From positions 2,406,001 through 2,470,000 of the forward strand of contig NZ_CAHJXL010000001.1 in the NCBI RefSeq assembly GCF_903645315.1: a DNA stretch of 64,000 nt, read 5' to 3'. A program made the translations under genes and the position numbers. The notes below the pieces were generated by a model. It did no database searches. It was not told where the DNA came from and was given only the letters and a program-made list of their open reading frames with translations. Shown here piece by piece: positions 1-64,000 of the stretch (positions are counted from its first letter, which is position 1; each line of letters starts with the position of its first letter). The DNA is from Victivallis sp. Marseille-Q1083. Its GTDB lineage: Bacteria > Verrucomicrobiota > Lentisphaeria > Victivallales > Victivallaceae.

Positions 1-1260
1 GACATCCTCGCCTTCCGCGTTGCGGTAGCCGCCGGAAAAGAAGAATTTGAACTCGAAGATGCCGTAAGGCGTCTTCAGATATTTGTTGGCGATCGCCCGG
101 GAAATGGTCGTCTCATGCAAATCAAGTCGGTCGGCGACCTGCTGCATGGTCAACGGCCGCAGGCAGTCGATGCCGCGGGTGAAGAAATCGTGCTGTTCGA
201 CCGCCAGCGTTTCGGCGATCCGCCGCAACGTGCTCTGGCGGTGCTCCAGATTTTTCAGCAGGTTCTGGGCCGACAGCAGCTTTTCTTTCAGATACGCCCG
301 GGTTTCCGGCGGCGTTTCCGGATTCTCCAGCATCTCCAGATAGGTTTTGGAAAATCGCAGTTTCGGCAGGTAGTAATCGTGCCCGTGCACCACCGGCTTG
401 CCGTGTTCCAGGGCGATTTCCAGCTCCGGCACGACGAACACCGGATAATCGGGCGCCAGCGCCTGGCCCGGATGCGGGTCCAGCTCCTTGAGAATTTCCA
501 GCAATGCCTTCAATTCATCCAGCGAAATGTTCATCGCTTTGGCGGTTTGCGGCAGTTTGTTGCGGGCGATGTCGTCCAGATGGTGTTCGATCAGCGTGTC
601 CAGCCGCGGATTGTCGATATGGCGCCGGCGCAACTGCAGTTGCAGGCATTCGGCCAGCGTGCGGGCGCCGATGCCGGGCGGATCAAAACTCTGCAGGAGT
701 TCGATCGCCCGGTCGACGGTGGCGAGATCGCAGCCGGCGGCCATCGCAATGTCGGCCGGATGAGTGACCAGATAACCGTTGTCGTCGACGCTGCCGATCG
801 CCAGCTCCGCCGCCCGCAGCAGCGGACCGGAGGCGTCGCTCAGATGGAGCTGCTCCAGCAATTGATCCTGCAGCGACGGCTGCTCGACGAGCGAATTGAG
901 CCAGTAATCGTGCTGCTGCTGTTCTTGCTCCCGGTCGTGATTGACGCTGTCGTAGGTCGGCAGTTCATCCTTCCACTCTTCCGCCAGCTGGGTGCCGGAG
1001 AAATCATCATCTCCTTCGCCGGCCTGCCGGTCGGCGTGACGGATGTCCGCCTCGGTGGCCACCGACAGAGGATCGCCGGAGAGTTCTTCGATCGGATTTT
1101 TTTCCGCTTCGACCAGCGGATTCTGTTCCAGTTCGTTTGCCACCAGTTCCTGCAGTTCCAGCATCGGGGCGATCAGAAATTCCAGCGACTGCATCTGTTG
1201 CGGGGACAGCGTCTGTTCCTGACGCAAAGACTGTTGTTGGGTCAACTGATTGCCGGCCAT
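1..1260 (-). CDS. rpoN: RNA polymerase sigma-54 factor, C-terminus cut by window edge
   Basis: Sigma-54 directs RNA polymerase to -24/-12 promoters that are opened by AAA+ enhancer-binding proteins. About 420 codons are visible. A glutamine-rich N-terminal activator-interacting region (QLTQQQSLRQEQTLSPQQ) is followed by an acidic linker (about residues 50-110), the core-binding domain with the IGARTLAECLQLQLRRR stretch, and a helix-turn-helix around VADRLDLHETTISRAIANK. The C-terminal RpoN box lies off the window. The ATG at 1258-1260 was chosen because AGGA lies 7 bases upstream and the Q-rich start is typical of the family. The regulator has a plausible target in this window: the -24/-12 promoter before dnaK. 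The long plus-strand open frame over the same bases is an antisense shadow. Confidence 0.95.
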   Translation of the reverse strand, partial: MAGNQLTQQQSLRQEQTLSPQQMQSLEFLIAPMLELQELVANELEQNPLVEAEKNPIEELSGDPLSVATEADIRHADRQAGEGDDDFSGTQLAEEWKDELPTYDSVNHDREQEQQQHDYWLNSLVEQPSLQDQLLEQLHLSDASGPLLRAAELAIGSVDDNGYLVTHPADIAMAAGCDLATVDRAIELLQSFDPPGIGARTLAECLQLQLRRRHIDNPRLDTLIEHHLDDIARNKLPQTAKAMNISLDELKALLEILKELDPHPGQALAPDYPVFVVPELEIALEHGKPVVHGHDYYLPKLRFSKTYLEMLENPETPPETRAYLKEKLLSAQNLLKNLEHRQSTLRRIAETLAVEQHDFFTRGIDCLRPLTMQQVADRLDLHETTISRAIANKYLKTPYGIFEFKFFFSGGYRNAEGEDV

Positions 1261-1422
1261 AAAAAATCCTGTTATTCTGCCGCGTTGCGCGGAATCCATG
1301 GTTTATTCTCAAAAACGGGTTGCAATTTACCCTTTTAGAATTTAAATTTGAATGAGTTTTTTTCCAGTCATAAAGCTGGATTTTGAGAAAAATAATATCG
1401 AAAGCCAATTTCACCGAAGACT

Positions 1423-2328
1423 ATGAGCGAATCCTCGAATACGGCGGCGATCACCGCATTGGGCAGCGGCAGCCGCGGCAACGCTTTTGTCGTTCAGTAC
1501 GGCAAAACCGCGATCATGATCGACGGCGGCTTCTCCGCCAGGGAGCTGCTGCGCCGTCTGGAACTTCTCGGCATCGACCCGGCCATCATCCGGGCGATGC
1601 TGCTGACCCACGATCACGATGACCATGTGCGCGGCTGCCGGGTGTTTTGCGACAAACTGAACATCCCGCTGTGCGTGTCCGGCCGGACGGCGGAATACCT
1701 GCGGCCGCGCCGCAAACTGCCGGAAAAGGTGCTGGAATTCGCTCCCGGAGAGACATTCAAGCTCGACGCCTTTCAGGTGCTGCCGTTTCAGGTGCGGCAC
1801 GATGCCATCGATCCGGTCGGTTTCCGGCTGCATTGCGGCGGTTTTCACATCGGCATCGCCACCGACATCGGCCTTTTGACGCTCCTGGCGCAACAGCGGC
1901 TCCACGATTGCGATGCGTTGGTGCTGGAAAGCAACTATGACCAGCAGATGCTGCTCAATTCCCAGCGCAGCATCAGCTTGAAACGCCGGATCATGGGGCG
2001 CAACGGCCATATGAACAATGTCGACGCGGTGGCGGCGCTGGAACAATTGCTGACCCATCGGACCAAGGTGCTGTTTCTCACCCACGTCAGCAGCGAATGC
2101 AACCGTTATTCGCTGGTACGCGAGCTGGGCGCCGCCAAACTCCGGGAATTGTGCCGGGAGGATATTCACTTTTCGGTGATCGAACAGGATACGCCGCAGC
2201 CGCCGGTGACGCTTGCCGCCGCCGTTCCGGAGAAAAAGCCCGGGAAAAGAACGCCGCCGGTGACCGTTGTTCGGGATCCCGTGCAACTGGATTTGTTCGA
2301 CCCTCCGGCCGTACGGGTGGCCAAGTGA
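1423..2328 (+). CDS. MBL-fold metallohydrolase, YycJ/WalJ-like
   Basis: This 301-residue protein begins with ITALGSGSRGNAFVV, the usual opening of YycJ-type metallo-beta-lactamase-fold hydrolases. The metal-binding THDHDDH motif is present (H63, H65, D67, H68), and further ligands are probable at GIATDIG and in the late TH of FLTHVSSECN. Relatives act as phosphodiesterases or nucleases; the substrate here is unknown. The last 50 or so residues (proline- and lysine-rich) extend beyond the fold. The stop overlaps the GTG start of the next gene by 4 bases, so the two are probably translationally coupled. Confidence 0.85.
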   Translation: MSESSNTAAITALGSGSRGNAFVVQYGKTAIMIDGGFSARELLRRLELLGIDPAIIRAMLLTHDHDDHVRGCRVFCDKLNIPLCVSGRTAEYLRPRRKLPEKVLEFAPGETFKLDAFQVLPFQVRHDAIDPVGFRLHCGGFHIGIATDIGLLTLLAQQRLHDCDALVLESNYDQQMLLNSQRSISLKRRIMGRNGHMNNVDAVAALEQLLTHRTKVLFLTHVSSECNRYSLVRELGAAKLRELCREDIHFSVIEQDTPQPPVTLAAAVPEKKPGKRTPPVTVVRDPVQLDLFDPPAVRVAK

Positions 2329-3347
2329 TCGACGAGCGTCTGCTGCAGGTGCCGCCGTTGAAAATGGATTGCCCGAATTGCCGGCAGCGGCTGGATTTGT
2401 CGGATTTGCCGCCGGAGGCCGTGGTGCGCTGTCCGAATTGCCGGCAGCGTTTGACGGTGCCGCGCCAATTTGCCGTCTACCAGCTTTTTGAATTGCTTCA
2501 GCAAAGTGACCGGGCCTCCGTTTATCAGGCTTATGATCCGGCTTTGGACCGGCCGCTGGCGATTAAGATTCTTCATCCCTACAAAGATCCGGCGCTGGTG
2601 GTGCTGCAGCGGGAGATCTTTTACTATGCCGGCCAGATTTCCGCCTGGTTGAATCAGCCGGCCGTCGCCCGGGTTTACAGCGTCGGCGAAGAAGCCGGCC
2701 TGCCGTTTCAGGTGATGGAGCTGTTGACCGCCCGGACGCTTGCCGAGCTCGGCCGGCAGGGAAGCCGTTATGATCTGGAATTGCTGCTGCGCAACCTGGT
2801 CAGTTTGGCCGACGCGCTGGGGGCGGCCGCCGTTTCCGGCGTCGGACACCATGAATTGTGGCCGGGAAATTTGTTGCTGGATGCGGATGGTCTGGTGCGT
2901 ATCCTCAATTTCCGGCCGCCGCCGGACCCGCTGGCCGAACCGGTCATTCCATCGGAAAGCTGTCCGTTCATCCGCTATTTGAGCCCGGAGCGCCTGACCA
3001 TCGGCGAAGAGAGTGTCGCTTCCGATGTTTACAGCCTGGGGGTGATTGCCTATGAATTGCTCAGCGGGGTTCATCCGTTCGAATTGTGCGATCTCGGTGA
3101 AATGATCGACAGCCAGTACCGGAATTCCTTTGTGTCGCTGGCCCGCCGCGAGCCGTCGCTGGATGCGGCGACGGCGGATTTGATCGACCGGATGATCAAT
3201 GGCGAGGTCGGCGGCCGGCCGGAATATCCGGAAATTCAGGTCACTTTTCAAACTGCCCTGGAGCGGGTGATCGAAGCGCGCAATGCGACTGGTTTGTTCG
3301 CCCGGTTGCGGAAATACCTGCCGAGCCTGGAAACGACCGGCTCGTAA
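2325..3347 (+). CDS. Zinc-ribbon protein kinase homologue, probably a pseudokinase
   Basis: This 340-residue protein starts with GTG inside the upstream stop (GTGA overlap); ATG at 2364 is the alternative. Residues 15-40 form a zinc ribbon with paired CPNC motifs (Cys16/19, Cys36/39). Residues 50-300 follow the Ser/Thr kinase fold: the ATP-anchoring lysine is kept (PLAIKIL, K81), and the late SDVYSLGVIAYELLSG helix is excellent. The catalytic loop HRDLKPEN reads HHELWPGN (residues 175-182) and the DFG motif reads NFR (195-197). Both catalytic aspartates are therefore missing. It may bind nucleotide or scaffold rather than phosphorylate. There is no transmembrane segment. The pairing with an MBL hydrolase is unexplained. 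Confidence 0.8.
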   Translation: MIDERLLQVPPLKMDCPNCRQRLDLSDLPPEAVVRCPNCRQRLTVPRQFAVYQLFELLQQSDRASVYQAYDPALDRPLAIKILHPYKDPALVVLQREIFYYAGQISAWLNQPAVARVYSVGEEAGLPFQVMELLTARTLAELGRQGSRYDLELLLRNLVSLADALGAAAVSGVGHHELWPGNLLLDADGLVRILNFRPPPDPLAEPVIPSESCPFIRYLSPERLTIGEESVASDVYSLGVIAYELLSGVHPFELCDLGEMIDSQYRNSFVSLARREPSLDAATADLIDRMINGEVGGRPEYPEIQVTFQTALERVIEARNATGLFARLRKYLPSLETTGS

Positions 3348-3430
3348 TACCTTTTCCGTTATTCTCTTTCAAAACAGAGTTTGAACCGCAGTTCGGCGCG
3401 GTCGAACGTCCGGCCTGCGGTCCGCCTGTA

Positions 3431-3453
3431 CCCGGCGGGCGGATTCCGCCGGG
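3431..3453. repeat. 8-bp inverted repeat after the pseudokinase gene
   Basis: CCCGGCGG and CCGCCGGG flank a 7-base loop. No T-run follows, so a terminator role for the plus-strand operon is only possible, perhaps Rho-assisted. Confidence 0.35.
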
Positions 3454-3491
3454 TGCTCCGTTCCTGCCGGGTATTGTTCCGGATCGGCAGA

Positions 3492-3518
3492 TAAAAAAAT
3501 CCCGGCAAATCTGCCGGG
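3492..3518 (-). terminator. Intrinsic terminator of the PEP-CTERM gene
   Basis: On the minus strand a perfect 7-bp stem (CCCGGCA/TGCCGGG, 4-base loop) is followed by seven T residues. It lies 35 bases after the stop of the gene ending at 3553. Confidence 0.8.
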
Positions 3519-3552
3519 ACTTTCGATTTTATCAGATGCGGAACAGAGGTGA

Positions 3553-4179
3553 TTACAATTGACGCTCTTTTTTCCTTTTCAGGCCGAACGCGCCGAGTCC
3601 GGCGCCGCCGAGCAACAGCGTGGCCACTACACCGGGAAGCGGCTCGCCAACCGATACTTTGAAGACGTAGTCGGCATTCGCCAAATCATTCGGGCCGAAG
3701 TAGTTGTCCATTGAGAAGCCAACCAGCCAGCTGCCGTCCGCCGCCACCTGCTGACCGACGTAAGTACCGTTGACGCCATTGATGCCCGGGGTCGAATATT
3801 TCTTGACGCCGTCGGCTTCCACCCAGAAACCGACGTTTTCGCCCTGGCCGATCTTGGCGATATCGCCGCTCACCGGATCTCTGAAGACAAAACTGCCGTC
3901 CTGCATCGCCAGCGCTTTATATTCACTGCCGATCTGGTTATTGCTGTCGATCGTGTACATGCCGAATGTAACCGCGGAAGTGGTGTTCGGCGCCTTGACC
4001 ATCGAAAAAGTAACCATCGCCTCACGATTGAAATGCAGGGTGTTCTGCAGCGGCGAAGTGGTGACGATCGCCGTGGCGGCGGTGTTTTTGCTGCTGGAAC
4101 TGACCGTGTCGTACTGGAACGCCGCGAAAGTCGGGAGCGCCAGCATCAACGCCAACAAAGCAGTTACGAATTTGCTCAT
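3553..4179 (-). CDS. Exported PEP-CTERM-like surface protein
   Basis: This 208-residue protein has an N-terminal signal peptide (residues 1-19, ending near TFAA). The body is Thr/Ser/Asn-rich and beta-rich. The C-terminal sorting signal consists of a short GEPLPG motif, a hydrophobic span (VVATLLLGGAGLGAFGL) and a basic tail (KRKKERQL). That three-part tail is the PEP-CTERM architecture recognised by exosortase-type transpeptidases in outer-membrane bacteria; here the motif is a PLPG variant. The body matches no enzyme family I recognise. GAGG lies about 9 bases before the ATG, with a -10/-35 pair at 4235-4262 and a terminator at 3492-3518, so it is a single-gene unit. Confidence 0.8.
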   Translation of the reverse strand: MSKFVTALLALMLALPTFAAFQYDTVSSSSKNTAATAIVTTSPLQNTLHFNREAMVTFSMVKAPNTTSAVTFGMYTIDSNNQIGSEYKALAMQDGSFVFRDPVSGDIAKIGQGENVGFWVEADGVKKYSTPGINGVNGTYVGQQVAADGSWLVGFSMDNYFGPNDLANADYVFKVSVGEPLPGVVATLLLGGAGLGAFGLKRKKERQL

Positions 4180-4234
4180 TTTGTTAACCTCAAAGTTTCC
4201 GTGTTTTATTGCTTGCCAGGTTGCTCTGTACCAT

Positions 4235-4262
4235 AAAATATCCTTGCTTTCCCGTAATGCAA
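4235..4262 (-). promoter_or_regulatory. Sigma-70-type promoter of the PEP-CTERM gene
   Basis: On the minus strand TTGCAT and TATTTT are separated by 16 bases. They lie about 55 bases upstream of the ATG at 4179. Confidence 0.5.
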
Positions 4263-4355
4263 GGAGAGAAAATATATTTTTATCTTTTTTTTGTTGAAAA
4301 ATAGAAGACGTTTCAAGTAAGCAGGTTGTTCCATTTTAAACCGGACCTTCTCCAG

Positions 4356-4381
4356 AGGTGTTCCGGCCGGCCGGAGCACCT
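4356..4381. repeat. 13-bp near-perfect palindrome
   Basis: The arms at 4356-4368 and 4369-4381 match at 12 of 13 positions with no spacer. This is the main feature of the 387-bp stretch 4180-4566, which otherwise holds only the PEP-CTERM promoter and the GH89 terminator. No T-run flanks it, so it may be an operator or a chance GC-rich palindrome. Confidence 0.4.
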
Positions 4382-4500
4382 TGGCGCGAAAGGGAAAATG
4401 ACGCCCGGGCTAGATAGCAAAAATGGTTTACTCCGAACAACTCGACGCGGGGAAAATGCCGGCAGACTTGCCTGGAGTCGACCGAATCCGGCCGGAGAAA

Positions 4501-4551
4501 AATGAAAAAAGTCTCTCGTCCGGTCCGGGTGGGATCTGACGAGAGACTTTT
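4501..4551 (-). terminator. Strong intrinsic terminator after the GH89 gene
   Basis: A perfect 14-bp stem (AAAAGTCTCTCGTC with its complement, arms 4507-4520 and 4538-4551) has a 17-base loop. On the minus strand it runs into a T-rich tail. It lies 15 bases after the GH89 stop. Confidence 0.85.
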
Positions 4552-4566
4552 ACGGCGGCCAAGAAA

Positions 4567-6777
4567 TCAACTGAAAATGGTTTGTCCGGTCAGGCCGTCG
4601 AGCAGGGCGCTGCCCGGTTCGAGTTTGCGGACCTTCTCCAGCGGCTGATAACGCCGGTAGAGCGGCAGGTACTTCCGCAGAGCCTGCCGGGAGCGGAGAA
4701 GCAGTTCGGATTCGACATCCGCTTCAAATGATGTAGGTTGTTCGCCGCGCGTCCAGGCCGCTTCGAATTGATACAATTTTTCATAGAAGGCGTTGGCTTT
4801 CAAGGCCGGCCGGTTGTTGTCGAGCACGAGGTCGGTTTCGTCGTATTTTTCATTGCGGGCCAGTTTGCCGCGCAGGAAGTCGATGAACATTTCCCAGCGC
4901 ACCAGGTAATAGTCCTTCAGCAGTCCGTGCCATTCGCGGCAGCAGTAGTCGAACAGCGGCTGCGGCTCGTCGACCGGCCCCCACAACGTCAGCTGCATCC
5001 GGACGTTGTATTCATAAAGTGCTTTTTCCGCCGGTTCTTCGGCGCAGGCGGCGGCTTCCTGCAGGAACTTGTCCATCCGGAACAACGGATGGGTGGCCAA
5101 CAGGGCGTCGCAGTCGCGCATCAGCGTCAGAAATTCTTCGCTGCGCGCCTCGAAATTGGCCTGATCGTTGGCCTTGAACGCTTCGGCCGCATCGTGCCAG
5201 ATGAATTTGCCGAGCGCCACCAGCGCCTGGCGGCCGAGCGTCAGGACGTCGAAACGGTAGCCGGCGTTGCCGCCAAGCTCGTCGGCGGCTTGCAGCAGCA
5301 ATTCCCACGGCGGGAAGAACTGGCCGGGCTGGTCGGTGTCCAGGTTGAAACCGATCCAGGCGTTGGCCGCCTTGACATCAAGCCGGGGCCGGGCGGAAAA
5401 TACGCCATCGGTCCGCCGATTGCAGTAAACGGTTTGCAGCATGATCTGCCAGGCTTGCCATGCCGGCTCCGGCAGCGCGCCGTAACGGCGTTTGACGTAA
5501 GCCTGCAGCCACGGCAGCAATTCGATTTTCTCCTGCCGCAAAGTGGTTTCGAACATCAGCTCGAAGATGACCGGATTGTTTTCGATGCTCTCCGGAAAGG
5601 CGCCGCCGCCGACCAGATTGCCGTATTTCTGCCGCAGCCGGTGGAAGGTTTCCGGAATATAGGCGAGGTTGCCGCCGATTTCCGTCTGGCCGCCGAAACT
5701 GTGAATGATGCCCCAGGCGACCGGCGCGCCGAACATGCCGCCGGTTGCCTCCAGCCGTTCCTTGCCCATATCGAGAAGCAGCAGCCGTTCGGCCGGCACC
5801 GCCTGGATGATCGGTCCCCGTTCGCTCCAGGCCTGCATGACCCAGACCGCCTCCGGATCGGCCCGGCGCATCTGTTCGTAGACGAATTTGCCGCAATGGC
5901 TCAGGTAGGTTTCGCTCTCGTCCGGGGCGGCCTGCTCGTGGAACAGGTCCAGGCTGTAATAGTGATCGGTTCCGAATGCTTCGATCAGTTCCGCGATAAA
6001 AATGCCGGTCAGTTCCGCATAGGCCGGATCGGTCGGTTCCAGCAGATTGACGCCGGGGAAATTGCACCAGCCCATGCCGGGATGGACCGTGGCCTCGGGA
6101 TGCAGCTCTTCCCAGCGCGGCGGAATCTGGCCGGAAAAGAGCGGCAGAATCGGTTTCATGCCCCAGGCGCGTTCCGCCTCGATGATGCGTCGGCCGAGCT
6201 CACGGTGGGTTTCAATCCAATGCAGCGGCAGCGGTCCGCAATGCGAGTGCATATTGTTCATCCACTGCCACGGCAGAAACGCCGGGCCGGACAGAAAGGC
6301 GCGCACTTCGGCATCGGTCAGGCCGGCGCGCAGGAAGGTGCGGTACCAGACCGCTTCGATGCCGGTGACGGCCAGCGGCATGTTCAGGCCGTTGAGCGCC
6401 ATGAAGTCGATCTCGTCCTCCCAGCGTTCCCAATTCCAGAAGGCGGCGGTGTAGCCGAAGGTGCAGTAATTCAAATAAGGGCGCACCGCCAGCGGCAGCG
6501 TCATCGAGAATTCCCGTTCCAGCGCCGGCGGCGTGTCCGGCAAATCCAACTGGCAGCCGCACCAGGAGATATGGGCATTGCAGAAATATTTCAGAAACCA
6601 GTTGAATCCGACGGCCAGCGCGATCGGCGTATTGCCAGTGATCTGCAGCCGTCCCGGCTGCGGGGTGGACAGTTTGAAGCATTCGGTCTGTCCGTCCGGC
6701 TGGAGCCGGGGATCGATCAAGGTTGACCAGCGGGGGGCATATTTGTTGACCAGGCGGATAAAGGGTGTCGTATTCAT
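4567..6777 (-). CDS. Alpha-N-acetylglucosaminidase, GH89 family
   Basis: This 736-residue protein belongs to GH89 (NAGLU-like), which removes terminal alpha-linked GlcNAc from host glycans such as mucins and heparan fragments. The order is that of the family: a small N-terminal domain (about 1-100), a TIM barrel, and an all-helical C-terminal domain. The two catalytic glutamates can be placed by alignment from memory with human NAGLU: SLDLFHEQAAP (nucleophile/acid region) and GGGAFPESIENNPV. No signal peptide is visible, so the enzyme may be cytoplasmic and act on imported oligosaccharides. The ATG at 6777 is preferred over an in-frame start at 6825 because AAGGAA lies just upstream. It is divergent from murA and has its own promoter and a palindromic operator candidate. 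Confidence 0.9.
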   Translation of the reverse strand: MNTTPFIRLVNKYAPRWSTLIDPRLQPDGQTECFKLSTPQPGRLQITGNTPIALAVGFNWFLKYFCNAHISWCGCQLDLPDTPPALEREFSMTLPLAVRPYLNYCTFGYTAAFWNWERWEDEIDFMALNGLNMPLAVTGIEAVWYRTFLRAGLTDAEVRAFLSGPAFLPWQWMNNMHSHCGPLPLHWIETHRELGRRIIEAERAWGMKPILPLFSGQIPPRWEELHPEATVHPGMGWCNFPGVNLLEPTDPAYAELTGIFIAELIEAFGTDHYYSLDLFHEQAAPDESETYLSHCGKFVYEQMRRADPEAVWVMQAWSERGPIIQAVPAERLLLLDMGKERLEATGGMFGAPVAWGIIHSFGGQTEIGGNLAYIPETFHRLRQKYGNLVGGGAFPESIENNPVIFELMFETTLRQEKIELLPWLQAYVKRRYGALPEPAWQAWQIMLQTVYCNRRTDGVFSARPRLDVKAANAWIGFNLDTDQPGQFFPPWELLLQAADELGGNAGYRFDVLTLGRQALVALGKFIWHDAAEAFKANDQANFEARSEEFLTLMRDCDALLATHPLFRMDKFLQEAAACAEEPAEKALYEYNVRMQLTLWGPVDEPQPLFDYCCREWHGLLKDYYLVRWEMFIDFLRGKLARNEKYDETDLVLDNNRPALKANAFYEKLYQFEAAWTRGEQPTSFEADVESELLLRSRQALRKYLPLYRRYQPLEKVRKLEPGSALLDGLTGQTIFS

Positions 6778-6911
6778 CGTTTTCCTTAAAAGCTTGAAAT
6801 TGCTGGAATGTCTGAGCGTTTCCAATCGTAAATTCTTATTTTGCCAACATGCGGCGCCGGACTGCCGACCCGGCTCGCGCGCCGCCGACCGGAATCATTC
6901 GGCAGACCTCT

Positions 6912-6940
6912 ACTATAGAGCATTTTCCGCCGCCATTCAA
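6912..6940 (-). promoter_or_regulatory. Promoter of the GH89 gene
   Basis: On the minus strand TTGAAT (6935-6940) and TATAGT (6912-6917) are separated by exactly 17 bases. The palindrome at 6922-6952 covers the -35 element and the spacer. Confidence 0.6.
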
Positions 6941-6952
6941 ACGGCGGAAAAT
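6922..6952. promoter_or_regulatory. Perfect 11-bp inverted repeat, candidate operator
   Basis: ATTTTCCGCCG (6922-6932) and CGGCGGAAAAT (6942-6952) flank 9 bases. The repeat overlaps the GH89 promoter and stops 10 bases before the murA -35 box. A repressor bound here would block GH89 transcription directly. Confidence 0.5.
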
Positions 6953-6961
6953 GAAAAGCGC

Positions 6962-6989
6962 TTGCATTTGCCGGAAGCACCGCTATAAT
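6962..6989 (+). promoter_or_regulatory. Promoter of murA
   Basis: TTGCAT (6962-6967) and a consensus TATAAT (6984-6989) are separated by 16 bases. They lie 35 bases before the murA ATG. Confidence 0.7.
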
Positions 6990-7023
6990 AGCCTCAAAAA
7001 AAATTTACCGGAAGCGGGGCACG

Positions 7024-8310
7024 ATGCAGAGTTTGAAAATTGAAGGCGGCGCGCCGATCGGCGGCGAGGTGGTCATCAGCGGCAATAAGAATGCCGCGCT
7101 GCCGATGATTGCGGCGGCGTTATTGACCGAAGAGGAAGTTGTTTTGCACAATATGCCGGATATTCTGGATGTCCGGGCGATGCTGTCGGTCGCCGAATTG
7201 CTCGGCGCCGATGTTTCATTTGAGCGCAACACGGCGCGGATCCGGTCCGGCCGGCTGCGCGGCAATGAAGTGCCGCGTTCATGGTGTTCAAAGATGCGGA
7301 CTTCCATCCTGTTTGCCGCTCCGCTGACGGTTCGGACCGGCGGGGCGACGCTCTATCCGCCGGGCGGGGACATCATCGGCCGGCGCCGGCTGGACGGCCA
7401 TTTTTACGGGGTGGAATCGCTGGGGGGGACGATCGAATGCGACGACGCCTATTGCTTTCAGGCGGCGAAGCGCCTGCGGGGCCGGGAGCTTTTCCTGGAT
7501 GAAGCGAGCGTTACGGCGACGGAGCAGATTCTGATGGCGGCGGTGCTGGCGGACGGTGTGACCGTGCTGCGCAATGCCGCCAGCGAACCGCATGTCACCG
7601 ATCTGGCTGAACTGCTCAACACGATGGGCGCGAAAATTTCCGGTCTCGGCAGCAATACGTTGACCATTGAGGGGGTGGAATCGCTGCACGGGGTGGAGTA
7701 CACGGTCGGCGGCGACCATATCGAGGCCGGCAGTTTTCTGGCGATGGGAGCGGCCTGCGGCGGCGAACTGACGATCCGGGGTACGACGCCGCGGCATTAC
7801 TGGATGATGCGGCGGGTGTTCGAACGGTTGGGGATTCAGCTCAAATTGCTGCCGGACGCCATCTTCCTGCCGGGCGGGCAGGAACCGGGGATCAAGCAGG
7901 ATTTCGGCGGCCATATTCCGGTGATTGCCGACGGGCCGTGGCCGCAGTTCCCGTCGGATATGATGAGCTGCGCGATCGTTGCGGCGACGCAAAGCCGGGG
8001 AACGGTGATGTTCTTCGAGAAAATGTTCGAGAGCCGGATTTATTTCGTTGACCGCTTGATCAGCATGGGGGCCAACGCGATCGTCTGCGACCCGCATCGG
8101 GCGGTGATTACCGGGCCGGTCAATTTGCGCGGGACGGTGCTTTCCAGCCCGGATATCCGGGCCGGCATGGCATTGCTGATTGCGGCGATGTGCGCCTCGG
8201 GCCAGAGCGTCATCAATTCCAGTGAAATCATTTTCCGCGGTTATGAGAATATCGTTGAAAAAATTCAACGGGTCGGCGGGAAGGTGACCTCGGCGCCCGG
8301 CGGCTATTGA
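7024..8310 (+). CDS. murA: UDP-N-acetylglucosamine 1-carboxyvinyltransferase
   Basis: MurA transfers enolpyruvate from PEP to UDP-GlcNAc, the first committed step of peptidoglycan synthesis, in the cytoplasm. The 428-residue length is normal. The N-terminal GNKNAALPM motif (UDP-GlcNAc and PEP binding) is intact. The active-site loop that normally reads PGGCxIGxRP reads PPGGDIIGRRRLD, so the fosfomycin-reactive cysteine (Cys115 in E. coli) is aspartate (D116). The same natural change occurs in mycobacterial and chlamydial MurA. The gene is monocistronic, with a consensus -10, and is divergent from the GH89 gene. A 7-bp inverted repeat (8296-8317) spans its stop but lacks a T-run. Confidence 0.95.
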   Translation: MQSLKIEGGAPIGGEVVISGNKNAALPMIAAALLTEEEVVLHNMPDILDVRAMLSVAELLGADVSFERNTARIRSGRLRGNEVPRSWCSKMRTSILFAAPLTVRTGGATLYPPGGDIIGRRRLDGHFYGVESLGGTIECDDAYCFQAAKRLRGRELFLDEASVTATEQILMAAVLADGVTVLRNAASEPHVTDLAELLNTMGAKISGLGSNTLTIEGVESLHGVEYTVGGDHIEAGSFLAMGAACGGELTIRGTTPRHYWMMRRVFERLGIQLKLLPDAIFLPGGQEPGIKQDFGGHIPVIADGPWPQFPSDMMSCAIVAATQSRGTVMFFEKMFESRIYFVDRLISMGANAIVCDPHRAVITGPVNLRGTVLSSPDIRAGMALLIAAMCASGQSVINSSEIIFRGYENIVEKIQRVGGKVTSAPGGY

Positions 8311-8387
8311 CGCCGGGAAAGGTGGGAGACGCATAAGCCGTTTTTCTTTCGGGCGTTACGGTCGGCATTGGCCTGAGTTTTTTTCAT

Positions 8388-9227
8388 TCAGTTGCTGCCG
8401 CGGAGCCGGTAGTTGCGTGGCGAAACTCCGGTGTGCCGCTTGAAGATTCGCGAAAAATAATATTGATCCGGAAAACCGAGCGCCGCTGCGATTTCCTTGA
8501 CGCTTTGCGGCGTGTTGTGCAGCAGTGACCGGGCCATTTTCAGCCGGTGCTCGGTATGGTATTCAAGCGGTGATACGCCCCAGGCCCGCTTGAAAATCCG
8601 AAAAACCTGGGAAGGCGAACGGTGGATCAGCCGGCACAACAGCGCCAGATCGAAGTTGCGGTTGAAGTTCTGTTCCAGATACTTTTTCAACGCCGCCGCT
8701 TCCGGGTTGAACGGCTCGGCCGCCGAGCGGATGTGATTGCCGATGTGGTACAGCAGCGTGCAGATGGCCAGCCAGCCGCCGTAACGTGCATCAGCCAGGT
8801 GGCCGGTGACCAGTTCCCACGAATTCCGGAAGGCCTGCTCCAGAAAGCATTGCGGCAGGAAATAGACCCCTTCCAGATGGTACATTGCCATCAGATTTTC
8901 CACCAGCTCGCCCGAAACATTGAACCAGATTTTGGTCCACGGATCGGCGGGCGCGGTCCAATAATGGCGCCGGTGTCCCCGCGGAACGATATAAGCGTCT
9001 CCGGCCGACGGCCGGAACGAATGTCCGTTAATCTGGTAGAAACCGCTTCCGGAAACGATGTATTCGAAGGTGTAAGCCGGGTTGGGAAATTCGTCGAAAC
9101 CGATCCGGTAGCCGGGCGGACAATAGGAAATGCCGCATAACTGTATCGCCAGATTCTCATCCTGTTCCGACGGCAGGAAAAATACACAATCCTCGCCGTT
9201 CGGTTCAAAGCGCTGCCGGTAAGCCAT
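8388..9227 (-). CDS. AraC-family transcriptional regulator
   Basis: This 279-residue protein has an N-terminal cupin-like sensor domain (about 20-110, including the FRPSAGDAYIVPRGHRRHYW barrel segment). The C-terminal double helix-turn-helix (about 180-275) includes SPLEYHTEHRLKMARSLL and the family signature AAALGFPDQYYFSRIFKRHT. Such proteins usually respond to a sugar and activate a neighbouring catabolic or secretion gene. It is divergent from the prepilin-like gene at 9437 and about 210 bp separate them, so that run of genes is its likeliest target. The stop at 8388 is close to the end of convergent murA. Confidence 0.9.
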   Translation of the reverse strand: MAYRQRFEPNGEDCVFFLPSEQDENLAIQLCGISYCPPGYRIGFDEFPNPAYTFEYIVSGSGFYQINGHSFRPSAGDAYIVPRGHRRHYWTAPADPWTKIWFNVSGELVENLMAMYHLEGVYFLPQCFLEQAFRNSWELVTGHLADARYGGWLAICTLLYHIGNHIRSAAEPFNPEAAALKKYLEQNFNRNFDLALLCRLIHRSPSQVFRIFKRAWGVSPLEYHTEHRLKMARSLLHNTPQSVKEIAAALGFPDQYYFSRIFKRHTGVSPRNYRLRGSN

Positions 9228-9340
9228 TCTTTTTCCCTTTCCGTTCTATTGGTGCACGATAATGTAATGCAATTGACCGGGAAATTCCACGCTTCCGGAT
9301 ATCTTTGCAATCATCGTCCATTTTTTGCATGATTCGGCCA

Positions 9341-9369
9341 TTTCATTGCAGGAGTATTTGTAGTATAAT
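9341..9369 (+). promoter_or_regulatory. Promoter of the prepilin-like gene
   Basis: TTTCAT and a consensus TATAAT (9364-9369) are separated by 17 bases, 68 bases before the ATG. The -10 is convincing and the -35 weak, as expected if an activator such as the adjacent AraC protein is needed. Confidence 0.5.
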
Positions 9370-9436
9370 TATACGATAGGAAAACGGATCCGGACTTCGC
9401 GAAAATTTCAATGGATTACGGAAAGGAGAAACTGAA

Positions 9437-10156
9437 ATGCGTTGTTTGAGTAAAACTTTCACACTGATAGAGTTGCTGGTTGTGATCGCGATTATCGCCA
9501 TTCTCGCCAGCATGCTGCTGCCCGCATTGTCAAAGGCGCGGGCGGCGGCGATGGGCATCCAGTGTCTCGCCAACCTGAAGCAGATCGGACTGGGCGGGAC
9601 GATGTACGTGAATGACAACGATGACTGGCTGCTGCCGATGACGTTGATCGAAACTCCGGTCAACCGCAGTTGGCTGCAGGCGTTTCAGGAAATGGGGTAT
9701 GTCGGCGACTGGAAAGCGATGGTCTGTCCCTCGGCAAGACATGGAGCGGATTTAAAAGCCGAGCTCACCCGGTATCCGAAAGAGGGGGCCAGTTACGGCG
9801 TCAACGCCAACTCGATCGGCCACAATAGCCGGGGAACGGGCTGGAGCCAGACGCACCGGTTCATCGAATTTACCGACTGGGCGACGCGGACATTATGGTA
9901 TGCCGATGCGGCGCAGAGCGGAATCGATTCCGGGGTGGCCAGCGATACCAGTATTTTGGTCGGCTTCGGCTATGGAGTTTATCCGGTTGATTTTACCGCC
10001 GACGGCTATTATATGACCAGCGCCCGGCACAGGCATGCGGTCAATGCCGTGCTGCTCGACGGCCATGCCGAAGCGCTGCCGGTACCGGCGTTGATGGAGT
10101 ACGATCCGCACTGGCTTCCCCGCACCGGCGCCGATGGTTCATTATGGACCTGGTAA
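9437..10156 (+). CDS. Prepilin-type N-terminal domain protein with H-X9-DG box
   Basis: This 239-residue protein starts with a type IV prepilin/pseudopilin signal: a short basic leader, then [18 protein letters not shown] with Glu at position 5 of the mature helix. The body is a pseudopilin-like fold, and the end carries the H-X9-DG motif ([12 protein letters not shown]). This combination is strongly expanded in Lentisphaerota and Planctomycetota. The role of the expanded family is unknown; individual copies often sit, as here, at the head of glycan-related gene sets. GGAAAGGAG precedes the ATG. The secreted protein at 10172 follows after 15 bases, so they are co-transcribed. Confidence 0.85.
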
Positions 10157-10171
10157 AGGGAGGATGGCGCA

Positions 10172-11845
10172 ATGATGCGGTCTCTTGCCGTGGCGGGCTG
10201 TCTGGCGGCCCTGGCCAATGTTGCTTTTCCGGCCGGGATTCCGGTGCCGGAAAAGAAGTTCATCGAATGCTCCTGGACCACCCCGACTCCGGCGTACGTC
10301 CGGGAAAACATCCGGGAAATGGAACGCCGGGCGCCTTACGACGGAATCCGGATCCGTCTGGAAGCGGAGGGGGAATATCAGGGCGAAAAAGTAATCTGCG
10401 AACCGTTCCGGATTCTTTCCGGAATCCGGTGGCGGTACGAATGGTTTGAATCGGCGGTTGCCGATTTGAAGGCGACCGAGTTCCGGCAATTCACCGATAA
10501 TTTCCTCGATACCGGGTTTCAGCCCGGCATCCGGGACTGGTTCGACGACGCGGCCTGGGAGGCGGCCTGCGCCAATTTCGGATTGATGGCGCGAATCGCC
10601 AGCGAAACCGGAATGAAAGGGCTGGTCGTCGATCCGGAAATCTACCAGGAACCGATGTTCCGTTTCGCTCCCGGCGGCAACCATTCCTACGAAGAAACGG
10701 TGGAGCAGGTGCGCCGTCGCGGACGTCAGTGGGGAGAAGCGGTATTCGGCGCCTACCCGGCGATCACGCTCTTCTTTTACTACGGCTGGAGTTATAATCT
10801 CCCGGCCGGCCGGCGCAGCGCCGGCGACGCCCTTGAGGCGCTTTACGGTTATCCGGGATTGCTGGTGCCGTTTCTGAACGGCGTTTACGATGTCCTGCCG
10901 CCGGAAGCGGTTTTTATCGACGGACACGAGGATCAAAGCTATCAGGCCTGTTCGCCGGAGCAGTTTCACCGGATGCACTGCGATTTCTCCACCCGGTTCG
11001 TTTCGCTTGTCGCTCCGGAGAACCGGAATAAATTCCGGGCCCAGACCCATCTGGGGCCGGGCATTTATCTGGATGCGTTTTTCACCAATCGCCCGGGAGA
11101 TTACTGGCATCTGAAACCGGAGGCGTCCGACCGGGTAACGCTTTTCCGCAACACGCTGCTGTGGGCGCTGGATTCCACCGACCGTTACGTCTGGAGCTGG
11201 GGAGAACAGTTCCGCTGGTGGGATTTCCCCTATCACGGGTCGATGGCGCTGCATGTGCAGAATCACGGGACCGGCGATTTCTGGGAGAATCGGGCGCCGG
11301 GAATTACCCGGGCCGTGCGGATCGCCAAACGCGATCCGGAAGCGATTGCCGAGTACATCGCCGCCCGAGCCTGCCGCAACCTGGTCCGCAACGGCGATTT
11401 CACCCGTCCGGCGACCGCGGTCGAACCGGTTCCGGAGTGGAGTTACTGGGAAGATGAGGCCATTTCCCGGGGAAGCTGCAGGGTGGATGCCGAAGCGGGT
11501 GGCGTGGTCTGGACGCATACGGGCTGGGGATTGCTGGAACAGGCGGTTCCGGTGAGCGAAGGGCATTTGTACGTGTTGCGGCTCCGGGCGGACGACCGCG
11601 CCGCGGCGGGTGAACCGGCGGCGCTGATCAACTGGATGGATGCGGACCGCCGGTTCATCCGGAGCGATTACAACCGTTCCGTCCTGTTTGGCCTGCCCGA
11701 CACGGCGGGAGTCCGGGAAGGGCTGGAACTGGTATTCCCGCCCCCGGGCGCCGTTTATATGAGGGTATTGTTCGGAGTATGGCGCCAGACCGAAAGCGAC
11801 GGGCCGATCCGGTTTCATTCGGTGGAAGTATATGATTTGGAATGA
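10172..11845 (+). CDS. Secreted protein, putative glycosidase-like barrel with C-terminal beta-sandwich
   Basis: This 557-residue protein has a signal peptide (about residues 1-21, ending ANVAFPA). Residues 25-400 look like a TIM barrel, with repeated strand-helix units and acidic strand ends such as GLVVDPEIYQEP and FIDGHEDQSY. Residues from about 405 begin NLVRNGDFTRP, typical of a carbohydrate-binding beta-sandwich, which runs to the end. No named GH family is recognisable with confidence, so the substrate and the catalytic residues are open. GGGAGG is placed 8 bases before the ATG. It follows the prepilin-like gene and overlaps or abuts the DUF4838-like frame. Confidence 0.6.
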   Translation: MMRSLAVAGCLAALANVAFPAGIPVPEKKFIECSWTTPTPAYVRENIREMERRAPYDGIRIRLEAEGEYQGEKVICEPFRILSGIRWRYEWFESAVADLKATEFRQFTDNFLDTGFQPGIRDWFDDAAWEAACANFGLMARIASETGMKGLVVDPEIYQEPMFRFAPGGNHSYEETVEQVRRRGRQWGEAVFGAYPAITLFFYYGWSYNLPAGRRSAGDALEALYGYPGLLVPFLNGVYDVLPPEAVFIDGHEDQSYQACSPEQFHRMHCDFSTRFVSLVAPENRNKFRAQTHLGPGIYLDAFFTNRPGDYWHLKPEASDRVTLFRNTLLWALDSTDRYVWSWGEQFRWWDFPYHGSMALHVQNHGTGDFWENRAPGITRAVRIAKRDPEAIAEYIAARACRNLVRNGDFTRPATAVEPVPEWSYWEDEAISRGSCRVDAEAGGVVWTHTGWGLLEQAVPVSEGHLYVLRLRADDRAAAGEPAALINWMDADRRFIRSDYNRSVLFGLPDTAGVREGLELVFPPPGAVYMRVLFGVWRQTESDGPIRFHSVEVYDLE

Positions 11846-11886
11846 CGGGCAGTCCGGACTGCCTCAAGGAAGGAACAAAACACAAC

Positions 11887-12834
11887 ATGGCGAAGCATAA
11901 ATGCGGAGTGGTGATTACTCCAGAAGATTTGCACGGGTGCGATTGGGGCGGGAAGCTCCGCGAGAACGGCCTCAACACGCTGGGACTTCACGCCGGCGGC
12001 GGCGAAGAGGAACAGGAGGTGCTGGCCCTGCTGGGCCGGACGGCGCAGCAGGCGTTTCGGCAGTCGATTGGCCGATATGGAATTCAAGTCGAATATGAAT
12101 TGCATTCGGCGTGTTCGCTGCTGCCGCGAGCGCTCTTTGCCGAACATCCGGATTATTTTCCGGTGAATAAGCTGACCCAGCAGCGGATGCCGCACGGCAA
12201 CTGGTGTATTTCCAACCCCGGAGTCCGGGAGGTGCTCCGGCGGAATGTCCGGCAGCTTGGAATGCTGCTTGCGCCTTCCACGCACCGGCATTATCTGTGG
12301 GGCGCGGACGGGATCAACGGCTGGTGCCACTGCGACGCCTGCGGCCGCTATGGCGATGCCGACCAGGGATTGCAATCGGTGAATCTGCTTGCCGAGGCAT
12401 TGGCCGAACAGGATCCGGCGGCCGAGGCCGCCTACCTCGCCTACAATCAGAGCACTTATGAATTCTCCCGGAAACCGGCCGCCAACGTGTTTCTCGAATT
12501 CGCGCCGATCACGCGCTGTTACCGGCACACGATCGACGATCCGGCCTGCGCCGTCAACCGTTATTTCATGCGGCAATTGAAAAAGCTGCTGCGTCTCTTC
12601 GACCCCCGCCGGACGCAGGTCCTGGAATATTGGCTGGACAGTTCCTACTTCAGCCGATGGCGGAAACCGGCGGTCGTCCCGGTGTGCACCCCGGAGTTGA
12701 TTGCCCGCGACCTGGACGCCTACCGCAGACTGGGCATCCGGCACTTCACCACCTTCGCCGTTTATATGGACGGCGAATATTTTGAACGTTACGGCGATGC
12801 GCTGCTGCGCGCCTATGCCGCCAACGTGGCATAA
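11887..12834 (+). CDS. DUF4838-like protein, putative glycan-active enzyme
   Basis: This 315-residue protein resembles DUF4838, a family found beside glycoside hydrolases in Bacteroidota and Lentisphaerota. Visible features are a barrel-like first strand (CGVVITPEDLHGCDWGG), a WCHCDACGRYGD cysteine cluster and SVNLLAEALAEQDP, then YNQSTYEFSRKPAANVFLEF. Metal binding by the CHCDAC cluster is likely but not shown. It has no signal peptide. The start at 11887 fits an AAGGAAGGA site and the conserved first strand. An ATG at 11842 that overlaps the upstream stop (ATGA) would add 15 residues and is a real alternative. It is the last gene of the three-gene run from 9437. Confidence 0.65.
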   Translation: MAKHKCGVVITPEDLHGCDWGGKLRENGLNTLGLHAGGGEEEQEVLALLGRTAQQAFRQSIGRYGIQVEYELHSACSLLPRALFAEHPDYFPVNKLTQQRMPHGNWCISNPGVREVLRRNVRQLGMLLAPSTHRHYLWGADGINGWCHCDACGRYGDADQGLQSVNLLAEALAEQDPAAEAAYLAYNQSTYEFSRKPAANVFLEFAPITRCYRHTIDDPACAVNRYFMRQLKKLLRLFDPRRTQVLEYWLDSSYFSRWRKPAVVPVCTPELIARDLDAYRRLGIRHFTTFAVYMDGEYFERYGDALLRAYAANVA

Positions 12835-12849
12835 GAAAAAACCGATGCG

Positions 12850-12895
12850 CGCGCCGCGTTGCCCTGCAGATGGCTTCGCGGCGCGAGCTGTTTTA
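12850..12895 (+). terminator. Possible terminator; rest of gap 12835-13184 has no gene
   Basis: A 9-bp stem (CGCGCCGCG at 12850-12858 with CGCGGCGCG at 12877-12885) is followed by a weak T stretch (TGTTTT). The remaining 290 bases before birA show no open frame with coding character. A T/A-rich patch near 13095-13130 may contain the birA promoter, but no well-spaced pair was found. Confidence 0.45.
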
Positions 12896-13184
12896 AGCCC
12901 AAAAACCGCACGCGACGTATATGGCGGAACCTCAAGTTGCTTGACCGGTTTGGCGCGCCGCTCCTCGTCTGGCGGAATCGCCTGTAGCTGTTGAAACTTT
13001 CCGCTGTCGCACCCGGTTGCTGCGGGAACCGCTCCGGTATGAAGCCGGGCGGCCCGGCTGCCAGGCCAACTGCCGGAGAATCCGGCCGGATGTTTGAAAA
13101 TTATATGGCGCGGAAAACTTGTAAAATGACGATTTCGCCGGTAAATTAACCGGAATGCCCCCAACTGACGGCAAAGGATGGCAC

Positions 13185-13967
13185 ATGCTCGGACCGATTG
13201 TTTTTCTTGACGAAGTCGACTCGACCAACACCTATGCGAAAGATCATTTGAACGAACTGGCGGACGGTACGCTGGTGGTGGCGGCCCGGCAGACCGCCGG
13301 CCGCGGCCGGGTCGGCCGGGTTTGGCAGTCGCCGGAAAATCGCAACATCTATGCTTCCTATGTGATGAAGCGGTGTCCTCAGCCGTTTTTTGCGACGGCG
13401 ACCGCCGGTTTGGCCGTGCTGGATACGCTGGAGAGCTTCGTGCCGGCCGCCGGATTTTTCATCAAATGGCCGAATGACGTTTACTGCCGGGATTGTAAAA
13501 TCTGCGGCATTCTTTGTGAAAGCCGGCCGGCGGAGGGCGGCCGGTGTATGCAGATCGTCGCCGGGATGGGGATCAACGTCAATATGACGCCGGAAGAGCT
13601 GGCCGCCATCGACCAGCCGGCAACCTCGATTCTGGCCGAATCCGGGCAGGAAATTAATTTGAAAAAAGTTATCGAAAAATTAGCTTTCTCTTTGAAACGG
13701 CGCTATATTATATATTCAAATTCCGTTGACGAAATATTCCTGGACTGGAAAAAAGCGAACCGGCTGATCGGTCAGACGATCAGCGTGATTACCGGGGCGG
13801 GACGCCTTTCCGGCCGGGTGGCGGATTTGGCGGCGAGCGGCGAATTGCTGCTGGAAGTGAACGGCGCCATCAAGCGAATTCATTCCGGCGATGTCCATAT
13901 CGATCGCGATTCGATCGATTTCGGCCGGCTCGGCCGCTGCGAGGGGAAGACGGAGAAATTTGTATAG
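13185..13967 (+). CDS. birA: Biotin--[acetyl-CoA-carboxylase] ligase
   Basis: This 260-residue BirA activates biotin to biotinyl-AMP and attaches it to the lysine of an acceptor domain. It begins directly with the catalytic domain (FLDEVDSTNTYAK), so it is the short type without the N-terminal DNA-binding domain. The adenylate-binding GRGRVGR motif and the KWPNDVY and CGILCE segments are intact. The C-terminal SH3-like domain covers about residues 200-255. ATG 13185 is chosen because AAAGGA lies 6 bases upstream; an in-frame ATG at 13155 has no such site. It directly precedes a biotin-dependent decarboxylase whose alpha subunit carries the acceptor lysine. Confidence 0.92.
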   Translation: MLGPIVFLDEVDSTNTYAKDHLNELADGTLVVAARQTAGRGRVGRVWQSPENRNIYASYVMKRCPQPFFATATAGLAVLDTLESFVPAAGFFIKWPNDVYCRDCKICGILCESRPAEGGRCMQIVAGMGINVNMTPEELAAIDQPATSILAESGQEINLKKVIEKLAFSLKRRYIIYSNSVDEIFLDWKKANRLIGQTISVITGAGRLSGRVADLAASGELLLEVNGAIKRIHSGDVHIDRDSIDFGRLGRCEGKTEKFV

Positions 13968-14013
13968 TTTATTGATCGATTAGTGATAGAACCCAAATCA
14001 AGAGGAAAAACGA

Positions 14014-14265
14014 ATGACACTCATCATTGACGGCTTGAAGTTGATGGTACTCGGCATGGGGATGGTTTATATCTTCCTTGCGCTGATGATCGTATTCATG
14101 AACGTCCAGTCCAGGCTGTTGAAACCGTTTGCCGGCATGCTCGAACCGCCGCCGCCGCCGAAGCGCAAGCCGAAACCGGCCGCCAAGGCCGACGGCGGAG
14201 CCGACCAGCAGCGCGCGGTCGCCGCCATCGCCGCGGTGCACGCTTATCGGCAGGATCACCAGTAA
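14014..14265 (+). CDS. Sodium-pump decarboxylase gamma subunit, OadG-like
   Basis: This 83-residue protein has one N-terminal transmembrane helix (about residues 8-30, LMVLGMGMVYIFLALMIVF), followed by a proline- and lysine-rich linker (PPPPPKRKPKPAAK) and a short cytoplasmic tail. The length and layout match OadG/MmdD-type gamma subunits, which tether the alpha subunit to the membrane beta subunit. Sequence conservation in this family is low, so the call leans on position: birA lies upstream and the alpha and beta subunits downstream. AGAGGAAA precedes the ATG. Confidence 0.8.
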   Translation: MTLIIDGLKLMVLGMGMVYIFLALMIVFMNVQSRLLKPFAGMLEPPPPPKRKPKPAAKADGGADQQRAVAAIAAVHAYRQDHQ

Positions 14266-14317
14266 ACTTTTTTGAGCAATTCTTTCAAGTATAAAATAGT
14301 CAAAAGGAAACGGCTAA

Positions 14318-16129
14318 ATGAAAAAAATTTCTTTTATGGACACTTCGTTCCGCGACGGCTTTCAGTCCTGTCTCGGCGCCCGGGTTAAAACCGAAGATTT
14401 TCTGCCCGCGCTGGAAGCGGCGGTGGCGGCCGGCATCGATAATTTCGAAATCGGCGGCGGTGCCCGTTTTCAGAGCTTGTATTTCTATTGCCAGGAAGAC
14501 GCTTTCGACATGATGGACAAATGCCGCAAGGTGGTTGGTCCGAATGTCAATCTGCAGACGCTTTCCCGCGGCGCCAACGTCGTCGGTTTGGTGTCGCAGT
14601 GCCGCGATATCATCGATCTGCATGCGAAAATGTTCAAAAAGCACGGCGTCAGCACGATCCGCAACTTTGACGCGCTCAACGACGTCCGCAACCTGGCCTA
14701 CTCCGGCCGCTGTATCGCCAGCGCCGGTTTGAAGCATCAGGTCACCGTGACGATGATGGGATTGCCGCCGGGCCTCGATAACGGCTATGCCCATACGCCG
14801 GCGTTTTACGCCGATATCCTCAAAGCGATCCTCAAGGACGGCGTGCCGTTCGACAGCGTCGCCTTCAAGGATGCCTCCGGCACTTCGACGCCGAAAACCG
14901 TTTACGATACGATCAAGGAAGCGCGCAAGCTGTTGCCGGAAGGCACGATCATTCAGTACCACACCCATGACACCGCCGGCGGCGCCGTTTCCTGCAATAT
15001 GGCGGCGATTGAAGCCGGCGCCGATATCATCGACCTGGCGATGAGTCCGTTGTCCGGCGGCACCTGTCAGGCCGATATCCTGGTGATGTGGCACCGGTTG
15101 CGCGGCACGGATTACCAGATGGACATCGATCCGGAGAAGATCATGAAGGCCGAAAAAGTCTTTGAAGAGTGCCTCAGCAAATACTTCATGCCGCCGGAAT
15201 CGATGCAGGTCAGCCCGAAGATCATCTTCAGCCCGATGCCGGGCGGTGCGCTGACGGCCAACACCCAGATGATGCGCGACAACAATTGTCTCGACAAATA
15301 TGACGACGCGATTGCCGCGATGCGCGAAGTGGTCGCCAAGGGCGGTTTCGGCACCTCGGTGACGCCGGTGTCGCAGTTCTATTTCCAGCAGGCGTTTGCC
15401 AATGCGATGCAGGGCAACTGGAAGAAAATTACCGAGGGATACGGCAAGATGGTGCTCGGTTATTTCGGCAAGACGCCGGCCACGCCGGACCCGGAAATCG
15501 TCAAAATCGCCTCCGAACAGCTCGGTCTGGAACCGACCACCGAAGACGTGCACGACATCAACGACCGCAATCCGAACCTCGGCATCAAAGCTGCCACCGC
15601 GAAGCTGGAAGCGGCCAAATTGCCGGTGACCGATGAAAATATCTTCATCACCGCCACCTGCGGCGACAAAGGGATCGAATTCCTCAAGGGCAATAAGCCG
15701 ATGGGAATCCGTTACAAGGAAGACGAGGCCAAGAAGGCCGCGCCGGCTGCCGCTCCGGCGAAAGCGGCCGCGGCCGCGCCGGCCGATTATACGGTGACGG
15801 TCGACGGCAAGAGCTTCAACGTCCATGTCGCGCCGGGCGGTGCCGCCACGGCTGCTCCGGTTGCCGCCGCGCCGGCCGCTGCCGCTGCTCCGGCTGCCGG
15901 CGGCGGTGCGATGTTCGACGTCGCTTCGCCGCTGCCGGGCACGGTGGTCAAGACGGTCGTGGAAGTCGGGGAGGAAGTCAACGCCGGCGACACCATCGCC
16001 ATCATCGAAGCGATGAAGATGGAAACGCCGGTGGCGACGGAAAAGGGCGGCCGGGTGGCCGATATTCTGGTGTCGACCGGTCAGGTGATCGCCTCCGGTG
16101 AAGTGCTGGCCGTTATCGAGGAGAAATAA
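14318..16129 (+). CDS. oadA: Biotin-dependent decarboxylase alpha subunit (OadA-like)
   Basis: This 603-residue protein has a carboxyltransferase TIM barrel (about residues 1-280, opening MDTSFRDGFQS in place of the usual DTTLRDxxQS) and a PYC/OadA helical domain (about 285-470). An Ala/Pro-rich linker (about 470-530) leads to a biotinyl domain with EAMKMETP, whose biotin lysine is K567. It transfers CO2 from a 2-oxo acid to biotin, and the beta subunit then couples decarboxylation to sodium export. Substrate choice (oxaloacetate, or another acyl compound) cannot be read from the sequence. The barrel lysine segment is VAFKDASGT. Strong AAAAGGAAA precedes the ATG. It lies 3 bases upstream of the beta subunit. 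Confidence 0.85.
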   Translation: MKKISFMDTSFRDGFQSCLGARVKTEDFLPALEAAVAAGIDNFEIGGGARFQSLYFYCQEDAFDMMDKCRKVVGPNVNLQTLSRGANVVGLVSQCRDIIDLHAKMFKKHGVSTIRNFDALNDVRNLAYSGRCIASAGLKHQVTVTMMGLPPGLDNGYAHTPAFYADILKAILKDGVPFDSVAFKDASGTSTPKTVYDTIKEARKLLPEGTIIQYHTHDTAGGAVSCNMAAIEAGADIIDLAMSPLSGGTCQADILVMWHRLRGTDYQMDIDPEKIMKAEKVFEECLSKYFMPPESMQVSPKIIFSPMPGGALTANTQMMRDNNCLDKYDDAIAAMREVVAKGGFGTSVTPVSQFYFQQAFANAMQGNWKKITEGYGKMVLGYFGKTPATPDPEIVKIASEQLGLEPTTEDVHDINDRNPNLGIKAATAKLEAAKLPVTDENIFITATCGDKGIEFLKGNKPMGIRYKEDEAKKAAPAAAPAKAAAAAPADYTVTVDGKSFNVHVAPGGAATAAPVAAAPAAAAAPAAGGGAMFDVASPLPGTVVKTVVEVGEEVNAGDTIAIIEAMKMETPVATEKGGRVADILVSTGQVIASGEVLAVIEEK

Positions 16130-16132
16130 TCC

Positions 16133-17797
16133 ATGCGGTTTGTCAAAATAACCCTGCTGCTGCTGGCGGTGTTCGGTTGGGTCGGCCTTCGGGCCGATGC
16201 GCCGGAACTGTCGCAGCTGGCCCGACAGGCAGGATACCTGCAGCCCGGTGCTGCGGAAGTATACAACGATGGCATTTACAGTTGGCAGCAACTGCCGGAC
16301 GGCAATTACGCTCTGGTCTATTGCTGGGATAAACCGGCGATCATCTACTCTTTGAGCGTTCAGCCGAAGCAGAAGGTGATGACCGGCCGTGAAGCGTTGA
16401 TTCTGGATGTGCCGAATCGCAGCAAGGCGAAGACCAAAATCGCCCTGTCCGGCGAGATAGTCCGGCTGGGCGAGGGGGTGGAAACCGCCGCGAAGGTCCA
16501 GCCCGGCGATGTGTTGTTCATCATGAAGGAAAAACCGATCATCCACGATTCGCTGTCCCAGGTGCATACCGGCGGCGATGAGGGTGGTCTGCCGGCGTGG
16601 GGCAATATTTTCAACGGCCTGTGGGAAAGTACCGGCGTTTACGACGTCATTCGTCAGACTTCGTCCAGTCCCGGCCAGACCTGGATGCTGGGGCTCGGCC
16701 GTATCCTGATGATGCTGGTGGCGCTGGTATTGCTCTATCTGGCGATCGTCAAGGAATTTGAACCGCTGCTGCTGCTGCCGATTGGCTTCGGCGCCATTCT
16801 GGCCAACATTCCGGTAGCCGGCATTGCCGGGCCGGACGGCATTCTCGGCATTCTCTACAGTGCCGGCCTGGAAACCGGATTGTTTCCGTTGCTGATCTTC
16901 ATGGGCGTCGGGGCGATGACCGATTTCGGTCCGTTGATTGCCAATCCGAAGACGGCTCTGCTCGGGGCGGCCGCCCAGTTCGGTATCTTTACTGCGCTGC
17001 TCGGCGCCTTGTGCCTGACGCTGCTCGGCAATGCGACCGGTCTGGCGATCAACTTCACGTTGCCGGATGCCGCCAGTATCGGTATCATCGGCGGCGCGGA
17101 CGGCCCGACGGCGATTTATCTGACCAGCAAACTGGCGCCTCAGCTGCTCGGTCCGATCGCGGTAGCGGCCTATTCCTACATGGCTCTGGTGCCGATCATC
17201 CAGCCGCCGATCATGAAATTGCTGACTACCGAACATGACCGGAAAGTGCGTATGAAACAGTTGCGCCCGGTTTCCAAAGTGGAAAAAATCTGCTTCCCGC
17301 TGTTGATCACGCTGATGTGCGCCTTCATCCTGCCGGATGCGGCGCCGCTGATCGGGATGCTGATGTTCGGCAATCTGATGCGCGAGTGCGGCGTCGTCGA
17401 ACGTTTGAACCAGACCGCGCAGAATGCGCTGTGCAACATCGTCACCATTTTCCTCGGTCTGTCGGTTGGCTCCAAGTTGTCCGCCGATCAGTTCCTCAGC
17501 GTTCAGACGATCGGTATTCTGATTCTGGGAGCGATCGCGTTCTCGGTCGGTACCGGCGCCGGTGTGATTTTCGGCAAGATCATGAATCGCTTCACCAAGG
17601 AAGAGATCAATCCGTTGATCGGCGCGGCCGGCGTATCGGCGGTGCCGATGGCGGCGCGGGTCGCCAACAAGGTCGGTCTGGAATCCGATCCGCACAACTT
17701 CCTGTTGATGCATGCGATGGGTCCGAATGTGGCTGGCGTGATCGGTTCCGCGGTGGCGGCCGGCGCACTGTTGAAGGCGATCTCGATGTTGAATTGA
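16133..17797 (+). CDS. oadB: Sodium-pump decarboxylase beta subunit with N-terminal extension
   Basis: This 554-residue membrane protein's C-terminal 390 residues are a standard Oad[31 protein letters not shown], then GAMTDFGP and the [18 protein letters not shown] motif, whose aspartate acts in sodium and proton coupling. The first 165 residues are extra compared with the usual 430: a signal peptide (about 1-22) and a soluble segment of roughly 140 residues that should be periplasmic. This extension has no family I recognise. It is the last gene of the birA-gamma-alpha-beta run and is followed by a strong terminator. Confidence 0.87.
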
Positions 17798-17823
17798 CCG
17801 AGATCGTCTCGGACGATTGCTTC

Positions 17824-17862
17824 AAAAGGCGGTTTCCCGTTCGGGGAGCCGCCTTTATTATT
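17824..17862 (+). terminator. Intrinsic terminator after oadB
   Basis: An 8-bp outer stem (AAAGGCGG/CCGCCTTT) with an inner GC stem is followed by TTATTATT. It ends the birA-oadB transcript. Confidence 0.8.
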
Positions 17863-17997
17863 GCGGCGGCATGATCGGACGCGTTGGGGGCGGACTGGTC
17901 GAAATGGGCCGTTCCCGACCGGGCTGTGCCGTCAAAAGAGGTGAGGACGGCCGGCGGCCGCTTGGGACGGACAAGTTTTTCAACGGGCGTTTCTTGT

Positions 17998-18333
17998 TCA
18001 GGAGGTCGCCAGAGAGTTTAAAATTTCCGGAATCTCGTCGTATTCAATATTGTCGTCAAATTGTTCGGTCAGTTCCCACCTGCCGCGCGAAGGATTGGAA
18101 AGCAAGCCGTACTTTTTCAGGTAAGTCCTGGCCCAGCCAATCCGATAGGAAACTTCGGCGCAATTGCCGTTTTTATGCGGAATTGTCACAATATCTTCGG
18201 GAAGATTCATTATTTCAATGACTTTTTGATCAATGGAATCATTTTTCGCCACCCCGCCCAGCTCTTTTAACGCCTCCAGGGTCGGTTTGATCATCTGATC
18301 GAATGACGGCACTGAATTTTTATCGCTGGTCAT
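17998..18333 (-). CDS. Orphan Mrr N-terminal winged-helix protein
   Basis: This 111-residue protein matches the Mrr N-terminal domain (Mrr_N): SFDQMIKPTLEALKELGG, then NGNCAEVSYRIGWARTYLKKYGLL and RGRWELTE. In full-length Mrr restriction enzymes this winged helix binds modified DNA and is followed by a PD-(D/E)xK nuclease of about 150 residues. That nuclease is absent: the frame stops at 17998 and no catalytic motif appears downstream. It may be a decayed restriction gene or a stand-alone DNA-binding regulator. A near-consensus promoter lies 47 bases upstream, which argues against a dead fragment. The gene is AT-richer than its neighbours, suggesting transfer. Confidence 0.75.
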   Translation of the reverse strand: MTSDKNSVPSFDQMIKPTLEALKELGGVAKNDSIDQKVIEIMNLPEDIVTIPHKNGNCAEVSYRIGWARTYLKKYGLLSNPSRGRWELTEQFDDNIEYDEIPEILNSLATS

Positions 18334-18379
18334 GCTGAAAACCTTTTCATGTGCAAATGTTAAAAATTGTGACCATCAT

Positions 18380-18408
18380 ATTATATCCCTTATTGTTTTG
18401 AGGGTCAA
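18380..18408 (-). promoter_or_regulatory. Near-consensus promoter of the Mrr_N gene
   Basis: On the minus strand TTGACC and TATAAT are separated by exactly 17 bases. The ATG lies 47 bases downstream. Confidence 0.75.
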
Positions 18409-18501
18409 GATAACTTGCGCCATATGCAGGTTTTTTTCTATAAATACGCTAGTCGTTATCATTTCCTGGGGAAACAAAATGAACGTGACCGGCTGGGAGG
18501 G

Positions 18502-19159
18502 CTATGCCCCGTTTCGGCGTGGTTTTATCTTGCGTTTCCGTCGCAGGTAAACCAGACCGAGAAGGCCGGGAATGACGGCGGTCAGAATCCCCAGCAGGAA
18601 AGCATTCCGGAATCCCGCGGCGTCGATGGCGAGCCCGCCGAAAAATGAACCGGTGCCGAAGCCCAGGTTCACGCACAGATAAAAGGTGGCGTTGGCTGCG
18701 CCCCAGCGCCGTTTCGGTGTCCGCTTGACGGCCAGCGCGGAAAGCAGCGGCATCACCACCCCGAAGCCGAGGCCGAGCGGAATGCCGGCGCCATAAAAGA
18801 GCAGGCGATTCGACGTGAAGGCCAGCAGCAGAAAAGCGGCGATGGTCAGCAGCAGGGAAGGCAGCAGGATCGTCAGCGGCTGATATTTGTCCATGAACAG
18901 ACCGGAGCCGAAGCGGACCGCGAGCATCGCCGCCGCGGCGGCAATGAAAAATGGACCGGCGTTGCCGAAGCCCAGTTGAAGGGCGTACAAGCCGGCGAAA
19001 ACGATTACGCCGCAGATGCCGGTGCAGAAGATCAGAATCATCAACGCCGGCAGGATGGCCCGCTTTTCGATGAAGCCGGCCCAGAATGCCCGGCGCCCCG
19101 GTCCGGCTGCCGGAACGGCCGGCCGGCAGGAGGCGGCCCGGGTCGGTTTCCGGTCGCAA
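18502..19159 (-). pseudogene. MFS transporter, C-terminal half (disrupted by IS)
   Basis: The frame reads without a stop from the IS boundary at about 19159 to 18502. It encodes the central cytoplasmic loop (CDRKPTRAAS... to GFIEKRAILP) and transmembrane helices 7-12 of a major facilitator superfamily exporter. The matching N-terminal part (helices 1-3) lies across the insertion at 22042-22343 on the same strand. The segment for helices 4-6, about 90-100 residues, is absent from both fragments. The interruption was therefore accompanied by a deletion, and the gene cannot be restored by simple excision. The original substrate is unknown. Confidence 0.75.
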
Positions 19160-19300
19160 AAACAGTTGCTATGGTAAAAAGGAATGAGGTAGCGGTTATG
19201 AAATGAAAGAGGCTGATTCTCAAAGATGTGATACTGTAAAATAAGACATCGGCTCTGACGGACAGAGTCATGCAGACAGTTAAAACATCACAAAAGGAGA

Positions 19301-19574
19301 TGGTATGATAAATAACTGACGTTCGCGGAATCAGCTTTCTGCGTGTAATTTATGGCGATTAACTTACACGTTTGGAAGCGGACAGGTTGCAGACTGAATG
19401 TTTCAATGAGGCGCATCAGAAACGATGACGACCCCGGAAAGGAGATTAGTCAGATCTGTAAACCAGAGCGCCACCGTAGAGAGCGACTGATTAATCGACT
19501 ACTCTGTATGGGAGGATGGTGAGGCCGTGACAGCAGTTCCGCTTCGATTCGTGAAAAACGAATGGAGGCAGAGA
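19301..19574 (+). ncRNA. Candidate bridge RNA region of the nested IS110 element
   Basis: The stretch has no gene and holds two stem-loops. The first is CGTGTAA/TTACACG (19342-19348 with 19364-19370). The second has a 9-bp stem with one G-U pair (GATTAGTCA at 19444-19452 with TGATTAATC at 19488-19496) and a 35-base loop. IS110-group elements are known to make a left-end bridge RNA with a target-binding and a donor-binding loop; the two loops fit that plan. An AAAGGAGA copy at 19438-19445 matches the left target flank. Guide pairing was not verified. Confidence 0.4.
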
Positions 19575-20594
19575 ATGATGACAAGTTTTGTTGGAGTGGA
19601 TTTGCACCGGAACAATTTTACTTATTGCATCCGGGTAAATGGGGAAGAACGGAAAATCGGCAAGTGTGAGATTACCGAACTGAAGGGCTTTGCCGCAATG
19701 CTCGGTCCGAACACGGCGATGGCGGTGGAGGCGACCGGAAATACGTTCATGTTTTGCAGCTCGCTGAAAGCTCATGTCGGGCGACTGGTGGTGGTGAATC
19801 CATCACAGTTCAAAGTCATCAGCATGTCCACCAAAAAGACGGACAAACATGACGCAAAAGTGTTGGCGGAGTTCCTGGAAAAGGATATGCTTCCGGAGGT
19901 AAGAGTGAAAGACGATTTGCAGGCGAAAATTTCAAGTCTGACGCAGACCAGGGAAAAACTGGTTCAGTTGCGTACCGTATTGAAAAACAAAGTCAACAAT
20001 CTGTTAGCAGCTAACTTCATCGTGCTGAAACGGGAAGAACTGTCCACGGAGAAAGGGCTTTTGAAAGCATTGAGTTATCACTTCGACCCGATCACCGACA
20101 CGGAAATGCTGGTGGTTGTCGAACAGATTCGCAGTCTGAACAAAAGCATTGAAAAACTGGATAAGGCGATTGAGGATCACGGCAGCAAGATGGACGGCTT
20201 CGACAACCTGAAATCCATCAAGGGAATCGGCTCGAAAGGTGCGGCGATCCTGTTGGCAACCATCGGCAATATCGCTGATTTCCGATCGGCAAAGCAGTTG
20301 GCCGCTTATATCGGAATCGTCCCCAGAGTGAGCAATTCAAATGACACGGTTTGCCACGGAAGAATCACGAAGAGCGGCAGCAAGATCGCCAGAACCGCTT
20401 TGGTGCAATGCGCTTTGATCGCCAAACGCTACAGCCCGTATCTCAATGCCTTTCATGAATCGGTAAAAAGTCGGCGGGGAGGTGCGAAAGCCAATATCGC
20501 CTTGGCTCGCAAATTCCTCGATATCGTGTATAGAACATTAAAAAACAATTGGATGTTTGAGAATTTTACTCAATTCAAGCTCGTAAAAAATTGA
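19575..20594 (+). CDS. IS110-family transposase (nested element)
   Basis: This 339-residue recombinase starts at ATG 19575 with GGAGG 6 bases upstream; the frame is open back to 19527. The N-terminal RuvC-like DEDD domain begins FVGVDLHRNNFTYCI and continues through AMAVEATGN and KTDKHDAKVLAEFL. A coiled-coil linker covers about residues 110-200. The C-terminal Transposase_20 domain shows IKGIGSKGAAILLATIG and the serine-containing GRITKSGSKIARTALVQCA. This is the bridge-RNA-guided recombinase type. All expected catalytic positions appear present, so the element may be active. Confidence 0.92.
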   Translation: MMTSFVGVDLHRNNFTYCIRVNGEERKIGKCEITELKGFAAMLGPNTAMAVEATGNTFMFCSSLKAHVGRLVVVNPSQFKVISMSTKKTDKHDAKVLAEFLEKDMLPEVRVKDDLQAKISSLTQTREKLVQLRTVLKNKVNNLLAANFIVLKREELSTEKGLLKALSYHFDPITDTEMLVVVEQIRSLNKSIEKLDKAIEDHGSKMDGFDNLKSIKGIGSKGAAILLATIGNIADFRSAKQLAAYIGIVPRVSNSNDTVCHGRITKSGSKIARTALVQCALIAKRYSPYLNAFHESVKSRRGGAKANIALARKFLDIVYRTLKNNWMFENFTQFKLVKN

Positions 20595-20641
20595 GTTTTT
20601 CTCGACATCGAAGTGGAAATTTATCATGGGAGACATCAGCC

Positions 20642-21691
20642 ATGAGAAAATGTAGCACGGTATCGTTCGAAGGTCAAGTGATATTTGTCGGAATTGATGT
20701 GCACAAGGAAAGTTGGGTGGTGAATTTGCGGCATTGCCACCGTGAACTGGACAAGTTCAGCATGAATCCGAGCCCTGAGATGTTGGCGAAGTATCTGAAG
20801 ATGAACTATCCGGGCGCCGAGTACCGGAGCGTTTACGAGGCAGGATTCAGCGGATTCTGGGCGCACCGGCGATTGTGTGAGCTCGGGATTGAGAATATCG
20901 TAATCAACCCGGCGGACGTGCCGACCAGCGGCAAGGAGCGCGACCGCAAGAACGATGCGGTGGACAGCCGAAAATTGGCGCGGGAACTGGAGAACCGGAC
21001 ATTGGAAGGGATCTATATTCCGCCTGAAGATAATTTGGAATTGAGAAACCTGGTCAGACGTGAAACGAAACTGACCGGCAATATAACCAGGGTCAAAAAC
21101 CGGATCAAAGGACACCTGAATTTCATGGGGTTGAAGTTTGGAAGTTGGTCTGGAAGTTCTTTGAAAATGATGTATGCGGACGCGGCAAAGCGTTACGATT
21201 ATGCCTTGCAGAGCATGTTGCGGGAACTGCGTTTTCTCAGAGAAGAGAAACTGCATGTGATCCGCGATGAACGGCGGTGTCTGAAGCGTTTGAAGCGCGA
21301 CAAAGTACAGAAGCATCTACAGAGTATACCTGGCGTCGGGTTTCATACGGCGGTGATGCTTCAGGCCGAATTGTGGGACTTGCTGCGCTTTGAAGACAAG
21401 GATTCGCTGAGCTCGTATGTGGGATTCGCACCGAGGTTGGTCGGCAGCGGCGAACACGAGGCCGTCAAATCCGCCGGGAATCGCAAGAAAAAGCAACTGC
21501 ATGCCATCCTGATCCAGTCGGCGTGGAGGTCGGTGTCGTACAATCTGGAGATTCGGGCCAGATATGGAGCCTTGCTTCATAAGGGGGCCAGTCCACAACG
21601 GGCTATTTCGATCATCGGCAAGAAATTGCTCTATGCGCTTCGGGCCGTGTGGCTCCAGGAACGTGATTACATGGTATCCGCAAGTGAATAA
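20642..21691 (+). CDS. IS110-family transposase, copy A
   Basis: This 349-residue protein is the same as that of copy B apart from silent changes. The RuvC-like DEDD domain reads IFVGIDVHKESWVVN, VYEAGFSGFWAHRRL and KNDAVDSRKLARELENR. The Transposase_20 domain reads IPGVGFHTAVMLQAELWDLLRF, then SSYVGFAPRLVGSG and the late serine stretch KKKQLHAILIQSAWR. In copy A the nested element has separated the ORF from the AAAAGGAGA site used in copy B; a GGGAGA sequence restored at 20628-20633 could still serve as a ribosome-binding site. Confidence 0.92.
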   Translation: MRKCSTVSFEGQVIFVGIDVHKESWVVNLRHCHRELDKFSMNPSPEMLAKYLKMNYPGAEYRSVYEAGFSGFWAHRRLCELGIENIVINPADVPTSGKERDRKNDAVDSRKLARELENRTLEGIYIPPEDNLELRNLVRRETKLTGNITRVKNRIKGHLNFMGLKFGSWSGSSLKMMYADAAKRYDYALQSMLRELRFLREEKLHVIRDERRCLKRLKRDKVQKHLQSIPGVGFHTAVMLQAELWDLLRFEDKDSLSSYVGFAPRLVGSGEHEAVKSAGNRKKKQLHAILIQSAWRSVSYNLEIRARYGALLHKGASPQRAISIIGKKLLYALRAVWLQERDYMVSASE

Positions 21692-22041
21692 GATTTAAGT
21701 AGTTTCGGAGATTCTGTTTGCTGTGACTGTGAAATTCGGTTCTTTTTAGCACGTCGTTCGTTTGCTCCTTGATCCGAGGGGATCATGTAAAACAGTTTGC
21801 GAGTGCTATTTCAGAGTGGAACAGCAAAATGCGAAACCTTGAATTCATTCAAGAGTTGTCGTCAATAATAGTGTCCGATTTTTGCCCGAACCGCAACCAG
21901 AAGATAATCTTTAATTGGAAGACTGTAAAAATATTTACAGATGGAAGTCCTCTGCCCTTTGAGGCGGAGTTTCGCAAATAACAACAAATAACAGGAAAAA
22001 TACAAACAAAGAAAGAGTCAGTCTCTTGACTTTTTCATAAT
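21692..22041 (+). ncRNA. Candidate right-end guide RNA region, copy A
   Basis: The 350 bases between the transposase stop and the element end hold no gene. They end in a terminator-like hairpin (AAGAGTCA 22013-22020, TGACTTTT 22027-22034, one G-U pair) with a T-rich tail right at the IS boundary. IS1111-group elements encode their guide RNA at this end. Only one base differs from copy B in this region as far as I could compare. Confidence 0.4.
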
Positions 22042-22343
22042 AGGAGCGGCAGCAGCATGCCGAAGGCAAACAACGCCGCCCCGGCAATCATCACTTGCCG
22101 GCAGCCGACTGCATCGGCGAGCCGTCCGGCAATCAGGGACGGCACGATGGCGGCCAGGGTGAAAACGGTGACCGTCAAACCGCCGAGCAGCGGGGAGCGG
22201 CCCAATTGTTCCATGTAAACCGGCAGCGCGGCCTGGAGGGCGTCGACCGAACCGGTTACGGCCAGCGAGATGAAGATGATGTTGATGAAAGTCGGCGTCC
22301 AGATGCCCGGCTTGTCTAGAGAGGCGGCGGTATTGCCATCCAT
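22042..22343 (-). pseudogene. MFS transporter, N-terminal fragment (helices 1-3)
   Basis: The frame begins at ATG 22343 with AAAGGA 8 bases upstream. It encodes about 100 residues: a short cytoplasmic start (MDGNTAASLDKPG) and three hydrophobic helices with the MFS loop GRLADAVGCRQ between helices 2 and 3. It runs into the IS right end and stops there. It belongs with 18502-19159. Confidence 0.75.
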
Positions 22344-22393
22344 TTTCAGATCCTTTCGTTTTCATGCCGTTAAAAAAAACGTGCGCCGCTCCG

Positions 22394-22464
22394 CTGGACT
22401 TACGCCGGAAGGCAACACGCTTCGCATAAAAAACAAAAAGCGCAAATCCAATCTGGACTTACGC
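22394..22464. repeat. 12-bp direct repeat CTGGACTTACGC, 59 bp apart
   Basis: Copies are at 22394-22405 and 22453-22464 in the 282-bp divergent region between the broken MFS gene and the YoaK-like gene. The second lies in the loop of a GC stem (AGCGC to GCGCT). They may be binding sites of a shared regulator. Confidence 0.4.
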
Positions 22465-22567
22465 TTGGCGCTGCTCGATATACATTGTTACCATACCATT
22501 CCCGCCGGTTTTTTCAAGTCGGTTTGGCGGTTTTTTGGCAACTGTGGCATGCGTTTCGGATCGGGAC

Positions 22568-22596
22568 TTGTACAAATTCTCCCGGCGGTGTATTTT
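22568..22596 (+). promoter_or_regulatory. Promoter of the YoaK-like gene
   Basis: TTGTAC (22568-22573) and TATTTT (22591-22596) are separated by 17 bases and end 29 bases before the ATG. Confidence 0.5.
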
Positions 22597-22625
22597 ATAT
22601 CGGTTTACAAAAGAAAATCGGCAGC

Positions 22626-23336
22626 ATGAACAACACATCGGCAAATGCGGAACGCCTGACGGCGGCTTGTGTCCTGAGCATCATCGGCGGCTTTCTGGAT
22701 ATTTACACCTACCTTTACCGGGGAAAGGTATTTGCCAATGCGGTGACCGGCAATATGGTGCTTTGCGGTTTTCACCTGGCTCATCTGGAGTGGCGACAGA
22801 GCGTAAAATACCTGTTCGCCATCTTCTTCTACGCGCTGGGAATTTTTATCGCCGAAATCGTCCACCGCAAGCTGCCGGCTTTCCGGAAAATCACCTGGCA
22901 CCAATGCGTGATCCTGCTGGAACTGCTGTGCCTGGCTCCGGTCTGTTTCGTTCCATACGGTGAGTTCGACTTCATCGTCAATGCGTTGATCTCCTTTGTC
23001 TGTGCGCTGCAGGTGCAGACTTTCCGGCGGGTGCGCGGTTTGCCGTTCGCCTCGACGATGTGTACCGGCAATCTCCGCAGTGGGACGGAAGCGTTGTTTC
23101 TCGGTTGGGTCGGCCGGGATCCGGGGGAATGGCGCAAAGCGCTGCATTATTACGGGGTGATCGTCTGTTTCATTTTCGGCGCCGTTGCCGGAGCGGTTCT
23201 GCTCCATTGCTGGGGACGGTATGTCTTCCTGCTGGTGCCGGCCGGTTTATGCGCGGTCTTTGGACTGATCACCACCCGGCGGGAACTTGCTTCCTGGCGG
23301 CGTTCGTTTCGCAAGCTGAGGCGGTTTCATGCCTGA
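22626..23336 (+). CDS. YoaK/DUF1275 family membrane protein
   Basis: This 236-residue protein has about six transmembrane helices. The opening (LTAACVLSIIGGFLDIYTYLYRGKVFANAVTGNMV) is the DUF1275 signature (GGxxDxxxy, then a TGN motif), repeated in the second half as FASTMCTGNLRSG. The function of the family is not established; transport has been suggested. ATG 22626 is used because the conserved domain starts there; upstream in-frame codons lack a ribosome-binding site. The ribosome-binding site is weak. The IS1380 element lies 160 bases downstream. Confidence 0.85.
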   Translation: MNNTSANAERLTAACVLSIIGGFLDIYTYLYRGKVFANAVTGNMVLCGFHLAHLEWRQSVKYLFAIFFYALGIFIAEIVHRKLPAFRKITWHQCVILLELLCLAPVCFVPYGEFDFIVNALISFVCALQVQTFRRVRGLPFASTMCTGNLRSGTEALFLGWVGRDPGEWRKALHYYGVIVCFIFGAVAGAVLLHCWGRYVFLLVPAGLCAVFGLITTRRELASWRRSFRKLRRFHA

Positions 23337-23495
23337 ACGTTGCGATAGCCCCGGTCCGGGTTTTCCGTTTCCCGCCCGGCCAGCGGCCTTCACCGGATTC
23401 AGCCGATTGTTCCCGCAGCGGTATGGATTCCTCGTCCGCTTCGTCTGCCGGGTAGAGGATGCCGAGCCGGGAAATGAACACCTCTTTTTTTTTAG

Positions 23496-25076
23496 CCTGA
23501 ATATTGCGTAAATTTTCAAAAACAAAGAGGCAGATTCTCGACTAACGTATTATATTGTAATATCTTACATCACAATATAACGCCGAGGTCTGCCAATGAC
23601 AAAATGTAATGTTTCGATTCCGGTCTTTCAAGGTCCGAAAAGCAGAAAAATTGAATTCAATTTCGCCGGTGGAGATATCAGCAGTGACGGCGGGTTGCTT
23701 TTTGTGAAAGAATTCGACCGCAAACTCGGTTTGACCCGGCGCGCCGGTAACCTGCTGGATTCTTTTGATATTCGACAGCCCGGAAAAGTTGAACATTCCT
23801 ATCTGAGCATGCTTCGTCAACGAGTTTTTGGTTTGGTTGCCGGCCATGAAGATCTCAATGACCATCATGAATTGCGAACTGATCCGCTGATTCAAACTGT
23901 TGTCGGTCGTGATCGTCAACTCGCCACTCCAAGCACTTTATGTCGATTCGAAAATGGAATCGATCGTCGTGCTTGCGTAGATTTGAGCCGATTGTTTGTC
24001 GAATTCTTTATCGAAAGTTTTTCCACGCCGCCTCGAGAATTGATTCTTGATTTCGATGCTACCGATGACCTCACTTACGGGATGCAGGAAAATCGCTTTT
24101 TTCATGGCTATTATGACCACTATTGCTTTTTGCCGTTGTATGTTTTCTGCGGGGATCAATTGCTTGTGGCTTATTTGCGTCCATCAAAAATTGATGCGGC
24201 CAAGCATGCTTGGGCGATTCTCTCGCTACTGGTAAAGCGCTTTCGGCAGAAATGGCCGAAGGTTAAGATTATTTTCCGGGGAGACAGTGGCTTTTGTCGG
24301 CAGAAAATGCTGAACTGGTGTGATAAAAATGAGGTCAAATATATTGTCGGATTGGCGAAAAATCCACGTTTGCTGGAATTATCAAAAGATCTTCAAGTGA
24401 AAGCGGAAGCACTTTACAACGAAACACATGAAAAAGCAAAACTGTTTACTCAGTTCGAATATGCGGCAGGAACTTGGAAATACCCGCGCCGGGTGATTGC
24501 CAAAGCGGAATTCAACTCCCCCGGACCGAATAATCGTTTTATCGTCACCAATCTTGATGATGATGGACAATATCTTTATGAAAAAGTCTATTGCGCCCGA
24601 GGTGAGATGGAAAACAGGATCAAGGAACAGCAGCTGGATCTTTTCGCTGATCGGACGAGCTGCCATGACTTTGCGGCAAATCAATTCCGGCTTCTGCTTT
24701 CAAGTTTGGCTTATATTCTCATGGAACGGTTTCGGGCATTGTTGTTGACAGGAACTCAATTTGCCGAGGCTACCTGCGGCAGCATTCGCTTATACCTGGT
24801 GAAAATCGGTGCCATTATTCGGCGGAATACCAGAAAAATTTATGTTGCTCTTTCAAGTGCTTGTCCAAATCAGGAACTCCTCCGCTTGATCGCTGCGAAA
24901 ATCATCGCTTGGGAATAAAACCTTGGAGAGCTGTCCCCGGCTCGCCGAACAACAACGGGGGAAAGGGGGAATATGCTCAATTTGCAAAAAAACGACAATA
25001 TCCGACTCTGAAAATAAAAACTTCCGAATCTTCTGAACATTTCTCGACGATTCGAAAGTTTCATGCAACATTCAGG
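23496..25076 (+). mobile_element. IS1380-family insertion sequence, complete
   Basis: The 1581-bp element has imperfect terminal inverted repeats: CCTGAATATTGCGTAAATTTTC at the left and, reversed, CCTGAATGTTGCATGAAACTTTC at the right. A 4-bp target duplication TTAG lies at 23492-23495 and 25077-25080. One transposase gene fills it. The intact ends and direct repeat point to a fairly recent insertion into the space between the YoaK-like and nucleoside hydrolase genes. Confidence 0.9.
23596..24918 (+). CDS. IS1380-family transposase
   Basis: This 440-residue DDE transposase has the IS1380 opening IEFNFAGGDISSDGGLLFVKEFD. It continues with RQRVFGLVAGHEDLNDHHELRTDP and the three acidic positions in LDFDATDD, FRGDSGFCR and the GEMENRIKEQQLDLFADRTS segment (E of the triad). 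The gene is notably AT-richer than its surroundings. No frameshift or stop is seen, so it should be functional. Confidence 0.93.
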   Translation: MTKCNVSIPVFQGPKSRKIEFNFAGGDISSDGGLLFVKEFDRKLGLTRRAGNLLDSFDIRQPGKVEHSYLSMLRQRVFGLVAGHEDLNDHHELRTDPLIQTVVGRDRQLATPSTLCRFENGIDRRACVDLSRLFVEFFIESFSTPPRELILDFDATDDLTYGMQENRFFHGYYDHYCFLPLYVFCGDQLLVAYLRPSKIDAAKHAWAILSLLVKRFRQKWPKVKIIFRGDSGFCRQKMLNWCDKNEVKYIVGLAKNPRLLELSKDLQVKAEALYNETHEKAKLFTQFEYAAGTWKYPRRVIAKAEFNSPGPNNRFIVTNLDDDGQYLYEKVYCARGEMENRIKEQQLDLFADRTSCHDFAANQFRLLLSSLAYILMERFRALLLTGTQFAEATCGSIRLYLVKIGAIIRRNTRKIYVALSSACPNQELLRLIAAKIIAWE

Positions 25077-25294
25077 TTAGGCAATCATTGACGGCCAAAT
25101 CGGCGGCTGGTTGAATGCGGCGTCTGTCCGGACCTTCCGTTGGCCGCTGCCGGGACTTTCCGGGAAAGGAGGTTCGAGGATTTCGATTTGTTGTGCTCCA
25201 GCTTGCCGGAGCGGAAAAGGCCGAGGTCCTGATCAATGCCGTTCCGGAAGCGGTGAGCCGCAATCCGGCGTGCTGCGGTTGCGGATGAAGCTCT

Positions 25295-26230
25295 TTAGAA
25301 ATTGCAGGATTGCGCCACCGGGCAACTGCGGTGGTGACGTTCCAGACAGGCCCTGAAATGCTCGAAGATGGCTTCCACCGCCAGTTTTTGACAAACCAGA
25401 TCCTGCCGCCGGGAAGGGGCTTCGCGCCAGGCCAGCGGTTCCCGCTGGATGTGACGGTGGTTTTCCACGGCGAGTTCGGCGAAAGTTTCATCCATCAAAG
25501 CGGCGAAGGGGGCCAGATCCCAGATCGACAGCATTTTCCCTTCCGGCGGCAGATAACCGAACGAAAAGGTATATTGGCGCCGGTAGCGATTCAGCAGGAA
25601 TTCTCCCAATTCTCCGGTATCGCGCAGCAACGCCGTCGCCCGGTCGAGGCATAATGTCAAATTCTGCGCCACTCCCAGGCAGGGGAACAGACGCAGCGGC
25701 ACATCGGCGTTGAAGACGACCGTCGAGGCCAGCAAATCCTGTTCCAGGTTGAATTCGGCCGGCGGCTGGCGATAGGAATGGCTGCCCAGCCAACTGACGC
25801 AGAGACGGTCGGCGATGTCCGGCGCCAGCAGCAGCGCCGCCGCGATATTGGTCAGCGCGGCGATCGCCACGATATGGAGCGGTTGTTCCGGCGTATGCTG
25901 CCGGGCCAGTTCGATCAGATGGCTGGTCGCCTGGGTCGGCTCCGAAGAACGGTTGTCCAGAAAATCGGTCGCTCCGTAGAAAACCGGCACCTTCATTGCC
26001 GGGAAGAAATGGAGGATCCGGCGGATTTCCCAGTAGCTGTTGAACATGCCCTCGGCCGGCGAATTGACCCGGCAGTGCAGGAACGGCGCCGCGTAAACAG
26101 CCAGCACGTTGAGCCGTTCCGGCGCCAGCAGGGCATAACTGATGGCGAACTGATCGTCCGTTTCATTGGCGGCGTCGGTATCGATGATGATATCGACCGG
26201 TCTTTTATCTGCTGTAGCCATAGTCGTCAT
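25295..26230 (-). CDS. Nucleoside hydrolase (IUNH family)
   Basis: This 311-residue protein has the calcium-binding signature of inosine-uridine preferring nucleoside hydrolases near its start (IIIDTDAANETDDQFAI). It shares the central HIVAIAALTNIAAAL and the late WDLAPFAAL segment of the family. The usual role is hydrolysis of the N-glycosidic bond of nucleosides; several Lentisphaerota and Planctomycetota members sit beside glycosidases and may act on other glycosides. The ATG at 26230 overlaps the stop of the upstream glycosidase gene (ATGA), so the pair is translationally coupled. It has no signal peptide. The stretch 25081-25294 downstream has no gene. Confidence 0.85.
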   Translation of the reverse strand: MTTMATADKRPVDIIIDTDAANETDDQFAISYALLAPERLNVLAVYAAPFLHCRVNSPAEGMFNSYWEIRRILHFFPAMKVPVFYGATDFLDNRSSEPTQATSHLIELARQHTPEQPLHIVAIAALTNIAAALLLAPDIADRLCVSWLGSHSYRQPPAEFNLEQDLLASTVVFNADVPLRLFPCLGVAQNLTLCLDRATALLRDTGELGEFLLNRYRRQYTFSFGYLPPEGKMLSIWDLAPFAALMDETFAELAVENHRHIQREPLAWREAPSRRQDLVCQKLAVEAIFEHFRACLERHHRSCPVAQSCNF

Positions 26231-28206
26231 TCCAGAATGTCGCAACTGATGTTTTCCGCTTCGAAGAGATATTTGCCGTTGCCCAGCGCGCGGGTATGGC
26301 CGGACGTGGAGTGCAACGGCCCGATTTCCCCGGCAATTTCCACTTCCGCCCGGTTCCAGCCGGCCTCGACTCCGGCAATCAGCAGCCGGTAATTGCCGTT
26401 GCCGTCGGTCAGGCAGCGGGCCCGCACCAGACCATCGGCCGTCGTCACCTTCACCGCCGGTCCAGCCTGGTTCGAGAGGATGAAATCCTGCAGCGATTTG
26501 AGCCGGTCGCCAACCCGGCACACTTCCGGCCAGCGCCGGTCGAATTGACCTTCCTCCGGCCCTTTGTAGAGATCGAAATAGGAGTACAGGATGAATCCCT
26601 TGGCGTTGTAGATGGCCTGCAGGATGCAGTTGGCCAGCATTTCGTGTTCGGTCGGATAACGGAACTTCTCCTGAAATACGCTCAGGTCGTTGGCCGCTTC
26701 GGCGTCGTAGTGGCCGATGTTGTGTGCCTGCGGCACCGCCCAGTAGGCGGTCGCAATCCGGTCGGTCTGGCGTCCCATCTGGTCGACGATGACCATATCC
26801 CGCCGGTCTTTGCTGTAGATCGGGTAGGGATCGACGCCGAGCACGTCCAACGACGGCAGGTAATACGGCAGATCGCTGCGCTGGAAGAAAACCGCCCAGG
26901 TCGGATGATTGGGGTCGAGCTCATTGATCAGCCGGCGGCGTTTGATCAGCGCCGGCAACTGTTCGCGCGCTGATTCGTCGCAGATGTACCAGGCGAGCAG
27001 AGCCGGATGCGTTTTCAGCCGGCCGACGAGATGGCGGACCAGGTTTTCATCGCCTTCGATGCCGTTCCAGCTGATCAGCGACGCGGCCGAAACGCCCGGC
27101 GGATAGAGGTCTTTGAGCGAAAAAATCACTTTGAGGTTCAACGCGTCGGCATGATCCATGATCGCATCGATTTCCTCGAAGGAACTTTTGTCCAGAATGG
27201 CATACGGCATCACCGTGTTGAACGGGCCTTCGGCGATCAAATCCAGATCCCAGTCGACGACGCCGAGCAGGTAGAGGCCAAGCGGCATGAACGGTTCGCC
27301 GTCGACGACGGCCCGGCCGTATTCGTCGATGAAGCAACTGCTGCCTTCCGGCGACCCGGCGGCGGAGATTGTCACCGGCAGCTGGCGTTCGGCCACCGCC
27401 GGATTGTCCGGGGTTTGCAGTACGACCGACAAGTTGGCGTCGCCTTCCGGCAAGCGGCCGAAAACGGCTTTGATCCGTTGGTTCTCGACCGGGACCTGCC
27501 GTTCGGCGAGCACTTGATCACCGGCTTTCAGCGTCAATCGCGCCGTCAGCGGCACTTCGCTGCCGCTATCGTCGGCCGGTACGAACTGGCCGAAGAAATA
27601 GCTGTTCAATTCGATTTTACCGTCCCGGCTGCTGATCGACTCATGGGTCGGCCAGGCCTGACTGACCAGCCATTCCGGCTGGTCTTCCTCCATGAAAATA
27701 TCGTCGAACCAGACCGTGCCGGTCGCCTCCGGCCGCAGGTAAACCGTCAACACATAATTGCAGTCCGCCGGATCTTCGCCCTGGGTGATGAAGGACGCTT
27801 CGATCGGCTGCCAATCGGTTTGACCGCCCCGGACTTCATTGGCGTAAATGCCATACAGATATTTACCGTCCTGCGAGACTTCGACGCAGACGCTGGCGGT
27901 GCCTTCCAAATCCACCGGCCTGACCCAGCCGCCGAAATGATATTTGACGCCGGGCTGCGGCTTCGGCAATTCGGTCCGCACCAGGGTGCGGTGATAGTCT
28001 TCCGGTTTCAGCCGGGTGTATTTCAGACCGCTGGTCTGGTTGCGGCCGCCGCCGCGTTCCACTTTGATCTGCTCGCCGTCGACGGCGCTCCATGGCGCGC
28101 TGCCGTTTTCAAAGGAACCGTTGCGGACCAGATTGTCGGCGACAACGCCCTGGCTGCCGAGCCACAGGACCAGAAAGGAAAATAAAATTGTTTTATGGTA
28201 GTTCAT
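26227..28206 (-). CDS. Secreted carbohydrate-binding and glycosidase-like protein
   Basis: This 659-residue protein has a signal peptide (about 1-23, MNYHKTILFSFLVLWLG...). Residues 25-175 are a carbohydrate-binding beta-sandwich (NLVRNGSFENGSAPW, then VWFDDIFMEE). Residues 190-300 are an Ig-like sandwich. The TIM barrel from about residue 310 opens DEYGRAVVDGEPFMPLGLYL, the hallmark of GH2/GH5-like barrels in this phylum. The segments LLAWYICDESAR (possible acid/base glutamate) and LDVLGVDPYP lie at barrel strand ends. The substrate is unknown. It has its own promoter, is divergent from an AraC regulator, and overlaps the nucleoside hydrolase. Confidence 0.7.
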   Translation of the reverse strand: MNYHKTILFSFLVLWLGSQGVVADNLVRNGSFENGSAPWSAVDGEQIKVERGGGRNQTSGLKYTRLKPEDYHRTLVRTELPKPQPGVKYHFGGWVRPVDLEGTASVCVEVSQDGKYLYGIYANEVRGGQTDWQPIEASFITQGEDPADCNYVLTVYLRPEATGTVWFDDIFMEEDQPEWLVSQAWPTHESISSRDGKIELNSYFFGQFVPADDSGSEVPLTARLTLKAGDQVLAERQVPVENQRIKAVFGRLPEGDANLSVVLQTPDNPAVAERQLPVTISAAGSPEGSSCFIDEYGRAVVDGEPFMPLGLYLLGVVDWDLDLIAEGPFNTVMPYAILDKSSFEEIDAIMDHADALNLKVIFSLKDLYPPGVSAASLISWNGIEGDENLVRHLVGRLKTHPALLAWYICDESAREQLPALIKRRRLINELDPNHPTWAVFFQRSDLPYYLPSLDVLGVDPYPIYSKDRRDMVIVDQMGRQTDRIATAYWAVPQAHNIGHYDAEAANDLSVFQEKFRYPTEHEMLANCILQAIYNAKGFILYSYFDLYKGPEEGQFDRRWPEVCRVGDRLKSLQDFILSNQAGPAVKVTTADGLVRARCLTDGNGNYRLLIAGVEAGWNRAEVEIAGEIGPLHSTSGHTRALGNGKYLFEAENISCDILE

Positions 28207-28306
28207 GCGATTTGATCCGTAATTTTTTCCGTTTGGGGTTGAATTCTGACAAACGTTTCGACCACTGCCGCTCCTCAAGCCGCCACTCCGGCCCGTCAAT
28301 GATTTA

Positions 28307-28335
28307 AGTATACTGCATTTCACTGGCAAAGACAA
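28307..28335 (-). promoter_or_regulatory. Promoter of the glycosidase-nucleoside hydrolase pair
   Basis: On the minus strand TTGTCT and TATACT are separated by 17 bases, about 100 bases before the ATG. The 549-bp divergent space 28207-28755 holds this promoter, the opposite one at 28646-28674, and no gene. Confidence 0.55.
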
Positions 28336-28645
28336 TAGCATAAGGCTTGATAATCTGGTCTTAATATAGCACAAAAAGACTTTTCTGTTTGCAGGCGCCG
28401 GAATCGTCCGGCGAATGGAAGAAAAACTACCGCATTCATGTTAAGAAAGATAATGCCGGAACGGCCCGGTTTTCCGGCCGGAGAACGGCAGAAATCATTG
28501 GGATATTTTCGCTTGTTCACTAGCACTAAAATCGAAGCTGCCGCCGGTTGCGGCCGCCGTGAAATTACCGTTCCGCCGCCCGGTGCGGCGGAACGGCTGG
28601 GGATTGGAACGAGCCGGGAGTGCGGCAAAAAGTTACAAAAACGAT

Positions 28646-28674
28646 TTGACTTTATTCGCCTGGAAGAATAGAAT
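28646..28674 (+). promoter_or_regulatory. Promoter of the AraC-family gene
   Basis: TTGACT and TAGAAT are separated by exactly 17 bases, 81 bases before the ATG. Confidence 0.65.
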
Positions 28675-28755
28675 ACTTTTCGAGGAAAGTCAATGGCATA
28701 ATGCCCGGCTTTACTAAGGTTAATTCAGCACAGAACGATTTTCGGGTGGTTGATT

Positions 28756-29544
28756 ATGGGCAATGTTTCGAATTTTCCCATTTTTTCCCAGGCATCGTAT
28801 TTCAAGGATTCCAAAAACGTTCAGTTCCACTCCCATCCGGCGACGGAGCTGATTTATCTGGTGCGCGGTGAGTGCGAAGTGACGCTCAACAATAAAAATG
28901 TGCTGGCGACTCCCGGTACGCTGCTGATCATCTCACCGGAAACCGAGCACAACCAGATCAACCACGGACATGTGGAGACGCTGTTTGTCGTCTTTTCGGT
29001 CGAGCCGTCCTTCTTCGATTCGTCCACCCGGGTGCTTCAGGTGGAAAAAGACCGCTGGATCGTTCATCTGGTCCACGATATTTGTGAATTGAGCATTCAG
29101 ACCAACTATGACCTCTGCGACGGCCTGATTTATTCGCTGATCAAGCGGATCAAGCAGTTTGAAAAGGAACAGGCGGACAGCCAGGACCTCCACCCGGCGC
29201 TGCAGAAGGCGCTCGAATATATCGAAAGGAATTTTGCCCGGAATTTCGAGTTGAGCGATGTCGCCCGCCATGCCAATGTCAGCCAGAGCCATTTGAAAAC
29301 GCTGTTCGTTCGCCGTTTCGGGCATTCGCCGCTGCTGTTCATCCAGAATTTCCGCATGGCCCATGCCCGGCAGTTGCTGCTCAACAGTTATCTGGCGGTC
29401 TCCGATGTGGCGGCGGCCTGCGGTTACAACGATCCGAACTATTTTTCGCGGGCTTTCCGCAAAATTCATCACTGCACCCCTTCGCGCTACCGGTTGATCG
29501 TCGAGGAACGCAAGGAGCATGCCAACGATTTCATCCGGTTGTAA
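28756..29544 (+). CDS. AraC-family transcriptional regulator
   Basis: This 262-residue protein has an N-terminal cupin (about 15-90: QFHSHPATELIYLVRGECEVTLN, then TPGTLLIISPETEHNQI) with the metal- or sugar-binding histidines of the fold. The C-terminal pair of helix-turn-helix motifs (about 155-255) includes LSDVARHANVSQSHLKTLFVRRFG and AAACGYNDPNYFSRAFRKIH. It is divergent from the glycosidase-nucleoside hydrolase pair, which is its likely target. A TTG at 28750 is an alternative start with no better ribosome-binding site. Confidence 0.9.
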   Translation: MGNVSNFPIFSQASYFKDSKNVQFHSHPATELIYLVRGECEVTLNNKNVLATPGTLLIISPETEHNQINHGHVETLFVVFSVEPSFFDSSTRVLQVEKDRWIVHLVHDICELSIQTNYDLCDGLIYSLIKRIKQFEKEQADSQDLHPALQKALEYIERNFARNFELSDVARHANVSQSHLKTLFVRRFGHSPLLFIQNFRMAHARQLLLNSYLAVSDVAAACGYNDPNYFSRAFRKIHHCTPSRYRLIVEERKEHANDFIRL

Positions 29545-29597
29545 GTCGATGCTCGCCTGGGTTCACGGCCGCGCAGGGAAATCATTTCACTGCCGAA

Positions 29598-29636
29598 ATA
29601 AAAAAATCGACAGCCGCCAGGTGGCACGGCTGCCGA
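29598..29636 (-). terminator. Intrinsic terminator ending the candidate RNA
   Basis: On the minus strand a 10-bp stem (TCGGCAGCCG with CGGCTGTCGA, one G-U pair) with a 10-base loop runs into seven T residues. The G-U pair would be an A-C mismatch in a plus-strand transcript, so the signal belongs to the minus strand. Confidence 0.75.
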
Positions 29637-30015
29637 TCGGTTCGGTTCCGGTCTCCTCTTGACTCTTCCAATTCTGTCCGGTCCCCAACCGTAAAATATA
29701 ATGAACTGCCGGTTACGGCTCCTCTTATCCAGTGTCGGCATATTCCACCGGCCGTCAGCGGTCGGCAAGGACTCCTCTTGGGAGGGGGCACCGTTTTGCC
29801 CGGCCTGCCGACCATTCGTCCCGCTTCCTTGACGAATGATAGATCCCCAGTCAGGTTTTCCCGCCCGCTTGTAGCCATTTCGATGGCGATAAGTCGCGGA
29901 ACGAAGGAAACATTCCCAATTGCGGATCGCTGTTACAGTTCTCCGGCCCAACACCGCCGCAGCGGTCGGCTGCCGGAGCTTTCTGTAATGCTAGTTTCTT
30001 CCACCGGAATGATAG
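29600..30015 (-). ncRNA. Candidate structured non-coding RNA of about 400 nt
   Basis: No protein-like frame exists here, but the minus strand folds into many local stems. They are TTACAG/CTGTAA (29933-29938, 29983-29988) enclosing CTCCGGC/GCCGGAG and ACCGC/GCGGT; CATTCGTC/GACGAATG (29813-29820, 29831-29838); GGTCGGCA/TGCCGACC (29760-29767, 29806-29813) enclosing two small hairpins; and an 8-bp stem at 29687-29694 with 29713-29720. AAGAGGAG occurs three times, each beside a stem. It ends at the terminator above. RNase P, tmRNA and SRP signature sequences are absent. The 5' end is not fixed, and only a weak promoter candidate was seen near 30030. From here to 30384 the sequence is AT-rich with no gene. 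Confidence 0.5.
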
Positions 30016-30384
30016 CCGGTTTCATGCCAGAAAAAAATTATTTATGATATCTTCTTGACCATAAAACGTTTAATATGCGATCTGTCCGATGGGGCCGGAG
30101 GACGGGAAAAGTAAAAATATTTTTAAGAAAAAAGCGCAATTATCAATTTAATTTGTTTATGACCCGGCTTTTGTTTTTATTGTAAAGAAAAGTTGATATT
30201 TTAATTTTTTTTGATCCTTTTTTTCGGTACTCCGCCCGGGATTGCCGTCATTTTTTCCGGAACCGGGCGGATTTTTGTAACGGCTTGGCACCAAGTGCCG
30301 CCAAAATTATTTTCATTTTTTTTAGAGTAAAACGGTGGATTTTTTATATAAAAAAATGGTTTCCATGATATGTTTTGACAGTAC

Positions 30385-31650
30385 ATGGGCAATCGGGTGA
30401 AATGGATGAAGAAAAAAACGTTGCTGCGGCTTCTGGTGCTGCTGGGATTCGCATTCCCGGTGACGGTGATTTTGCTGCATGTTTTTCTGCGCTGTTATTT
30501 CATCGCCGAGGAACGCCGGGAAGTGCGGCGGACCTGGGCGCAATTGAAAACGTCCGGTTTTGTTTGCTCCGGGCGGGAAATGGCTGCGCGCCACCCGGCG
30601 GCGGAACCGGCGGAGGCCGCCGCATTTATGACTCTGCTGCGGCAAACCGCTGATCTGAACTCGAAATGGTCGGGGAAGGCGGCGGTACAGTCTCCGGAGA
30701 CGCGGGCCGAACTGGACGCGCTGATGGCTGTCTGGCAGCCTTATTTGGCGGCGGAACGTTTGCCGCTGGTTTCCGATTTCCGGCAGGGACCGGCTCAACT
30801 GCCTTGGCCGGAATTGTCCGGATGTGAAAATTTTTCCTCCTTGCTTCTGAGATTGGCCCGGCAATGTTCGGCCGCGGGACGGAGCTGCGAACTTCCGGAA
30901 ATTTGGCGGCAGCATAACCGGTTGGTCCGGCTGGTTGCCGGCTATCCTTTTTTGGACAGCGTGGCACATGCCCGGCGGCTGGACCTGGCGGCGGCGACAC
31001 TGCTGTCACCATTGGTGGTGTCCGCCGGACGTGGTGACGTCCCGGATGAAGCGCTGCGGCAACTGGCTGCTGAGCGGCAGGCTGTCGAGATGGCGTTGTT
31101 TCAGGCCTTTGTGCGCGGGTTGCAGGAGGAAGCCTACGGGTTGGAGAACGGTTGCTGGCGGGAACAGTATTGCCAGGGACTCTCCTATCGCAACGAGGCC
31201 GACTGGAACCGCCTGGTTCATCGTTATGCCAGAGTGCTCGAAGATTTGTACCGGGAGACCGTAAATAATTGCAACGGCACGCTGTGGCCGTCCATTTATC
31301 TGCCGCCGCCGCTGCTGGAACGGCGAAGTACCCTGCTGGAATACGCCAGAGCCATGGTTCATTTCCGCGCGGTCAACCGGGGGATTCGTTATTGGCTGGC
31401 ATTGGAATGTTTCCGCCGTCGGCATGGCCGGCTGCCGGTGCAGCTGGACGAACTGGTGCCGGAATTTCTGGCTGAATTGCCCGAGGATCCCTATAGCGGC
31501 CGGCCGTTCGGTTACCGGTTTCCGGCAGGAACGGTGTTCAGTATCGGCTATGATCGCATCGCGGCGGATGGGGCCGGAGATGACCTGGTTTTTCCGCTGA
31601 CGACGGCCGCCGGCGGAAAAGAGGCCGGGGAGGGGGAGCCGGAGCAATAG
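30385..31650 (+). CDS. Membrane-anchored protein of unknown function
   Basis: This 421-residue protein has one N-terminal transmembrane helix (about residues 12-32) after a basic start, so most of it should be periplasmic. The body is helical and Arg/Leu-rich. The C-terminal part has FRRRHGRLPVQLDELVPEFLAELPEDPYSGRPFGYR, a pattern (P-x-L-D-x-L, then LPxDPxSGxPxxY) found at the ends of many PVC-superphylum hypothetical proteins. No enzyme motif is recognised. ATG 30385 or 30406 could start it; neither has a clear ribosome-binding site. The next membrane protein begins 29 bases after its stop. Confidence 0.65.
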   Translation: MGNRVKWMKKKTLLRLLVLLGFAFPVTVILLHVFLRCYFIAEERREVRRTWAQLKTSGFVCSGREMAARHPAAEPAEAAAFMTLLRQTADLNSKWSGKAAVQSPETRAELDALMAVWQPYLAAERLPLVSDFRQGPAQLPWPELSGCENFSSLLLRLARQCSAAGRSCELPEIWRQHNRLVRLVAGYPFLDSVAHARRLDLAAATLLSPLVVSAGRGDVPDEALRQLAAERQAVEMALFQAFVRGLQEEAYGLENGCWREQYCQGLSYRNEADWNRLVHRYARVLEDLYRETVNNCNGTLWPSIYLPPPLLERRSTLLEYARAMVHFRAVNRGIRYWLALECFRRRHGRLPVQLDELVPEFLAELPEDPYSGRPFGYRFPAGTVFSIGYDRIAADGAGDDLVFPLTTAAGGKEAGEGEPEQ

Positions 31651-31679
31651 ATAGGGGAGACTCCTGGAATTTTTTTGCC

Positions 31680-32411
31680 TTGACGGCCGCCATATTGTTA
31701 CTGGTCCTCGGGGGCGCGGTGAGTTGGATGCCGGAAGATGCTTTGCTCAATTACTGGGCGTTGCTGATCATGGCCGTGGCGCTCTGGCTGCAACCGGGAA
31801 TTTTCAGCCGGGCTGCCGCTGTTTTGATAGGGGGCCCGGGCTTGGCGGTGTTCTGGGGATGGCGGAATGGCTGTCCGCCGCATTATCCTCTCTCGATTCC
31901 GTTGGGATTCGGCGGCCTCGCGGTCGTATTCATCTACGGCCTGGCGTTGGGACAGGCTTTCCGGTGCTGCGGGCGGAGGCATGACCGTGGCGTTTTATTG
32001 TTTGCTGCCGGGCTTTTCCTGATTTTTTCGATTGGATTGAGATTTGAAATGATGCGTTGGAAAATATGGGACGATTTTTTCCTGTCCCGCTGCTGGCTGT
32101 GCGGCGGTTTTCTCTATCTGTTGCCGGTCGGGTATCTGGTCGGACGGGTTGGTTTCCTGCTGATGAAGAGACCGTGGATGAAGTCGCTGGCGTGGAAAGG
32201 AGGGTGGAGAATACTGGCTTGCATAACTGTTTGCTGGCTGTTGGCGGATTTGTACGGCTCCGGGTGGAATGAATTGTACTGCTTCTGGTTCAGTCCGATG
32301 CTGTTGACGGTACTGTTGATTACTTCTCCCCGCCGCCGTCTTTGGCGTCGTTTGCTTCGCTGGCGGAAAAGAATGCCGGGCAGAGGGAGACGAGGAAGAA
32401 TGGTTTCATGA
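31680..32411 (+). CDS. Multi-pass membrane protein of unknown function
   Basis: This 243-residue frame has about six hydrophobic helices (for example AAILLLVLGGAVSWM, AVVFIYGLALGQAF, ILACITVCWLLADLY) and a very basic C-terminus rich in Arg. No family is recognised. The start is uncertain: TTG 31680 is the first standard codon, but the frame is open further up and reads DSWNFFAL just before it, and ATG 31728 is a later option. Its stop overlaps the ATG of the next small frame (ATGA). Confidence 0.55.
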   Translation: MTAAILLLVLGGAVSWMPEDALLNYWALLIMAVALWLQPGIFSRAAAVLIGGPGLAVFWGWRNGCPPHYPLSIPLGFGGLAVVFIYGLALGQAFRCCGRRHDRGVLLFAAGLFLIFSIGLRFEMMRWKIWDDFFLSRCWLCGGFLYLLPVGYLVGRVGFLLMKRPWMKSLAWKGGWRILACITVCWLLADLYGSGWNELYCFWFSPMLLTVLLITSPRRRLWRRLLRWRKRMPGRGRRGRMVS

Positions 32412-32593
32412 AGAAAAAATTCCCGCGAAACGCGACTCCGGGCCGGGCGGTCATGAGTGATTCCTGGAATTTTTTATTGGCGATGGAAATGTGCCGAATT
32501 CGTCTGATCCTGTTTCACGCCATGTGCGGATTTTTTTACATAAACGGCTTGTGCCGGCCGCCCCTTTCCTATTTCAAACAGTTGCTATGGTAA
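32408..32593 (+). pseudogene. Truncated frame cut by IS copy B
   Basis: The ATG at 32408 overlaps the preceding stop. The frame holds SDSWNFLLAMEMC, close to the DSWNFFAL reading just before 31680, so it looks like the start of a paralogue of the previous gene. It runs into the left end of IS copy B at 32576 and stops at 32593. Confidence 0.35.
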
Positions 32594-32724
32594 AAAGGAA
32601 TGAGGTAGCGGTTATGAAATGAAAGAGGCTGATTCTCAAAGATGTGATACTGTAAAATAAGACATCGGCTCTGACGGACAGAGTCATGCAGACAGTTAAA
32701 ACATCACAAAAGGAGACATCAGCC

Positions 32725-33774
32725 ATGAGAAAATGTAGCACGGTATCGTTCGAAGGTCAAGTGATATTTGTCGGAATTGATGTGCACAAGGAAAGTTGGG
32801 TGGTGAATTTGCGGCATTGCCACCGTGAACTGGACAAGTTCAGCATGAATCCGAGCCCTGAGATGTTGGCGAAGTATCTGAAGATGAACTATCCGGGCGC
32901 CGAGTACCGGAGCGTTTACGAGGCAGGATTCAGCGGATTCTGGGCGCACCGGCGATTGTGTGAGCTCGGGATTGAGAATATCGTAATCAACCCGGCGGAC
33001 GTGCCGACCAGCGGCAAGGAGCGCGACCGCAAGAACGATGCGGTGGACAGCCGAAAATTGGCGCGGGAACTGGAGAACCGGACATTGGAAGGGATCTATA
33101 TTCCGCCTGAAGATAATTTGGAATTGAGAAACCTGGTCAGACGTGAAACGAAACTGACCGGCAATATAACCAGGGTCAAAAACCGGATCAAAGGACACCT
33201 GAATTTTATGGGGTTGAAGTTTGGAAGTTGGTCTGGAAGTTCTTTGAAAATGATGTATGCGGACGCGGCAAAGCGTTACGATTATGCCTTGCAGAGCATG
33301 TTGCGGGAACTGCGTTTTCTCAGAGAAGAGAAACTGCATGTGATCCGCGATGAACGGCGGTGTCTGAAGCGTTTGAAGCGCGACAAAGTACAGAAGCATC
33401 TACAGAGTATACCTGGCGTCGGGTTTCATACGGCGGTGATGCTGCAGGCCGAATTGTGGGACTTGCTGCGCTTTGAAGACAAGGATTCGCTGAGCTCGTA
33501 TGTGGGATTCGCACCGAGGTTGGTCGGCAGCGGCGAACACGAGGCCGTCAAATCCGCCGGGAATCGCAAGAAAAAGCAACTGCATGCCATCCTGATCCAG
33601 TCGGCGTGGAGGTCGGTGTCGTACAATCTGGAGATTCGGGCCAGATATGGAGCCTTGCTTCATAAGGGGGCCAGTCCACAACGGGCTATTTCGATCATCG
33701 GCAAGAAATTGCTCTATGCGCTTCGGGCCGTGTGGCTCCAGGAACGTGATTACATGGTATCCGCAAGTGAATAA
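32725..33774 (+). CDS. IS110-family transposase, copy B
   Basis: This 349-residue DEDD recombinase has the same protein sequence as copy A. The RuvC-like half carries D of VGIDVHKE, E of YEAGFSG and the DAVDSRKLA aspartates. The Transposase_20 half carries IPGVGFHTAV and the serine region near ILIQSAWRS. AAAAGGAGA lies 9 bases before the ATG, the site that the nested element displaced in copy A. Confidence 0.93.
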   Translation: MRKCSTVSFEGQVIFVGIDVHKESWVVNLRHCHRELDKFSMNPSPEMLAKYLKMNYPGAEYRSVYEAGFSGFWAHRRLCELGIENIVINPADVPTSGKERDRKNDAVDSRKLARELENRTLEGIYIPPEDNLELRNLVRRETKLTGNITRVKNRIKGHLNFMGLKFGSWSGSSLKMMYADAAKRYDYALQSMLRELRFLREEKLHVIRDERRCLKRLKRDKVQKHLQSIPGVGFHTAVMLQAELWDLLRFEDKDSLSSYVGFAPRLVGSGEHEAVKSAGNRKKKQLHAILIQSAWRSVSYNLEIRARYGALLHKGASPQRAISIIGKKLLYALRAVWLQERDYMVSASE

Positions 33775-34124
33775 GATTTAAGTAGTTTCGGAGATTCTGT
33801 TTGCTGTGACTGTGAAATTCGGTTCTTTTTAACACGTCGTTCGTTTGCTCCTTGATCCGAGGGGATCATGTAAAACAGTTTGCGAGTGCTATTTCAGAGT
33901 GGAACAGCAAAATGCGAAACCTTGAATTCATTCAAGAGTTGTCGTCAATAATAGTGTCCGATTTTTGCCCGAACCGCAACCAGAAGATAATCTTTAATTG
34001 GAAGACTGTAAAAATATTTACAGATGGAAGTCCTCTGCCCTTTGAGGCGGAGTTTCGCAAATAACAACAAATAACAGGAAAAATACAAACAAAGAAAGAG
34101 TCAGTCTCTTGACTTTTTCATAAT
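33775..34124 (+). ncRNA. Candidate right-end guide RNA region, copy B
   Basis: This is the same 350-base non-coding right end as in copy A. A terminator-like hairpin at 34096-34117 closes it at the element boundary. This is the expected place for an IS1111-type guide RNA. The target-pairing bases were not determined. Confidence 0.4.
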
Positions 34125-34132
34125 GGGAGCTT

Positions 34133-34167
34133 GAAAGGCGGCCGGCTCAAAAACTCCGGCCGCTTTT
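34133..34167 (-). terminator. Terminator of the small lipoprotein gene
   Basis: A perfect 8-bp GC stem (GCGGCCGG/CCGGCCGC) with a 10-base A-rich loop is flanked by short A and T stretches on both sides, so it may work in both directions. Confidence 0.6.
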
Positions 34168-34178
34168 CAACCGTGCGG

Positions 34179-34550
34179 TTACCGGGCCGCTTCCTTCCCC
34201 TTGGCTTCGAGCCCTTTGGTGTAGGCGGCAATCTGGTCGGTGAGTTTTTTGACCGATTCGCCCAGCTTTTTGGCCTCGTCTTTCAACTTGGTCGATTCAT
34301 CGCTGAGTATTTCCGTCAGCGGAATGTCCTTGATCTTGGCCGCCAACTTGTCAAGTTCGGCTTTCTTGGCTTCCAGTGCCTTCTGGCATGCTTCAATTTG
34401 CGCTTTGATTTGCGCTTCGTTCAGCTTCGGCAGCTCGGCTTCGATTTGTGCCACCGTTTTGGTTTCATCGACTTTGGCATTGTCGCCGCAGCCGGTCAAT
34501 ACTCCGGCCGCCATTACGGCCGCCGCCATCCAGACAAAAAAACCTTTCAT
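34179..34550 (-). CDS. Small lipoprotein with coiled coil
   Basis: This 123-residue protein has a type II signal peptide with the lipobox LTGC (lipidated Cys near residue 21). The rest is almost wholly alpha-helical, Lys/Glu/Ala-rich heptads (from about residue 30 to 118), typical of a coiled coil anchored to a membrane. No family assignment is possible. It lies downstream of hpf with a 95-base gap and has its own terminator. Confidence 0.8.
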   Translation of the reverse strand: MKGFFVWMAAAVMAAGVLTGCGDNAKVDETKTVAQIEAELPKLNEAQIKAQIEACQKALEAKKAELDKLAAKIKDIPLTEILSDESTKLKDEAKKLGESVKKLTDQIAAYTKGLEAKGKEAAR

Positions 34551-34645
34551 AATAGAATCATCCTCTCGCTATGAATCAGGTTTATTTTAGAACACAGCCG
34601 GCGGACATTGCCGCCGGCTGAACGACATCCGGAACCCGACCGGTT

Positions 34646-35002
34646 TCAAACCTCTTCCGGCACCGCCGCCTTTGCCTCGATGGCTTCCAGTTCCTTCAGC
34701 GACGGTTTGCGGTGGTGATCCTGTACCCGGTCAATATATTTATCGACTTGGACTTCCACTTTGTGGATCGCTTCGTCGACGACTTTATACATATCGTACC
34801 CCATCGCCGTGCTCTGGACATCGAATCCTTTGATGTTGACGGTAATTTCCGCCATACACCGGGATTTTTCCAAGGCCAGCACCACGCGCACCGTCGATAC
34901 TTTCAAAGTGGAATCCGCGAATAACGAATTGAGCTGCTCCTCAATGCGCTGCTTCATTGGCTCGCTGACTTCGAAATGCCGACCGCTGATAATAATTTGC
35001 AT
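34646..35002 (-). CDS. hpf: Ribosome hibernation-promoting factor, short form
   Basis: This 118-residue protein is the short HPF/YfiA type (beta-alpha-beta-beta-beta-alpha), beginning MQIIISGRHFEVSEPMKQRIEEQL and ending with the helix YKVVDEAIHKVEVQVDKYIDRV. It binds the 30S decoding region and silences ribosomes in stationary phase. It lacks the C-terminal dimerisation domain of long HPF. It lies 30 bases downstream of lptB, a neighbourhood (lptA-lptB-rpoN-hpf) known from other Gram-negative bacteria; here rpoN is elsewhere in the window. Confidence 0.9.
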   Translation of the reverse strand: MQIIISGRHFEVSEPMKQRIEEQLNSLFADSTLKVSTVRVVLALEKSRCMAEITVNIKGFDVQSTAMGYDMYKVVDEAIHKVEVQVDKYIDRVQDHHRKPSLKELEAIEAKAAVPEEV

Positions 35003-35032
35003 AGCTCTGCTCCTTTGTTTTGGGGTCGCTTG

Positions 35033-35782
35033 TTACATGGTGAACCGCGGTCCGAGGTATACCTCCCGCGCCTTGTCATCGTTTACCAGAAAATCACTGT
35101 CTCCTTCCAGCATGATTTCACCGCAGCTCATCAGATAAGCGCGGTCCACCACCGACAACGTTTCCCGCACGTTGTGGTCGGTGATCAAGATTCCCAGGTT
35201 TTTCCGCTGCAGTTGGCCGATGATCTGCTGCACGTCGTACACCGCAATCGGATCGACGCCGCTGAACGGTTCGTCGAGCAGGATGAAGGCCGGATTGGTC
35301 ACCAGCGCCCGGGTGATTTCCAGCCGCCGGCGCTCGCCGCCGGAGAGCGTCATCGCTTTCTGCCTGGCCAGCCGGGTCAATTCCAGCTCTTCCAGCAGTT
35401 GTTCCAGCCGCTCTTTGCGTTCCTTGCGTGAAATCGCCAGCGTTTCGAGAATTGCCATGATGTTCTGTTCGACGGTGAGTTTGCGGAAGATGGAGGGTTC
35501 CTGGGCCAGGTAGCCCATCCCCAACCGTGCCCGCAGGTACATCGGCATATGGGTGATATCGATGCCGCGAAAAGTGATTTGTCCTTCGTTGGGACGAATC
35601 AGACCCATGATCATATAAAAACTGGTCGTTTTTCCCGCGCCGTTCGGCCCCAGCAGGCCGACCACTTCACCGGCTTTCACATGCATCGATACGCCGTTTA
35701 CCACCCGACGTCCGCGATAGGCTTTTACCAGATTTTCCGCTTTGATCAGATAATCCTGATTTTTTTCAACTTCCATACTCAC
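35033..35782 (-). CDS. lptB: LPS export ABC transporter ATPase
   Basis: This 249-residue LptB powers extraction of LPS from the inner membrane with LptF and LptG. Walker A (GPNGAGKTT), the Q-loop (YLAQEPSIFRKLT), the ABC signature (LSGGERRR), Walker B (FILLDEPFSGVD) and the switch histidine (ITDHNVRETL) are all present, and the LptB-type GRRVVNGVSM opening is typical. The upstream gene on the same strand is the OstA-repeat protein, 131 bases away, so it may have its own promoter. Confidence 0.95.
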   Translation of the reverse strand: MSMEVEKNQDYLIKAENLVKAYRGRRVVNGVSMHVKAGEVVGLLGPNGAGKTTSFYMIMGLIRPNEGQITFRGIDITHMPMYLRARLGMGYLAQEPSIFRKLTVEQNIMAILETLAISRKERKERLEQLLEELELTRLARQKAMTLSGGERRRLEITRALVTNPAFILLDEPFSGVDPIAVYDVQQIIGQLQRKNLGILITDHNVRETLSVVDRAYLMSCGEIMLEGDSDFLVNDDKAREVYLGPRFTM

Positions 35783-35913
35783 CCTTCTTCATCTCACTCC
35801 AAGGCTTACTATATACCGCCCGGAGTCGACGGCAAGCTGCTTTTTCATTTTTTCATTGAAAAAGTAACCGCACATATTGTTATAGACTTGTGCCTGTGTT
35901 CGAAAGTTCCCGA

Positions 35914-38901
35914 TTAAAATTCCTTCAGCGACGCCGGATCGACGTTCCGCAGTTCGGTGTCGAGTATCTGCATACGCCCGGAGTCGACGTCCATGATGAT
36001 TTCCCGGCCGGTTTGCACCGTCTTGCCGTATTCCAGCGTCGGCAGTTTCGCCTCGCTGCCGGTGATGTTGACCTGGCGGCTGGTGACATCGTAAACCGCT
36101 TTTTCCCCGGTGGCCTGCTGCAGCACGCCATTGAGAGTCCGGCCGATGTGGACATTTTTCCGGGCGATGATCTGTTTCAGCTCTTTGCCGGCTCCGATGC
36201 TGATCTGCTGCGGTTCGCCGCCGTTGTCCCAGATATCGAAGTTTTCATCGTCCTCGTCGAGCGGCGCAGCGGCGGCGGACACCTCCGCCGCCAGGATGGT
36301 CAGCTCATCGCTGGTCAGTTTGTTGCCGGCCTCGTCGAACACCAGGACATTGCCGAGGAAGTCCGCCCGGTTGTCGGCCGGTTGGATCGAGCCGTGGTCG
36401 GCGTGCAGTTCGCCGCCGCTGCCGCCGGTGAACTGCAGCCCGAGTTCGTCGAAGGCCGCATTGCCGGTTTCCGGCGACTCATCCCGGGCCACCAGTTTGA
36501 TATTGCCGTCGCAGAGAATTTGATACAATTCGGTGCCGCCCTGGCTGGTCAGTGCGCTGCCGGCGGCATTTTCCCGGAACAGCAGCGTCAGCATGTCGCA
36601 ATTGAGATCGGCCCGCGGATCGTGCGCCTTGACATTGCCGTCGCAGACGATTTTGTTGACCGTCTTGCGGCCGCCGGTGAACATCGCGGCCGGATCTGCG
36701 GCCGGTTCGACCGCGGCCGGCTGCACATCGTCCAGCAGATAAATTTTCAGATTGTCGGCAGTCAGGTTCAACTGCGGGTCGGTGATTTTGACGCTGCCGG
36801 CGAAACTCAGCACATTGTCGCCGAAATTCAGGTCGGTGTAATCCGATTTGACGATCGTTCTGGCCGGCTCGGCACTCTGAAAGACGCCGTTGCGCAGGGA
36901 TTCCAGAATGATCTTGCTGTCGCGGTCGACGATCAGCCGTTCCTCATCCAGCAGGATGGCCACCTCGCGGCCGCTGATGGAATCACGGCCGCGGATGATC
37001 AGCGGATTGCCGTCGGAGAGGATGATTTTGCTTTCCTTGTAATGATAGACCGCTTTGCCGGCGGAGGCCTTTTCGGTTTCCGTCCCGTTGGCGGCGTCTT
37101 TGCGCTGGACGACGACATCGCCGAGACAGACGATTTCAGTCACTTCCTTGCCGCCGCCCGGCACCAGGGCGGTATCCATGCCGGGCAGCAGCGCCGGCGC
37201 ACCGGTTGGCTCAACCGGTGCCGCCACCGGCGGTTCGCCCGGCAGATCGGACAGTTGAATGGTCATCGTGTTGCATTCGACGTTGACGGTCGGGTCGACG
37301 ATCCGGACGTTGCCGGAAAAGGTGCCGAGATTGCCGGCATAGTCGAATTGCATCCGGTCCGAATGGACGACGGTCGGCTGATCGGCCTTGACGCCTTCGC
37401 GGGGCAGGTGCATCGACAGTACGCAGTCGCCGGCCAGGTCGACCAGATTGGTGTTGCGGTTGAAACGGATGGTCCGGCCGCTCAGCCGGTCGCTGCCGCG
37501 TTCCAGGGTCGGCAGGCCGCCGGAGAGGGTGATTGTGCCGTCGGCAACCGTGTAGTCCGCGTAGTTGGCGCGGGCGGTCTGATTGCCGTCGGCCTGTTCC
37601 GCTTCGGGCAGTTTGCGGGTGATCATCACGTCGTCAAAACATTCGATCCGGTCGACGGTTTTGGCGCCGCCACCGAAAAATTCGCCGCTTGGCGAATCAT
37701 CCGCCGGCAGCGGCGCGTTACCCGGCTGATCGACCAGATGAAACAGCATTTTGTGACAGGTGATCAGCGCATTCGGGTCGGAAATCGTCACATTGCCGGT
37801 CAGCGTCGCCAGGTTGGCGCCGGCGTCGAGATCCATCTCCTCCGAGGTGACGAGGGTCGGCTCGGCGGTCGTTTGGCCGTCCTGCTGAGGCAGGCGGGCC
37901 AGCAAACGGCATTGGCCGGACACATTGATCCGGTTGTCCTTCTGGTGGAGGACGATCCGCTGGCCGCCGATCCGGTCGCTGCCGCGCTGTATTGTCGGGT
38001 TTTCTTCGGTCAGCGTGATCACTTCGTTGACCACGTCGTAGAGTGCCCGGCCGGCGGTGGCCTGCTGGTCGCCGAACGCGGCGTCTTCTTCATTCAAATG
38101 GCGGGTGATGATGACGTTGCCGAGACATTCGATACTCGATATGCCGTTGATGGCGCCGAGAGCCTCCGCTTCGTCCGCCGGCGGCGTTGCCGCCTGATCG
38201 TCGCTGAGCGTCAATTTCAATTGATCGCAGTTGATCCGGCCGCGTTCGTCGTCGACGCGGATATTGCCGGTCAGCGTCACCAGTTTCGCCTCGAAGTCGA
38301 TGAACATCTTGTCCGCCCAGACTTTGACCGGCTTGTCGGCCGGCGGTTGGTCGGCGGCGAGACTTTCCAGGGAAAAGGCCGGCCGGATCTGGATTTTGAC
38401 GTTGTCCTGAATCAGCAGCGTGCGCTTCGAGTAATCGGCGACGAAACCGATGCCGTCCAGATCCAGCATCGGCGAACGAAACAGAACCGGCTCTTCGCTG
38501 GAGGCGGTCATCGCCAATCGATTGATCTCGGCGGCGTTTGCCGAAATGATGCCTTCGCTGTGCAGATGCTTCTTCCAGTAGTCGAAGACCGTTTCGGCCG
38601 GCGCATACAACGGGTAAATGTGGCGGCGGTCGGATTGATAGGTCACGTCATCGACATCGACGCCTTTGCGGACGATATCGATGATCGGTTCCGACGCCAG
38701 CACCGACTGGCCGTGCATCGCCAGTTCGCTGCCGAAAACGAGGAATTGCAAACGGTTCTCATGGTAAATCGGCATCCGGGCCTCGCTGGCCCTGGCATTG
38801 CGCAATTCATCCGCCATCTCGCCTTTGCGGGGGGCGGCCGTCACGGCAAGGCTCCCCAGCACCAGCAGCGCGGCGATGCCGGAAAAAGTTGAAAATTTCA
38901 C
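35914..38901 (-). CDS. Giant LptA-like protein with multiple OstA repeats
   Basis: This 995-residue exported protein starts with GTG inside the kdsC stop (GTGA overlap). A signal peptide covers about residues 1-25. OstA/LptA-type units recur about five times. Each holds a strand pair such as KLVTLTGNIRVDDERGRINC, NLATLTGNVTISDPNALITC, NLGTFSGNVRIVDPTVNVEC or NVLSFAGSVKITDPQLNLTA, followed by an ECLGNVIITR-like strand and an RGSDRIGGQRI-like turn. LptA is normally about 185 residues and oligomerises into the periplasmic LPS bridge; here one chain could form a long bridge by itself. Its place between kdsC and lptB fits LPS transport. An LptC-like part may lie in the first 200 residues. Confidence 0.8.
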   Translation of the reverse strand: MKFSTFSGIAALLVLGSLAVTAAPRKGEMADELRNARASEARMPIYHENRLQFLVFGSELAMHGQSVLASEPIIDIVRKGVDVDDVTYQSDRRHIYPLYAPAETVFDYWKKHLHSEGIISANAAEINRLAMTASSEEPVLFRSPMLDLDGIGFVADYSKRTLLIQDNVKIQIRPAFSLESLAADQPPADKPVKVWADKMFIDFEAKLVTLTGNIRVDDERGRINCDQLKLTLSDDQAATPPADEAEALGAINGISSIECLGNVIITRHLNEEDAAFGDQQATAGRALYDVVNEVITLTEENPTIQRGSDRIGGQRIVLHQKDNRINVSGQCRLLARLPQQDGQTTAEPTLVTSEEMDLDAGANLATLTGNVTISDPNALITCHKMLFHLVDQPGNAPLPADDSPSGEFFGGGAKTVDRIECFDDVMITRKLPEAEQADGNQTARANYADYTVADGTITLSGGLPTLERGSDRLSGRTIRFNRNTNLVDLAGDCVLSMHLPREGVKADQPTVVHSDRMQFDYAGNLGTFSGNVRIVDPTVNVECNTMTIQLSDLPGEPPVAAPVEPTGAPALLPGMDTALVPGGGKEVTEIVCLGDVVVQRKDAANGTETEKASAGKAVYHYKESKIILSDGNPLIIRGRDSISGREVAILLDEERLIVDRDSKIILESLRNGVFQSAEPARTIVKSDYTDLNFGDNVLSFAGSVKITDPQLNLTADNLKIYLLDDVQPAAVEPAADPAAMFTGGRKTVNKIVCDGNVKAHDPRADLNCDMLTLLFRENAAGSALTSQGGTELYQILCDGNIKLVARDESPETGNAAFDELGLQFTGGSGGELHADHGSIQPADNRADFLGNVLVFDEAGNKLTSDELTILAAEVSAAAAPLDEDDENFDIWDNGGEPQQISIGAGKELKQIIARKNVHIGRTLNGVLQQATGEKAVYDVTSRQVNITGSEAKLPTLEYGKTVQTGREIIMDVDSGRMQILDTELRNVDPASLKEF

Positions 38902-39416
38902 GATAAATAGCGCTCCATCAGTTTGTCCCATGCCTGCTGCCGCCGCAACAGTTCGTCGATCACTTCCCGGACCGCGCCGCGGCCGCCGGGCAGCCGGGTG
39001 CGCCAGGCGGCGGCGCGATCCATATAATCCGGGGCGTCCGCCACGGTGACGGCGATCCCGGCCCGGCGCATCACCGGCAGGTCGACGACGTCGTCGCCGA
39101 TGTAGAGGCACTCTTCCGGTTTCAGTTGCTGCTCCGTCAGCAACTTTTCGAAAGCCTGGCGTTTGTCTTTTTCGCCTTCGTAGAGAAAGGCGAAGCCCAG
39201 CTCGGCGGCCCGCTGGCGGTTGGCTTCGGCCCGGCGGCCGGACAGGGCGCCGACTTTCAAGCCGGCCCGTTGCGCCAGTTTGATGCCGTGTCCGTCGCGG
39301 ACGTGGAAAAATTTAATTTCCCTTTCGCCGTCATAGCCGATCCGGCCGTCGGTCAGGATGCCGTCGATATCCAGGACGATCGCTTTGATTCGGTCAAATT
39401 GTTCTTGTGAGATCAT
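38898..39416 (-). CDS. kdsC: 3-deoxy-D-manno-octulosonate 8-phosphate phosphatase
   Basis: This 172-residue HAD-family phosphatase removes the phosphate of Kdo-8-P. The nucleophile motif (VLDIDGILTDG), the FHVRDGHGIKL segment specific to KdsC, the ALSGRR motif II and the YIGDDVVDLPVM motif III/IV are intact. It overlaps kdsA by 23 bases upstream and the OstA-repeat gene by 4 bases downstream, so the Kdo genes and the LptA-like gene form one operon. Confidence 0.95.
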   Translation of the reverse strand: MISQEQFDRIKAIVLDIDGILTDGRIGYDGEREIKFFHVRDGHGIKLAQRAGLKVGALSGRRAEANRQRAAELGFAFLYEGEKDKRQAFEKLLTEQQLKPEECLYIGDDVVDLPVMRRAGIAVTVADAPDYMDRAAAWRTRLPGGRGAVREVIDELLRRQQAWDKLMERYLS

Positions 39417-40218
39417 AGATGCGTTTTACTTCCGTTAAAATTTGCCGCGCCGAGCGGAAATCCAGCGAGTTCGGGCCGTCCGACCAGGCCTGGTCGGGAC
39501 ACGGGTGCACTTCGGCGAACAATGCGTCAATGCCGACTGCCGCCGCCGCCCGCGCCAGCGGCCGGATGAATTCGCGCTGCCCGCCGGAGGCATTGCCGAG
39601 GCCGCCGGGCAGTTGAACCGAGTGGGTGGCATCGAATACCACCGGGACGCCGAAACCGCGCATGATCGGCAGCGAACGCAGGTCGACGACCAGGTTGTGA
39701 TAACCGAAAGAGCTGCCGCGCTCGGTGAGCAGTACCTGCCGGTTGCCGGTCGCATAAACTTTTTCCATCGCGCCGCGCATATCTTCCGGCGCCATGAATT
39801 GTCCCTTTTTGATGTTGACCGCCCGTCCGGTTTCTCCGGCGGCGGCCAGCAGGTCGGTCTGCCGGCAGAGGAAGGCCGGAATCTGCAGAATATCGGCCAC
39901 TTCCGCCGCGGCCGCCGCTTCACAGCATTCGTGAATGTCGGTGACCACCGGCAGGTGATAACGCGACTTCACTTCCTGGAGCATTGCCAGCCCTTTGACC
40001 AAACCCGGCCCGCGCCGGGAACTGCCGCTGGAACGGTTCGCCTTGTCGAAAGAGGCTTTGAAGACATATTGAATGTCCAGCTCCCCGCACAATTCGCGCA
40101 GGAACGCGGCGACTTCGCAGCACAGCTCCAGGCTTTCGGCCATGCAGGGGCCGCCGAACAGCGTCAGACGCTGGCCGCCGATCGTGAAATATCCCGGCAA
40201 TGACAACGTGGCGTTCAT
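39394..40218 (-). CDS. kdsA: 2-dehydro-3-deoxyphosphooctonate aldolase
   Basis: This 274-residue Kdo-8-P synthase condenses PEP with arabinose-5-phosphate. The family motifs LFGGPCMAES, FKASFDKANRSS, VTDIHE, QIPAFLCRQTDLL, NIKKGQFMAPEDM and VFDATHSVQLPGG are all present. The ATG at 40218 overlaps the kdsB stop (ATGA). The frame is open further upstream, but only as a shadow of kdsB. Confidence 0.96.
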   Translation of the reverse strand: MNATLSLPGYFTIGGQRLTLFGGPCMAESLELCCEVAAFLRELCGELDIQYVFKASFDKANRSSGSSRRGPGLVKGLAMLQEVKSRYHLPVVTDIHECCEAAAAAEVADILQIPAFLCRQTDLLAAAGETGRAVNIKKGQFMAPEDMRGAMEKVYATGNRQVLLTERGSSFGYHNLVVDLRSLPIMRGFGVPVVFDATHSVQLPGGLGNASGGQREFIRPLARAAAAVGIDALFAEVHPCPDQAWSDGPNSLDFRSARQILTEVKRIYDLTRTI

Positions 40219-40961
40219 CGGTTCGCCTCCAGCCTCTGCTGCTTCATCAGCGCTTCCGCCGCGGCCAGGTCGGCTGGCGTATCCACGCCGATGCTGGAGA
40301 GACGGCTGAGCAGAACTTGAATGGGGATGCCATTCTCCAGGGCCCGGAGCTGTTCGAGTTTTTCGCAATTTTCCAGCGGGGACGGCGGCAGGGCGACGAA
40401 ACGCGCCAGAGTACGGCGCCGATAGGCGTAGATTCCCCAGTGCTGGTAGAGCGGCATCTCGGTACCGCCGTCGCGCAGGAAGGGAATCGGCGCCCGGCTG
40501 AAATAGAGTGCCTGGCCGTCGGCGCCGCGAACGACTTTGACGATATTGGAATCCGCCAGGCGGGCCCGCGGCGCCGGCACCGCCACCGTTGCCATCGGAC
40601 AATCCGGACGATTTTGCATCAATTCGATCAATGCGTCGATGACCGAAGTCGGCAGCAGCGGCTCGTCGCCCTGAAGGTTGATGACGATGTCGCCCGGCAG
40701 CCCCTGGATGGCCTCGAAAATCCGGTCGGTGCCGGACGGGTGGTCGGGGGAGGTCATCACCGCCCGGCCGCCGAACGATTCGACTTTGGTTTTGATCAGT
40801 TCATGGTCGGTGGCGACGACAACCAGGTCGGCCCGGCTGGCCTGCGCCTTTTCGTAAACATGTTGAATCATCGGTTTGCCGCACAGTTCGGCGAGCGCTT
40901 TGCCGGGAAACCTGGTACTGGCATAACGGGCCGGGATGACGGCGATTACTGGGTCGTTCAT
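40215..40961 (-). CDS. kdsB: 3-deoxy-manno-octulosonate cytidylyltransferase
   Basis: This 248-residue enzyme makes CMP-Kdo from CTP and Kdo. Its nucleotide-binding start (VIAVIPARYASTRFPGKAL) and INLQGDEPLLP motif are characteristic. It is translationally coupled to kdsA, and an unknown membrane protein lies 18 bases upstream in the same operon. Confidence 0.96.
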   Translation of the reverse strand: MNDPVIAVIPARYASTRFPGKALAELCGKPMIQHVYEKAQASRADLVVVATDHELIKTKVESFGGRAVMTSPDHPSGTDRIFEAIQGLPGDIVINLQGDEPLLPTSVIDALIELMQNRPDCPMATVAVPAPRARLADSNIVKVVRGADGQALYFSRAPIPFLRDGGTEMPLYQHWGIYAYRRRTLARFVALPPSPLENCEKLEQLRALENGIPIQVLLSRLSSIGVDTPADLAAAEALMKQQRLEANR

Positions 40962-40979
40962 CGAAAAATCCTTCGCAAG

Positions 40980-41537
40980 TTATTGGGCCGGCCGCTGTTG
41001 CTCGATGGTGTCGGCCTGCTGAATGATTTGTTTCATAAAAGCAGCGGGATCCAGCGTGCGCGGCTCCCCGTAAGGCCGGTTGGCTTTCAATCGGTTGAAC
41101 ACCTGGTTCATGAATTGCAAATCCTCTCTCAACAACTGGAATTGCTCGGTGGTCAATTGCTTGTTGTTGGTGCGGAGAAAGACCGCCAGCCGGTCGAGAT
41201 TGTCGGACAACAACTGCATTTCGCCGGCGACCTGTTTGCCGTTCGGCTGAACGTTGGCGATATTGTTGCGCAACGAGTCGAACAACGTCAGCGTCTGCTG
41301 GCGCAAGACCTGATGCGCCCAGACTTGGTCCGAACGCAGATGCAGCGGAATGGCCACCGCCAGCATGATTTCCAACGCGACCAGTCCGATGAAGATGATG
41401 ACGGCCGAAGCGGCGACATAATCTTTTTTGAACTTGGCGGAATACAGTTTCTTCAGTTTCAAAATATCCTCAGCCTTACAAAGTCGATATGTATGTTCCG
41501 GCGGGGAATCCTGCTCCGACGCCGGAGGACGCGGCAA
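40980..41537 (-). CDS. Single-pass membrane protein of unknown function
   Basis: This 185-residue protein has a cytoplasmic N-terminal part (about 45 residues, Lys-rich), one transmembrane helix (about 45-66, ASAVIIFIGLVALEIMLAVAIP) and a helical periplasmic domain rich in Gln and Leu (about 67-185). It heads the kdsB-kdsA-kdsC-lpt operon with an 18-base gap, so a role in envelope assembly is plausible but unsupported by motifs. It is divergent from the receiver-domain gene. Confidence 0.7.
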   Translation of the reverse strand: MPRPPASEQDSPPEHTYRLCKAEDILKLKKLYSAKFKKDYVAASAVIIFIGLVALEIMLAVAIPLHLRSDQVWAHQVLRQQTLTLFDSLRNNIANVQPNGKQVAGEMQLLSDNLDRLAVFLRTNNKQLTTEQFQLLREDLQFMNQVFNRLKANRPYGEPRTLDPAAFMKQIIQQADTIEQQRPAQ

Positions 41538-41672
41538 CCCCGTTCAATAACTTACTATCTGTTTGGGATTTTTGCAAAGAGCCGGCGGGGTGAATCCGTA
41601 AAAAACCGTCGCGGACTGGGCGGCGCTCCGTTGGGGGAAGGGCAAAAAATCGGCTTTTTTGAGTGGCCCCCA

Positions 41673-41701
41673 TTGCTTTTTTTACATTTTTCCAGTATAA
41701 T
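41673..41701 (+). promoter_or_regulatory. Promoter of the receiver-domain gene
   Basis: TTGCTT and a consensus TATAAT (41696-41701) are separated by 17 bases, 66 bases before the ATG. Confidence 0.75.
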
Positions 41702-41767
41702 ATATGCTGGGGAAGAGGAACAAGAGAGGCGTGAAAGAGTAATGACTGAAACTTTGGAAATAGAAGT

Positions 41768-42211
41768 ATGGCTGAACTTATCAACAAGTTGCCGGGCGGC
41801 ACGGAAACGATTCTGATTGTCGACGACCATGAAACGATTTGGGATTTTCTGATCGAGGCGTTGCAGGAGTTGGGCTATTCGGTGCTGCTGGCGGAAAATG
41901 GATTGGATGCGGTTGAGATTTACCGGGGGAATCCGGATGAAATCGATCTGGTGCTGCTGGATATGGTGATGCCCAAGGCCGGCGGCCATCAGACGTTTTA
42001 CCGGATCAAGGAGATCGATCCGGACGCCAATATTCTGTTGTCCAGCGGTTTTGTTTCCGAAGATGAAGTTCAGGATCTGTTGAAGCAGGGGGCCAACGGC
42101 TTTTTGCCGAAGCCGCACCGGTTGCCGGCGGTCGCCGCGGCGATTCGCCGCATCCTCGACCAGAGCCGCAAACCGCACGCCAGGGCTTCTGCCGCCGCTA
42201 CCATGGAATAA
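41768..42211 (+). CDS. Receiver-only response regulator
   Basis: This 147-residue protein consists of a CheY-like receiver domain (about 14-132) with a short tail and no output domain. The acidic pair (IVDDHE), the phospho-acceptor aspartate (LVLLDMVMP), the conserved Thr/Ser position (LLSSGF) and the lysine (LPKPHR) are all present, so it should be phosphorylated. No histidine kinase is nearby; the partner must be encoded elsewhere. It converges with the tyrosine kinase gene. Confidence 0.88.
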   Translation: MAELINKLPGGTETILIVDDHETIWDFLIEALQELGYSVLLAENGLDAVEIYRGNPDEIDLVLLDMVMPKAGGHQTFYRIKEIDPDANILLSSGFVSEDEVQDLLKQGANGFLPKPHRLPAVAAAIRRILDQSRKPHARASAAATME

Positions 42212-42269
42212 CCGGTTTCTTTCCCGGTCGTCCGGCTCCTTTTGCCGCTTTGCTGAACCGCTCCGGCCA

Positions 42270-43739
42270 TCAGGCGTTTTCCTCTTCTTCTCCGCTGCCG
42301 TAGCCATAGCCGTATCCGTAACCATAGCTGTAATAATATTTGTTGAACTTGTCGCTGACATTGGTGATGACGCCGCCGAGGAATTTGTTCTTGAGCACTC
42401 CCATTTGCACCATGACCCGGGAGAGGTGGTCGCGCCGGGTACGGCCGGCTTGGGCGGCGATGATGACGCCGTCGACCAGGTTGGCCAGAATCATCGCGTC
42501 GGCCATGCCCTGAATCGGCGGAGAATCCAGCAGAATATAATCGTACTGCTGTTTCAACTCGGCGAGCAGCGCGGCGAAACGTTCGCTGTTCAACAGCTGG
42601 GTCGGCGCCGGCGGGATGACGCCGTGGTGAATGATATCGACGTGCGGAAAGACATCTTTTTCGACGAATTCGGCGAGGTCGTCGCCCGGTTTGCGGTTGA
42701 AAATGCAGTCGACCAGGCCGTTTTTGCAATTGAGATTCAGCTTGTTCTTGAGGGAAGGCTTGCGCAGGTCGCAGTCGACGACCAGCACCCGCTGGTTGTC
42801 TTCGCCGAGCACTTTGGCCAGCAACAGGATCGAAGTCGATTTGCCGACGCCCGGGATATCGCTGGTGATTTGAATGAGCCGCGGCGGATGATCGGCGTTC
42901 AAATAGCAGATGGTGGTTTTGATGATCCGATAGTTGTCCAGCATGGCGGTCAACAGCCGGGAACTGCCGTCGAGGTCGCGTTCCGCCAGCCGGACGGCCA
43001 GGTTGTCGACCGTCGGGATGATGCCGAGCGGCAGCAGTTCGATCTCCTGCAGGTCGTCCGGCGCTTTGATGGTCATATCCAGATATTCTTTCAGCCAGAT
43101 GACCCCGAAACCGATCAGAGCGCCGAAAAATGCGCCGAGTCCCAGTCCGAGCGGCCAGCGCGGCGTATAAGGCGTCAGGGGGCGGGTGGCATCGTCGATC
43201 TTTTCGGCGAAATAGACGCTCATCAGGTCTTTCTGAACGGCGGTGAAGGCGACCATTGCCGCTTCCGCCGCGGCGTAAGCCAGCTCCCGGTCGGGCGAAG
43301 TTACTTCCAGCGTCATGATGCAGGACTGCCGGTCGGCCTGGGTTTTGAGATCGTAATGATAAGGCGGCCGGAAGCCCCGGGCCGCCAGGTCTGCCTGAAT
43401 CATTTTTTTGACTTTGTCGCTGTTGATGATCTTGCGGTAGTCGCCGATCAGCCGTTGGCCGATGTTCATCGACTGGGCGATGATATTGTTGTAGAGCATG
43501 ACCGCTTTGGCCTGATTTTCCGGATTGTCGTCCTGCGCTTCGGCGACGGCTTTGCCCAGCGACTGGTTCCAGGTGAAAAATGACAGCATGGAGCGATAGC
43601 GCGGCGTGATCAGCGCGCAGACCAGCGCCGATATGGCGATTCCGGCCAGAATGAAGAGCAGCAGATACCGCCAGTGGCGGCGGCTCAGCCGCCAGGCGAA
43701 ATTCAGTTGACTGACCCAGGGTGTTTCCGACAATGTCAT
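42270..43739 (-). CDS. Polysaccharide co-polymerase / bacterial tyrosine autokinase
   Basis: This 489-residue protein combines a Wzz-like domain (first transmembrane helix about 25-45, periplasmic part, second helix near GLGAFFGALIGFGVIW at about 200-215) with a cytoplasmic BY-kinase. Walker A is SDIPGVGKST (about 293-302), Walker A' is VLVVDCDLRKP, and Walker B is YILLDSPP. The C-terminal cluster YYYSYGYGYGYGYGS supplies the autophosphorylated tyrosines. Such proteins set chain length and gate exopolysaccharide export. No polysaccharide gene cluster is beside it apart from the acyltransferase 33 bases upstream. Confidence 0.88.
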   Translation of the reverse strand: MTLSETPWVSQLNFAWRLSRRHWRYLLLFILAGIAISALVCALITPRYRSMLSFFTWNQSLGKAVAEAQDDNPENQAKAVMLYNNIIAQSMNIGQRLIGDYRKIINSDKVKKMIQADLAARGFRPPYHYDLKTQADRQSCIMTLEVTSPDRELAYAAAEAAMVAFTAVQKDLMSVYFAEKIDDATRPLTPYTPRWPLGLGLGAFFGALIGFGVIWLKEYLDMTIKAPDDLQEIELLPLGIIPTVDNLAVRLAERDLDGSSRLLTAMLDNYRIIKTTICYLNADHPPRLIQITSDIPGVGKSTSILLLAKVLGEDNQRVLVVDCDLRKPSLKNKLNLNCKNGLVDCIFNRKPGDDLAEFVEKDVFPHVDIIHHGVIPPAPTQLLNSERFAALLAELKQQYDYILLDSPPIQGMADAMILANLVDGVIIAAQAGRTRRDHLSRVMVQMGVLKNKFLGGVITNVSDKFNKYYYSYGYGYGYGYGSGEEEENA

Positions 43740-43772
43740 GCTTTCACTCCATGGTGCGGGTTGATATTTTCC

Positions 43773-44582
43773 TTAGCGAACGGCCTGTTCCTGTGCCCAG
43801 CGGTTCAGCCGGTCGGCGGTAAAGGCGGTCAACTGCTGCAGTTCCTGCTTGCCGTTGCCTTCGACCCGGACCGGCGCGCCGAATTCGAAATAGATCTGCC
43901 GGTCGCGATGGATCGGCCCGAAGTCGCGCAGGTATTTGCCGTTGCCGATGAAATCGGTTTTCAGCGCAAAAGGGACGATCTCGACGCCGGCGGCTTTGGC
44001 CAGCTTCACGCCGATGGAATTGAAGCTGTCGGCATTGAAGTCGGTGCTGCGGGTGGCCTGGGGAAACAGGATGATCGACCGGCCGGACTGCAGCAGTTGC
44101 TTGCCTTGTTTCAGCACCGCTTTCAAATCTTCGCGCGGATTGGACCGGCCGACCGGAATGGCGGCCAGCGACTGCATGATCCAGCCGAAGAACGGCACTT
44201 TCAAAAGAGATTGCTTGATGACGAAGGTAAAGTCCAGATGCGGCCGGACGATAGCGTGGAATACGGCGGTTTCCAGCATGCTCATATGGGTGCCCATCAG
44301 AATGACCGGCCGGCCTTCCAGTTGCCGCAGATGGTCGAGGCCCCGCAGGTGGATGATGCCGCCGCAGGCTTCGACGAGCCGGATATTGCCGTTGGAATAA
44401 TGAATTTGCCGCTCGGCGGTCAGGTGGCCGCGCCTGGCGCAGCAGCCGGTCTGGCAGAAAATCCAGAAATTGCGGAGATAAAAATGAAAACGGTTGCCGA
44501 GCAGCAACCGGTCTTCCCAGGAGCGGCGGCCGGGTGGAGTATCGTAAGTGTCGCCCTCGAACAAATTATTCGGACAGCTCAT
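43773..44582 (-). CDS. PlsC-like acyltransferase
   Basis: This 269-residue protein of the lysophospholipid acyltransferase superfamily shows the four blocks in order, with changes. Block I is GTHMSMLETA (HX4E instead of HX4D), block II is IPVGRSNPRED, block III is LFPQATRST (FPEGTRS in most), and block IV is EIVPFAL. It most likely transfers an acyl chain to a phospholipid or glycolipid, but the altered blocks leave catalysis uncertain. The N-terminal 70 residues have hydrophobic and cysteine-containing patches that may contact the membrane. It lies upstream of the tyrosine autokinase. Confidence 0.7.
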   Translation of the reverse strand: MSCPNNLFEGDTYDTPPGRRSWEDRLLLGNRFHFYLRNFWIFCQTGCCARRGHLTAERQIHYSNGNIRLVEACGGIIHLRGLDHLRQLEGRPVILMGTHMSMLETAVFHAIVRPHLDFTFVIKQSLLKVPFFGWIMQSLAAIPVGRSNPREDLKAVLKQGKQLLQSGRSIILFPQATRSTDFNADSFNSIGVKLAKAAGVEIVPFALKTDFIGNGKYLRDFGPIHRDRQIYFEFGAPVRVEGNGKQELQQLTAFTADRLNRWAQEQAVR

Positions 44583-44748
44583 AAATCGACCATTCCATCA
44601 AAAAATTACAGTTAAAGCAATTGAAAGTACAGGACGTTTAGTATACAGCGCCGGACCGCTTTTTTCAATTGAGTGATCGGTGTTTATGGAGATAATTTGT
44701 CCGACCGGCGGTTTTTTATCGGTAAAAAATATGTTTTATTCTTGAATC

Positions 44749-44776
44749 TTATGCACTTTACGTTATATTCTATAAT
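44749..44776 (+). promoter_or_regulatory. Promoter of rpmE
   Basis: TTATGC and a consensus TATAAT (44771-44776) are separated by 16 bases, in an AT-rich stretch 57 bases before the rpmE ATG. Confidence 0.55.
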
Positions 44777-44832
44777 CTTTGGATTTTGCAATTTCAATTT
44801 TAACATAAACCAAAACCTATGGAGTTGACCAA

Positions 44833-45042
44833 ATGAAAAAGGATATTCATCCGAAATATGGTGATGCGAAAGTGATTTGCGCCTGCGGCGAAGTCTGGCA
44901 CATCAAGTCCACCCGTCCGGAAATGAAGGTCGGTATCTGTGCGAAATGCCACCCGTTCTTTACCGGCAAGCAGAAATTTGTCGATACGGCGGGTCGTGTT
45001 GAGCGTTTCCGTCAGCGTTACGGCGTGAAGAACAACGACTGA
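44833..45042 (+). CDS. rpmE: 50S ribosomal protein L31, zinc-binding type
   Basis: This 69-residue protein begins [20 protein letters not shown]. The cysteines of CACGE and [12 protein letters not shown] form the zinc site of the C+ form of L31. The C-terminal ending [10 protein letters not shown] is standard. A 5' leader of about 50 bases precedes it. prfA follows after 93 bases; L31 followed by release factor 1 is a common bacterial order. Confidence 0.97.
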
Positions 45043-45135
45043 TCGGCCGGGTATTGCATTTGCCTGCTCCGGTTGCGCCGCCCCCTTTGAGCGTGATTGG
45101 AAGCGGGCATTTTTTGTATGGAAAGGTGAGTGGCA

Positions 45136-46230
45136 ATGACTCCTTCAGACATCGCCGGATATATCGAGAATCTTCGCGGCCGGTTTGCCGAATTGGAGCA
45201 CCTGCTGGCGGACCCGGCGATCTACGGCAAGCCGAATGATTTGAAACGCATTTCCCGGGAGCATCGTCAACTGGCGAATCTGTTCGAGAATTTCGACCGT
45301 TGGACGCGGGTGCTGCGCGAATTGGACGAAAATGCCCGTTTGTCGGCCGGCGAGGATGATCCCGAACTCAAAGCATTGATTGTTGCCGATATCGCCGACC
45401 TGGAAGCGGAAGCGGCCAAGCTGGCGGCCGCCATTCAACTGGCGCTGCTGCCGCCGGACCCGAACGACGCGCGCAATATCATCGTCGAAATCAAGCCGGC
45501 GGCCGGCGGCGACGAATCGGCGCTGTTTGCGGCGGATCTGTTCCGCCTGTATATGTATTACGCCGAGAAGCGGCATTGGAAACTGGAAATTCTCGACCAG
45601 GCGCCGAGCGATCTGGGCGGTTTGAAGAACATCGCCTTTTCGCTGGCCGGCGAGGATGTTTACTCGCGGATGAAATACGAGAGCGGCGTGCACCGGGTTC
45701 AGCGGATTCCGGCGACGGAGTCCGGCGGGCGCATCCATACTTCGACGGTGACGGTGGCGGTGATGCCGGAAGCCGAAGCGGTGGAAATCGATATCAAACC
45801 GGAGGAGCTGCGTTTCGACGTATTCCGTTCCTCCGGCCCCGGCGGCCAGTGCGTCAATACGACCGATTCGGCGGTCCGGGTAACCCACATTCCCACCGGT
45901 CTGTCGGTGGCCAGCCAGCAGGAAAAATCGCAGCACCGCAACAAGGAGATCGCTTTGCGGATTCTCTATGCGCGTTTGCTGGAGCACAAGCAGCGGGAAG
46001 AGGCGGCGAAACAGGCGGCCGACAAGCGTTCGCAGGTCGGCACCGGCGACCGCAGCGAACGGATCCGCACCTACAATTATCCGCAGAGCCGGGTGACCGA
46101 CCATCGTTTCGGCATCACTTTGTACGATTTGCCGAAGCTGATGGAAGGGGAGCTGGACCTGTTGCTCGATCCGATCATCACCATCGCCTGTGAACAGCAA
46201 CTGGCCAATCTCGGCAACCGGCCGTCCTGA
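45136..46230 (+). CDS. prfA: Peptide chain release factor 1
   Basis: This 364-residue RF1 reads UAA and UAG. Its conserved RIPATESGGRIHTSTVTVAVMPE stretch and the catalytic GGQ in SSGPGGQCVN are present, followed by CQxEKSQH-like QQEKSQHRNK. The glutamine of GGQ is normally methylated by PrmC; no prmC gene follows here, unlike in many bacteria. ATG 45136 is preferred over GTG 45130 because of the AAAGGTG spacing. Confidence 0.96.
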   Translation: MTPSDIAGYIENLRGRFAELEHLLADPAIYGKPNDLKRISREHRQLANLFENFDRWTRVLRELDENARLSAGEDDPELKALIVADIADLEAEAAKLAAAIQLALLPPDPNDARNIIVEIKPAAGGDESALFAADLFRLYMYYAEKRHWKLEILDQAPSDLGGLKNIAFSLAGEDVYSRMKYESGVHRVQRIPATESGGRIHTSTVTVAVMPEAEAVEIDIKPEELRFDVFRSSGPGGQCVNTTDSAVRVTHIPTGLSVASQQEKSQHRNKEIALRILYARLLEHKQREEAAKQAADKRSQVGTGDRSERIRTYNYPQSRVTDHRFGITLYDLPKLMEGELDLLLDPIITIACEQQLANLGNRPS

Positions 46231-46491
46231 AATTGTGCCGGCGGCACTCCTTCCTGAAATATTTTCTGGCGTTTCCCGAGCGGCATCGCCGCGTTTCGGC
46301 GCCTTTGCGGTCCGGGAGCCTCGATGTCCTGTTCCGCGGATGCCGGCCGGAAAAAATCGGCAACCCGCTGGACGTGTGAAAGTTATTTTATCCGCTTTTT
46401 GTTTGGTTTTTTCAGAAAGCGATTGTAAAAAACAGCATATGGTATTATGGTAAAGCCAGAGGAGCTTTCATGCGATAGAGGAGGAAATATC

Positions 46492-47313
46492 ATGAAAATG
46501 CTGAAAAGAATCGGGTTGTCCGCTTGGCTGGCAACCGGTCTGGTCCTGCAGGGCGGAGCGGCCGTCGCGGAGGAAACCGCCGCGACAGCGGCGCAAATGT
46601 CGGTGGAACAGAATTTTCTCGGCTTGGTTTACCGGGATGCCGAAGGCAGTATGCCGTACCGCCTGTTTGTCCCGAAGGAGGAAAAAGCCGGCGTCCGTTA
46701 CCCGTTGCTGGTTTTTCTGCACGGCGCCGGAGAGCGCGGGGATGACAATGTCGCGCAGTTGACGCATGCCGCCTGGTTTGCCCAGCCGATGGTACAGAAT
46801 GAATATCCCTGCTTTGTACTGGCGCCGCAGTGTCCGGCCGATGCCGCCTGGGGCAGTTGGGGAAAGCCTGCCGATCAGCCTTCCCGGCAGTTGCGGCAGG
46901 TTCTGGCGATAATCCGGCAGGTGATGAAAACTGAGCCGATCGATCCGCGGCGCGTTTATGTGACCGGCGTATCGATGGGCGGCAACGGCACCTGGGAAAT
47001 GCTGCGGTTTCATCCGGAATTGTTTGCTGCTGCGGCGCCGGTGTGCGGCTGGGGCGTGCCGGAGGCGGCCGGCGGATTTGCCGGCAAGCCGGTCTGGGCG
47101 TTTCACGGCGCCGATGATCCGGTGGTCGAGCCGGCAGGGTCGCGCCGGATGGTCGAGGCGATCGAAGCGGCCGGCGGCAAAGCGAAATATACCGAATATC
47201 CGACCGTCAAGCACAATTCCTGGATCAATGCCTACCATGATCCGGCTTTCTACCAATGGCTGTTCGGGCAGGAACTCGGCGAGGAGCCGGTGGTGCCGGA
47301 ATTGGCACAATGA
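46492..47313 (+). CDS. Secreted alpha/beta-hydrolase, esterase/peptidase-like
   Basis: This 273-residue protein has a signal peptide (about residues 1-25, ending AAVAEE). Residues 40-265 are an alpha/beta-hydrolase of the dienelactone hydrolase/PHB depolymerase-like type: LLVFLHGAGERGDD oxyanion loop, nucleophile GVSMGGNGTW, acid FHGADDPVV and histidine VKHNSW. Similar periplasmic enzymes remove acyl groups from plant polysaccharides, but the substrate cannot be read here. AGGAGG precedes ATG 46492. The 261-base space before it shows no RNA or gene. Confidence 0.85.
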   Translation: MKMLKRIGLSAWLATGLVLQGGAAVAEETAATAAQMSVEQNFLGLVYRDAEGSMPYRLFVPKEEKAGVRYPLLVFLHGAGERGDDNVAQLTHAAWFAQPMVQNEYPCFVLAPQCPADAAWGSWGKPADQPSRQLRQVLAIIRQVMKTEPIDPRRVYVTGVSMGGNGTWEMLRFHPELFAAAAPVCGWGVPEAAGGFAGKPVWAFHGADDPVVEPAGSRRMVEAIEAAGGKAKYTEYPTVKHNSWINAYHDPAFYQWLFGQELGEEPVVPELAQ

Positions 47314-47416
47314 ATTGTGTCAATTTGTCCCACTTGTGACAGCTCGCTCGGCCCGAAATGTGTCACCGGACCGGATGACCCGGCTTTAACTGGTTGAATG
47401 TCACGTTTTGAAAAAA

Positions 47417-47433
47417 TTGGCATGCTATTTGCT
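47417..47433 (+). promoter_or_regulatory. Sigma-54-type promoter before dnaK
   Basis: TTGGCAT, five bases, then TTGCT keeps the invariant GG and GC exactly ten bases apart. The start codon of dnaK is 63 bases downstream. TGTGTCA repeats at 47316-47322 and 47360-47365 lie where an enhancer-binding protein could bind, but that is weak evidence. The rpoN gene lies at the left edge of the window. Confidence 0.6.
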
Positions 47434-47496
47434 GAAACTTCAACCGTAATATTTGAAAATTTGAAATTTAAAAACTCGTTAGGAGGATAGGATATC

Positions 47497-49413
47497 ATGG
47501 GTAAGATATTGGGTATTGACTTGGGCACCACCAACAGTTGTATGGCGGTGATGGATCACGGCGAAGCGACGGTCATTCCGAATGCGGAAGGCAATCGGAC
47601 GACTCCGTCGATTGTGGCTTTTACCAAAAATGGCGAGCGCCTGGTCGGCCAGACTGCCAAACGGCAGGCGGTGACCAATCCGAAGAACACCATTTTCTCG
47701 GTCAAGCGCTTCATGGGACGGAAATACGATGAGATCGGCGAAGAGCGCAATCTGGTGCCGTTCGAGCTGGTCAAGGCGGCCAATGGCGACGTGGCGATCC
47801 AAATCGGCGACCGCTCTTATTCGCCGCCGGAAATTTCGGCGATGATTTTGCAGAAGTTGAAACTGGATGCCGAGGCGTATCTCGGCGAGGAGATCAAGCA
47901 GGCGGTCATCACCGTGCCGGCTTACTTCAACGACAGCCAGCGTCAGGCGACCAAGGATGCCGGCAAGATCGCCGGTCTGGAAGTGCTGCGTATCGTCAAC
48001 GAGCCGACGGCGGCGGCGCTGGCCTACGGACTGGACAAGAAAAGTGAAGAGACCGTGGCGGTCTACGACCTCGGCGGCGGGACGTTCGATATCTCCATTC
48101 TGGAAATTGGCGACGGCGTTTTCGAAGTGAAGTCGACCAACGGTGACACCCACCTCGGCGGCGACGACTTCGACCAGGTGCTGATCAACTATCTGGCGGA
48201 TGCCTTCCGCAAGGAGTACAACGTCGATCTGCGCAAGGATTCCCAGGCGCTGCAGCGGTTGAAGGAAGCGGCGGAAAAGGCGAAGTGCGAACTCTCTTCG
48301 AGCATGTCCACCGATATCAATCTGCCGTTTATCACGATGAATCAGGATGGGCCGATCCACTTGAATATGACGGTTTCTCGGGCGGAACTCGAAAAGATGT
48401 GCGACCCGCTGCTGGAACGTACCGTGCAGCCGTGCAAAAACTGTCTGCGCGATGCCGGCTTGAACGCTTCGGAAATCAAGGAAGTGATCATGGTCGGCGG
48501 GATGACCCGGATGCCGAAAGTGCAGGAGAAGGCCAGGGAAATTTTCGGCCGTGACCCGCACAAGGGCGTCAATCCGGATGAAGTGGTTGCCTGCGGCGCC
48601 GCCATCCAGGGCGGTGTGCTCGGCGGCCAGGTCAACGATGTCGTGCTGCTGGACGTCACGCCGTTGTCGCTGGGGATCGAAACCCTCGGCGGCGTCTTCA
48701 CCCGCCTGATTGACCGCAATACGACGATTCCGACCAAGAAAAGCGAAGTATTCAGCACCGCGGCCGACAATCAGCCGTCGGTCGACATCCACGTGCTGCA
48801 GGGCGAACGCGAGATGTCCAGGGACAATAAGACGATCGGCCGGTTCCGCCTTGACGGCATCGCGCCGGCGCCGCGCGGCGTGCCGCAGATCGAAGTGACC
48901 TTCGACATCGACGCCAACGGCATCCTGCACGTTACCGCCAAGGACCGCGGCACCGGCAAGGAGCAGAAGATCACCATCACCGCGAACAGCGGGTTGTCCG
49001 AGCAGGAAATCGAGAAGATGGTCAACGAGGCCAAGGCGCATGCCGACGAGGACAAGCAGGTCAAGGAACGCATCGAGGTCAAGAACAAGGCCGATTCGAT
49101 GGTTTACCAGACCGAGAAGCAGTTGAAGGAGTTCGAAGGCAAGGTGTCCGATGCGGTTCGCAAACCGGTCGAAGACGGTATTGCCAAGTTGAAGAAGGAT
49201 ATCGAAGCCGACGACGTCGAAGCGATGAAGCGGACGATGGAAAGCCTCGAGCAGCATTTAATGCAGCTCGGCCAGGAGATCTATCAGCAGCAACAGCAGC
49301 AGCAGACGGAACCGACCGGCGGTCCGACCGGCGGCGAGGCGGCCGGCAACGCGGCCGGCGGCAAGTCGAATGACGATGGTTTTGTCGATGCCGAAGTGGT
49401 CGATGATAAGTAA
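47497..49413 (+). CDS. dnaK: Chaperone DnaK (Hsp70)
   Basis: This 638-residue Hsp70 has the full nucleotide-binding domain ([30 protein letters not shown]), the interdomain linker ([12 protein letters not shown]), the substrate-binding domain and a helical lid. A Gln- and Gly-rich tail ends in DAEVVDDK, like the EEVKD/K ending of family members. A strong AGGAGGATAG site precedes the ATG. Neither grpE nor dnaJ is adjacent; groES and groEL follow on the same strand. The -24/-12 promoter suggests control by sigma-54 rather than by HrcA. Confidence 0.98.
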
Positions 49414-49515
49414 CGGTTGAGTAGTCAATGCTGTCGGGATGATTTCGACCGTCCCGGCGGCACTTTATTCAAAAATATTTTAACAAATTAAACCAAAAAT
49501 CGTAAGGAGAGCAAC

Positions 49516-49812
49516 ATGTCGAAAGTGAACATCAAGCCGTTGGGCGACCGGGTCCTGCTTGAAATCTGCGAAGCGGCCGAACAGGTCAAGGGTGGCATCG
49601 TCATTCCGGACACCGCCAAGGAAAAGCCGCAGGAGTACACCGTAATTGCCATCGGCACCGGCAAGACCGATGACAAAGGCAAGAAAATCGAATTTGACGT
49701 CAAGGTTGGTGACATCGTTTTGACCAGCCGTTACGGCGGCACCGAAGTCAAATACGACGGCAAAGAGTACAAAATCATCGGGCAGGACGATATCCTGGCG
49801 GTGATCGGCTGA
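49516..49812 (+). CDS. groES: Co-chaperonin GroES
   Basis: This 98-residue protein is close to the usual 97. It shows [11 protein letters not shown], the mobile loop around [18 protein letters not shown], which contacts GroEL, and [29 protein letters not shown] lies before the ATG. It is 102 bases after dnaK and 69 before groEL. No CIRCE operator was seen upstream. Confidence 0.97.
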
Positions 49813-49875
49813 AGCCGGGCCCGGGGCAGGGCTGTCATTACATCTGCAAAATTGATTTTTAAAAAAGGAAAATAA

Positions 49876-51525
<1,650 letters not shown>

Positions 51526-51553
51526 GTCAGGTCATTCTGTCGATACGACGCTT

Positions 51554-51582
51554 GGGCGGGGAAATTTTTCCCCGCCCTTTTT
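51554..51582 (+). terminator. Intrinsic terminator after groEL
   Basis: An 11-bp stem (GGGCGGGGAAA with TTTCCCCGCCC) with a 2-base minimal loop is followed by TTTTT. Confidence 0.9.
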
Positions 51583-51670
51583 GCTTTGAGAGGATTTGAT
51601 TGCCGGTCGGCAGAGTGTAGAGTAATATACAAGAGGAGTGGGAAGGGAACGCGACAGGAGGGATGGGAAA

Positions 51671-51988
51671 ATGTTGGGATTCGATCCGGAAGGAACGCCG
51701 GCGCGGCCGGGCGTTGCTTGCTTTCGTGCGCTCATCGCGTTCGGGGTGGCGGTGCTGGCGCTTCTGTCATGCATGTTGTTGTTGGCAGCTTTCTCCTGCT
51801 TTCCCAATGGCGGCTTTTATTCGCTGGTGTGGCTGGCTTGTTATCTGTTTTTTCTCTGCCGTTTGGTGGCGTGGGTGAAACAATCCCGACGGGTATCGCG
51901 CTGGGCTGGCTGGGGAATGTTCTGGTGTGTGGTGATGATTTGTGTGGTGGCTTTGTGTTCCTTGCTGTCGTGGGGAGGCCGAGGCTGA
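51671..51988 (+). CDS. Small membrane protein of unknown function
   Basis: This 105-residue frame has three hydrophobic helices (LIAFGVAVLALLSCMLLLAAF, SLVWLACYLFFLCRLVAW, MFWCVVMICVVALCSLL) and a short cytoplasmic start. GAGGGATGGG lies before ATG 51671. A second open frame on the same strand covers the region, so the coding assignment is not certain; the helix pattern favours this frame. No family is recognised. It lies alone between groEL and ftsA. Confidence 0.5.
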   Translation: MLGFDPEGTPARPGVACFRALIAFGVAVLALLSCMLLLAAFSCFPNGGFYSLVWLACYLFFLCRLVAWVKQSRRVSRWAGWGMFWCVVMICVVALCSLLSWGGRG

Positions 51989-52193
51989 CAGGAACGGCTG
52001 ACGGAAGGACAGGAGCCGGAGGAAAAAGGCGGTGATGTGCCGATGCGTTGAATGGAATTTCGCCGCGCATACCCCGGCCGTAAAAAACCGTAAAAAAAAT
52101 TGGAATCAATTGGTATTTTCCGCCTTTGGTAATATTTTGTGTAACGTATTTGTAGTTCTTTCGGAATTTTAGGAATCAACGAGAAATAATCGG

Positions 52194-53480
52194 ATGTTGA
52201 AACGGCGGGATATCATTACGGCAGTCGAGATCGGCACCTCGAAAATTTGTGTGCTGATCGGTGCTTCACGCCCGGACGAACCGTTGACCATCATCGGCCG
52301 CGGTGAAGCCTCCGGCGGCAATTCGGTGGTCAAGGGCGAGATCGTCGACATGGACCTGGCGCTGGAAAAATTGACTGAGGCGCTGGAAGCGGCCGATGCG
52401 TCGGCCGGGCGCGAAATCAACAACAGCCGGATCATCGCCATGTCGGTCACCGGCTGCAATATCAACTCCTACCAGGGGGTCGGCACGGTATTCATCAATG
52501 CCGAAGACCAGCGGGTCTCCCAGGCGGCGATCGGTGAGGCGATCAAAAATGCCCAGGTCAAGCCGTTGCCGCTGGAACAGACCAAAATCAATACTTTCGA
52601 CGCCTTCTATCTGTTGGATGGCATTCGTCGGGCCCGCAATCCGGAAAATCAGGTCGCCCATAAGCTTGAAGCGTATTTGCATGTCATTCACGGCGACACC
52701 AACCGGATCGAAAATTTCCGTTCGCTGATGCGTGATGCCGGATTCGAAGCGGATGTCAAGATTGTGTTCAGCGCCATTGCCGATGTCTACGGCATCCTGA
52801 CCGACGAGGAGAAGGAGAATGGCGTACTGCTGGTCAATATGGGGGCCGGCACGACGGAATATGCCGTGGTGTTCAACATGGGCGTGCTGGCCAGCGGCGT
52901 GCTGCCGGTCGGCATGGAACATGTCGTCAATGATTTGTCGCTCGGCTTGAACCTGACGATCAATCAGTGCCGCAAAATCCTGCAGGACGGTTCGCTGCAG
53001 CGCAGCGTCGAACGGCGGCAGGGGGTGCTGGAGATGAAAAATGCCGAAGGCGCCCTGCGGCGGATTCCGTTGAGTTCGTTCGAGCGGATCATCGATTTGC
53101 GTTTGCGGGAGGTGTTTGAAATCATCAAGCGGCGGGTCGGCGAAGAGGGCATCCTGCGCAACCTGGCCAGCGGCGGCGTGCTGACCGGCGGGGCCGCCCT
53201 GTTCGACCGTACCTTTGAACTTTTTCATACCGTTTTTGAGTTTCCGGTCCGGATCGGCCGGCCTTACGATGCCAGCGGCGCCCTGACCGACTTGGAAAAT
53301 CCGCGTTACAGCACGGTCTGGGGGGTGTTGAAGTTCGGTGAGGAGTGCAATCAGATTTATTCGGCGATGCGGCCGCGCGGCATGTTCGGCCGGTTGGCCG
53401 AGGCGGTGGGGGAAGCCGGTGAAGTCGGCGATCGGATGCTGCGCGGGGTCGGCGAATTGTTCAAATCGATAAAGATGTGA
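52194..53480 (+). CDS. ftsA: Cell division protein FtsA
   Basis: This 428-residue actin-like protein anchors FtsZ to the membrane. The phosphate-1 motif (AVEIGTSKICVLIG), the 1C domain in place of actin 1B, the phosphate-2 motif (LLVNMGAGTTEYAVV) and the adenosine motif (GGVLTGGAALFD) are present. The C-terminal segment (residues about 400-428, with FGRLAEAVGEA and a last ELFKSIKM) can form the amphipathic membrane helix. It overlaps ftsZ by the stop/start. No other dcw gene (mur, ftsQ) is in view upstream. Confidence 0.93.
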   Translation: MLKRRDIITAVEIGTSKICVLIGASRPDEPLTIIGRGEASGGNSVVKGEIVDMDLALEKLTEALEAADASAGREINNSRIIAMSVTGCNINSYQGVGTVFINAEDQRVSQAAIGEAIKNAQVKPLPLEQTKINTFDAFYLLDGIRRARNPENQVAHKLEAYLHVIHGDTNRIENFRSLMRDAGFEADVKIVFSAIADVYGILTDEEKENGVLLVNMGAGTTEYAVVFNMGVLASGVLPVGMEHVVNDLSLGLNLTINQCRKILQDGSLQRSVERRQGVLEMKNAEGALRRIPLSSFERIIDLRLREVFEIIKRRVGEEGILRNLASGGVLTGGAALFDRTFELFHTVFEFPVRIGRPYDASGALTDLENPRYSTVWGVLKFGEECNQIYSAMRPRGMFGRLAEAVGEAGEVGDRMLRGVGELFKSIKM

Positions 53481-54676
53481 TGAATATGGCAGAAGAAACG
53501 GTGCGGGAAAAGACGATCGCGGTTCTGGGGTTGGGCTGTGCCGGCGTGCGGGTGGTCAATCTGTTGAGCCGGATGCCGGAAGCCGCCCATCTGCGTCTGC
53601 TGGCGGTGGACACCGACAGCGAGGCGCTGGACGGTTGCCCGCTGCCGGAAGAGAATAAATTGCTGGCCGACCGTCAGTGGCGCAACGGGCGCGGCTGCGG
53701 CGGCGATGTGCTCAAAGGGCAGCGTTCGATGGCCCGGGAACGCGCCGCGCTGGAGACCTTGATCAGCGACTCCAAATTATTGCTGGTGATCGGCGGCCTC
53801 GGCGGCGGCACCGCCAGCGGCGGTGCTCCGGCGCTGGCCGGATTGGCCGGCCGGTTGAAAATTCCGACTATTTTTCTGTTGACGATGCCGTTCTCGCTGG
53901 AGGGACACAGCAAGCGGAAAATTTCCGAAGATACGTTGCAGGAGTTGCTGCCGGTGGTGGATGTGCTGCTCTGTTTGCCGAACGATCTGCTGTTTTCGGT
54001 GCTGCCGGCGGAGACGTCGACCCGGGAGGCCTTCCGGCTGGCCGACCTGGAGCTGGCCCGTTCGGTGGTGGGAGTCAGCGAATTGCTGCGGGTCGGCAAT
54101 CTGCTGCCGGCCGATTTCGGCGATCTGCGGACCGTTTTGCGGGAGCGAAAGAGCTTCTGTGCCATCGGCGTCGGCAATGCGGCGGCCGGCGAAGGGTTGA
54201 ACGTCGGCCAGTTGGCGCTGGAACGGCTGCTGGAAGCGCCGTTGCTGGGCGGGGTGAATAAATTGCGCGACGCCGATGTCGTGGTGCTGACGCTGCTGGG
54301 CGGGGAGGCGTTGAGCCTGGGCGAGATGAAAGCGGTCTTCGAGGCGGCCCGCCGGTTTATCGGCGAGGATGCCAACGTGGTGATCGGCACCAATGTCGAT
54401 CCGGCGTATGGCGACCGCATCCAGCTGACCGCGTTGGCGATCAAATACGACGGCAAAGTCGAGGCGGTCCGCCGGCCGGTGCACCGTCGCCGGGCGGAAC
54501 GGCCGGCAGTGGTCGGCAGTATTGCCGGCGGCGGTCAATTCGAGCAGCCGCAGTTTGAACTGGAACCGGTCTCCCGCGGCATCTTTCTGAATACGACGCA
54601 AGTGGTGGTCAACGGGGAAGATTTGGATATTCCGACTTTCCAGCGCCGTTCGGTTGCGATCGACAAGGGTGAATAA
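53480..54676 (+). CDS. ftsZ: Cell division protein FtsZ, divergent
   Basis: This 398-residue tubulin homologue starts at ATG 53480, overlapping the ftsA stop (TGATG). The T1 loop reads LGLGCAGVRVVN in place of the usual GxGGGGxNAV. The tubulin signature reads GGLGGGTASGGA (108-114) instead of GGGTGTG. The T7 synergy loop keeps both aspartates (LPADFGDLRTV, D212 and D215), though the preceding Asn is Pro. The C-terminal conserved peptide is clear (DIPTFQRR), as needed to bind FtsA. It should polymerise, but nucleotide binding must differ in detail. Planctomycetes and Chlamydiae lack FtsZ, while Lentisphaerota retain it. Confidence 0.9.
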   Translation: MNMAEETVREKTIAVLGLGCAGVRVVNLLSRMPEAAHLRLLAVDTDSEALDGCPLPEENKLLADRQWRNGRGCGGDVLKGQRSMARERAALETLISDSKLLLVIGGLGGGTASGGAPALAGLAGRLKIPTIFLLTMPFSLEGHSKRKISEDTLQELLPVVDVLLCLPNDLLFSVLPAETSTREAFRLADLELARSVVGVSELLRVGNLLPADFGDLRTVLRERKSFCAIGVGNAAAGEGLNVGQLALERLLEAPLLGGVNKLRDADVVVLTLLGGEALSLGEMKAVFEAARRFIGEDANVVIGTNVDPAYGDRIQLTALAIKYDGKVEAVRRPVHRRRAERPAVVGSIAGGGQFEQPQFELEPVSRGIFLNTTQVVVNGEDLDIPTFQRRSVAIDKGE

Positions 54677-54717
54677 AGCATACAGGCTAATTGTTTCAAG
54701 AATAGTAAGGAGTTGGA

Positions 54718-56364
54718 ATGTTTAAGTTCAGGTTGATCAGTTCTCTCGAAAAAGTGTTTTGCGACGAGGCGCTGCAGGCGGAGGAGTTGTGCTGCGGCAC
54801 CGCGCTGCAGGGGGAAATTTACAGTTTTCAGGTGGCCTACTGGACCGACAGTTGGTGTTTGAAGGTGTTGCCGGTGGTCGAATCGCCGCTGGCGGAGGCG
54901 GTCACGGTCCGGGAGGTGAAATCGGTTCCGAGCGAACTGCCGGCCAACGATCCGGAGATTCCGGACGCCGTGTTGCGCCGGACGCCGGGCCTGTATCCGG
55001 ACCTGCTCGATGAAATTGCCGATGGAGTGAAAACGCTGCCGGAGCAGTGGCGGACGTTGTGGGTTTCGGTTGCCGTGCCGGAGAATTGCGCCGGCGGCAA
55101 ATATCCGATCCGGCTGAAACTGGTTCCCGCAGAACCGATGCCCGATCTGCCGGAAGTGCTGGGAGAGGGGAATTTTACGCTGGAAGTAGTGCCGGTGGCG
55201 CTGCCGGAGCAGACGCTGATCCATACCGAATGGTTCCATGCCGATTGTCTTTATACCTATTATCAGGTGCCCTGCTGGAGTGAAAGGCACTGGGAACTGC
55301 TGAAAGCCTATATCCAGTCGGCGGCGGATCACGGCATCAATATGCTGTTGACGCCGCTGTGGACGCAGCCGCTGGATACCGCGGTCGGCGGGGAGCGGCC
55401 GACGGTGCAGTTGCTGAAGATCAGCAAGAAGGGAGACCGCTACCATTTCGACTTCTCGCTGCTGGAGCGCTGGATCGATCTCTGCGAGTCGTGCGGAATC
55501 CGGTACTTCGAAATGTCACACTTGTATACGCAGTGGGGAGCCACCTGCACGCCGAAAATTGTCGTGGAAGTTGATGGCGAGGAACAGAAACTGTTCGGCT
55601 GGCAGGTTTCCGCCCAATCGGTTGAATACCGTCAATTCCTGCAGCAGTTGCTGCCGGAATTGACCGCTTTCCTGCGCGGCAAACAGTTGGAGGGGCGTTG
55701 CTATTTCCATGTTTCCGACGAGCCGAGCGAGGAACATCTGGAGAGCTATCAGCGGTCGGCGGAATTCGTCGCGTCGCTGCTGGATGGCGACTGGCCGATG
55801 ATCGATGCGCTGTCGAGTTTCGAATTCTATGCCAAGGGACTGGTCAAGCTGCCGATTCCGTCGAACGATCACATCGAAGCGTTCGTCGAGCACCAGGTTC
55901 AGCCGTTGTGGACCTATTATTGCGTTGGTCAGCGGGCGGCGGTGCCGAACCGTTTCTATTCGTTCTCCTCGGCCCGCAACCGGATCATGGGAATTTTGAT
56001 GTACCGCTATCAGATCAAAGGGTTCCTGCAGTGGGGATTCAATTTCTGGTATACGCAGTACTCGCTGAAGCAGGATATCGATCCGTTCCGGGAAACCGAT
56101 GCCGGCCGGGCGTTCTGCGGCGGCGATTCCTATCTGGTTTATCCGGGGAAAAACGGTCCGCTCGATTCGATCCGCTACGAAGTGTTCCGGGATGGTTTGC
56201 AGGATATGCGGGCGCTGGAGTTGCTGGAGAAGAAAATCGGCCGGCCGGCGGTGCTGGAGCTGCTGGAAGGCGATCTCGGCTATCAATTGACGATGAAGCG
56301 CTATCCGCGCAGCGCCAGTTGGCTGCTGGAGGTGCGCAACCGCATCAACCGGGCGTTGGCGTAA
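54718..56364 (+). CDS. DUF4091-like putative glycoside hydrolase
   Basis: This 548-residue protein has an N-terminal beta-rich part (about 1-165), a barrel-like middle (HTEWFHADCLYTYYQVPCWS, then HGINMLLTPLWTQPLD and YFHVSDEPSEEHL, with possible catalytic acids in SDEPSEE) and a C-terminal DUF4091-like segment (KGFLQWGFNFWYTQYS, then PLDSIRYEVFRDGLQDMRALELL). It has no signal peptide. Families of this type are common in gut Lentisphaerota and Bacteroidota and are thought to act on glycans. It follows ftsZ by 41 bases with GTAAGGAG before its ATG, and is followed after 12 bases by the secretion-locus 94-aa gene. Confidence 0.75.
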   Translation: MFKFRLISSLEKVFCDEALQAEELCCGTALQGEIYSFQVAYWTDSWCLKVLPVVESPLAEAVTVREVKSVPSELPANDPEIPDAVLRRTPGLYPDLLDEIADGVKTLPEQWRTLWVSVAVPENCAGGKYPIRLKLVPAEPMPDLPEVLGEGNFTLEVVPVALPEQTLIHTEWFHADCLYTYYQVPCWSERHWELLKAYIQSAADHGINMLLTPLWTQPLDTAVGGERPTVQLLKISKKGDRYHFDFSLLERWIDLCESCGIRYFEMSHLYTQWGATCTPKIVVEVDGEEQKLFGWQVSAQSVEYRQFLQQLLPELTAFLRGKQLEGRCYFHVSDEPSEEHLESYQRSAEFVASLLDGDWPMIDALSSFEFYAKGLVKLPIPSNDHIEAFVEHQVQPLWTYYCVGQRAAVPNRFYSFSSARNRIMGILMYRYQIKGFLQWGFNFWYTQYSLKQDIDPFRETDAGRAFCGGDSYLVYPGKNGPLDSIRYEVFRDGLQDMRALELLEKKIGRPAVLELLEGDLGYQLTMKRYPRSASWLLEVRNRINRALA

Positions 56365-56376
56365 AGGAGATTGCTC

Positions 56377-56661
56377 ATGGCTGCCAGACGGGTATTCGTC
56401 GATGGCCTGGAAAAGGTCAGCATGATGGATGGCATGATCCATCTGGATTTTTTCAACTACGTGTCCGGCGCCGACCGGACGCAGCCGTTGAACAAGGAAG
56501 TGACCGAGGAGATGATTCTGTCGACGGCCGGTTTTCGGCGCATTCACGCCGCCGTCGACAAATTGTTTCATCAGTTGCAGCAGGCTGGATTGTTGCCGGG
56601 AGAAAATGAGCCGGCGGCGGAGAAAGGGCAGGAGCCCGCTTCGCCGAATTTTCGGGATTGA
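56377..56661 (+). CDS. 94-residue protein of the type I secretion locus
   Basis: I do not recognise this protein with confidence. It shows DGMIHLDFFNYV, then EVTEEMILSTAGFRRIHAAVDKLFHQLQQAGLL and a charged Pro/Glu tail. The order (short strands, then a segment that reads like a beta strand ending before a helix of leucines) recalls DUF3467-type proteins, but the match is weak. GGAG lies 7 bases before ATG 56377. It is 6 bases upstream of the ABC exporter, so it is probably translated with it and may be a chaperone or adaptor for cargo. Confidence 0.65.
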   Translation: MAARRVFVDGLEKVSMMDGMIHLDFFNYVSGADRTQPLNKEVTEEMILSTAGFRRIHAAVDKLFHQLQQAGLLPGENEPAAEKGQEPASPNFRD

Positions 56662-56667
56662 TCCGGC

Positions 56668-59244
56668 ATGGAAATGACTGACAGCCGTTTGACCGCCGAG
56701 GCGTGCATCCGAGAGATCGTCCGGGTGCTGCCGTCCGGAGTCAATCCGGAGGCGCTGTTCGCCGAATTGCCGTTGGCGGAGCAGCCGCCGCACGAGTGGC
56801 TGTGCACGGTGCTGGAGCGTTTGGATTTCCAGGCGCAGTATCTGGAAGCGGAAGCGCCGGGTGAGTTGTATTTGCAGATCGGCATGCCGGTGATGTTGCA
56901 GTTGGCCAACGGCAACTGGGTGATTTTTCTCGGCTTGCGCTCGCCGTTGCGGCAGGGGGACAGCGAACAGGTGGTGCTGTTCGACCCGTTGACCCAGGCG
57001 GAAAACAAGATGCTCTTTGTCCCGAAAGGGCAGTTCGAGCGCAATTGGCACGGCCGGGCGATCCTGGTCCGGTCCCGCCGCAACGCTTCGTATGCGGCCG
57101 ATGGCCGGCTGACGGCGTTTTATGCGTTTTGCGCGATCGCCCGGCAGTGCGGCGTCGAAGTGGATGTCGCCCGGTTGCGGCATGAGAGCGCCATCGAGAC
57201 GGCGGAGCCGGACTGGCGGGAGTTGCAGGCGATCGCCGGGCGTTACGGCTTGAAGAGCCGGGCGGTGAAATTCGACTGGACGAGGCTGCGCAATTTGCAG
57301 GAAGCTTTTCCCGCTTTGGTGGAAAAGAAGAACGGCCAGTTCGCGGTGCTGTGCGGTTTCCGCGCGGCGGCGGACGGCGAAGTGCAGGCGGCGGTCTGGG
57401 ATCCGGCGCCGCCGCCGGGGGAGACGCCGGGCGTTCATTACTGGAAACAAGCTCAATACGAAGAAGTTTTTGCCGAACGCCAGTTGCTGTTGAAGCGGAC
57501 CTATTCGCTGCTGGATGAGAAGCAGCCGTTCGGGCTCTCCTGGTTTGTGCCGGAGTTCTGGAAGCAGCGCCGGTTGTTCCTGGAGGTGGTGCTGGCGATG
57601 CTGGCGATCAGCGCGATCGGTCTGGTGACGCCGCTGTTTTTCCAGATCGTCGTCGACAAAGTGCTGGTACACGAGAGTTACCGGACGTTGAACGTGCTCG
57701 GCGTCGGCATTGTCGTCGTGCTGCTGTTCAACGCGGTGCTGGAAGGGTTGCGGGATTATTTGCTGCTCTTCTGCACCAATAAGATCGATATCAGGACTGC
57801 GGCGCGGACTTTTCTGCATATGCTGAATTTGCCGGTCGGCTTTTTCGAACAGATGCCGGCCGGGGTGTTGATCAAACACATGCAGCAGACCGATAAAATC
57901 CGCAATTTTCTTTCCGGAAATTTGTTTTTCACGATGATCGAACTGATTTCGCTGGCGGTGTTCATTCCCTTTTTGTTCATTTACAGTTGGCAGTTGACGC
58001 TGGTGGTGCTGGCGTTTTCGCTGATGATGGCGTTGATCATCGCTTGTCTGATCCGGCCGTTCCAGCGGCGTTTGCAGGAGCTCTATCTGGCCGAAGGACA
58101 GCGGCAGAGCATGCTGGTGGAGTCGATCAACGGCATCCGCACGGTGAAATCGCTGGCGCTGGAGCCGGCGCAGATCCGCAAGTGGAACGATACGGCGGCT
58201 TACGCCATCACCCGTTATTTCAACGTCGGCAAGATCTCGATGACCGCCCGGGTGACCAGCCAACTGCTGGAAAAACTGATGGTCGTGGCGATCATCTGGA
58301 TCGGCGCGCTGGCGGTTTTCGACAAGGAAATCACGGTCGGCGCCTTGATTGCCTTTCAGATGCTGGCCGGCCGGGTGACCGGCCCGCTGGTGCGCCTGGT
58401 CGGGCTGGTGCACGAATACCAGCAGACGGCGTTATCGGTGAAAATGCTCGGACAAGTGATGAATGCGCCGCCGGAACAGGTCGGCGGCCGGATCCGGCAG
58501 CCGTTGAAAGGCGAAATTTCCTTCGAAAACGTCACCTTCCAGTATACGCCGGACAGTGTGCCGGCGATCAGGAATTTTTCATTGCGCATCCGGCCCGGCG
58601 AAGTGGTCGGTCTGGTCGGCCGCAGCGGTTCCGGCAAGACGACGCTGACCAAATTGCTGCAGGGGCTCTATCCGCTGCAGCAGGGGTTGATCAAATTCGA
58701 CGGCATTGATTTGCGGGAGATCGACCGGGCTCATTTACGGGCCAACATCGGCGTGGTGCTGCAGGACAACTTCATTTTCAGCGGCACGATCCGCGACAAC
58801 ATCGCGCTGACCAAGAAAGATGCGTCGATGGAGGAGATCATCTACGTGTCGCGCCTGGCCGGTGCCGAGGAATTCATCCAGAAACTGGGCAGAGGCTATG
58901 ATTCGGTGCTGGAAGAAAATGGCGCCAACCTGTCCGGCGGCCAGCGGCAGCGGCTGGCGATCGCCCGCGCTTTGCTGCCCAATCCGCGCATTTTGATTTT
59001 CGACGAGGCGACCAGCGCGCTGGACCCGGAGAGCGAAGAGTTGATCCGGGCGAACCTGCGGATGATCTGCCGGGAGCGGACGGTGATCATCGTTTCGCAC
59101 CGGCTGTCGATGGTGATGGGGGCGGACAATATCGTCATTCTCGACGGCGGCGAACTGCGCGATGCCGGAACGCACCGGCAATTGCTGCAGCGGGAAGGCA
59201 TCTATCATGACTTTTGGGTGCAGCAGCAGGGAGGGATGGCTTGA
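56668..59244 (+). CDS. HlyB-like type I secretion ABC exporter with C39-like domains
   Basis: This 858-residue protein has two N-terminal peptidase-C39-like segments (about 1-130 and 140-265), then six transmembrane helices (about 295-570) and an ABC ATPase (Walker A GRSGSGKTT, signature LSGGQRQR, Walker B ILIFDEAT, switch VSHRLS). In C39 proteases a catalytic Cys follows Gln near the start and a His follows Gly before a hydrophobic strand. Here the matching positions read FYAFCAIARQCGV and KNGQFAVLCG, with His replaced by Gln, so the domain should not cleave. Such C39-like domains in HlyB bind uncleaved cargo. The HlyD-like gene follows after 2 bases. Confidence 0.88.
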   Translation: MEMTDSRLTAEACIREIVRVLPSGVNPEALFAELPLAEQPPHEWLCTVLERLDFQAQYLEAEAPGELYLQIGMPVMLQLANGNWVIFLGLRSPLRQGDSEQVVLFDPLTQAENKMLFVPKGQFERNWHGRAILVRSRRNASYAADGRLTAFYAFCAIARQCGVEVDVARLRHESAIETAEPDWRELQAIAGRYGLKSRAVKFDWTRLRNLQEAFPALVEKKNGQFAVLCGFRAAADGEVQAAVWDPAPPPGETPGVHYWKQAQYEEVFAERQLLLKRTYSLLDEKQPFGLSWFVPEFWKQRRLFLEVVLAMLAISAIGLVTPLFFQIVVDKVLVHESYRTLNVLGVGIVVVLLFNAVLEGLRDYLLLFCTNKIDIRTAARTFLHMLNLPVGFFEQMPAGVLIKHMQQTDKIRNFLSGNLFFTMIELISLAVFIPFLFIYSWQLTLVVLAFSLMMALIIACLIRPFQRRLQELYLAEGQRQSMLVESINGIRTVKSLALEPAQIRKWNDTAAYAITRYFNVGKISMTARVTSQLLEKLMVVAIIWIGALAVFDKEITVGALIAFQMLAGRVTGPLVRLVGLVHEYQQTALSVKMLGQVMNAPPEQVGGRIRQPLKGEISFENVTFQYTPDSVPAIRNFSLRIRPGEVVGLVGRSGSGKTTLTKLLQGLYPLQQGLIKFDGIDLREIDRAHLRANIGVVLQDNFIFSGTIRDNIALTKKDASMEEIIYVSRLAGAEEFIQKLGRGYDSVLEENGANLSGGQRQRLAIARALLPNPRILIFDEATSALDPESEELIRANLRMICRERTVIIVSHRLSMVMGADNIVILDGGELRDAGTHRQLLQREGIYHDFWVQQQGGMA

Positions 59245-59246
59245 GC

Positions 59247-60575
59247 ATGACGAAGAAACCGAAAATTCCGGCGGCGGCGCTGGAATTTCAATCCGACGCA
59301 CTGGAGCTGGAGCAGCGGCCGGCGCCGTGGTATTCCCGGCTGACCTTGTATGTCATTTTGCTGCTGTTCGTCCTGGCGGTCGTCTGGGCCAGCGTCTTCA
59401 AAGTGGACAAGATCGTCATGGCCGAAGGCAAATTGACGACCTTGCGGCCGAATATCGTCATGAAACCGCTGGAACGCACGGTGATCAGGGAGATCAATGT
59501 GGTCGCCGGCCAGTTCGTTCATGAGAACGATGTGCTGATCACCTTCGATCCGACCTTCAACCAGGCGGAGGAAGAGCGGCTGCAGGAGCAGTTGAAGAGT
59601 CTGACCATGGAGACCGAACGGCTCAAGGCGGAGGCCGCCGGCCGGGAGTTTCAGGTGGACGGGGCCGCCGCCGATTGGGATTACAAGCAGCAGCGGCTGA
59701 TTTTCGATGAACGTAATTTGTATTACCGGGCCCGGCTGGATTATTTCGAACAGAATCTTCAGCGCATCGACGCCGGATTGCATACCCGCCGGCAGAGTCT
59801 GAGTAAGCAGCGGGAACGGCTGGAGAAACTGCAGGAGATCGAAGACATGTTGACGACGCTGCACGAGCAGGGCAGTGTATCGCTGAAGCAGCTGCTGGAA
59901 ACCCAGTTGTCGCGGTTGCAGATGGAGGGGGAGGTCGACCGGCTGGAAAATCAACTGCAGGAAGCCGAACATGAACGGTCGTCGGTCGGCTCGGAACGGG
60001 ATTCTTTTATCAAGGATTACCAGCGTCAGACGGTTGAATCGCTGGTCGAGGTCGAGCGCAACCGGCAGGCGGCGGAAAAACAGTTGGAAAAAGCCCGGCG
60101 GCTGAGCTCGCTGGTGGTTTTGCGGGCGCCTTGCGATGCGATCGTCCATGAGATCGCCGCCTTTTCGGAGGGGTCGGCGGTCCGGGAGGCGGAATCGTTG
60201 ATTACGTTGGTGCCGGTGAGCGACGTTGAAGTCGAAGCGAACATCGACCCGCGGGATATCGGCCTGGTCAAATGCGGTGATGAAGCCAGGATCAAGCTGG
60301 ACCCGTTTCCGTTTCAGCGGTTCGGCACGCTGACCGGTCGGGTCAGGCTGATTTCCGAGGATACCTTTCAGGAGCAGTTGGGCAACGGCGCGACCCGCAA
60401 TTATTACCGGGCCCGGCTGACGGTGGAGGGCCGGTTGTCCCAGGTGCCGGAGAATTTCCGGCTGCAGCCGGGGATGCGGCTGACCGCCGAGATCAAGGTC
60501 GGTGAACGGCGGCTCATCGAATATCTGATTCATCCGCTGATCAAGGCGCTGGATGAATCGGTGCGGGAACCGTAA
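59247..60575 (+). CDS. HlyD-family membrane fusion protein
   Basis: This 442-residue protein has a short cytoplasmic start, one transmembrane helix (about 33-55, LTLYVILLLFVLAVVWASVF), a first lipoyl half (GKLTTLRPNIVMKPLERTVI, then GQFVHENDVLITFD), a long coiled-coil hairpin (about 110-290), a second lipoyl half (LRAPCDAIVHEIAAFSEG) and a beta-barrel plus C-terminal domain. It bridges the inner-membrane exporter to a TolC-like duct. No tolC gene is in the window, so an outer-membrane partner must be encoded elsewhere. GGGAGGGA precedes ATG 59247. Confidence 0.92.
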   Translation: MTKKPKIPAAALEFQSDALELEQRPAPWYSRLTLYVILLLFVLAVVWASVFKVDKIVMAEGKLTTLRPNIVMKPLERTVIREINVVAGQFVHENDVLITFDPTFNQAEEERLQEQLKSLTMETERLKAEAAGREFQVDGAAADWDYKQQRLIFDERNLYYRARLDYFEQNLQRIDAGLHTRRQSLSKQRERLEKLQEIEDMLTTLHEQGSVSLKQLLETQLSRLQMEGEVDRLENQLQEAEHERSSVGSERDSFIKDYQRQTVESLVEVERNRQAAEKQLEKARRLSSLVVLRAPCDAIVHEIAAFSEGSAVREAESLITLVPVSDVEVEANIDPRDIGLVKCGDEARIKLDPFPFQRFGTLTGRVRLISEDTFQEQLGNGATRNYYRARLTVEGRLSQVPENFRLQPGMRLTAEIKVGERRLIEYLIHPLIKALDESVREP

Positions 60576-60619
60576 GCGGAAAATTTGGGTAAAAAAACAT
60601 TTTTTGGCGAATTTTGCTA

Positions 60620-60648
60620 TTGCATTTTTGTTTTGAGGTGCTTATAAT
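60620..60648 (+). promoter_or_regulatory. Promoter of the secreted-protease gene
   Basis: TTGCAT and a consensus TATAAT (60643-60648) are separated by exactly 17 bases, 68 bases before the ATG. The cargo can therefore be expressed more strongly than the exporter. Confidence 0.7.
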
Positions 60649-60715
60649 TATACGGATGGATTTTTGACGATTCCAATAGAGCCGTCGTACTGCGGCTGAA
60701 TTAGGAGATGGAACA

Positions 60716-63058
60716 ATGGCTAGAGATGAAGGAATGGAGCAGGCGAACTGGACCGATGCCGGCGCGGACGGCGTGGTGTTGGACATGTTCCCGCAGGAGA
60801 CTTCGGCCGGCAGGGTGGTCTTGTCGGGGTTGGGGGAAGATCAGTTGGAATGGGTGATCATGGCGGACGGCCGGGTTGCCGACGCGATGGCGGAAAGACA
60901 ATCGAGCCGGCGGGCGATGGCGGCGCTGCGAAGTGCGTCGGCTGCGGCGATTTCCGAGCTTTCCTTCAGCGGAGTCAATCAGGTGACGGCATTGTTGCGC
61001 AGTTATTCGGCCGGCCAGGCGACGGCGGCAATGACGTTGAATGCCGCTGCGGCCGGCAATTCGGCGGCGCTGTCCAGCCTGACGGCGCCGGGCGTCAAGT
61101 CGAACGCCGTGGTAATGCCGGATGATTACGATAGCGAAGGCAGAGATGACAACTGGTGGACGCGGGCGACGGATCTTTACGTGTCCGAACTCGGCCAGGA
61201 GCATACGATTCATGTCGGCGGCGATATCGACTGGGTGAAATTCACGCCGGATACCATCGGCCGTTATTCGATTCAGACCACCGGTACGCTGTCGGATATG
61301 CAATTCACGGTTTATTCCCTGACCGGGGCTGGTGAGTTGAACGAGATTGCGACGGTGAAGGGCGATAAATTGGGCGGTCCGGAATATTCCGAATTTTTAC
61401 GGGCCGGCATGACTTATTATATCAAAGTTTCGGCGCTCGATCCGGATAAGACGGTAAAAAATTACCAGATTCGGGTATCGGCCAGCGATGGCGCCTATGA
61501 TCAATATGAAGTAGGCGGCGGCGACGGCAAGGCGAAAGGCAACGACAACTTGTGGACGCAGGCGACGGCGTTGTCGGTCGGCGAAGTGCAGCTGCACAGC
61601 ATTCATCTGAACGGCGACATCGACTGGGTGAAAATTGCCGCGAACGGTCTGCAGACGATCAGTCTGGATGCCTCGGATGACATGAAATTGACTTTTTATG
61701 AGCTGACGAAATCCGGTTTGGTGGAAATCAGCCGATTGGCCGGGAATCATGGCGGCATTGCTTATGAATTCAGTTCGGCGAAGACCTATTACGTATCGGC
61801 GGAGAAGAATGGCTCCGGTACGGTGCAGGCTTATGAATTGAGCCTGGTCAACGGCAATCCGGGCTACATCCGGGTCGACCAGTATGAAAACGACAACACC
61901 AAAGAACAGGCGACGACGCTGACGGTGAAGGAAAGCCAGCAGCACACCCTGCACGATTCCGGCGATGTCGACTGGATGACGTTCTCGCTGACCGATACCG
62001 GATACGGTGAAATCACGCTTTCGGCCACCGAACGGCTCGCGGCGAAGCTCTATCAGGTCGTTGACGGCAACCTGATGGAAGTGAGCAGCCAGACCGGGAC
62101 GAACATCACCATCACGACGGAAGCGGCCCCGGGCACGACATATTACTTGCAGACCGAAACGGTTGACGGAACGCCGGTCAACAGTTACGACGTCAATTTG
62201 TCGGTTACACCGCCGAGCCAGAATTACGTCGTGTTGTTCAGCGGCGGATGTGATATGTACAATAATCGTATTGATTATTATACGACCGTTCGTGAGATGT
62301 ATAACACCATGCTTAATGTTTATAATGTTCCGGCGGAGAACATTTTCGTTGTTTATGCCGATGGTACCGATCCGGGGGGTGATTGTTTTGATCCCTTTAC
62401 TGAGAGGGTGTTTAACTCCGATATGACATATGCGACGAGCAAGGGGTCGCAAGTATTGGCCGCCAGCCGAAATAATTTGAAAAATGTTTTCAGTCAAATT
62501 AGTAGTGTAATTACTGAAAATGACAACTTTCTCTTTTATGCTTATGATCATGGCGGAGGGGAAGAAGATCCTTCCATAAAAGGAGAAGAAGTTCTTTGTG
62601 GTTGGTATTATCCCGATTTGTCGACGGGTACCTATGGTGAGATGAATGATATTACCGGTGTTGAATTTGCCCAATGGTCAGAGTCGATAAACGCGAAGGC
62701 TGCTACGTTGACTTATATGTTTAGTGAATGTTTTTCTGGGGGAATGTTGCAGGCGTTGCCGGAGCAGGACAATTTGTTTGGCATGTCTGCCGCCAATCAT
62801 TTTGAATCTTCCTGGAGTAGTTTCGGCCCGAACGGGGAATTCGCCAGTTGCCACAGTTTTGCCAGTGAAATTGTCCGGGCATTTCTTAATGGTTATACCA
62901 GTACTTATGATGTATACAACTATGTCATAAATAACGGCGATTTTGCTTGTCGCAACGTTTACGAGCCAAATGGCACCTGCGTGGAAGGTCATCCCGATGG
63001 AGGGTTCGAGCATCCATGGATGCTAGGGAGCAATCATCAGATATTGGCGCAAGTGTAA
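60716..63058 (+). CDS. Secreted PPC-repeat protein with clan-CD cysteine protease domain
   Basis: This 780-residue protein has no signal peptide. An Ala-rich N-terminal region (1-130) may be a propeptide or export leader. Three PPC-like beta-sandwiches follow, each with a GDxDW core (D170, D301, D417). The C-terminal 270 residues match clan-CD peptidases: NYVVLFSGGCDMYNN opening strand, YNVPAENIFVVYADG, catalytic His in FYAYDHGGG (H612) and catalytic Cys in MFSECFSGG (C672), most like legumain (C13) or gingipain-type folds. No RTX glycine repeats occur. It follows the HlyB/HlyD-type genes, has its own promoter and ends at a strong terminator, so it is the probable exporter cargo. Confidence 0.82.
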   Translation: MARDEGMEQANWTDAGADGVVLDMFPQETSAGRVVLSGLGEDQLEWVIMADGRVADAMAERQSSRRAMAALRSASAAAISELSFSGVNQVTALLRSYSAGQATAAMTLNAAAAGNSAALSSLTAPGVKSNAVVMPDDYDSEGRDDNWWTRATDLYVSELGQEHTIHVGGDIDWVKFTPDTIGRYSIQTTGTLSDMQFTVYSLTGAGELNEIATVKGDKLGGPEYSEFLRAGMTYYIKVSALDPDKTVKNYQIRVSASDGAYDQYEVGGGDGKAKGNDNLWTQATALSVGEVQLHSIHLNGDIDWVKIAANGLQTISLDASDDMKLTFYELTKSGLVEISRLAGNHGGIAYEFSSAKTYYVSAEKNGSGTVQAYELSLVNGNPGYIRVDQYENDNTKEQATTLTVKESQQHTLHDSGDVDWMTFSLTDTGYGEITLSATERLAAKLYQVVDGNLMEVSSQTGTNITITTEAAPGTTYYLQTETVDGTPVNSYDVNLSVTPPSQNYVVLFSGGCDMYNNRIDYYTTVREMYNTMLNVYNVPAENIFVVYADGTDPGGDCFDPFTERVFNSDMTYATSKGSQVLAASRNNLKNVFSQISSVITENDNFLFYAYDHGGGEEDPSIKGEEVLCGWYYPDLSTGTYGEMNDITGVEFAQWSESINAKAATLTYMFSECFSGGMLQALPEQDNLFGMSAANHFESSWSSFGPNGEFASCHSFASEIVRAFLNGYTSTYDVYNYVINNGDFACRNVYEPNGTCVEGHPDGGFEHPWMLGSNHQILAQV

Positions 63059-63072
63059 AAGCATTCCGTATG

Positions 63073-63106
63073 AAGGGTCCGGAGCACAATCCGGACCCTT
63101 TTTTAT
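63073..63106 (+). terminator. Intrinsic terminator after the protease gene
   Basis: An 11-bp stem (AAGGGTCCGGA with TCCGGACCCTT) with a 6-base loop is followed by a T-run. Confidence 0.9.
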
Positions 63107-63208
63107 TGATTAGATAGATAAAAAGCGATTTATATCATTTCGCTTTCAAATGCAGATATTGCTTAAAAGTGATGCTATCTTATCGGTAACCGAAATAGGG
63201 GATTACTG

Positions 63209-63385
63209 ATGATACAGCCGCATTTAACCGTAGAAGAAATATCCTTCCTCTGCCCGGATACAGGAGACCGGTGTTCGCTGATCATGCCATATTCAAATAC
63301 GGACTGCATGCAGATTTTTCTGGATGAATTTGCCAGGCAACGAGCCGGAAAACCAACCTTGATCATCTTGATTGGTAATTGGAAG
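63209..63385 (+). pseudogene. IS630-family transposase remnant
   Basis: The frame reads PDTGDRCSLIMPYSNTDCM, then QIFLDEFARQRAGKPTLIILIGNWK, which resembles the stretch of IS630 DDE transposases before the second aspartate. Everything before and after is missing, and the DGAGWH position has decayed to IGNWK. It is a relic of about 58 codons. It abuts the end of the convergent TIGR04076-like gene. Confidence 0.5.
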
Positions 63386-63721
63386 TTACTCATCTTTTGG
63401 TCTAGGACCATTTGGCAGAGGTTTTCCATTTTTATCTCGATTAATAGGAGTTGCTTTAAGATGAAATTGTATACATCCATCAGCGCATGGTATATTCATT
63501 TCATATTTTTCTTTTTCACCTCTATATGTAAAATCACCACCACATCGGATAACTTCACACCATGTGTATACTTTTATCATTGTTTTAGGGCACATTCCAG
63601 CAGGACATTCATATGAAAAGACAAATTTATCTCCTTTTTCTAATCCAAGCCGACAGTGTCCTGCTTTTCCCGCTATTGCTGTTAATTCAAATTGCCAATC
63701 TTCAGTACACCATTTTTGCAT
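63386..63721 (-). CDS. TIGR04076-like small cysteine-rich protein
   Basis: This 111-residue protein resembles TIGR04076: AGHCRLGLEKGDKFVFSYECPAGMCPKTMIKVY, then IRCGG and a late NIPCADGCIQFHLKA. The repeated cysteines could bind metal. The function of the family is not known. GGAGG lies 8 bases before ATG 63721; an in-frame ATG 15 bases upstream lacks such a site. Base composition is AT-rich compared with the rest of the window, and it sits next to a transposase remnant, both of which suggest transfer. Confidence 0.75.
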   Translation of the reverse strand: MQKWCTEDWQFELTAIAGKAGHCRLGLEKGDKFVFSYECPAGMCPKTMIKVYTWCEVIRCGGDFTYRGEKEKYEMNIPCADGCIQFHLKATPINRDKNGKPLPNGPRPKDE

Positions 63722-63853
63722 ATTGATAACCTCCAACGTTAATACGAATAATCTGCTGAATAAATTTTGATTTTATATGTTTGTATTATAATACGCATAT
63801 ATGAATTTTCCTATCATTATTCCTGCGTTTGTACAAAGTAGCAAAGCCATTCA

Positions 63854-63902
63854 CACTCGTCAACGGTCGAGATGAACGGGCTTCGTCCGCCGTTGACAAG
63901 TG
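63854..63902. repeat. 13-bp inverted repeat at the window edge
   Basis: CACTCGTCAACGG and CCGTTGACAAGTG pair at 12 of 13 positions around a 23-base loop. The bases from here to 64000 hold no gene and show further short stems (for example around GCGAAAGCACTCGC), so an RNA element or mobile-element end cut by the edge is possible. Confidence 0.35.
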
Positions 63903-64000
63903 CGTCTACCCCTGCTTATATGGTAGCCAGGAGGGCGAAAGCACTCGCGTAGTATGGTTTTTCTTCTATCTACCCGTATCGTTTTATATCGCCATAGGAA

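What the first reader, a model, noticed from the sequence alone, without database searches (positions are those of the whole stretch)
56377..63058. Type I secretion locus dedicated to a clan-CD (legumain/caspase-like) protease
Seen: a HlyB-like exporter, a HlyD-like adaptor and a 780-residue protein with three GDxDW beta-sandwiches and a His612/Cys672 clan-CD catalytic pair, with no Sec signal and no RTX repeats. Known: type I systems usually export RTX proteins or C39-cleaved peptides, while secreted clan-CD proteases (gingipains, clostripain) normally use Sec with T9SS or other routes. Inference: the pair is a self-contained system that exports a calcium-repeat-free cysteine protease, perhaps activated outside the cell.
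Basis: partly seen in the sequence, partly recalled or inferred. Interest (0 to 1): 0.8.

Follow-up and report, generated by a model that had tools for sequence, protein, structure and literature searches.

The report
Protein exporter beside caspase-like protease gene
A bacterium of the Lentisphaerae group carries a one-step protein export pump next to a gene for a large caspase/legumain-like protease that lacks the usual export labels; the pump is a common type in its relatives, but the protease looks like an unusual, perhaps recently assembled passenger.

Summary
Window 56377-63058 holds a small conserved gene, a HlyB-type ABC exporter, a HlyD adaptor, and a 780-residue protein with three GDxDW repeats and a C-terminal clan-CD peptidase domain (Pfam C13, 33.8 bits over a cut-off of 22.8; His612/Cys672 line up with metacaspase-4). 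It has no Sec signal and no RTX repeats. The exporter is not dedicated to the protease: 34 of 60 relatives searched have it at 52% identity or more, and 0 of 20 other exporter loci carry this peptidase in the fetched flanks. Repeat-type proteins next to the exporter elsewhere are AIDA/PPC (3 loci, one genus) or Ser/Thr-rich (1). The peptidase domain has GC3 0.45, against 0.62-0.79 for the rest of its gene, and close relatives occur in 2 of 197 genomes of the class, this one included. Best reading: a PPC-like passenger of a general type I system that gained a clan-CD protease domain. The other class member is fused to RTX and AIDA repeats and also lacks a Sec signal, whereas 11 of 13 more distant C13-type proteins look Sec-exported. 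The 'unprecedented' premise fails: MARTX C80 is a clan-CD peptidase in type I cargo. Unexpectedly, the exporter has two C39-like domains in tandem. Export itself is unproven.

The parts
56377..56661 (+). small conserved gene (about 95 aa, family 'P0004'), function unknown, 6 bases before the exporter
   Evidence: tblastn with this protein: L039, L044, L045, L047, L048, L049 at E 5e-14 to 2e-20, all 5' of the exporter (in L045 one other frame lies between); L051 at E 1.6e-4 and L052 (found only with the relatives' proteins, E 7e-15) lie 3' of HlyD; no Pfam or NCBIfam hit
56668..59244 (+). HlyB-type ABC exporter, 858 aa
   Evidence: TIGR01846 681.9 bits, cut-off 725.55; HlyB is best solved match
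56680..57078 (+). first C39-like domain of the exporter (residues 5-137)
   Evidence: Pfam C39 16.7 bits over profile 16-131 of 133, below cut-off 22; homologous to second domain, hhalign 97.5%, E 7.5e-12, 19 exporters
57094..57522 (+). second C39-like domain of the exporter (residues 143-285)
   Evidence: Pfam C39 best stretch 153-229; HlyB model starts at residue 152
59247..60575 (+). HlyD-type adaptor, 442 aa
   Evidence: TIGR01843 311.8 bits, cut-off 208.65
60716..63058 (+). putative cargo, 780 aa: N-terminal region, three PPC-like repeats, clan-CD peptidase
60716..61105 (+). cargo N-terminal region (residues 1-130), partly Ala-rich, no known domain, GC3 0.785
61106..62215 (+). three PPC-like GDxDW repeats (residues 131-500)
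   Evidence: alignment A6; profile comparison with PPC domains of exporter-adjacent proteins, E 1.5e-5; no Pfam PPC hit
62216..63055 (+). clan-CD (C13-type) peptidase domain (residues 501-780); GC3 0.45
   Evidence: Pfam C13 36.9 bits for this part; GC3
62549..62551 (+). codon of presumed catalytic His612
62729..62731 (+). codon of presumed catalytic Cys672
63072..63101 (+). terminator-like hairpin after the cargo (12 pairs); none listed on this strand between adaptor and cargo
   Evidence: 7 hairpins found against 8.4 expected in shuffles, so weak evidence

Best explanation
A general type I secretion system of this bacterial family (ABC exporter with two C39-like domains, plus a HlyD adaptor, using a TolC-type channel encoded elsewhere) exports large, Sec-less surface or secreted proteins, many built of AIDA, PPC or RTX modules. 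In this genome the passenger gene next to it is a PPC-like-repeat protein onto which a clan-CD cysteine protease domain has been fused, probably by horizontal gain. Proposed path: the C39-like domains bind the unfolded cargo; the ABC exporter threads it to the outside in one step; it folds there; the PPC-like repeats dock it to a surface or substrate; and the His612/Cys672 dyad cleaves peptide bonds outside the cell. Shown: the domains, their order, the exporter family, the lack of a Sec-like start, and the composition break. Inferred: that this exporter carries this cargo, horizontal gain, the place of folding and activation, and the docking role. Cleavage specificity is not predicted.
For: Same strand, 140 bases after HlyD, no terminator-like site listed between them. 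No Sec-like stretch in the cargo, while 11 of 13 C13-type proteins of the phylum with a readable start have one (7 of the 13 are over the Pfam cut-off). In three relatives of one genus the gene next to the exporter encodes a PPC protein, two of the three with AIDA repeats too and the third cut by the contig end (L048, L049, L044), and these PPC domains resemble the cargo's repeats. The only other close peptidase relative in the class (G054) lacks a Sec-like stretch, is followed in the same frame by RTX and AIDA repeats, and its genome has the orthologous exporter at 56%. Composition break at the PPC-like/peptidase border and 2 of 197 genomes in the class, this one included, fit horizontal gain. 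Clan CD.
Against: The peptidase domain runs to within about 12 residues of the C-terminus (EHPW is shared with the Phycisphaerales protein), leaving little room for a separate C-terminal type I signal. Link of this cargo to the exporter is seen in one genome only. G054's peptidase gene is on another contig than its exporter. RTX repeats, the usual partner of C39-like exporters (PMC8277102, passages), are absent. The four exporter-adjacent repeat proteins elsewhere lie 5' of the exporter, not 3' of HlyD as here. The N-terminal 130 residues match nothing over a curated cut-off.
Confidence: 0.6

Rival explanations
1. The neighbourhood is a coincidence: the protease is a cytoplasmic caspase/legumain-like enzyme (stress or defence), not a type I passenger.
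For: No separate C-terminal signal beyond the catalytic domain; no RTX; the 20 other exporter loci lack this neighbour; 2 of 13 C13-type proteins of the phylum with a readable start also lack a Sec-like stretch.
Against: PPC proteins sit beside the exporter in three relatives and their PPC domains resemble the cargo's repeats; the RTX/AIDA-fused relative in G054.
Confidence: 0.22
2. A dedicated, self-contained secretion locus for this protease.
For: Adjacent, same strand, no terminator-like site listed between.
Against: Exporter widespread without the protease (0 of 20 loci); no channel gene in the locus; the same genome has a 1440-aa AIDA protein without a Sec-like start that could be another passenger, though it also has a second exporter copy.
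Confidence: 0.08
3. The fusion removed the original secretion signal and the gene is a recent, non-exported or decaying chimera.
For: Sharp composition break, an IS630 remnant just downstream, peptidase domain at the very C-terminus.
Against: Open over 780 codons; dyad and neighbouring motifs (DHG, LCGW) intact and shared with both relatives; an ILA-type ending like that of other candidate passengers (motif chosen after seeing the ends).
Confidence: 0.1

Closest known systems
Type I secretion systems with C39-like-domain exporters (HlyB/HlyD/TolC)
   Same: ABC exporter with C39-like domain, HlyD adaptor, large Sec-less neighbour
   Different: Two C39-like domains in tandem instead of one; cargo without RTX; an extra small conserved gene
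MARTX toxins with a C80 cysteine protease domain (PMC12445089, PMC8277102; passages seen)
   Same: A clan-CD peptidase inside a type I passenger
   Different: Here the domain is C13/metacaspase-like, C-terminal, in a 780-aa protein without RTX; activation by inositol phosphate was not examined
Legumain family C13 / metacaspase C14B
   Same: Sequence similarity with His and Cys aligned
   Different: The residue two before the catalytic Cys is Ser, Thr, Ser in the three aligned proteins, where legumain has Glu (recalled); joined to PPC-like repeats
Phycisphaerales UBA2266 PPC-like + C13-like protein (DDXG01000305.1, L091)
   Same: Same domain pair in the same order, 31% identity over residues 412-768
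   Different: 1339-aa frame with GEVED, Big_9 and cadherin-like domains; no exporter or adaptor match among the frames picked in its 13.7-kb contig

Membership tests
Type I secretion system | ABC exporter of the HlyB/PCAT class | tested here: met
   TIGR01846 681.9 bits (below its 725.55 cut-off), Pfam domains over cut-off, HlyB best solved match
Type I secretion system | HlyD-type adaptor next to the exporter | tested here: met
   TIGR01843 over cut-off; HlyD match within 214 bases of the exporter match in 19 of 20 other loci; in the twentieth (L047) the contig ends just after the exporter
Type I secretion system | TolC-type outer-membrane channel | tested here: inconclusive
   15 OEP domain matches in the genome, none in this locus; partner unknown
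Type I secretion system | Cargo without Sec signal | tested here: met
   No hydrophobic stretch near the N-terminus by hydropathy; no signal predictor was available
Type I secretion system | Uncleaved C-terminal secretion signal in the cargo | tested here: inconclusive
   Peptidase homology reaches about 12 residues from the end; ILA-type ending like 5 of 8 candidate passengers with a complete C-terminus, motif drawn post hoc
RTX proteins | GGxGxDxUx repeats | tested here: not met
   None in cargo; no PF00353 match in the genome at E 0.001
Clan CD peptidases | His-Gly and Cys dyad in the caspase-type order | tested here: met
   Pfam C13; His and Cys align with metacaspase-4; conserved in the 3 aligned proteins
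Clan CD peptidases | Caspase-like alpha/beta/alpha fold | not testable with these tools
   Structure prediction switched off
Peptidase family C13 (legumain) | Pfam C13 score over curated cut-off | tested here: met
   33.8 bits against 22.8. Against: the G054 relative has no C13 hit at E 1 nor at E 0.001, and L091 none at E 0.05; the three-sequence profile matches metacaspase-4 (E 1.8e-6) better than plant asparaginyl ligases (E 0.03)
Peptidase family C13 (legumain) | Asn/Asp-specific S1 pocket (Glu at Cys minus 2; recalled) | tested here: not met
   Ser, Thr, Ser at that place in the three aligned proteins
MARTX / C80 | RTX-flanked C80 domain | tested here: not met
   No RTX; Pfam lists C13 and no C80 family for the protein
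PPC domain proteins | PF04151 match | tested here: not met
   No Pfam hit; profile similarity only

The most novel reading that the evidence does not exclude
A distinct lineage of type I exporters, with two C39-like cargo-binding domains and a small partner protein, has become a general export route that does not need calcium repeats, and swaps enzymatic domains onto native PPC/AIDA passengers; here it delivers a caspase/legumain-like protease that becomes active only outside the cell.
Probability: 0.28. Interest if true: 0.68.

Novelty: new variant of a known kind. Interest (0 to 1): 0.45.

Why it matters
If right, it extends clan-CD proteases as type I passengers beyond toxins to a C13/metacaspase-like enzyme, gives a calcium-repeat-free passenger for a C39-like exporter (a review seen in passages says the two go together, PMC8277102), and defines an exporter class with doubled C39-like domains and a small conserved partner that can be tested directly.

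Tried and rejected
'Dedicated system': rejected, because the exporter is common without the protease. 'No precedent for clan CD in type I': rejected (MARTX C80). PPC by Pfam: not met. Whole-cargo relatives in genome contigs: none; peptidase relatives in viral contigs, plasmids and phages: none; whole cargo in plasmids: none. Weak repeat-region hits of the whole cargo in G024 and G020: the frame picked for G024 lay on the other strand, and neither was pursued. Signal-peptide count: one search picked a wrong-strand frame for L079, read correctly (it has a Sec-like stretch, so the count is 11 of 13, not 10 of 12); L086 (second hit of the same genome) was dropped because its frame shows no clear start; loci with cut starts were not counted, and repeats of one gene were counted once; six of the 13 are under the Pfam C13 cut-off or came only from the three-sequence profile. 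The frame picker missed some genes behind antisense frames (HlyD seen in 15 of 18 there); one search repeated the checks in six frames. The promoter scan listed no plus-strand promoter in the adaptor-cargo gap. Papers: 'peptidase C13' + 'type I secretion' gave 0; 'type I secretion' + 'clan CD' + 'cysteine protease' gave 1; Lentisphaerae or Victivallis + 'type I secretion' gave 4 and 3, seen as listings and, for PMC4452313, passages; PMC3501461 on prokaryotic caspase homologues, passages, no use of the words hemolysin, PPC or C13; 'C39-like domain' + tandem + HlyB gave 2, listing only. Other searches seen as listings only. These searches cover only an open-licence library, so absence is weak.

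Full report
What is there. The window lies in a 4.82 Mb genome in 5 contigs. Reading rightwards: a small gene (56377-56661), a HlyB-type exporter (56668-59244), a HlyD adaptor (59247-60575), a gap of 140 bases, then a 780-codon gene (60716-63058) and a terminator-like hairpin. No hairpin of that kind is listed on this strand between adaptor and cargo, but the scan found no more hairpins than shuffles do, so this is weak. Upstream are FtsZ- and GH123-type genes and GroEL- and FtsA-like genes (these two names recalled from the sequence). Downstream, beyond the window, are 23S and 5S rRNA and a tRNA. Rfam finds nothing in 56000-64000.

The cargo. Pfam gives Peptidase_C13 over its cut-off (36.9 bits for the domain alone). 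So clan CD is well supported by sequence; C13 rather than C14 is less sure, the more so as Pfam C13 does not hit the G054 protein at E 1 or the Phycisphaerales one at E 0.05. Asn517 (in the region of legumain's third catalytic residue, recalled), D611-H612-G613, L627-C628-G629-W630 and C672 are invariant in the three. The acidic residue that legumain has two places before the Cys (recalled) is Ser/Thr here, so Asn/Asp specificity should not be assumed. The three GDxDW repeats do not score in Pfam PPC, but their profile resembles PPC domains (hhalign 79.7%, E 1.5e-5, three sequences a side).

The exporter is a common machine in this family. Of 61 genomes searched (this one included), 58 have some match at E 1e-60, which includes other ABC exporters; 35 of 61 (34 of 60 relatives) have a match at 52% identity or more, some partial, and this genome has a second copy at 58%. 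I fetched 20 other exporter loci (L038-L056 and L106). All 20 hold the exporter; 19 of 20 have a HlyD match within 214 bases, and in the other the contig ends. A six-frame profile search found the peptidase in 0 of these 20, while it found it in the control locus L057; flanks are up to about 9 kb and shorter at contig ends. Repeat-type proteins directly next to the exporter or its small gene are PPC with AIDA in L048 and L049, PPC in L044 (cut at the contig end) (one genus), and a Ser/Thr-rich one without Pfam hit in L051. An FG-GAP/Ig-like protein in L045 lies about 2 kb upstream with other frames between; AIDA (L040) and RTX (L055) proteins lie about 3 kb away. The remaining loci show no obvious passenger.

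Origin of the protease half. GC at third codon positions is 0.785 in the N-terminal part, 0.62-0.77 in the three repeats and 0.45 in the peptidase. In 60-codon steps the first two thirds stay between 0.57 and 0.80, and the steps from residue 501 on lie between 0.30 and 0.53. The frames of 300 codons or more picked in the window, antisense ones included, lie at 0.58-0.79 apart from one at 0.44 that looks like an insertion-sequence transposase (name recalled). Close peptidase relatives occur in 2 of 197 genomes of the class and, at E 1e-6, in 6 of 387 of the phylum sample, the same two included. An IS630 transposase remnant lies just downstream (E 0.0017). Horizontal gain is the simplest reading but was not tested by a tree.

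Route of export. The cargo and the G054 relative have no hydrophobic N-terminal stretch. Of 13 C13-type proteins of the phylum with a readable start, 11 have a Sec-like stretch (10 by 14-residue hydropathy of 1.8 or more; one, L079, read by eye) and 2 do not; this is not a signal predictor, and 7 of the 13 are over the Pfam cut-off. G054's peptidase is followed in the same frame by RTX and AIDA repeats, and that genome has the exporter on another contig. Against this: the peptidase domain occupies the C-terminus, where the type I signal should be. The ending ILAQV fits a pattern ([ILMVFY]L[AV] plus up to two residues) seen in 8 of 207 frames: the window's cargo, four other candidate passengers, and three others. 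The AIDA protein of this genome ends NGYLA; the candidates in L045, L051 and L055 do not fit. The pattern was drawn after looking at the ends, so it is a lead.

Two further features. The exporter's first ~137 residues are a second C39-like domain: Pfam C39 over nearly the whole profile but under the cut-off, and the two domains match each other with E 7.5e-12 over 19 aligned exporters, this one included, all 850-931 residues long. Neither seems to keep the catalytic Cys, judged from the recalled motif; but a Cys at residue 13 of the first domain is kept in 18 of 19, so loss of activity is not proven. The small upstream gene has relatives in 8 of the 20 other loci: 5' of the exporter in six, 3' of HlyD in two (L051, L052).

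Comparison. A review seen in passages links C39-like exporters with large RTX cargo (PMC8277102); this genome shows no RTX match. Clan-CD peptidases in type I cargo are known from MARTX C80 (PMC12445089; PMC4357240, passages). So the kind is known; the domain family, lack of RTX and doubled C39-like domain make it a variant.

Noticed in passing
56680-57522: The exporter carries two C39-like domains in tandem, also in the 18 orthologues aligned with it (850-931 aa).
   Followed up: partly
56377-56661: Small gene with a shared SPNF C-terminal motif (SPNW in one of 6 aligned), tied to the exporter in 8 of 20 other loci; no known family.
   Followed up: partly
63209-63400 and 63389-63736: IS630 transposase remnant (plus strand) and a TIGR04076-type small protein gene (minus strand; 29.6 bits, under its cut-off of 33) between the cargo and the rRNA genes.
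   Followed up: partly
L102:2146-6468: 1440-aa AIDA-repeat protein of the same genome without a Sec-like start, ending NGYLA; a possible second passenger.
   Followed up: partly
L091:8949-12968: Planctomycete protein with the same PPC-like + peptidase order inside a larger multidomain frame.
   Followed up: partly
L075: C13-hit protein of a relative whose N-terminus looks like a zinc-binding anti-sigma factor (recalled motif).
   Followed up: no
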